A DNA stretch of 32,752 bases from Oscillibacter sp. (lineage in GTDB: Bacteria > Bacillota > Clostridia > Oscillospirales > Oscillospiraceae), in NCBI GenBank assembly GCA_022796315.1, contig JAAWIL010000003.1, positions 1 to 32,752 on the forward strand. The letters run 5' to 3'. Positions 1 to 32,752 of this stretch are shown in pieces. The notes under the pieces are model-generated. The model had not been told where the DNA came from, did no database searches, and worked only from the letters and a program-made list of their open reading frames with translations. The translations under genes were made by a program, and so were the position numbers. Positions within the stretch are counted from its first letter, which is position 1. Every line of letters starts with the position of its first letter.

Positions 1-26
1 TCCTTGCCATCCGTCAGGATGCCTGC

Positions 27-55
27 GGATTTTTGCCTTGCAGGGCAAAAAATCC
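27..55. repeat. Intergenic hairpin (ggatttttgcc / ggcaaaaaatcc)
   Basis: Near-perfect inverted repeat with one extra A in one arm, at the window edge in non-coding sequence. Confidence 0.5.
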
Positions 56-95
56 ACTCGCCAATCCATACACGTCGAGATTTTAAACAGGCTCT

Positions 96-169
96 AAGGG
101 AGATCCGGATCTTGTGGGGGGGGCAGGGCCCGGCCAGGGGTCCGGGCCCTGCCGGGAACTCCGGAGGTC
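96..169 (+). repeat. Dispersed intergenic repeat, copy A
   Basis: Shares aagggagatcc, cccggccaggggtccgggccct and gggaactccggaggtc with the reverse complement of 32531-32614, in a different module order. Confidence 0.75.
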
Positions 170-200
170 ATGGGAGGACGATACACCCAATCCCACACAA

Positions 201-228
201 AAAGCGGACGCCCGCAGGCGTCCGCTTT
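201..228 (-). terminator. Rho-independent terminator of the SNF transporter gene
   Basis: Perfect 12-bp stem aaagcggacgcc/ggcgtccgcttt with a 4-nt loop; T-rich on the minus strand after the stem. Confidence 0.8.
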
Positions 229-245
229 GGATCTCCGAAATCGTC

Positions 246-1607
246 TTACACCAGCCCCTGGATTAAAATCACCAGGATCAGCACCGGCAGCACAAACTGG
301 AAGTAGGGCTTCAGCCACTGGGGCATCCGCAGGCCCTTGCCGGCGTTGGTTTCCGCCAGATAGCGGTCATAGCCCCAGCCCCATTTGGTGACGCAGAACA
401 GCAGATACACCAGAGAGCCCAGAGGCAGCAGCAGATTGCTCACCAAAAAGTCCTCAATGTCCAGCACCTGGCCCACGGCGCCGTTGGGCAGCGTCAGCTC
501 GAAATACCAGAGGTTGTAGCCCAGGACACAGGGCATGCTGGCGAGCAGCATGAAGATCCCGTTGAACAGCGCGGCCTTTTTCCGGGACCAGCCGAAGTTA
601 TCAATACAGCTGGCCTGGAGATTCTCGAAGACGGCAATGATGGTGGAGAAGCTGGCGAAGGTCATGAACAGGAAGAACAGAGCGCCCCACACCCGGCCGC
701 CGGCCATATGGATGAACACCTTGGGCAGGACCATGAAGATCAGGGAGGGGCCCTGGTTCGGCTCCATACCGAAGGAGAAGCAGGCCGGCAGGATGATCAG
801 GCCCGCCATCAGGGCCACAAAGGTGTCCAGAGAGCAGATCCGGATGGCCTCGCTGACCAGGGTGTGCTCCCGGCTCATGTAGCTGCCGAAGATCTCCATG
901 GCCGCGATGCCCAAGCTCAGGGTGAAAAAGGCCTGGTTCATGGCGGCGGTGACCACTTGGCCCAGTCCCGCGTCCATAGCCCGCTGGAAATCCGGCAGCA
1001 GATAGAAGCGCACGCCCTCCATGGCGCCGGGGAGCGTCAGACTGTGAACCGCCAGCACGGCGATCAGGGCCAGCAGGCCCAGCATCATCCACTTGGTGAC
1101 CCGCTCCAGGCCCTTCTGAAGGCCGAAGCTCACGACCAGGAAGCCCACCACGACAGTCAGGACCATCCAGAGGGTCATCTCGCCGGGACTGTTCAGCATG
1201 GAGAGGAACACGCCGTCTACGGCGTCATCCGCCATGCCGGTGAAGGTGCCGCCAACAAACTTGAAGAAGTAGCCCAGCATCCAGCCGGAGACGGTGGTAT
1301 AGAACATCATCAGCAGGTAGCAGCCCGCGACGCAGAACCAGCCGTGGATATGCCACTTGGTGCCGGGCTTCTGGAGGGCCTGATAGCCCTGGACGGCGCT
1401 CTTGCGGCTGGCCCGGCCCACGGCCAGCTCCATGGTCAGAACTGGCATGCCCATGATGACCAGGAACAGCAGGTAGAACAGGACAAACACGCCGCCGCCA
1501 TATTGGCCGGTGACATAGGGGAACTTCCAGACGTTTCCGATGCCGATGGCGCAGCCGGCGCTCACCAGCAGGAAGCCCAGTCTGGACTGAAAATTTTCTC
1601 GTTTCAT
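246..1607 (-). CDS. Sodium-dependent transporter, SNF/NSS family
   Basis: Starts MKRENFQSRLGFLLVSAGCAIGIGNVWKFPYVTGQYGGGVFVLFYLLFLVIMGMPVLTMELAVGR, the canonical NSS N-terminal signature; multiple TM segments. ATG at 1607 is preferred over the 1637 ORF start (ggagatcc upstream). Confidence 0.95.
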   Translation of the reverse strand: MKRENFQSRLGFLLVSAGCAIGIGNVWKFPYVTGQYGGGVFVLFYLLFLVIMGMPVLTMELAVGRASRKSAVQGYQALQKPGTKWHIHGWFCVAGCYLLMMFYTTVSGWMLGYFFKFVGGTFTGMADDAVDGVFLSMLNSPGEMTLWMVLTVVVGFLVVSFGLQKGLERVTKWMMLGLLALIAVLAVHSLTLPGAMEGVRFYLLPDFQRAMDAGLGQVVTAAMNQAFFTLSLGIAAMEIFGSYMSREHTLVSEAIRICSLDTFVALMAGLIILPACFSFGMEPNQGPSLIFMVLPKVFIHMAGGRVWGALFFLFMTFASFSTIIAVFENLQASCIDNFGWSRKKAALFNGIFMLLASMPCVLGYNLWYFELTLPNGAVGQVLDIEDFLVSNLLLPLGSLVYLLFCVTKWGWGYDRYLAETNAGKGLRMPQWLKPYFQFVLPVLILVILIQGLV

Positions 1608-1665
1608 AGCGGGATCTCCTTCTCTAAGTGTACACAACAGGCGAAAAAAGGGAACGTGCTCCGAA

Positions 1666-1717
1666 GTCTATTTGCAACCCGGCCCCGATCCGGCGGCGTG
1701 CCGGGTTGCAAACAGAC
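1666..1717 (-). promoter_or_regulatory. 18-bp inverted repeat in the SNF transporter leader
   Basis: Arms gtctatttgcaacccggc (1666-1683) and gccgggttgcaaacagac (1700-1717): 17 of 18 positions complementary, the other a possible G-U wobble; lies between the putative promoter and the start codon. Confidence 0.7.
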
Positions 1718-1748
1718 TCCAGCCGTTCCATCTTTTCGATTCTTCACT

Positions 1749-1777
1749 ATAGTAACGGTGGTTGCGGAAAAAGTCAA
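1749..1777 (-). promoter_or_regulatory. Sigma-A-like promoter for the SNF transporter
   Basis: Minus strand TTGACT-N17-TACTAT. Confidence 0.65.
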
Positions 1778-1882
1778 CACTTCTCTGGAAGAATATGCGG
1801 ATTTACGCGGAATTTTCCCGGAGCTGCGTCAGCCGGCACCGCCCGGCGGGGGCGCTCCGGAAGCCGGGAGGGACTGCCCCGG

Positions 1883-1918
1883 AAAAAAACCGGGGACCGC
1901 CCTCAAGGGGGTCCCCGG
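1883..1918 (-). terminator. Rho-independent terminator of the Cys/His repeat protein gene
   Basis: ccggggacc/ggtccccgg stem followed by a run of 7 T on the minus strand. Confidence 0.85.
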
Positions 1919-1938
1919 TCATTGCGCGGATGGCCGCC

Positions 1939-2577
1939 TTATCGGTGGCAGCTGGCGCTCCAGTGCGTGCGCTGGCCCGCCGCGGCGCAGACAGCATGGT
2001 TGCCATCACAGAAGCCGCTCTCGTGCCGGTAGCCGCAGTAGGCGGTGCCGTAGTGGCTGTGCTGGCCAAGGGTTGTGCAGCCCGCCACAGAGCAGAGGGC
2101 CTGGCAGTGTCCGTCGCAGAATCCGGTTTCATGGTCATAGCCGCAGTAGGCGGTGCCGGAATGGGTGTGCCGCCCCGTGACGGCGCAGCCCTCTACAGAG
2201 CACAGGGCCCGGCAGAGTCCGTCGCAGAATCCGGTTTCGTGGTCATAGCCGCAGTAGGGCGTGCCGTTGTGGCTGTGGGGGCCCACTGCGTCACAGTCCT
2301 CCACGGTGCACAGGGCCCGGCACTTCCCGTCGCAAAAGCCGCTTTCGTGGGCATAGCCGCAGTAGGTCACGCCGCTGTGGCTGTGCCGCCCGGCAAGGGT
2401 GCAGCCCTGCACCGGGCAGACGGCAATCGCGGCGGGGGTCTGAACGGTCTGGACGCTCTGGGTGTTTCTGCGGGGTCCGTTATGATGCCCATGACCATGG
2501 GCCAGCGCCGGCAGGACGAGGGACACGGCGGTTAAAACAACAATGAAACAGACGGGAACAAGCTTCTTGGATTTCAT
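1939..2577 (-). CDS. Secreted Cys/His-rich tandem-repeat protein, unknown function
   Basis: Signal peptide MKSKKLVPVCFIVVLTAVSLVLPALA followed by HGHGHH and four ~36-aa repeats C-x3-[GD]C-x4-G-x-H-[ST]-H-x-G-x2-YCGY-x-HE-[ST]-GFCDG. ATG at 2577 has aaaggagtc upstream. Confidence 0.85.
   Translation of the reverse strand: MKSKKLVPVCFIVVLTAVSLVLPALAHGHGHHNGPRRNTQSVQTVQTPAAIAVCPVQGCTLAGRHSHSGVTYCGYAHESGFCDGKCRALCTVEDCDAVGPHSHNGTPYCGYDHETGFCDGLCRALCSVEGCAVTGRHTHSGTAYCGYDHETGFCDGHCQALCSVAGCTTLGQHSHYGTAYCGYRHESGFCDGNHAVCAAAGQRTHWSASCHR
1987..2418 (-). repeat. Four in-frame ~108-bp coding repeats plus a degenerate C-terminal partial copy
   Basis: Protein repeats beginning CPVQGC, CTVEDC, CSVEGC and CSVAGC, spaced 36 aa apart. 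Confidence 0.9.
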
Positions 2578-2612
2578 GATGCACGACTCCTTTAGAATAG
2601 AATGTAATGAAA

Positions 2613-2641
2613 AGTATAGCACATCCCCAAGGGGGGCGCAA
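2613..2641 (-). promoter_or_regulatory. Promoter of the Cys/His repeat gene with a palindromic spacer
   Basis: Minus strand TTGCGC-N17-TATACT; the spacer contains the perfect palindrome CCCCTTGGGG. Confidence 0.55.
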
Positions 2642-2705
2642 GGCTTTGGCGGGGAAAATTTTCCTGCCGCCGGGCCTTGCCGGAAAGGTCCGCTTTCTGC
2701 GGAGG

Positions 2706-5417
2706 TTACGCCTCCTCGATCTGGCGGGGAGGATGGAAGAAGGGAATTGCGGCGTCGTCCCGCCGCAGGAACAGCAGGCCGAATGACCCTGGGCCGCAGT
2801 TGCTGGCGATGGCGGAGGAGGCCTTTTGCAGGTAGACCCGCTCAAAGGGGCAGACCTGCTGCACCGTGCTTTGAATAAACTGGAGCTGATCCTCATCCAT
2901 GCCGGAGTAGGTGATGAACAAGATCCGCCGGTCGATGTTTCTGATGTCCTGGAGAGTCCGCTTGATGTATTTCTTCGCCGCGTGGGAGAAGCTGCCCGTC
3001 TCCATATGGCCCACAACCATTTTGCTCTTTTTCAGCACCAGTACCGGATGCAGCAGCAGCGCGTCGCAGAGGATCTGAATGCGTTTTGAGATCCGCCCGG
3101 TCTGACACAGCATATGGGTGCTGTTGACGATGAACGCGGAGGAGATGAACCGCTCCACCCGCCGCACGGCGGCCACGATCTCCGCCTTGGTGGCATGGTG
3201 CTCCGCCAGATAGGCCGCGCACAGCACCGACAGCCCCATGCTGCTGGAGAGGTGTCCGGAATCAATCACGGTGACATTCTCAAAGGACTTCGCCGCCTCA
3301 AAGGCGTTTTGATATCCCTCACTGACGTTCTTTGCCATGGTGATGTGGATCACGTTCTGCGCCTCCGTCAGCCTGCCCGCGAAGAACCGCTCGTAGTCCT
3401 CCACGTCAGGGGGCTGGGAGACGCCCTTCCGTCCCCCGGCGATGTGCATCAGCAGCTCGTCGGGCTTCAGCTCCTCCCCGTCCAGGAACCGGCCCTCCTC
3501 CGTGCAGACATAGTAGGGACACACGGAGATGTCAAAGACGCGCCGGAGGCTCTCCGGGAGGTCACAGACGCTGTCCGTGGTGACCAGGACCGAGCGCCGC
3601 TGCACCTGCTCAAAGATCAGGATGTCCTTTTCAATATCCGACTGGATGGCGTCCTCGCTGATCTGGACCAGTTCCTTCGGGAGGATGCTCAGCACCGCCG
3701 CCTCCAGCAGCGCGCCGCTGACGGGCTTGGCCAGATATCCGCTGAAGCCCTCCCTGCGGTAGAGGAGCTGGTTGTCGCTGCCGGCGTTGGCTGTCAGGGC
3801 GACCACGGGCGCGTTCTGGCACAGGCCGCCGGGCTGTGCCCGCAGGGCGTGGAGGCACTCGATGCCATCCATCTCCGGCATCATGTGGTCCATCAGGATG
3901 CAGTCGTAGTAGTGGTTCTGCGTCAGCTTTAGACACTCCGTGCCGCTGGAGGCCGTGTCAATATGGATTTTGGTGTCCGCCAGGAGCTTGCTGACCACCA
4001 TGAGGTTCATGTCGTTGTCGTCCACCACCAGGATGTGGGCGTCCGGGGCCTCAAAGCTCTGCCGGTAGGGTTCCCCGTCGCGGCGCTGGGCGCGGGAGGA
4101 CAGGGTGAAGGTGCCCAGATCGCTGGCGTCAACGATATCCTGCTCCAGGGTGACAATGAATGTGGAGCCCTTGGTGTAGACGCTGTTCACGCTGATCTCG
4201 CCGTCCATCAGATCCACCAGCTGCCGGACGATGCTCAGCCCCAGGCCGGTTCCCTCGATGAGGCGGTTCTTCTCCTCGTCCACCCGCTGGAAGGCGTTGA
4301 AGATGTAAGGGATGTTCTCCTTGCGCACGCCCTGTCCGGTGTCCTCCACGGAGTACCAGACGCGGACCCGGTTTACCGACAGGCGCTCGCACCGGACGGA
4401 GAGGGTGACGGAGCCCTTGCTGGTGTATTTCACCGCGTTGTTCAGCAGGTTGATCAGAATCTGCTTGATGCGCACCTCGTCTCCGCAGAGCATGCTGGGG
4501 ATGGAGGAGTCCACGTGGAGCTTGAATTCCAGGCCCTTCTCCTTGGCCTTGATCCAGATCATGTTGACGATTTCCGAGAAGAGGGCCCCGGTCTCATAGG
4601 AGACGTTGACGATCTCCATCTTTCCGGATTTGATTTTGGAGATATCCAGGATGTCGTTGATCAGGGTCAGCAGCAGCCTGCTGGCCCCCTGGATGTTCCG
4701 GGCGTTCTCGGCGATGTCCTCAGGGATGTCCTTCCGCAGGATGATCTCGTTCAGGCCGATGATGGTGTTGATGGGCGTGCGGATCTCGTGGCTCATGCTG
4801 GAAAAGAAGTGGTTCTCCGCCCGGTTCAGCTCTTCGATCTCCTTTTTCTGCTGCTGGGAGAGGGCGTTTTCCTCTTCGTACATCCGGGTCAGGAACAGCA
4901 GCAACACGCAGGTCAAAAGTCCCACCAGGACCACGGAGAAGGCGGAGTCAAAGAAGGAGCGCTGCTGGGTGCTCTGGATGATGTGCTCCGGAAAATAGAG
5001 GGCGAGGCCATAGCAAAGCAGGGTCTCCGCCGTACAGAGGGCGAAGAACACCGCCATGCGCTTCCCCTGCAAGGTCAGGCAGACGTAGATGAAACAAAAC
5101 ACAAACCACTCCGGCACGCCGCTGTAAAACCCGCCCGCCGTAAAAAAGCTGATGGGAAACAGGGTCAGCAGCAGCACGGTGATGGCCGTGGCCCCCGTAT
5201 GGATGCACTCCTTCCGGACGCTGTACTTCACAATCGCCGCCATGGCCAGCAGGCTCACAGCCAGGATCAGGATATTCCAGGGGTTCCGGCCCATGGGCAG
5301 GATGAATACCAGCGCAACCATGCAGGTGCCCGTTACAATCCGGAACATCCGGTCACGCAGGCTGATTCTGTGGTCGGAGATGATGTTAAACCATTTTTGA
5401 ATCACGCAGTTGTTCAC
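2706..5417 (-). CDS. Membrane hybrid histidine kinase with REC and C-terminal DegV (FakB-like) domain
   Basis: ~6 TM N-terminus; HisKA FFSSMSHEIRTPINTIIGLNE; HATPase (GTGLGLSIVRQLVDLMDGEI); REC (VVDDNDMN...DCILMDHMMPEMDG...KPVSG); DegV motifs VTTDSVCDLP, GVSQPPDVEDY, VTVIDSGHLSSSMG, CQTGRISKR, HPVLVLKKSKM, CGPGSFGLLFL. Confidence 0.9.
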   Translation of the reverse strand: MNNCVIQKWFNIISDHRISLRDRMFRIVTGTCMVALVFILPMGRNPWNILILAVSLLAMAAIVKYSVRKECIHTGATAITVLLLTLFPISFFTAGGFYSGVPEWFVFCFIYVCLTLQGKRMAVFFALCTAETLLCYGLALYFPEHIIQSTQQRSFFDSAFSVVLVGLLTCVLLLFLTRMYEEENALSQQQKKEIEELNRAENHFFSSMSHEIRTPINTIIGLNEIILRKDIPEDIAENARNIQGASRLLLTLINDILDISKIKSGKMEIVNVSYETGALFSEIVNMIWIKAKEKGLEFKLHVDSSIPSMLCGDEVRIKQILINLLNNAVKYTSKGSVTLSVRCERLSVNRVRVWYSVEDTGQGVRKENIPYIFNAFQRVDEEKNRLIEGTGLGLSIVRQLVDLMDGEISVNSVYTKGSTFIVTLEQDIVDASDLGTFTLSSRAQRRDGEPYRQSFEAPDAHILVVDDNDMNLMVVSKLLADTKIHIDTASSGTECLKLTQNHYYDCILMDHMMPEMDGIECLHALRAQPGGLCQNAPVVALTANAGSDNQLLYRREGFSGYLAKPVSGALLEAAVLSILPKELVQISEDAIQSDIEKDILIFEQVQRRSVLVTTDSVCDLPESLRRVFDISVCPYYVCTEEGRFLDGEELKPDELLMHIAGGRKGVSQPPDVEDYERFFAGRLTEAQNVIHITMAKNVSEGYQNAFEAAKSFENVTVIDSGHLSSSMGLSVLCAAYLAEHHATKAEIVAAVRRVERFISSAFIVNSTHMLCQTGRISKRIQILCDALLLHPVLVLKKSKMVVGHMETGSFSHAAKKYIKRTLQDIRNIDRRILFITYSGMDEDQLQFIQSTVQQVCPFERVYLQKASSAIASNCGPGSFGLLFLRRDDAAIPFFHPPRQIEEA

Positions 5418-5527
5418 TCCTCAAAACGTGGTGTGCAGGGGATGCGTTCCGGGTGCTCTGTGAGACCCTGCCGCGCCGCGTCCCGGCGATGCCGCCGGTG
5501 GCGGAGGCCGTCTCCCGGGAGGGGCCG

Positions 5528-8098
5528 TCACAGCTCGCCGATGTGGGCGCAGAGATCCCGGTATGCCTGCAGCAGCGCGGAGTGGTGTTCCAGGATGTAG
5601 TCTGCGTCGCCCTGCTTTCCGGCCATCTCCAGCGCCTTGGCCTGGGCGGAAAGGGTCTCCGCGCCAATGGTCAGGGAGGTGCTCTTCAAGGCGTGGACCT
5701 TGACCGCGTACTCCCCCCAATCGCCCTGTTCATACAGGGAGACCAGCTCTGAGATCTTGCCCGGGCTCTGGGTACAGAAGAGCCGCAGCATTTCCAGGTA
5801 AAAGTTCTCGTCTCCGGCGCAGTAGTTCAGGCCAATCTCCGTATTGACGCCGGCCTGGGTGAGCCGGCCGTAGGGAATCACGGATTCCTCAGCCGGCGGA
5901 GCGGCCGGGGGCTCCGGCGGATTCACCGGCTCCGGGGCTGCGGCGGGTTCCTCCAGGGGCGGCTTTATATCAGGGGGGTCCAACCGCGCCTGCGAAGCGG
6001 GGACAGGCTCCTTTTCAGGCGGCGGAGCTGCGGACTTGGCGGTGTACTGGATGCAGCTCTTGGGCAGGACCTTCCGCAGCACCCGTTCCAGCACCGTGCG
6101 CTCAATGGGCTTGGGGACAAACTCGGTGAACCCCTCGCTGCGGAACATCTCCCTGGCGCCGCTGACGGTATTGGCGGTCAGCGCGATCACCGGCAGCGCC
6201 CGGTACTTGCCGTTTCGGAGCTCGCGGATCTTTTTCAGGGTCTCCACACCGTCGAAGCCGGGCATCATGTGGTCCAGGAAGATGATGTCGTAGGAGACGC
6301 TGCTGCACCGGGCGATGGCCTCCCGGCCGCTGAGGCAGGTGTCCACCTCGATTCCATAGCTGCCCAGAACGCCCTTGGCCACCACCAGGTTCATCTCCTC
6401 GTCGTCCACCGCCAGGGCCCGGACGCCGACACAGGTGAAGGGCTTTCGGCCTGCGGCCTGGTCCTCCGCGAACCCGCGCTCGCCCATCTCCCCGTTCAGA
6501 AGGTTGGCGACCGAGATGGCGGAAAAGGGCTTGTGGATCACCATCAGACTGCTCCCGCTGTCCAGAGTGAACTCCCGCTCTGCGATTACAACGACACGGA
6601 GGGTCTTGGACAGATCCTCGTAGTACGCCTGGTCCTCCTGGTATTCCGCCTGGGTGATGAAGGCGTGGGTCAGCGCGTGATTGCGCTGGAGCTTGAGGAA
6701 GCCCTCGAAATTGTGGGCCTGATACCCGTGGACGCCCAGGCCCTCTACCAAGTTCAGAATCAGCCCGTCATAGTAGCCCCGCACCTCGTCACAGCTGTAC
6801 TTTTCCGGATTGAAATAGCAGGCGATGCAGAGCTGGTCCGCGTGGGTCAGGGTGATGCAGGGACGTTCGTCCACAACGCCCTGGGGGATGACGATATGGG
6901 CGTGCAGGCCCTGGCGGTCGTTGCTGTCAAAGTGGATAAAGCCGCCCATGGCGTTCAGGAGTCCCCGGGCAATGGGCAGCCCCAGGCCGAGCCCTCCCGT
7001 GAAGCGGCTGCTTCCGGAGTCCACCTGGTAAAAATCGTCGTACATCTGAAGGAGCTGGGAGTCCGTCATGCCGATCCCGGTGTCGTGGATGTCAATCACC
7101 AGATTGACGCCATAGCCCTCCCGGCGGGAGTCGATCTGGACGTTGACGCCGCCCTCCTCCGTAAATTTGATGGAGTTTTCCACCAGGATCTTCAGCACGT
7201 GGGAGATTTTCTCCGCGTCGCCCACCAGAACCGCGGGGATTTTCGGATTGATGTCAAACACGATTTCCAGGTGCGGCCGGTTGCTCTGCAGCGCGGTCAT
7301 GGTGATGACATCGTTCAGCACCGAGGTGATCATGTACTCTTCCTTGGCCGGAACCAGCGTGCCCTCCACAATCTCCGTATAGTCCATCATGTTGTTGATC
7401 TGGTTGGAAAGACGCTTTCCCGCCATCTCAATGGAGGTCATATCCGTCCGGATCTCCGGGGGAAGGTTTCTTCCCAGGGCCACCTCGCTGATGCCGATCA
7501 CCATATTGATGGGGGTGCGGAGCTCGTGAGACACATTGGATAAAAAGACGGCGCTCTGCTTTCCGGCCGTCTCCAGATCCGCGAATACGCGCGCATACCA
7601 GTTCCGCTGCGCAATCCTCTGCTTGATCCAGAATCTGGAAAGCGCCGTACCCCCAAAGACCACAACAGCACCGAGCCCCAGGCGAACCGCAGACGGGAGC
7701 TCCATGCCAGAAGAGATGGTATGAAGGATCAGAGCATGATACAGCAGCTCCAGCACATACAGCAGCTCGATCATGTGCAGAATCCATTTTTTGTTCAGCA
7801 TGAACAGCGCCAGGATCAGGATGCAGGCCGCAGCGGGGATGTCGAAGAGGGTGGCCTCGTGGATTCCAAAGAAAAAGAACTCCACCAGCATCAGTCCGGC
7901 GCATAAATACTCATAAAAGGCATCGGAGCCCATCCGCGCGATGTGCAGAAGCCACACGCTGAAGCAGCCCGCCAGCATCAGCGGGACCACCCAGAGCTCC
8001 CAGGCCAGAAGGACCACAATCAGGCTCAGCAGGGCGCTGAACGACGTGGTGACGACAGCCAGCAGCAGATGCCTGCTTGTCTGCTCGTCCGATCTCAT
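5528..8098 (-). CDS. Membrane hybrid histidine kinase with pseudo-REC, REC and C-terminal HPt
   Basis: TM N-terminus; HisKA FLSNVSHELRTPINMVIGISE; HATPase (GLGLGLPIARGLLNAMGG); REC (AVDDEEMN...DIIFLDHMMPGFDG...KPIERT); Pro-rich linker; HPt motif VHALKSTSLTIGAETLS. Confidence 0.92.
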   Translation of the reverse strand: MRSDEQTSRHLLLAVVTTSFSALLSLIVVLLAWELWVVPLMLAGCFSVWLLHIARMGSDAFYEYLCAGLMLVEFFFFGIHEATLFDIPAAACILILALFMLNKKWILHMIELLYVLELLYHALILHTISSGMELPSAVRLGLGAVVVFGGTALSRFWIKQRIAQRNWYARVFADLETAGKQSAVFLSNVSHELRTPINMVIGISEVALGRNLPPEIRTDMTSIEMAGKRLSNQINNMMDYTEIVEGTLVPAKEEYMITSVLNDVITMTALQSNRPHLEIVFDINPKIPAVLVGDAEKISHVLKILVENSIKFTEEGGVNVQIDSRREGYGVNLVIDIHDTGIGMTDSQLLQMYDDFYQVDSGSSRFTGGLGLGLPIARGLLNAMGGFIHFDSNDRQGLHAHIVIPQGVVDERPCITLTHADQLCIACYFNPEKYSCDEVRGYYDGLILNLVEGLGVHGYQAHNFEGFLKLQRNHALTHAFITQAEYQEDQAYYEDLSKTLRVVVIAEREFTLDSGSSLMVIHKPFSAISVANLLNGEMGERGFAEDQAAGRKPFTCVGVRALAVDDEEMNLVVAKGVLGSYGIEVDTCLSGREAIARCSSVSYDIIFLDHMMPGFDGVETLKKIRELRNGKYRALPVIALTANTVSGAREMFRSEGFTEFVPKPIERTVLERVLRKVLPKSCIQYTAKSAAPPPEKEPVPASQARLDPPDIKPPLEEPAAAPEPVNPPEPPAAPPAEESVIPYGRLTQAGVNTEIGLNYCAGDENFYLEMLRLFCTQSPGKISELVSLYEQGDWGEYAVKVHALKSTSLTIGAETLSAQAKALEMAGKQGDADYILEHHSALLQAYRDLCAHIGEL

Positions 8099-8457
8099 GC
8101 CTTCTCAAACTCCTGAGCCACCCGCTTCAGCAGCTCCTGGGGCTGATAGGGCTTTTTTAGATAGTTCACCGCGCCCAGCTGGATGGCGCTGCGCACGTCG
8201 TCTTCCTGGCTGGAAGCGGTGAGGAAAATGACGGGCGTGTCGGCGGCGAACTCCTTCATGCGGGCGAAGGTCTCGATGCCGTTCATTCTGGGCATCTCGA
8301 TGTCCAGGAGAACCAGGTCCATTTTCTCGCGCCGCAGCGTATCCAGCGCCTCGACCCCGGAATTGGCGAAAAAGACGTCATAGACCTTTCCCAGGATCAT
8401 TTTCGTCCGCATCAGATTCATATCGTCATCGTCTACTACCAAAATGCGCTTCTGCAT
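8095..8457 (-). CDS. Stand-alone response regulator receiver protein
   Basis: MQKRILVVDDDDMN...LVLLDIEMPRMNG...FLTAS...LKKPY; ATGA overlap of 4 nt with the downstream kinase start at 8098. Confidence 0.93.
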   Translation of the reverse strand: MQKRILVVDDDDMNLMRTKMILGKVYDVFFANSGVEALDTLRREKMDLVLLDIEMPRMNGIETFARMKEFAADTPVIFLTASSQEDDVRSAIQLGAVNYLKKPYQPQELLKRVAQEFEKA

Positions 8458-8505
8458 AGGATTGCCCCCCTGTTTTATGACTGCGTCAAAATCATATTGA
8501 GATTT

Positions 8506-8534
8506 ATTTTAAAGGAAGCGCGCAAGAAAATCAA
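8506..8534 (-). promoter_or_regulatory. Putative promoter of the phosphorelay cluster
   Basis: Minus strand TTGATT-N17-TAAAAT upstream of the receiver gene. Confidence 0.5.
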
Positions 8535-8582
8535 GACCGGATTTTGTCTGAAAGAGGCCGGGGGGGCGCGCGCTGTCAATAC

Positions 8583-8617
8583 GAAAGGAGCCCCTTCCCT
8601 CAGGAGAGGCTCCCTTG
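8583..8617 (-). terminator. Possible terminator overlapping the 3' end of the lysR gene
   Basis: ggagcc/ggctcc inverted repeat followed by CTTT on the minus strand. Confidence 0.4.
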
Positions 8618-9529
8618 AATTTCATCCTGCAAAGTTTCCAGAAAACACTGGGCCACTTCGCTGAGGGGATTGCTGGCGTGGGTGATGGCGTAAAAGTACA
8701 TCATGTCGCCGCTGTCCAGGCATTTGGTGGAAAGGCCGGGGTAGAGATTCAGCACCCCCTTGTCGCTGACGCCCAGAAACACGGCGTCGCTGTTGGGCAG
8801 CAGAGAGTACAGCAGGGCCATGCTGGTCAAGAAGATGTTTTTGTGGTTGTTGGTGTAATGCAGAAAACTGAAGCTCGCCGCCTCCTGGTAGAAATCCATG
8901 TTGTGGGAATTTCCCCGGATTTGGGGAAACCGCATGAGGTCCTGCTCCGTGATGTGCTCCATTGTCTCCAGGGGGTGCCCTTTTCGGAAAAGCACATAAG
9001 GCTTGGTCTCGAAGAGCTTGGTGAAATTGATTTTCTTTTCAGAGAAGTAGGCCAGCTGGGCGGCGTTGCTCCGGGAGTTGGTGTGGATGATGCCGATGTC
9101 GGATTTTTTCTGCAGCACATCCTGGATGCATTCCTGCGTGTCCTGCTCTGTCACGGTAATGGCATATTTGTCAATCCGGCTGACCCGCTCCCGGTAGAAC
9201 CGAAGGAAGACCGAGGTGACAAACGTATAGCGGCAGGTGGAGATCCGCAGCATGGTAACGGCCTCGGATGGGTCGCTGGAGGAGTACTGGACCCGGATCT
9301 GCTCCAGCTCCATCAGAACGCCGCTGATGGAGTGAATGAACGCCGTGCCGGCCGGGGTGGGGATGATCCCCTTGCTGGTGCGCTCAAAAATCGTAAAGCC
9401 CAGTTCGGACTCCAGCTCCTTGATGGCGATGCTCAGCGTGGGCTGCGTAACATAGAGGGCGGCGGCTGCCCGGCTGATGGAATTTTGGCGGTATGCCTCC
9501 AGCACGTATTTGAATTGCTGCAGATTCAT
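8600..9529 (-). CDS. LysR family transcriptional regulator
   Basis: MNLQQFKYVLEAYRQNSISRAAAALYVTQPTLSIAIKELESELGFTIFERTSKGIIPTPAG, a classic LysR HTH; start set at 9529. Confidence 0.93.
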   Translation of the reverse strand: MNLQQFKYVLEAYRQNSISRAAAALYVTQPTLSIAIKELESELGFTIFERTSKGIIPTPAGTAFIHSISGVLMELEQIRVQYSSSDPSEAVTMLRISTCRYTFVTSVFLRFYRERVSRIDKYAITVTEQDTQECIQDVLQKKSDIGIIHTNSRSNAAQLAYFSEKKINFTKLFETKPYVLFRKGHPLETMEHITEQDLMRFPQIRGNSHNMDFYQEAASFSFLHYTNNHKNIFLTSMALLYSLLPNSDAVFLGVSDKGVLNLYPGLSTKCLDSGDMMYFYAITHASNPLSEVAQCFLETLQDEIQGSLS

Positions 9530-9720
9530 AGATTCCTCCATTTTTTGTTTCCGTGCCCCGCTGGGATCGGACTGAAGACATGATTTTGATATGATTGTAG
9601 ATAGTTTCCGCGAAGATTGCAAGTGCTTTTTCACAAAATGAAAAAGAATGAACCGGGAAACGAGAGAAAACGCGGTTGCTGGGACACAATTCGTGAGGAA
9701 TGGGGTGAAAATTGGTCATT

Positions 9721-9774
9721 GTGCATAAAAATAAGTGAAGCAATTGATGCAAACAGAACAGAGTGCATAAAAAA
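9721..9774. promoter_or_regulatory. Direct repeats gtgcataaaaa(t/a) in the AT-rich divergent regulatory region
   Basis: gtgcataaaaat at 9721 and gtgcataaaaaa at 9763, offset 42 bp, between lysR and the divergent operon. Confidence 0.4.
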
Positions 9775-9930
9775 TTTTTATAGCTCAATAAAAAGGGACA
9801 ATTTTTCAAAACGCGGAGTTGTATGTAAAATCATTCACAAGGGAAGTTGGACACAGATCTGCACGGCTTTCTGCGGAGCCTGCCGGTGTGGACGGCTTGG
9901 GATGCGAATCATGAAAGGAGAATCTGAACC

Positions 9931-10776
9931 ATGAAGAATATGCCTGTGCTTTTGACCTTTGATGTAGACGGCGAGATGATTTGGCGCTGCCGTGATCCGG
10001 AGAACGCGGACCGCCCGGTGACGCTGTCTCTGGGACACTACGGTCTGAACTGCGGCCTGCCTCGGATCTTGAAGGTGCTGAAAAAGTATGACGCTCCCGC
10101 GACCTTCTTTGTCCCCGGCATGACGGCGGAGATGTTTCCCCATGTACTTCCCGGCATCATGGAGGCGGGGATGCATGAGATTGGACACCACAGCTACAGC
10201 CACACGTATCCGGACAAGTTTCCCTCCGGGGAAGCGGAGGCGGAGGACTATGCCAAGGCCAGCCGGATCATTGAGCCGGTGATTGGGAAAAAGCTCAAGG
10301 GCTACCGCTCCCCCGCCTGGGAATTCAGCTGCAGCACCCTGGATATTCTGGAGGACATGGGGATGGAGTACTCCAGCAATATGATGGGTTCGGACCGGCT
10401 GGAGCTGTTGGAGATCTTCGGCAGGAAGAGCGATATTGTGGAGATTCCGATCCATTGGATTCTGGACGACGCCGCGTTCTGGCTGTACAGCGTCCGCATT
10501 GCCGGCAAGTGCATGCAGCCCCTCAGCGCCGTGGAGGACTGCTGGATCAAGGAGTTCGACGGCCTCTACGAGGAGTTCCTGGAGGAAGAGGAGAACGGGA
10601 TGGATTCGGACATCGTCTTTGTTCTGACCTGCCACCCCCAGGTGATTGGACGGCCCTCCCGCATGACGGTGCTGGAGAATGTGATCCGCCATATCAATTC
10701 CTGCCCCCATGTGGAGTTTGTGACAGCCGGACAGGCTGTGGCGGACTATAAGCGGCGCCACGGCATTACCAAGTGA
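9931..10776 (+). CDS. Polysaccharide deacetylase family hydrolase (PuuE/imidase-like subgroup)
   Basis: LLTFDVDGE, APATFFVPG, MHEIGHHSYSHTYP, GYRSPAWEFS, IHWILDD, LTCHPQVIGRPSRM; no signal peptide; aaaggag RBS. Confidence 0.85.
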   Translation: MKNMPVLLTFDVDGEMIWRCRDPENADRPVTLSLGHYGLNCGLPRILKVLKKYDAPATFFVPGMTAEMFPHVLPGIMEAGMHEIGHHSYSHTYPDKFPSGEAEAEDYAKASRIIEPVIGKKLKGYRSPAWEFSCSTLDILEDMGMEYSSNMMGSDRLELLEIFGRKSDIVEIPIHWILDDAAFWLYSVRIAGKCMQPLSAVEDCWIKEFDGLYEEFLEEEENGMDSDIVFVLTCHPQVIGRPSRMTVLENVIRHINSCPHVEFVTAGQAVADYKRRHGITK

Positions 10777-10857
10777 GTTTCCCGTTCCCCGCGTTCTGTG
10801 CGTTTCAGAACCTGCTTTGCAGATTCTGGAAAATAATACAAAAGGAGAATGAACGAA

Positions 10858-12015
10858 ATGAAAAAAGTCTTGTGTATCCTGCTTGTGATGATGATGCTTC
10901 TCTCTGGCTGCGGCCTCGGCGGCAGCAATCCCGGAACGGGCGATGCGGAAAACAGCACCTCCGGCGACGGGTCCACCGGCGGCCAGACCCCCGATGAGGG
11001 CGCCCAGGCCGCCCTTCCTGAGAACGCCACCGACGATGAGATCAACGCCTTCATCACGGCGGCCTCCAGCAATCCGGAGAAGATGATTATTAAGTACGCC
11101 TCCACCAGCCCCGATCTCAATGGACAGGCCTACCTGCGGGCGGCCCGGAAGTTCCTGCAGACGCTGAAGGAGGAGCTGGGCGACAAGGTTGAGATCCAGT
11201 ACTACATGAACTCCACCTTCGGCGGCTCTGCGGATGCCGTTCTGGGCGGACTGCAGAATGAGACCTTCGAGCTCACCGACTGGCCTCTTGGCAGCTTTGC
11301 GGAGTTCACCAACGCCTTCCAGCCCCTGGACGTGCCCTATCTGGTGACCACCTCCCAGGAGGCCTATGACCTGCTGGCCGGTCCCGCCGGTGATCTGATG
11401 GCCGAGAAGTGCACCAGCGAGACCAACATCAAGCCGCTGTACTATGGCATCATCGGTATGCGCCAGATGACCAATTCCAAGCACGAGGTGACGGCGCCGG
11501 ACGACCTGAAGGGTCTGAAGATGCGCGCCCAGAACAACTCTGTTCAGGTGACGGGCCTCTCCGCCCTGGGCTGCAGCATTACCACCATGGCCTTCTCTGA
11601 GCTCTTCACCTCTTTGCAGCAGAAGGTGATTGACGGACAGGAAAACCCCATTGAGACCATCTACAATTTCCAGTATTACGATGTGCAGGACTACCTGACC
11701 GTTACCAACCACCTCTGCACGGCCGGCGTGGTGGCCTGCAACAACGACTGGTACGAGGGCCTCTCCGACGAGTTCAAGGCTGCCGTAGACAAGGCCGCGT
11801 CTGTGGCCGGGCGTTACAGCATTGAGGAGCTGAACAGCTCTGAGGCCGGTGTTCTGGAGCAGCTGAAGGAGAAGATGACGGTGACGGAACTCAGCGGCGA
11901 GCAGCTCTCCGCCTTCCAGGAGAGCGCCAAGAGCGCCTGGCCTCAGCTGAGAGAGGAGATCGGCGCGGAGTACTTTGACCAGTTCCTGGCCGCGGCCAAT
12001 CTGAGTCTCGACTGA
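10858..12015 (+). CDS. dctP: TRAP transporter substrate-binding lipoprotein (DctP-like)
   Basis: Lipobox LLSGC; Y-A-S-T-S-P family fold features, APDDLKGLKMRAQ (conserved Arg), DGQENPIETIYNFQYYDVQDYLTVTNH. Confidence 0.9.
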   Translation: MKKVLCILLVMMMLLSGCGLGGSNPGTGDAENSTSGDGSTGGQTPDEGAQAALPENATDDEINAFITAASSNPEKMIIKYASTSPDLNGQAYLRAARKFLQTLKEELGDKVEIQYYMNSTFGGSADAVLGGLQNETFELTDWPLGSFAEFTNAFQPLDVPYLVTTSQEAYDLLAGPAGDLMAEKCTSETNIKPLYYGIIGMRQMTNSKHEVTAPDDLKGLKMRAQNNSVQVTGLSALGCSITTMAFSELFTSLQQKVIDGQENPIETIYNFQYYDVQDYLTVTNHLCTAGVVACNNDWYEGLSDEFKAAVDKAASVAGRYSIEELNSSEAGVLEQLKEKMTVTELSGEQLSAFQESAKSAWPQLREEIGAEYFDQFLAAANLSLD

Positions 12016-12109
12016 TGAAGCGGTGCCGGCATAGAAACGCCGGCGGACCGGATGGGCGGCGTTCCCGCATGGGGCCGCCCGTCCGGTATGAAGTTCGGAG
12101 GGAGTTTTC

Positions 12110-12658
12110 ATGAAAGCATCCAGAGTCCGATGGTTTTTCAGCCATCTGGAATACCTTTTGTCCATGCTGTTCATGGGCGTGATGGTATGCCTGCTCTTTG
12201 TGCAGGTGGTTTCCCGCTATGTGTTCGGGTCTTCCCTGGCGTTTACAGAGGAGATTTCCGTAATCCTCTTTATCCTCTCGGTATATATCGGCGCCATTGG
12301 CGCCACCCGGCGGGGTCAGCATCTGCGGATCGAGCTGCTGACCCAGACGATGAGCCCCCGGGGACAGACGGTCTGCCGGATCGTCTCCAACATCATCTTT
12401 ATCATTGTCAACTGCATCCTGGGCTATGGCACCTGTCTGGTGGTGGCGAACCTCTTCAAGTTCGGGATGACGACCCCGATTGTAAAGCTGCCCAAGTGGA
12501 TTCCCTATGCGGTGATTCCGTTGGCATTCCTGCTGATCAGCATCCGCCTGGTGGAGGACACCGTCCGCCAGTTCCGCAACCTGAACAGCGGGGAATATGA
12601 TTTCTGCAAGAATGGCGAGGCCGCGCCGGCGGATGGCGGCACAGAGAAGGAGGGATAA
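12110..12658 (+). CDS. dctQ: TRAP transporter small permease (DctQ)
   Basis: ~4 TM; VVSRYVFGSSLAFTEEISVILFILSVYIGAIGATRRGQHLRIELL typical of DctQ. Confidence 0.92.
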   Translation: MKASRVRWFFSHLEYLLSMLFMGVMVCLLFVQVVSRYVFGSSLAFTEEISVILFILSVYIGAIGATRRGQHLRIELLTQTMSPRGQTVCRIVSNIIFIIVNCILGYGTCLVVANLFKFGMTTPIVKLPKWIPYAVIPLAFLLISIRLVEDTVRQFRNLNSGEYDFCKNGEAAPADGGTEKEG

Positions 12659-12663
12659 GGAGT

Positions 12664-13950
12664 ATGGCACTTGCGACCTTGGCGTTTGTGACGATTGCGC
12701 TGCTGCTTCTGGGGGTGCCGATCGGCATCTCGATTGCGGCCGGCCTGATCTCCTCGTCTCTGCTCTTTGACGTTACCACGCTGAAGTTTATCTGCCAGCA
12801 GCTGTACACGGGTCTGGACTCCTTCGCGCTGCTGGCGGTCCCCGGATTCATGCTGGCCGGCTCCTTTATGGAAAAGGGCGGCCTCTCCAAGCGGCTGGTG
12901 AATACGGCGGAGAAGTTTGTGGGCCACCAGGCCGGCGGTTTCTGCGCGGTGACGGTGGTGGCCTGCCTGTTCTTCGGCGCGATCTCCGGCTCTGCCCCCG
13001 CTACGGTGGCGGCCATTGGCGGCATCATGATCCCCTATATGGCAGCGGTTGGCTATGACCGTGAGTTCGCGGCGGGACTCTCCGCCGTGGCCGGCGGCCT
13101 GGGCGTCATTATTCCGCCCAGTATCCCCTTTGTGATCTACGGCATTGCCACCCAGACCAACATCAGCGACCTCTTCATCGCGGGCTTCGGCCCCGGCATC
13201 TTCATTGGCGCGCTGCTGGTCGCAGTGGCCAAGAGGATCTCCAAAAAGGAGAACTACCAGCCTCCGCGGCCTAAGGCCACAGGCAGGGAGAAGCTGGCGG
13301 CCATCAATGAGGCCAAGTGGGCCCTCATCATGCCCCTCATCATCCTGGGCGGGATCTACGGCGGATTCTTCACGCCTACCGAGGCCTCTGTGGTGGCCAT
13401 TTTCTACAGCCTGCTGGTGGGCTTCTTCGTCTATAAGGAACTCCGGTGGAAGGATGTGTTCGCCATCCTGGACAACACGGCCTCCTTCGTGGGCGGCGTG
13501 ATGCTGGCCTTTGCCCCTGCGGCGGCACTGGGCGCGGTGCTGACCATGCTGAATGTTCCTGCGATGGTCAGCCAGCTGCTCCTCTCCATTACGGATAACA
13601 TCTACATCATTATGCTGATCGTGGTGGTGGTGCTGCTGGGCGCCGGGATGATTCTGGACACCATTTCGGCAATCGTCGTGTTTGCCCCCATCCTCTACAA
13701 GGTGCTGGTGCCGATGGGAATTGATCCGGTGCATCTGGGCGTGATTATGGTGGTGGATCTGGCCATTGGCTTTGTGACGCCGCCTGTGGCGCAGAATCTG
13801 TTTGTGGCATCGTCCATGACGGGGCTGCCCATCCACGGGATTGTCAAAAAGGCGCTGCCCTTCATCCTTACAATGCTGGCGGCGCTGCTGCTGATTACCT
13901 TCTTCCCGGAGATCTCCCTGACCCTGGGAAAGGGACTGGCATTGCTGTAA
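12664..13950 (+). CDS. dctM: TRAP transporter large permease (DctM)
   Basis: LLLGVPIGISIAAGLISS, VPGFMLAGSFMEKGGLSKRLV, FFGAISGSAPATVAAIGGIMIPYMAAVGYD, IIPPSIPFVIYG, TPTEASVVAIFYSLLVG. Confidence 0.96.
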   Translation: MALATLAFVTIALLLLGVPIGISIAAGLISSSLLFDVTTLKFICQQLYTGLDSFALLAVPGFMLAGSFMEKGGLSKRLVNTAEKFVGHQAGGFCAVTVVACLFFGAISGSAPATVAAIGGIMIPYMAAVGYDREFAAGLSAVAGGLGVIIPPSIPFVIYGIATQTNISDLFIAGFGPGIFIGALLVAVAKRISKKENYQPPRPKATGREKLAAINEAKWALIMPLIILGGIYGGFFTPTEASVVAIFYSLLVGFFVYKELRWKDVFAILDNTASFVGGVMLAFAPAAALGAVLTMLNVPAMVSQLLLSITDNIYIIMLIVVVVLLGAGMILDTISAIVVFAPILYKVLVPMGIDPVHLGVIMVVDLAIGFVTPPVAQNLFVASSMTGLPIHGIVKKALPFILTMLAALLLITFFPEISLTLGKGLALL

Positions 13951-13997
13951 ATATTGATTAAACCTGAAAGAGCGACGGAAACAGAGAGGAGTTTATT

Positions 13998-14657
13998 ATG
14001 GCTGAGAAGTTGATTTTAGGAATTTCCGGCAGTCCCCGTAAGGGCGCCAACACGGATCTCATGCTCCAGGAGGCCCTGCGGGCCGCGGAGACCGTGGAGG
14101 GCGTCCGCACGGAGATGCTCTGCCTGCGGGATTACGAGATCCACAACTGCAAGGGCTGCTTTGCCTGCTGCCGGGAGGGCGGAAAGAAGGACGGCGGCAT
14201 CCACGCGTGCGCGATGTTCCGGGACGGCATGGATGAGATCTATCCAAAACTGAAGGCCTGCGGCGGACTGATCCTCGCGTCCCCGGTCTATTTTGCCTCC
14301 ATGTCTGCCCAGATGAAGCAGTTCATGGACCGGACAGAGGGACTGCTGCGCTACGGCACCAGCCAGTATCAGTACGGCCTGCAGAACAAAGTGGGCGGCG
14401 CACTGGTTGTGGGCGGAAACCGCAATGCCGGCGAGGAGCTGACCATCTTGGAGATGCAGGCCTTCTTCCAGGTGCATGACATGATCGTTGTGGGCTCCGG
14501 CGGCGAGCCGACTCCCGGCTGCTATCACGGCGGCGCCTGCACGACCTACCCGCAGAAGGGCGACATCCGGGACGCGGTGCTGCAAGATGAGATCGGCCTC
14601 AAGAGCGCCCGGAATTTGGGGGTCCGCGTGGCCAAGACCTTGTGGATGCTGAAATAA
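13998..14657 (+). CDS. Flavodoxin-fold NAD(P)H-dependent FMN reductase / iron-sulfur flavoprotein-like
   Basis: LGISGSPRKGANTDLMLQEAL; CKGCFACC Cys cluster; SPVYFASMSAQMKQFMDRT. Confidence 0.88.
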   Translation: MAEKLILGISGSPRKGANTDLMLQEALRAAETVEGVRTEMLCLRDYEIHNCKGCFACCREGGKKDGGIHACAMFRDGMDEIYPKLKACGGLILASPVYFASMSAQMKQFMDRTEGLLRYGTSQYQYGLQNKVGGALVVGGNRNAGEELTILEMQAFFQVHDMIVVGSGGEPTPGCYHGGACTTYPQKGDIRDAVLQDEIGLKSARNLGVRVAKTLWMLK

Positions 14658-14673
14658 GAAACGAAGAGGACCA

Positions 14674-15858
14674 GTGAGCATGCAGAATACACTTACGACA
14701 GCTGTTGAAGTGAATAGCCGCCGGATTGCCGCCTATGTATCCAGTCATCTGGAGGAGTTTCTTGCGGTTCTGCAGGATGTCGTGGACCTGGAGTCCCATA
14801 CCTACGGGGACCGGCAGGTGAAGGACCGCTGCGGCAGTTATCTCAAGGAGCTGTTTGAGGGAATTGGATTTCAGGTGGAGGCGGTGGACGCCGGGGAGAT
14901 TGGGTTCCATCTTTCCGGAAAGCTGGGGGATCATCAAGACAAGGTTCTGCTGGTAGGACACTACGATACGGTATTTCCCACCGGAACGACCAGGGAACGG
15001 CCCTTCTCCCGGCAGGGGGACCGGGCCTTCGGACCTGGCATTTTCGATATGAAGGGCGGACTGGTTGGCTTTTACATGGCCGTGAAGGCCCTGAAGGAGC
15101 TGGACCTGCTGCCGGCGGACAAGGAAGTTGATTTCTTCTTCAACTGCGATGAGGAAGCCGGCAGCGGAACCTCCAGAGAGCGGATTGTGGCGCTCGCAAA
15201 ACAGGCCAAGGCCTGTCTGGTGGCGGAGCCGGGTCATAAGGGCGAGGGCTATGTGACGGCAGAGCGCTTCGGCCGCTCCGTGGTGACCGTCACGGCCCAC
15301 GGCGTGGCGGGGCATGCCGGCAACCGCCCCGAATACACGGCCAATCCCTTGGTGGAATTGTCCAAGGTGGTGGAGGAGCTGGAAAGCCGCTGCGACCGGA
15401 GCCGGGGCATTTGGTACTCTCCCGTCAGCCTGCACGGCGGAGATCGGGGCCCCACGGCCATGACGCCGGGAGACGCCTATGTGATCTATGATATCCGTTA
15501 TCTCAACGAGGCCCTGGGGCAGGAGGCGGATGCGGCTGTGAACGGCCTCTGCCCCACGCAGCCCAGCGTGCGCTTTGAGGTGACCGGAGGCGTGGAAAAG
15601 CCCCCCTTTATTCAAACGGAGGAGAGCCGCTGGCTCTGGAACCGCGCCAAAGAGATTACGGAGGAGATGGGGCACACGTTTTTGCCGGCGCGCCTGGGAG
15701 GAGGCAGCGACGCCAACTTCACGGCGGCCGCGGGCTGCCCGACGCTCTGCGGTCTGGGGCTGAACGGGGACTTCCTCCATAACCCCAAGGAGTATGTGAT
15801 GATTGACACGATCCCTGACCGGGTGGCCCTGCTGGCGGAACTGATCCGCACTATATAA
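14674..15858 (+). CDS. M20 family metallopeptidase (CPG2/ArgE-like)
   Basis: VGHYDTVFP, GPGIFDMKGG, FNCDEEAGS, CLVAEPG, GVAGHAGNRPEYTANPLVELS, LGGGSDANF, LHNPKEYV. The start may be ATG at 14680. Confidence 0.92.
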   Translation: MSMQNTLTTAVEVNSRRIAAYVSSHLEEFLAVLQDVVDLESHTYGDRQVKDRCGSYLKELFEGIGFQVEAVDAGEIGFHLSGKLGDHQDKVLLVGHYDTVFPTGTTRERPFSRQGDRAFGPGIFDMKGGLVGFYMAVKALKELDLLPADKEVDFFFNCDEEAGSGTSRERIVALAKQAKACLVAEPGHKGEGYVTAERFGRSVVTVTAHGVAGHAGNRPEYTANPLVELSKVVEELESRCDRSRGIWYSPVSLHGGDRGPTAMTPGDAYVIYDIRYLNEALGQEADAAVNGLCPTQPSVRFEVTGGVEKPPFIQTEESRWLWNRAKEITEEMGHTFLPARLGGGSDANFTAAAGCPTLCGLGLNGDFLHNPKEYVMIDTIPDRVALLAELIRTI

Positions 15859-15901
15859 GCAGAGCGGCGGAAACCGCAGAGCGGCGGAAACCGCAGAGCG
15901 G
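15859..15901. repeat. 17-bp tandem repeat gcagagcggcggaaacc, 2.5 copies
   Basis: Exact copies at 15859-15875 and 15876-15892, then a partial copy gcagagcgg. Confidence 0.85.
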
Positions 15902-15927
15902 ACAACAGCAGAAACCGAGACGGGAGG

Positions 15928-15963
15928 ACCTCCTGTGCAGAAGCGTACATCTGCACAGGAGGT
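15928..15963 (+). terminator. Perfect 14-bp hairpin at the end of the M20/TRAP operon
   Basis: acctcctgtgcaga-agcgtaca-tctgcacaggaggt; only a short T run follows. Confidence 0.7.
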
Positions 15964-16104
15964 TTGACTATAAAGATATACGCTATCGGATGGCTGCAAA
16001 TCTTCCGCCGCGCCATGCTCGCGTGTCCCCGCGGTCAGACGGGAATTTGCGGCTGGAAGGCTTGGGAAGCTGTGGATTGCCGGGAAATTCTCCCTTAGAA
16101 ACCA

Positions 16105-16134
16105 TTGACAAGTAGATATTCCGGCGCATATAAT
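16105..16134 (+). promoter_or_regulatory. Consensus sigma-A promoter upstream of the membrane MCP
   Basis: TTGACA-N18-TATAAT, both hexamers perfect; leaves a ~190-nt leader. Confidence 0.75.
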
Positions 16135-16334
16135 AAAAAAATGAAAGCATAGGCTTTTGGCGTTGTTTTGAGAGATGCCAGGGAATGCGGATAGGGAATT
16201 CGCCGCGCCGAGGAAGGGATTCTTATTCCGGGGCGGCATTGTTTTGTGGAGATTCTCCCCTGCCGGGTATCCTGCCATTCTGCGGACAGGGCCTTGGAGC
16301 ACAGTTCAGTTTTAAAAAATTGAGGTGCAGAGAG

Positions 16335-18308
16335 ATGAAAAGTATCCGGAAAAAGATCACAGTGTGTCTGATGGCAACGGTTTTGATTGCTCTGGCAGCG
16401 GTGGGAACGTCCAGTATCGCCCTGAACTACCGGAGCACCCTGGCCACAGTGGACCAGATGATGAGCGAGACCGCAGTGCTGGCGGCGGAGCGCATCCAGC
16501 AGGAACTGACCGCCTACCAAAATGTGGCCATGGATACCGGCTGCATCCCCCAGCTGTCCGACGGGACGGTGCCGGTGGAGGAAAAGCGCGCGATCATTGA
16601 CGAGCGCGTCTCCATGCACGGCTTCCAGCGGGGCAACATCGTCGGCGCGAACGGCGTCAGCATCTTTGACGGGAAGGACTACTCCGACCGGGAATACGTG
16701 CAGCAGGCGATGAAGGGGAACGTTTACGTCTCCGAGCCCCTGGTCAGCAAGGTGACGGGGGAGCTCTCCATCATGGTGGCGGCGCCGCTCTATGCCGGCG
16801 GAAACCAGGGGTCCCGGATTGTGGGTGTGATCTATTTTGTGCCGCCGGAGACGTTTTTGAACGACATCGTCTCCTCCATCAAGGTCAGTCCCAACAGCCG
16901 GGCCTATATGATCAACAAGAACGGCGACACCATCGCGGACGCCACGCTGGAGACCATCACCACACAGAATGTGGAGCGGGACGCCCAGAGCGACAAATCC
17001 CTGCGGGACTTGGCCGCCATTCATGCGCAGATGCGCCAGGGGGAGAACGGTTTTGGCAGTTTCTCCAATGAGGCCGGCCCCTGGTTTGCGGCCTACGCCC
17101 CGGTGGAGGGGACGGACGGCTGGAGCGTCTCCGTTACGGCCATGAAGAAGGACTATCTGACGGATACATACGTGGGAATGCTGATCAACCTGCTGGTGGT
17201 CTTGGCCTCCATTTTGGCCTCGGTCGTGGTGGCGCTGAAGCTCTCCAGCAACATCAGCGTGCCGATGCGGGCCTGCGCCGAGCGGATGAAGCTGCTGGTG
17301 GAGGGCGACCTGGAGTCCCCGGTGCCCGAGACCGTGGGGCAGGATGAGACGGCGGAGCTGACCCGTTCCACGGCAGAGCTGGTGACGGGTCTGAACACGA
17401 TCATCAACGATATCGGGTATCTCCTGACCGAGATGTCCCGGCAGAATTTTGATATCCAATCCGCCCATCGGGAGGCCTATGTGGGCGGGTTCCAGGGAAT
17501 CCTGACGTCCATGCGCACGCTGAAGGTGGAGCTGAGCCGCACCATGCGCCAGATTGACGCCTCGGCCGGGCAGGTCTCCGCGGCCAGCGGACAGGTCTCC
17601 ACCGGCGCCCAGACCCTGAGCCAGGGGTCCATGATGCAGGCGAGCTCCGTGGAAGAGCTGGCAGCCACCATCAACGACATCGCTGCCAGCGCGAAAAAGA
17701 CCTCTTCCGCCGCCGAGGAGGCGGGCCAGTTTGTGGGCCAGGCCGGCGCGCAGCTGGGCATCAGCGTGGAGCACGTCAAGGAGCTGAACGGCGCCATGGA
17801 GAAGATCTCCCAGTCCTCTGAGGAGATCTCCAAGATCATTGCCGCCATCGAGAATATCGCCTTCCAGACGAACATCCTGGCGCTGAACGCCGCCGTGGAG
17901 GCGGCCCGGGCCGGCAGCGCCGGAAAGGGCTTTGCCGTGGTGGCCGACGAGGTGCGGAACCTGGCCAGCAAGTCCGACGAGGCCGCCAAGGCCACCAAGG
18001 AGCTGATCGAGGGCTCCATTGCCGCCGTCACCGAGGGCAGAGGGGCGGTGACCAGGGTGACAGAGTCCCTGGAGCAGACCAGCGTCTTTGCCGGCCATGT
18101 GACCGCGCAGATGGATATTGTGGTAGATGCGGTGGAGAAGCAGACCAGCGCCATCGCCCAGGTCACCGAGGGCGTGGACCAGATCTCCTCCGTGGTGCAG
18201 ACCAACTCCGCCACCGCCCAGGAGAGCGCCGCCGCCAGTGAGGAGCTCTCTGCGGAGGCCTCCAGCCTGAAGCATCTGGTGGACCAGTTCACGCTGGCAC
18301 AGGAGTGA
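16335..18308 (+). CDS. Membrane methyl-accepting chemotaxis protein (dCACHE-HAMP-MA)
   Basis: Start ATG 16335 after gaggtgcagagag; extracellular Cache-like region, [39 protein letters not shown]; signalling tip [37 protein letters not shown]. Confidence 0.95.
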
Positions 18309-18368
18309 CGCAGCCCTGACAGGGTCTCTGGAGCACGGACATCCTGCCTTGGGAATGACCGGGAGCTG

Positions 18369-18397
18369 TTGACATGTGGAACGGGTTCCCGTATAAT
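18369..18397 (+). promoter_or_regulatory. Perfect consensus promoter of the FIST gene with a palindromic spacer
   Basis: TTGACA-tgtggaacgggttcccg-TATAAT; 17-bp spacer containing GGAAC-GG-GTTCC. Confidence 0.8.
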
Positions 18398-18431
18398 TTG
18401 AGCGAGAAAAAATATGGGAGGGAACGGCAGC

Positions 18432-19487
18432 GTGAAACAGTTTTTTGGGATGAGCCGGAACGGCAATTTGGAGGAAGCGGTCCGTGGACTCCACAGCCCT
18501 CAGTTTATAATGCTGTTATCGAACGACACGCAATTTACAGCCCATGTGGAGGAGCTGGAGCGGCGCTTTCCCGGCGTTCCAAGCATCGGATGTATCGGGA
18601 TGAGCTATCAGACCAGCGTGGTGGAGAACGGCGTGGGAGTCATCGCGTTTTCGGATGGCGTCAAGGCTGCGGCCAACGTGCTGGAGCAGGCCTCCGTCAT
18701 GCCGGTCAAGTACATCCGGAGGCTGGAAAACGACGTGCAGGCGGTGGGCGGCTCCGGCAGGGACACGGTGTGCATTGACTTCTGCGCGGGGAACGACGCC
18801 TGTGTGCTGACCACCATCAACACGGTTTTGCAGCGGCAGGGAATCCCCCTGGTGGGGGGAACCGGCGACCAGGGACGGGTGTCCGCCAATGGGCGGGTGT
18901 ATCAGGACGCGGTGGCTTACGGAATCGTGCGGAACCAGAACGGAAGGGTGAAGACCTACAAGGAGAACATCTATCACCAGCTGGGGAATTACCGCTTCAT
19001 CGCCTCCAATACGGACCGGGCCAATTACATTCTGGGCTCTCTGAACGGAAAGCCCGCCAAGCAGGTCTATGAGAGCATCCTCCATGTGACCGATGAGGAG
19101 ATCCTGACCAGGACCTTCCAGAACCCCTTTGGCAAGATCAACGGGGACGATACCTGCATCATCTCGATCAAGGAGGTCCGGGGCAATGCCTTGGCCTGCT
19201 TCCGCCAGGTCAACGACTCCGACGTGCTGATCCTGCTGGAGCTGGGGGACTATCAGGCCATTACCAGGAATACGATTCAGCAGATCTGCCAGGAGTTCCC
19301 CAAGCGCTCCGCGGTGTTCTCCGTGAACTGCCTGTTCCGCTATAAGCTCTTTTCCGAGCGCAATTATATGCAGGCGTATCTGCGGGAGATGGCGGCTCTG
19401 GGGAGCCACGCTGGGCTTGTGGGATACGGTGAGCACTACAACAACCGGTTTGTGAATCAGTCCATGACCTGCGTGGTCTTTGAGTAA
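18432..19487 (+). CDS. FIST domain (FIST_N/FIST_C) signal transduction protein
   Basis: [52 protein letters not shown]-like C-terminal [17 protein letters not shown] start at 18432 with gggaggg upstream (the ORF extends to ATG 18414). Confidence 0.8.
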
Positions 19488-19498
19488 GGAGGGACAGG

Positions 19499-20443
19499 AT
19501 GTTATTTACAGGAAAGCGCCGGCAGGCACCGGAGCAGCCCCGCGCGGAGAAGAGTCTGTACCCGGTGCTCCACGTGGCGGACAGCCTGAAGGCCTACCAG
19601 AGAGAGCTGGTGAAAAAAGAGGTGGCCTCCCTTTCGGAGCTGAGCATGGTGGGCAGCGCCTTCTCCAACGTGGTGGCGGAGGCGGACCAGTTTCAGGAGA
19701 AGCTCCAGGATTTGGGACAATCCTTTTCCGATATTGACCAGACGGCAGGGGGATTCCGCCAGGTGCGGGAGGAGGTCGCCCTGGCTGTGACGGCGGCCCA
19801 GGACCAGATGGAGGAGCTGGAGAAGACCTCCTCGCAGGTGCAGCGGTCCTATGAGGAGATGGCGGGGATGTTCGCCCAGCTGCAGGCCGCCATTGATGGG
19901 ATTCAAAAGTGCATGGGCAAGATTGTGTCTATCGCGGATCAGACGGATATCCTGGCCATCAACGCCTCCATTGAGGCGGCACGAGCCGGCGTGGAGGGCC
20001 GCGGCTTCGCCGTGGTAGCGGTGCAGGTTAAGGAGCTGGCCAAGGAGATCAAGGTGCTGGCGGCGGAGGTGAATACCGGCGTCGGCGACGTGGAGGACCG
20101 GGCGGGACAGCTCAGCGGAAGCATTACCACCTCCCAGCAGCTCCTGGGCCAGAGCATGGATATTGTGGAACAGACCGACGAGAGCTTTCGCCGGATTATG
20201 GCGGCGTCCGAGGGCGCGGTGTCCGTGCAGACGGAGATCTCCAGCGTGATCAGCGCCTCCCAGCAGAACCTGCAGATTATCTGCCAGTTTTTCGACCGGA
20301 TCAAGGACCAGTATCAGGAGGTCATCCGGCATATTGCGCAGGCCAGCCGCCTGGGCACGACAAAGAGCGCGATGTTTGAGGATATGGACAATATGATTTC
20401 TCAGATTCCGCCGATGGTGAAAGAGGCGAAAGAGGGACGCTGA
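19499..20443 (+). CDS. Soluble methyl-accepting chemotaxis-like protein
   Basis: No TM; signalling tip [40 protein letters not shown]; aggaggg RBS. Confidence 0.92.
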
Positions 20444-20455
20444 GGCCAGCGTCCC
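20434..20455 (+). terminator. Hairpin overlapping the stop codon of the soluble MCP gene
   Basis: gggacgctg-aggc-cagcgtccc perfect 9-bp stem followed by ATTT. Confidence 0.55.
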
Positions 20456-20537
20456 ATTTCACAGTCTCCATGAATGGGAGAGAGCTCCTTACTGCGTTTG
20501 GATTGGAAGCTCGTTCTAGGAAGGTGGTGCCGCAAAG

Positions 20538-22280
20538 ATGTCACTGAGAGAAAAGATTGCTTCGTTTTTGTTTCGGGCAAGAGCGAAGGAGAACTTGGAG
20601 GATGGCGCGCAGCAGGAGCAGGCGAAGGCAGAGACTGCGGAGGCCCAGGAGGACAGCAGCGTCAACCCGGCTGTGCTGGAGCTGTCTCCGGAACATGCCC
20701 TCCACCGTCTCCGGGAGATGCGCCGGCAGGAGGCCGGCTATATGCCGGCCCCCAGAATTTGCCTGGATGAGGAGGGAATCCTTCCGCCAGAGCTGGTGAA
20801 GAAGGAACTGAACCGCCTGCGCTCCTTCCTGAGCAGCGCTTGCGGCGCACGGCTCAAGCAGGCCAAGGGAAAGAAGCCGGGCAAGAACCGGAAAAAGGAG
20901 AAGGAGGCGGGGGAGCCGGAAGATGAGGGAGATGCGCTGATGCTGGACGCCCTGCCCCAGTTCTTCCTCTCGGCGGATAAGCTCTATGCCTGGATGATTG
21001 TGCTGCCGCCTGTTGGAGAGGGACAGGAGCTGAACCGGGACCTGCTCTGGCGAGCGATGCGGGGACAGGGGATTACCTACGGCGTAGACGAGCGGCTGGT
21101 GGACCGGCTGTCTCACGACGACGAGCGGTACTTCCACCTGTATCTCATTGCCAAGGGAAAACCCGCCTTTGACGGGAAAAACGGCAACATTGTGGACTAC
21201 TTCCCCCGGGTTGTGGAGCGGGTGATGGAGGTGGATGAGTTCGGGCAGGTGGACTATGCCAACCTGAACCTGATCCGCAATGTCAAGGAGGGGCAGGAGA
21301 TCTGCCGCCTCATTAAGCCCACCGAGGGCGAGCCGGGCCGGACGGTGACAGACCAGGAGATTCCCGCAAAGAGCGGAAAGCCGGTGCCGCTGCCGAAGGG
21401 GCGGAACACCGAGATCAGCGAGGACGAACTCTCCCTGATTGCGGTCATGCCGGGGCATGTGGAATTCACCGGCCGGAGCTTCCAGGTAAAGCCGGTGCTG
21501 GATATTGACGGAAATGTGGACTTTTCCACGGGAAATATCAAGTTCCTGGGGGACATCAATATCAAAGGCGACGTGCTCAGCGGGTTCACAGTCCGCGCCA
21601 TGGGAGATATTCACGTAGGCGGCGTGGTGGAGGCCGGAAGCACCGTGGAGGCCGGCGGAGACCTGGTGGTGGTCAAGGGCATCCTGGGAGACGGCACCAC
21701 GGTGATTCGCGCGCACCGGTGCGTCTTCTCCAAGTATATTGAGAACTCCACCATTTACGTCCGGGAGAACTTGCAGACGGACTGCATCATCAACGGCAGA
21801 GTGTACTGTGATGGAGAGGTCCACGTCCGCTCTGGGCGGGGCAGCATTATGGGCGGCCGGATCTGGGCCGCCAAGCTGGTAAACGCCGCGTCGGTGGGGT
21901 CCCCGGCGGAGTGCAGAACGACCATCGCCCTGGGAGGCCTGCCCTGCACGAACTTCGAGCGGGAGGTCGTGCAGCAGGAGCTGAAGGACCTGGAGATGGA
22001 TCTGGAGAAGCTGGAGTGCCAGCCGGACAGCCCGGTCAAGAGCAGTCTTCTGGCCAAGCTGCGGGTGAAGCTGTCTACGGCGGAGCTGAAGCTGAAGCAG
22101 CTGGAAGATGATTTGGTGGACATCGAACAGGAGATGACGGAGAAAACGGCGGGACGGATGGAGTGCGGTGTGGCCTACCCGGAGACGGAGATCAGCATTG
22201 GCGACGAGATGCTCCGCCTGCGGCGGGAGACCAGACAGTGCGTCGCGAAGCTGGTGAGCGGGGAGATCGTGGTGATATAA
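20538..22280 (+). CDS. FapA/DUF342 family protein
   Basis: GITYGVDERLVDRL, GKPAFDGKNGNIVDYF, VKEGQEICRLIKPTEGEPGRTVTDQEIPAKSGKPVPLPKGRNTEISEDELSLIAVMPGHVEF, ISIGDEMLRLRRET; repeated Gly-rich beta-helix (GDINIKGDVLSGFTVRAMGDIHVGGVVEAGSTVEAGGDLVV). Confidence 0.92.
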   Translation: MSLREKIASFLFRARAKENLEDGAQQEQAKAETAEAQEDSSVNPAVLELSPEHALHRLREMRRQEAGYMPAPRICLDEEGILPPELVKKELNRLRSFLSSACGARLKQAKGKKPGKNRKKEKEAGEPEDEGDALMLDALPQFFLSADKLYAWMIVLPPVGEGQELNRDLLWRAMRGQGITYGVDERLVDRLSHDDERYFHLYLIAKGKPAFDGKNGNIVDYFPRVVERVMEVDEFGQVDYANLNLIRNVKEGQEICRLIKPTEGEPGRTVTDQEIPAKSGKPVPLPKGRNTEISEDELSLIAVMPGHVEFTGRSFQVKPVLDIDGNVDFSTGNIKFLGDINIKGDVLSGFTVRAMGDIHVGGVVEAGSTVEAGGDLVVVKGILGDGTTVIRAHRCVFSKYIENSTIYVRENLQTDCIINGRVYCDGEVHVRSGRGSIMGGRIWAAKLVNAASVGSPAECRTTIALGGLPCTNFEREVVQQELKDLEMDLEKLECQPDSPVKSSLLAKLRVKLSTAELKLKQLEDDLVDIEQEMTEKTAGRMECGVAYPETEISIGDEMLRLRRETRQCVAKLVSGEIVVI

Positions 22281-22436
22281 CCGGCCTTCACAGGGCGTTC
22301 AGGCGGCGGAACACGGGCCGCTTACGTCCGGCGGCAGAGGCGAGCGGTTGGACAGCGGAGCTGCCGGATTTCCCCGGCAGGGCGGTTCGGAGGGCCGCGC
22401 CTGCATGATCTGAAATCGGAAAGAGGAAACAGTGAT

Positions 22437-22799
22437 ATGAAGAAAAAGCTCATGGTGGTAGATGATTCCCGGATGATGGAGCTGCAGATCTGCAAGCTGC
22501 TGGAGGACTCTGCGTTCGAGGTGGCGGCATACTGCGAAAACGGCGAGGATGCGATTGTGCGCTATCAGGAGATTCATCCGGATATCGTGACCATGGACAT
22601 CATCATGCCTGGCATTGACGGCCTGGAGACGGCAAAGATCATCTTGGAGGAGCACCCGGAGGCACGCATTGTGATGCTTTCCTCTCTGGTGTGTGAGGAC
22701 ACCATCAATGAGGCCGGCAGCATCGGCGCGAAAACCTTTCTCAACAAGCCGGTCACAAGGGAGAACTTGCTTCAGGCTTTGGAGACGGCGCTGGGCTGA
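22437..22799 (+). CDS. CheY-like stand-alone response regulator
   Basis: KLMVVDDSRMM, IVTMDIIMPGIDGLE, IVMLSSL, FLNKPVT. Confidence 0.94.
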   Translation: MKKKLMVVDDSRMMELQICKLLEDSAFEVAAYCENGEDAIVRYQEIHPDIVTMDIIMPGIDGLETAKIILEEHPEARIVMLSSLVCEDTINEAGSIGAKTFLNKPVTRENLLQALETALG

Positions 22800-22833
22800 G
22801 GAGCGCGGAATTTTCAAAATGGACAGATCAGAG

Positions 22834-22865
22834 GGCAGCAGATGCGTCGCGTCTGCTGCCTTTTT
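22834..22865 (+). terminator. Rho-independent terminator after the CheY-like gene
   Basis: ggcagcaga...tctgctgcc stem followed by TTTTT. Confidence 0.88.
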
Positions 22866-22973
22866 GTTGCGGATTGACCCTGAACGGGAAATGATGTGAT
22901 TCTCCTGAGAGACAAAGCGGGGATTTTTGCCCATAGAATTGGCATTTTGGAACTTTTTTTGGAAGTCAGTCCC

Positions 22974-23002
22974 TTGAAAAGGCGGAAAAAATATGCTACA
23001 CT
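22974..23002 (+). promoter_or_regulatory. Promoter of the SBP/kinase pair
   Basis: TTGAAA-N17-TACACT. Confidence 0.6.
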
Positions 23003-23043
23003 AACAGGAAACGCCAAAAACGAAAAGGAAGAAGGAATGATCC

Positions 23044-24507
23044 ATGAAGATGAGAAGAAGTACAGCGGAGAAGGCAGGCCTAGTGTGTTTGACTACGGCG
23101 CTGGCGTTTTCGCTGACGGGCTGCGGGAGCAAGAGCCCCCTGGACCCCAAAAATCCGGTATCCCTGACGGTGTGGCACTACTACAACGGCTCCCAGCAGG
23201 CCGCCTTTGACACCCTGGTGGAGGAGTTCAACGACACCGTGGGCCGGGAGCGGGGGATCTACGTGGAGAGCTACTCCCAGGGCTCGGTGTCCGACCTGGA
23301 GACCGCGGTGCGGGACGCCATCGGCGGCAAGGTGGGGGCCGGCGCCATGCCGGATATCTTCTCCTCCTACGCGGACACCGCCTATGAGATCGAGCAGGCG
23401 GGCGCTCTGGCCAACTTGTCGGACTACCTGGACCAGGCGGAGCTGGAGCGGTATGTGGACTCCTACATTGAGGAGGGCCGCATTGCCGCCGACGGGACCC
23501 TGCGGATCTTCCCCACGGCGAAGTCCACGGAGATCATGATGATCAACCGGACGGACTGGGATGTGTTCGCGGCGGCCACAGGGGCCTCCCTGGAGAATCT
23601 GGGGACCGTCGAGGGCGTGGTGGATACCGCCAGGACCTACTATGAGTGGACGGACAGCCTGACCCCGGATGTGCCGGGGGACGGCAAGGCCTTCTACGGC
23701 CGGGACGCCATGGCGAACTACTTCATCATCGGTATGCAGCAGCTGGGCGTGGAGATCTTCCAGGTGGAGAACGGGGAGATGACCCTGAACACGCCGAAGG
23801 AGGAGCTGCGCCGGCTGTGGGAAAACTACTACGTGCCCATGGTCCAGGGGTACTTCGGGGCCTATGGCTCCTTCCGCTCGGACGACGTGAAAACCGGGGA
23901 CATTCTGGCCTATACGGGTTCCACCACCTCCGCCATGTATTTCCCCGACCAGGTGGAGCTGGAGGAGGGCAGCCACGCCATCGACTACCAGGTCATGGCG
24001 GCGCCGGTTTTTGAGGGCGGGCGGAACTACGCCGTGCAGCAGGGCGCCGGAATGGTGGTCAGCAAATCGGACGAACAGCACGAGTACGCCGCCGTTGAAT
24101 TTTTGAAGTGGTTCACCCAGACGGAGAACAACCTTCAGTTCGGCTGCGTGTCCGGCTACCTGCCGGTGCTGAAGGAGGCCAGCAGCATCGAGAAGCTGGA
24201 CCAGGTGATCGGGGACCGGGACCTGTCGGTGGCGCCCAAGACCTATGACTGCCTGAGCACCATGTTCGACGGCATGGAGGACATCACCCTCTATACCAAC
24301 AAGAGCTTCCGGAACGGCTCCGCGGCGCGGAAGGTGCTGGAGTACCACCTGGCGGACCGGGCGGCGGAGGACCGGGCGGCCGTGACGGCGGCGCTGGCCC
24401 AGGGCAGGAGCCTGGAGGAGGCCGTGGCGCCCTACGTGACGGAAGAGGCCTTTGAGAACTGGTATGGCGCCTTCTGCGAGGCGCTGAACGCGGCTGCGGC
24501 CAAGTAG
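23044..24507 (+). CDS. Extracellular solute-binding lipoprotein, ABC family 1 type
   Basis: Lipobox SLTGC; PVSLTVWHYYNGSQQAAFDTLVEEFND; AAVEFLKWFTQTENNLQFGCVSGYLPV. Confidence 0.92.
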   Translation: MKMRRSTAEKAGLVCLTTALAFSLTGCGSKSPLDPKNPVSLTVWHYYNGSQQAAFDTLVEEFNDTVGRERGIYVESYSQGSVSDLETAVRDAIGGKVGAGAMPDIFSSYADTAYEIEQAGALANLSDYLDQAELERYVDSYIEEGRIAADGTLRIFPTAKSTEIMMINRTDWDVFAAATGASLENLGTVEGVVDTARTYYEWTDSLTPDVPGDGKAFYGRDAMANYFIIGMQQLGVEIFQVENGEMTLNTPKEELRRLWENYYVPMVQGYFGAYGSFRSDDVKTGDILAYTGSTTSAMYFPDQVELEEGSHAIDYQVMAAPVFEGGRNYAVQQGAGMVVSKSDEQHEYAAVEFLKWFTQTENNLQFGCVSGYLPVLKEASSIEKLDQVIGDRDLSVAPKTYDCLSTMFDGMEDITLYTNKSFRNGSAARKVLEYHLADRAAEDRAAVTAALAQGRSLEEAVAPYVTEEAFENWYGAFCEALNAAAAK

Positions 24508-24514
24508 GGATGCC

Positions 24515-27500
24515 ATGAAAGAGAATGGTCGGCAGCGAAAGAAATCGACGATCTTCCGGATCTTTCTCGTTCCTCTGATTGCCATCATGCTGCTGCAGAG
24601 CGTGATCAGCATCGGCACACTGGTGGTTAAGAGAACGACTAAAACGCTGGAGGAATACGCCGGCAACATGATGAACCGCCTGGTGGAGAACCGGGGGGTG
24701 ATTTTGCAGAGCGACATGAACCAGCGCTGGGCCTCCGTTCATCAGCGGGAGGCGTGGCTGAACGCGCTTTTGGAGCAGTACCTGGCCGCCGAGGACATAG
24801 ACCTGGATGCGATGCTTCAATCCGGAGAGCAGAGGAGCGCACTGCTGGAGCAGATGTTTCCGGAGTGCCTGGAGGTGCTGCAAAACAACTCTACCACAGG
24901 AATTTTCCTGATCCTGGCGGGACCGGACGCCGGAACGGCCGGAGAGCTGGACGGGTTTTTCATCCGGGACTCCGATCCCAACACGAACCCGGCCAACCGC
25001 TCGGACCTGCTGCTGGAGCGGGGGAGCAAAGAGCTCTCCAGGGCCTGGGATATTCCCCTGGACACCAACTGGACCACCCGGTTCCATATGGACGGCCAGG
25101 GGACCAGCGAGGCCGACCGCTATTTCTACGAGCCCTGGCGGGCCGGCAGGGATTACCCGGAGGCGGACACGGCAGATTTGGGCTACTGGTCGCTGCCGTT
25201 CTGCCTGGAGAAGGAGACGGTGGACCCCCACGAGATGATCACCTACTCTCTGCCCCTGCGCTATAAGGGGCAGATCTACGGTGTGATAGGCGTGGAGATT
25301 TCCAGCCGGAGCCTGTATAACTACTTCCCCGCGTCGGAGCTGAATGAGGCGCAGCAGTCGGGGTATCTCCTGGCGGTCCGGGAGGAGGACGGCAGTTACC
25401 GGCCTCTGGTGGGCAAGGGGCTGCTCTATGATCAGGTCCGGACCATGGAGCCCGGAATCCGCCTGCGGGAGATGGAATACCAAGACGTCTGCCGCGTGGA
25501 GGGCGCCAGCCTGAACGGCCAGGGCATCTACGCCGCGGTGTGCCCGCTGAAGCTGTACAGCAGCAATGTGCCCTATGAGGACACGGAATGGGTGCTCCTG
25601 GGCCTGGACACGGAGGAGGACCTGTTTGGCATGAGCCGCCAGCTTTACGTCTGGATGGTCTTTGCCGTGTTGATCGGCCTGGGCTTTGGTGTGCTGGGAA
25701 TCTATCTGGCGGTCCGGCATCTGACCCGGCCGGTTCAGCGACTGATGCAGTGCATCAGCCGGGGGACCGTGGGCCTGGGGGCGTTCCGGGCTTCCAACAT
25801 TCTGGAGATTGACGCGCTGTACGATGTTGTGGTGGATCTGACAGAGCGGCAGCGGGAGGCGGAGAATATTCTGCTGGAGGAGAAGGAGCGCTATAAGCTG
25901 GCGCTGGAGTCCTCCAAGGACATCTTCTTCTCCTTTGACCTGCGGAGCCAGAGGCTGGATATTGTGAACCACCCCACGATGAGCGGGCAGTGGGCGTGCG
26001 ACAGCTACGGAGGCAGCTTTATTGACCCGGATTATATTTACGAGGCGGACCGGGCGCAGGCCGTCAAAGTCCTGCAGAGCAAGGAGGACGAGATCTATGT
26101 GGAGTTCCGCCTGAAATGGCCTCAGGATGCGGAGTATCTCTGGGTGGCCCTGACCGGAAAAACGGTCTATGACACCGATGGCCAGCGGTGGAAGCTGGTG
26201 GGGAGCATCCGAGACATCCAGGAGCAGAAGGAGCGGGAGGCCCAGCAGCTGCGCAAGAACACCATCGACGGCGTCACCGGCCTCTACGTCTACAGCGCAG
26301 GCCTCAAGGAGCTGACAGAGGCCCGGAGGAGCCGGCCGGAGGGCGTCATGGTCAGTCTGTTCCTGGATCAGCTGAAGCAGACCAACGAGAAGAACGGAAT
26401 TGTCTTCGGCGACATGATCCTGGAGGAGCTGGGAGAGCTGGTCCGGACCCGCTGCCAGGCGCTGGCGGAGGAGACCGGAGAGCGCGCGGAGGCCCTGCGG
26501 CTGAACCGGGATGAGCTGGTGCTGTGGCTGGGAGCGCAGACGGAGACTCGGGCGGCGTCCTTCGTGCAGGCGCTGCTGGAGACGGCGGCGGAGAGCCTGC
26601 AGGAGTTTTCGGTCCGGATACAGGCCGGCATCGTCCGGGGAGAGCGGGGCCGGGACACGGAGGAGCTGATCCGGATGGCGAAGCTGGCCCGGAGCGCGGG
26701 ACAGCCCGGGGCCGGCGAACGGCCCGGCCTCTATGGGGAGGTCCCGGAGCGGGCCCGCGCGGCGCTGCCGGCTCTCCAGGCCTATGAGATCAACAGTCTG
26801 GGCTATGGAGAGGATGTAAGCCTGGTGTCCGTGGCACTGAACCTCTTCGGCAAGGGCGGGGACTTCCCGGCTCAGATGATGCTGATGATCCGGAAGATGG
26901 GCCGGTCTTACGGGGCCGAGGGGGTAATGGTGTCCCTGCTCCGGGCGGATTTTAATTCCAATTATCTCAACTATCAGTGGAGCCGCTCCGGGAAAACGGT
27001 GGAGGAGACGGTCAAAAAGTACTGCGAGGAGGAGAAGCAGGCCTTTTTCGACTGGCTGGGGCAGGGGGAGATCCGGTATGTCTCCCCTGAGGACAGCCGG
27101 CGGGAGGAGCTGCAATGCTTCCTGAACATCGCGCCGGGACAGCGGGGGCTGGTACTGCCGATGTATGACAGCGGCCGGTATATGGGCAATGTCTGCGTCC
27201 TGGGCCTGGGCCCGGAGCTGCTGGAGGACCCGGAGGAACACCAGAACCTTGCGGAGCTGGGCCAGGTGATCCAGAGCCAGATGAACCAGCAGCAGTACGA
27301 CATTGCCAGCAAGGCGAAGTCGGAGTTCCTCTCCCGCATGAGCCACGAGATTCGGACCCCCATGAACGGCATCATCGGTATGACGGCCATCGCCCTGCAG
27401 AAGGAGCAGGGCCCGGAGCGGATTCTGGACTGCCTCCAGAAGATCCAGTCCTCCTCCCACTATCTGCTGGGATTGATCAACGACATTTTGGACATGTCCA

Positions 27501-28447
27501 AAATCGAAAGCGGCAAGATGAAGCTGGAGCCCGTGAACTTCGAGATGCGGGAGATGCTGGACACCATTCAGGAGCTGATCGCGCCCCAGGCCTCGGCCAA
27601 GGGGATCGAGTTTGTCCAGGAGGTCACGCTGGCGCATGACTGGTTCCTGGCGGACCGGATGCGGATCAGCCAGGTGCTGATCAACCTGCTGGGCAACGCG
27701 GTGAAATTCACCCCGGAGGGGGGCCGGGTAACCCTGATTGTGCGGGAGAGCGACGGCGGCGAGGGGATGTCCCAGGTGTTCTTCGCGGCCCGGGATACGG
27801 GTATCGGCATTGCCGAGGAGGAGCAGGAGCGGGTATTCCGGGCCTTCGAGCAGGCCGGGGCGAATCCCTCCAAACAGCAGGGAACCGGGCTGGGGCTGTC
27901 CATCAGCAGCCGTCTGGTGCAGATGATGGGCAGCGGCATCCATCTGGACAGCGTGCTCGGAGAGGGCAGTACCTTCAGCTTTTCCGTCCCCCTGGCCCTG
28001 GGCCAGTACGTGGGGCACGGAGAGGAGACGGAGGAACTTACCTTCGCGGGCCGCAGAATCCTGGTGGTGGAGGACAACGAGCTGAACGCCGAGATTGCCC
28101 AGTGCCTGCTGGAGGAGCGGGACTTTGAGGTGCAGTGCGTCGGTGACGGCGCCCAGGCGGTGGAGCGCATCCGCACCACGCCGCCAGGTACTTATGATGT
28201 GATTCTGATGGACATTATGATGCCGGTGATGGACGGCCTGGAGGCCACCCGGGTGATCCGGAGCCTGGACCGGGAGGACTGCCGCACCATTCCCATCATC
28301 GCCATGTCCGCCAACGCCTTTGACGACGACCTGAAGAAGTCGGTGGCCTGCGGGATGAACGGACACCTGTCCAAGCCCGTGGAGGTAGAGCGGCTGTATC
28401 GGGTCCTGGGCGAGGTGCTGAAAACCGCGCGGACCGCTGCCGGTTGA
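24515..28447 (+). CDS. Multidomain hybrid histidine kinase (Cache-like sensor, PAS, degenerate GGDEF, GAF-like, HisKA, HATPase, REC)
   Basis: Two TM around an extracellular region; PAS-like FSFDLRSQRLDIV; DGVTGLYVYSAGL...LFLDQLKQTNEKNGIVFGD...LNRDELVLWL; FLSRMSHEIRTPMNGIIGMT; GTGLGLSISSRLVQMMG; VVEDNELN...VILMDIMMPVMDGLEATR. Confidence 0.93.
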   Translation: MKENGRQRKKSTIFRIFLVPLIAIMLLQSVISIGTLVVKRTTKTLEEYAGNMMNRLVENRGVILQSDMNQRWASVHQREAWLNALLEQYLAAEDIDLDAMLQSGEQRSALLEQMFPECLEVLQNNSTTGIFLILAGPDAGTAGELDGFFIRDSDPNTNPANRSDLLLERGSKELSRAWDIPLDTNWTTRFHMDGQGTSEADRYFYEPWRAGRDYPEADTADLGYWSLPFCLEKETVDPHEMITYSLPLRYKGQIYGVIGVEISSRSLYNYFPASELNEAQQSGYLLAVREEDGSYRPLVGKGLLYDQVRTMEPGIRLREMEYQDVCRVEGASLNGQGIYAAVCPLKLYSSNVPYEDTEWVLLGLDTEEDLFGMSRQLYVWMVFAVLIGLGFGVLGIYLAVRHLTRPVQRLMQCISRGTVGLGAFRASNILEIDALYDVVVDLTERQREAENILLEEKERYKLALESSKDIFFSFDLRSQRLDIVNHPTMSGQWACDSYGGSFIDPDYIYEADRAQAVKVLQSKEDEIYVEFRLKWPQDAEYLWVALTGKTVYDTDGQRWKLVGSIRDIQEQKEREAQQLRKNTIDGVTGLYVYSAGLKELTEARRSRPEGVMVSLFLDQLKQTNEKNGIVFGDMILEELGELVRTRCQALAEETGERAEALRLNRDELVLWLGAQTETRAASFVQALLETAAESLQEFSVRIQAGIVRGERGRDTEELIRMAKLARSAGQPGAGERPGLYGEVPERARAALPALQAYEINSLGYGEDVSLVSVALNLFGKGGDFPAQMMLMIRKMGRSYGAEGVMVSLLRADFNSNYLNYQWSRSGKTVEETVKKYCEEEKQAFFDWLGQGEIRYVSPEDSRREELQCFLNIAPGQRGLVLPMYDSGRYMGNVCVLGLGPELLEDPEEHQNLAELGQVIQSQMNQQQYDIASKAKSEFLSRMSHEIRTPMNGIIGMTAIALQKEQGPERILDCLQKIQSSSHYLLGLINDILDMSKIESGKMKLEPVNFEMREMLDTIQELIAPQASAKGIEFVQEVTLAHDWFLADRMRISQVLINLLGNAVKFTPEGGRVTLIVRESDGGEGMSQVFFAARDTGIGIAEEEQERVFRAFEQAGANPSKQQGTGLGLSISSRLVQMMGSGIHLDSVLGEGSTFSFSVPLALGQYVGHGEETEELTFAGRRILVVEDNELNAEIAQCLLEERDFEVQCVGDGAQAVERIRTTPPGTYDVILMDIMMPVMDGLEATRVIRSLDREDCRTIPIIAMSANAFDDDLKKSVACGMNGHLSKPVEVERLYRVLGEVLKTARTAAG

Positions 28448-28450
28448 ACC

Positions 28451-28495
28451 GCACCCCAGCCGGAGCTCTGAGGAGCACCGGCTGGGGTGCTTTTT
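28451..28495 (+). terminator. Rho-independent terminator after the hybrid kinase
   Basis: gcaccccagccgg...ccggctggggtgc followed by TTTTT. Confidence 0.92.
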
Positions 28496-28528
28496 CCGGC
28501 ACGGCTCCGGAAGAGCGCAAGAAGCGGC

Positions 28529-28557
28529 TTGACGGGGACCATGCCAGGGGATACAAT
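28529..28557 (+). promoter_or_regulatory. Promoter of the MATE gene
   Basis: TTGACG-N17-TACAAT. Confidence 0.6.
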
Positions 28558-28589
28558 GGGAGAAGATCACCGAAAAAGGAGGCCGCTGT

Positions 28590-29924
28590 ATGGCTGAAAT
28601 CAATAAAATGGAGTCCAGGCCCATCCTGCCCCTGATTGTGTCCATGTCTGTGCCGCCGCTGATCTCCATGTTCATGCAGTATTCCTATAACTTTGTGGAC
28701 TGCATGTTCGTCTCCTGGATCAGCGAGGAGGCGCTGACGGCGGTGTCCCTGGCCTTCCCCATCACCACGCTGATGATCGCCATGTCCATCGGCCTGGGGG
28801 TGGGCGTCAATGTGCTGATTTCCAACCGCCTGGGCCAAAAGCGCTTTGAGGAGGCCAACCAGATTGCCGCCAACGGCATCGTGCTCTCGGCGGGGTGCGG
28901 CATGGTGATTACGGCGGTGGTGCTGATGATCATCGAGCCCTTTTTCGCCTCCTTCGCGGAATCCGGCGCGATCTATGAGTATGGGATGCAGTACATGAGG
29001 GTGTGCGCCTTTATGGAGGTGTCCAACATGGTCCATATCTGCATCCAGAAGATCCTCCAGGGGACCGGCAATATGCTGGCGCCCATGGGCTTCCAGATTG
29101 CCGGCGTGGTGCTCAACTACATTTTGGACCCGGTGCTGATTTTCGGCAGGGGGCCCTTCCCGGCCATGGGAATCCGAGGGGCCGCCGTAGCCACCGTGGC
29201 GGGGTATACCTTCAGCATGCTTCTGGCCTTTTGGGTGCTGCTGTGCACGAAGCAGAAGGTGCGGCTCAGCGCCCGGTCCTTCCGGATTGACCTCCGCATT
29301 TTTCGGGATGTGTTTGTGATCGGGTTCCCCTCCTTTTTGATGAACGCCCTGGGAGCGGTGATGATCCTGTTCACCAACTGGTTCCTCAAGGCCTATTCCA
29401 TGACGGCGGTGGCCTTCTTCGGCGCGTACTTCAAATTGCAGCAGGTGGTGGTGATGACCCTGAATGGCCTGGTGCAGGGCTGCATCCCCATTATGAGCTA
29501 CAACTTCGGGGCCAAAAACGGGGTGCGGCTGCGGCAGGCCCTGAGGTACGGCACCGTCATCGCCTGCCTGCTCACGGGGCTCAGCATTGTGATTCTCTGG
29601 GCCTTCCCGGAGCAGATCCTGCGGATCTTCAAGGCCTCCAGTGAGATGATGGCCTTTGGCGTCCCTGCCGTGCGGATTATGTCCATGAGCTACGTCTTCG
29701 CGGCCATCTCCACCATGCTGGCCTCGTTCATGCAGTCCACCAAGCGGGTGGGGTACAGCCTGCTGGTCAATGCCCTGCGGCAGCTGGTGATCCTGATTCC
29801 GATGATGTGGGCGTTTTCCCGGTGGTTTGGGATGTCCGGCATCTGGTGGTCCTTCATCGTGACGGAGACGGCGGCGGTCCTCATCGCCTGGGCGCTTCAT
29901 AGGAGGAATCGGGTGACGCTGTAG
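28590..29924 (+). CDS. MATE family efflux transporter
   Basis: PLISMFMQYSYNFVDCMFVSWISEEALTAVSLAFPI, GLGVGVNVLISNRLGQKRFEEAN, GCIPIMSYNFGAKN. Confidence 0.95.
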   Translation: MAEINKMESRPILPLIVSMSVPPLISMFMQYSYNFVDCMFVSWISEEALTAVSLAFPITTLMIAMSIGLGVGVNVLISNRLGQKRFEEANQIAANGIVLSAGCGMVITAVVLMIIEPFFASFAESGAIYEYGMQYMRVCAFMEVSNMVHICIQKILQGTGNMLAPMGFQIAGVVLNYILDPVLIFGRGPFPAMGIRGAAVATVAGYTFSMLLAFWVLLCTKQKVRLSARSFRIDLRIFRDVFVIGFPSFLMNALGAVMILFTNWFLKAYSMTAVAFFGAYFKLQQVVVMTLNGLVQGCIPIMSYNFGAKNGVRLRQALRYGTVIACLLTGLSIVILWAFPEQILRIFKASSEMMAFGVPAVRIMSMSYVFAAISTMLASFMQSTKRVGYSLLVNALRQLVILIPMMWAFSRWFGMSGIWWSFIVTETAAVLIAWALHRRNRVTL

Positions 29925-29938
29925 GGGTTACATCAGAA

Positions 29939-29971
29939 AATGCCGCCGCCGGCTTTGCCGGCGGCGGCATT
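29939..29971 (+). terminator. Terminator after the MATE gene
   Basis: aatgccgccgccgg-ctttg-ccggcggcggcatt followed by gctctttattt. Confidence 0.8.
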
Positions 29972-30007
29972 GCTCTTTATTTGGAGGATGATTTTACCGT
30001 CACCGCA

Positions 30008-30145
30008 GTTGAAAAGAAGGAAATGACTCTTTTCAACCCTGGGGCGACTATGCGTCCCAGGGGCCGCGAAACGGCCTGACGGTGGACTTCATGGGCAAAG
30101 CCCGCCCGGAACATCGGGTTCCCGGTTTTCAAGTGTTTTGACTAT
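30008..30145. repeat. Structured intergenic repeat region next to and overlapping the DAACS stop codon
   Basis: Consecutive hairpins gttgaaaaga/tcttttcaac, ccctggg/cccaggg and ggccg/cggcc; 30080-30145 resembles the reverse complement of 32659-32752 (cggtggacttcat, caagtgttttgactat). Confidence 0.75.
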
Positions 30146-31412
30146 GGAGGGTCTTCTGGAGCCAGTCCCTGCCGTCCACGAAGCGGGAGACGATGAAGCA
30201 GGTCACATAGTCACCGGCGGCGTTGATCATGGTGGCCGGGGGATCTACCAGGTTGCCGATGACCACCAGGATGGGGAAGGCAATGTCCATCTGGGCGGGG
30301 AAGAAGATGGAGCAGATGATGTACTCTCCGATGTACCCGCCGCCGGGGACGCCGCTCATGCCCACGGAGCTGAGGACCGCCACCAGGACCACGGGGATCA
30401 GCATCCCCATGTCCAGCTTCTGGCCGAACACGCCCAGCACAAAGGCGATCTTCAGCACACAGGAGAAGCAGGAGCCGTCCATGTGCATGGTGGCGCCCAG
30501 GGGCAGCACCATGTCGGCCACGTCCTTGCGGATGCCGGTGTCCGCGGCCTCCTCCATGTTGGTGGGGATGGTGGCGACAGAGGAGCAGGTGCCCAGGGAG
30601 ACCACGGCGGGCTTTGCGATGTGGCGGAACATGGTGCCCACGGCGCCCCTGCCGCCGCCGAACCAGGCGAAGAGGGGCCAGGCCGTGAAGATGTAGACGA
30701 AGCACAGGGGATAGTATACCGCCAGGGCCCGGGCATAGTTCTCGGTGATCTGGGGACCGTAGGTGGCCACCAGGTCGGCGAAGAAGCCGAAGAAGGCGAT
30801 GGGGGCGTAGCAGGTGATGATCTTCACGAACTTCAGCATCACATTGGTGAGATCCTCCAGGAAGCGGCCCACGGGGGTCTCCCTGCCGCCGTTGAGGTTC
30901 ACGGCAAAGCCGAAGAGCAGGGAGAAGACGATCAGGGGCAGCATGGCCCGGCGGGTCAGCAGGCCGCTGAAATCACTGGCGGTGAAGAAGTTGACGATCA
31001 TGTCCGGCAGGGTGGCGTACTCGCCCATCTCCTGGGCGGCCAGATTCGTCCAGGCGGACGGAACCGGGGGGAAGACGATCATCAGCAGGTACATGATGAC
31101 GGCGGCGATGGCTCCGGTGACCACGAAGGTCCCCACGGTGACGCCCATGATCTTCCCCGCCCGCTTCCGGCTCTCCATGTTGGCCACGGCGCTGGAGATG
31201 GAGGCGAACACCATGGGCACCACGATGCAGAACATCATGTTGATGAACACGGTGCCCAGGGGCTTGAGGACCGTGGCGCCGGTGCCGGAGAGGACGCTGC
31301 CGCCGGCGTCCACCTCGGCGGGCCAGACCCAGCCCAGAATGGCGCCCAGAATCATGGCTCCCAGCATGATAGCCAGGAAGACGTAGTTTTTCGCGATGGA
31401 TCTCTTTTCCAT
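30129..31412 (-). CDS. Dicarboxylate/amino acid:cation symporter (DAACS family)
   Basis: MFCIVVPMVFASISSAVANM, LPLIVFSLLFGFAV, SLGTCSSVATIPTNMEEAADTGI, LPLGATMHMDGSCF, SSVGMSGVPGGGYI, VVIGNLVDPPATMINAAGD. Confidence 0.95.
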   Translation of the reverse strand: MEKRSIAKNYVFLAIMLGAMILGAILGWVWPAEVDAGGSVLSGTGATVLKPLGTVFINMMFCIVVPMVFASISSAVANMESRKRAGKIMGVTVGTFVVTGAIAAVIMYLLMIVFPPVPSAWTNLAAQEMGEYATLPDMIVNFFTASDFSGLLTRRAMLPLIVFSLLFGFAVNLNGGRETPVGRFLEDLTNVMLKFVKIITCYAPIAFFGFFADLVATYGPQITENYARALAVYYPLCFVYIFTAWPLFAWFGGGRGAVGTMFRHIAKPAVVSLGTCSSVATIPTNMEEAADTGIRKDVADMVLPLGATMHMDGSCFSCVLKIAFVLGVFGQKLDMGMLIPVVLVAVLSSVGMSGVPGGGYIGEYIICSIFFPAQMDIAFPILVVIGNLVDPPATMINAAGDYVTCFIVSRFVDGRDWLQKTLHSQNT

Positions 31413-31455
31413 AGTTTCCCTCCTGTGATTGTGTGACATCCGATTGTCCGCGTGT

Positions 31456-32307
31456 TCAGGTTCCGGTTTTGAGGTTCAGCTCTTCATCGGTGATTTCGCC
31501 TTTACAGACGATGTTGGTGGGACCGGTCAGATAGAGGTCCGTAATTCGGCCGTCGGATTGCTCCGCATCTACAATCAGGGTTCCCCCGGCCATGTCCGCC
31601 CGGACCTGGCGGCCGCTGACCTTGCCCTGGAGGGTCAATACCGTGACCACGGAGCCGGTGCCGGTGCCGCAGGCGTAAGTGAAATCCTCCACCCCCCGCT
31701 CGAAGGTCCGCTCATAGAGATGGTTTTCACCCAGCAGTTCGTAAAAATTTACATTGGCCCCCTTTGGAAAAGCCGGGTGCCAGCGGAGCTTCCGGCCCAG
31801 CTCCCGCAGCGCCTGTTCGCCGGCGTGCTGCAGGTTATGATAGGGAACCGCTATGTGCGGAAGACCAGGGTTACCCAGCTCCACATAGGCGCAGGGATAC
31901 GGTATCCCGTCTACCGCTACAGAAGTATCCAGCTTGACGGTGGTGGGATCGTTGAGACGGATCTTGTAGAGCCGGCGGTCGATCCGCCTTCCTGTCACCA
32001 TGCCGGCGGTGGTCTCCACGGTCTGGGTCTCCCCGGCCAGACCGTTTTCGTAGCCGTAGCGGCAGATGCACCGGGCGCCGTTGCCGCACATCTCGCCAAC
32101 GCTGCCGTCGGAGTTGAAGAACCGCATTCTGTAGTCCCCGCCCTGGGTGGGAGCGTCTACCACCATCAGGCCGTCGGCCCCGACGGACAAATGCCGCTCG
32201 CACAGCGTCCGGGCGATCTGGGGGAAAAGCGCAGGGGACAGACGCTCCGTCAGGTTGTTCAGGATGAGAAAATCGTTGCCGGCTCCGTTCATTTTCCAGA
32301 AATTCAT
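31456..32307 (-). CDS. dapF: Diaminopimelate epimerase family protein
   Basis: MNFWKMNGAGNDFLILNN, FFNSDGSVGEMCGNGARCICRY, GNPHlike NPGLPHIAV, YERTFERGVEDFTYACGTGTGSV (two catalytic Cys). Confidence 0.93.
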   Translation of the reverse strand: MNFWKMNGAGNDFLILNNLTERLSPALFPQIARTLCERHLSVGADGLMVVDAPTQGGDYRMRFFNSDGSVGEMCGNGARCICRYGYENGLAGETQTVETTAGMVTGRRIDRRLYKIRLNDPTTVKLDTSVAVDGIPYPCAYVELGNPGLPHIAVPYHNLQHAGEQALRELGRKLRWHPAFPKGANVNFYELLGENHLYERTFERGVEDFTYACGTGTGSVVTVLTLQGKVSGRQVRADMAGGTLIVDAEQSDGRITDLYLTGPTNIVCKGEITDEELNLKTGT

Positions 32308-32530
32308 GGGCTCCCTCCTTATATGGCTCTATTATAAACGCACTTTGCGCAGTTGAGTACCGGATAAGGTGCTGTAAAGAATGCAAAAGGTGCTAACACA
32401 AGGGGGAGGGAATCTGAGGTACGTCCGATTACGGATTTTACGGTGATTCCTGCGGGCCCTGTAGGGGCCGCCGCCCTCGGCGGCCCGCCCCCGCGACCTT
32501 CGCATCGCCTTATAGACCAGCAGACCCGGT

Positions 32531-32614
32531 AGGGCCCGGACCCCTGGCCGGGCTAATCCCTCCCCGACCTCCGGAGTTCCCTTAACCCTCCCCCGGCAGA
32601 TCGGATCTCCCTTT
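32531..32614 (-). repeat. Dispersed intergenic repeat, copy B
   Basis: Contains agggcccggacccctggccggg, gacctccggagttccc and ggatctccctt, the reverse complements of modules at 96-169. Confidence 0.75.
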
Positions 32615-32658
32615 GGACGGGCGGTTGGCAGCCGCCCTACAGGGGATCATCTTCTGAT

Positions 32659-32752
32659 ATAGTCAAAACACTTGAAAATCGGTATCCGATTTTCAAGGCG
32701 GGCGAGGCCGCCGGCACATCCATGTGCCGTGTTTTGTCTATGAAGTCCACCG
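32659..32752 (-). repeat. Second copy of the DAACS-adjacent repeat, truncated by the window end
   Basis: atagtcaaaacacttgaaaa...gaagtccaccg matches the minus strand of 30080-30145; contains the 12-bp palindrome cttgaaaatcgg-tat-ccgattttcaag (32671-32697). Confidence 0.75.

Follow-up and report, generated by a model that had tools for sequence, protein, structure and literature searches.

FakB proteins depend on three elements: a Thr-Ser-His network around the carboxylate, one Arg needed for catalysis, and a second Arg through which they dock to FakA and the membrane (PMC8892158, PMC9136124). The two arginines have separate roles in FakB1, where Arg205 docks FakA and the membrane while Arg173 serves catalysis, and the R173A variant retains fatty acid exchange but is kinase-inactive (PMC8892158, PMC9136124). 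In FakB2 numbering we take the catalytic residue to be Arg170 and the docking residue to be Arg202, in agreement with the alignment to 4x9x. In the CREST paper DegV comes up solely because it is encoded next to hemolysin III genes.

Here we consider a gene in which a DegV domain is joined to a histidine kinase and a receiver (HK-REC-DegV), found in a 32,752-nucleotide stretch of Oscillibacter sp. DNA (hereafter the window). The first-pass annotation of this DNA did not know the architecture from the standard literature, and no published description of an HK-DegV protein was found in the literature searched, a coverage that most subscription journals fall outside. Neither Pfam nor NCBIfam has a profile that covers the entire fusion. 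The protein is an apparently undescribed hybrid kinase that has recruited a FakB-type domain, now diverged.

The fusion protein and its spread

The fusion gene (Table 1) is a 903-aa open reading frame with a GTG start and no internal stop. All four of its Pfam domains exceed their cut-offs: HisKA (residues 202-265, 56.7 bits), HATPase_c (312-426, 93.4 bits), Response_reg (462-575, 81.3 bits) and DegV (610-884, 131.9 bits, cut-off 27 bits), the last covering profile positions 2-278 of 280. The DegV model TIGR00762 also matches, at 144.3 bits (cut-off 99.7). Reading frame, Pfam and structural model together uphold the first-pass view of one uninterrupted frame running from a membrane region through HisKA, HATPase and REC to DegV, in which the order of the DegV motifs had been given correctly. 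In the full-length model, five short membrane helices are followed by a sixth that continues as a long helix into HisKA, and a whole-protein fold search returned no match to this membrane region among the 50 matches listed. The linker between REC and DegV (residues 588-606, pLDDT <50) is modelled as flexible or unstructured, and its length ranges from 2 to 52 residues across the family.

AlphaFold2, proposed at first pass as a check, modelled the DegV part confidently from a 67-sequence family alignment (mean pLDDT 93.8, pTM 0.91). The best PDB matches of this model are DegV/FakB structures (Foldseek, E 2.5e-26, TM 0.80-0.83), and the window protein has both the DegV fold and the full-length profile match of a FakB. 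The kinase portion is that of a hybrid kinase, with the HisKA His, the N/G1/G2 boxes and the REC Asp/Thr/Lys present in 80/80; 14 of 15 catalytic and box positions checked are invariant in 80/80 and the remaining one (326) is N, T or S.

Table 1. Features of the fusion locus, with positions in the window
Feature	Coordinates	Strand	Basis
HK-REC-DegV fusion protein, 903 aa	2706..5417	-	ORF + Pfam
Diverged DegV, Ser61/Ser93/Asn266 (FakB2 numbering), FakA-docking Arg lost	2766..3590	-	Pfam, alignment, model, fold search
Receiver domain, Asp510/Thr542/Lys564 invariant, Tyr561 in 78/80	3693..4034	-	Pfam + alignment
HATPase_c, N/G1/G2 boxes	4140..4484	-	Pfam + residue alignment
HisKA, phosphoacceptor His210	4623..4814	-	Pfam; His invariant 80/80
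Membrane region, ~six TM helices, residues ~20-181, no Pfam family	4875..5360	-	Full-length model
Partner hybrid kinase: TM, HisKA, HATPase, REC, Hpt (Hpt ~5570-5794)	5528..8098	-	Pfam
Stand-alone receiver, 120 aa, 4-base overlap with partner kinase gene	8095..8457	-	Pfam
LysR gene beside kinase/receiver genes	8600-9634		

A scan of genome contigs found the fusion at 80 further, public-genome loci. These lie in independent assemblies, isolates included, which rules out the artefact of an assembly join or frameshift between REC and DegV that the first-pass annotation had named as fatal to its reading. Together with the window's locus and second copies they yield 84 full-length frames (>700 aa) with a kinase and a DegV part. 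The only hosts found are Clostridia, namely gut and rumen Lachnospiraceae and Oscillospiraceae (isolates include Schaedlerella arabinosiphila, Butyrivibrio spp., Anaerotruncus and Neglectibacter), and the fusion was not seen in sampled genomes of the phylum's other classes. One record titled Alistipes groups with the Lachnospiraceae copies and may be a binning error. The DegV signature was detected in 14 of the 86 genomes of the window's genus, at full length in 13 and partially in one.

A tree was built from DegV domains of 97 fusions and 24 stand-alone proteins; all fusions fall on one side of a branch with support of 100, and hence one origin is enough to account for them. The Oscillospiraceae fusions are nested among those of Lachnospiraceae, and the copy from G020, which belongs to the window's genus, falls inside a Lachnospiraceae group; these placements point to horizontal transfer. 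Two loci hold two complete kinase and HK-REC-DegV pairs in tandem (L059, 5327-18540; L066, 2009-14467). The copy at L122 has no membrane region and a degenerate DegV pocket, with NTGAE for NCGPG, and is followed by a double-receiver gene.

The partner kinase and the adjacent receiver

A second hybrid kinase precedes the fusion in 77/80 public loci, the other three being two contig edges and L086. Among 60 relatives this partner occurs in precisely the seven genomes that carry the fusion (7/7 vs 0/53; Fisher p 2.6e-9). All 77 readable pairs possess a single Hpt, which belongs to the partner in 67 of them and to the fusion in the other 10, and the active-site His is present in 64/67 aligned partner Hpts; the window's unit likewise includes an Hpt with this His (Pfam Hpt in the partner). 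Residues ~407-560 of the partner kinase, a stretch of ~150 aa between HATPase and REC without a Pfam match, are probably a degenerate receiver.

Fusions of ~1145 aa carry the Hpt and ~90 more residues behind DegV (L079, L081-L088, L090 and L093), and their partner kinase has no Hpt wherever it is readable, which is at all of these loci but L086. The ten loci with the Hpt on the fusion, together with L086 and L120, form one clade in the tree, so that the Hpt switch amounts to one evolutionary change. The fusion's Hpt is closest to the Hpts of further hybrid kinases in the same clusters and not to that of the partner gene, which rules out a simple move from partner to fusion. As the switch is a single event and the Hpt on the fusion resembles those of other kinases in the cluster, the evidence that the pair shares one Hpt is weaker than the numbers imply.

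Across loci, a receiver gene is usually found directly next to the partner kinase. In the window's clade the adjacent receiver has ~120 aa and no output domain, and no HD-GYP or GGDEF receiver lies next to the pair there. At divergent loci it carries HD-GYP in 19 cases and GGDEF without HD-GYP in 2 (Pfam), which makes c-di-GMP turnover, rather than DegV, the likely output of the relay in those relatives; DegV is therefore not required as an output. The source genome encodes one HD-GYP protein, a 709-aa frame also matching receiver and GGDEF, beside another hybrid kinase (G000:C193 22087-26626), and we conjecture that it is a target in trans of the window relay. The earlier statement that a DNA-binding output is lacking from the cluster is true of the kinase genes; it missed the stand-alone receiver and the partner's Hpt, and a LysR gene adjoins.

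Elsewhere in the window, 1939-2622 (minus strand) encodes a 227-aa secreted-looking Cys/His-rich protein with about four repeats containing CGYxHExGFCDG, which has no Pfam match and is not conserved beside the fusion at other loci. Two chemoreceptor-type MCP genes, a FIST sensor protein and FapA lie side by side at 16185-22280.

The diverged pocket and the role of DegV

Residues were compared between 98 fusions and 22 stand-alone DegVs, the latter mostly of the same order. The docking-Arg column is two positions off 4x9x at a local gap, and was taken from the stand-alones (YRG) and the fusion residues aligned with them. This Arg is present in 22/22 stand-alones vs 2/98 fusions, with Thr in the window protein, and the catalytic Arg in 22/22 vs 44/98, with Arg in the window protein. 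Position 266 is Asn in 92/98 fusions vs His in 20/22 stand-alones, position 61 is Ser in 79/98 vs Thr in 22/22, and Ser93 is found in 70/98 vs 21/22; Cys267 is held in 84/98 fusions. In some deep branches of the family, Ser93 and position 61 are not constant. A Ser-Ser-Asn triad is present in the window protein and in 66/98 fusions, and the Thr61-Ser93-His266 network is not present in the window protein as such; with Ser-Ser-Asn in place of Thr-Ser-His, most of the polar positions that bind the carboxylate persist, and their polar character is partly retained. From the residues, this is the pattern one would expect of a domain released from FakA and still constrained at the pocket mouth.

The explanation we favour, at about even chances, is a two-kinase relay with DegV as a diverged ligand-binding sensor domain. 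The fusion would form one half of this phosphorelay, in which it and the partner kinase may pass phosphate via the pair's one Hpt to the neighbouring receiver. Its DegV part, cut loose from FakA chemistry, would be a FakB-derived cytosolic input that follows the receiver on a flexible tether. It most likely informs the kinase or receiver of a hydrophobic carboxylate ligand, whether one that bears an acyl chain or another. The tether may make the membrane-docking patch of FakB dispensable, and so explain the lost docking Arg. The first-pass suggestion of a cytosolic sensor fits this evidence, with a fatty acid as the assumed ligand.

Some observations count against the favoured explanation: Ser93 and position 61 differ in some deep branches, and the receiver in the window itself is devoid of an output domain. 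Counting against a sensor role, DegV sits after REC, the usual place of an effector, and REC retains an output-type switch pair. These last two features argue for DegV as the output, where phosphorylation of REC would switch lipid binding or release and DegV would act as a gated sink or carrier unlinked to FakA: the Thr/Tyr pair (80/80 and 78/80) is typical of output receivers, its Tyr position varying in relay receivers such as CckA's (PMC9981736), and the DegV fold is intact in the AlphaFold2 model. The first-pass annotation had called DegV the most plausible effector because it presumed no other output, and domain order and switch pair do speak for this; the operon, however, has an Hpt and receiver relay of its own, and relatives possess a separate output protein. 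As the FakA/membrane Arg is also lost in 96/98 and the REC-DegV linker is flexible and variable in length, we regard an output role as unlikely. An acyl carrier delivering lipid to FakA under control of phosphorylation, also proposed at first pass, is disfavoured in its Fak form by the absent docking Arg and the unconserved catalytic Arg.

DegV might also have ceased to bind a ligand and instead be a module for dimerisation or docking that, for instance, links both kinases. The obligate partner kinase, the lower conservation of DegV than of the kinase (mean identity 0.54 vs 0.75) and the drift of pocket residues in deep branches are all consistent with this; Asn266 and Cys267 are nevertheless held alongside Ser61 and Ser93, which speaks for a working pocket, and we consider a ligand-free module improbable. 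An ordinary FakB that is merely tethered and still serves FakA would agree with the DegV match above the Pfam cut-off and with the FakA-like protein encoded in the source genome. Against it stands the loss of the docking Arg and, in 54/98, of the catalytic Arg, both of which the genome's own stand-alone DegVs retain; we think it very improbable, and on the same residues reject an ordinary FakB fused by chance.

Returning to the sensor reading, a broader proposal can be put forward tentatively, and with more doubt than belief: the fusions may be a new class of intracellular acyl-chain receptors in gut and rumen Clostridia, in which FakB was recruited once, became FakA-free, and makes a two-kinase relay that sets c-di-GMP responsive to the state of fatty acids or membrane lipids. 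If the sensor reading is true, phosphorelay signalling and the control of c-di-GMP would be tied to lipid status. With ~80 species-level genomes, a fixed partner and diagnostic changes in a well-known lipid pocket, intracellular fatty-acid sensing in gut Clostridia becomes directly testable. The family is also a caution that the annotation 'DegV family' does not by itself imply a FakA partner.

Comparison with known systems

The fusion's C-terminal domain resembles FakB/DegV proteins (PF02645; S. aureus FakB1 and FakB2, T. thermophilus 2dt8) in its fold (TM ~0.8), its full-length domain and, in most members, Ser93. It differs from them in being joined to a kinase, in having lost the docking Arg, in an unconserved catalytic Arg, and in the changes of His266 to Asn and Thr61 to Ser. 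Up to REC, its catalytic residues and domain order are those of hybrid histidine kinases such as BarA, TorS and GacS; unlike these, it ends in DegV and has a membrane region of six helices that matches no Pfam family. The unit as a whole, with two hybrid kinases, one Hpt and, in relatives, an HD-GYP or GGDEF receiver, is like the multi-kinase relays that converge on c-di-GMP enzymes, but a domain of a lipid-binding protein is built into one of its kinases, and the receiver of the window's clade stands without an output domain.
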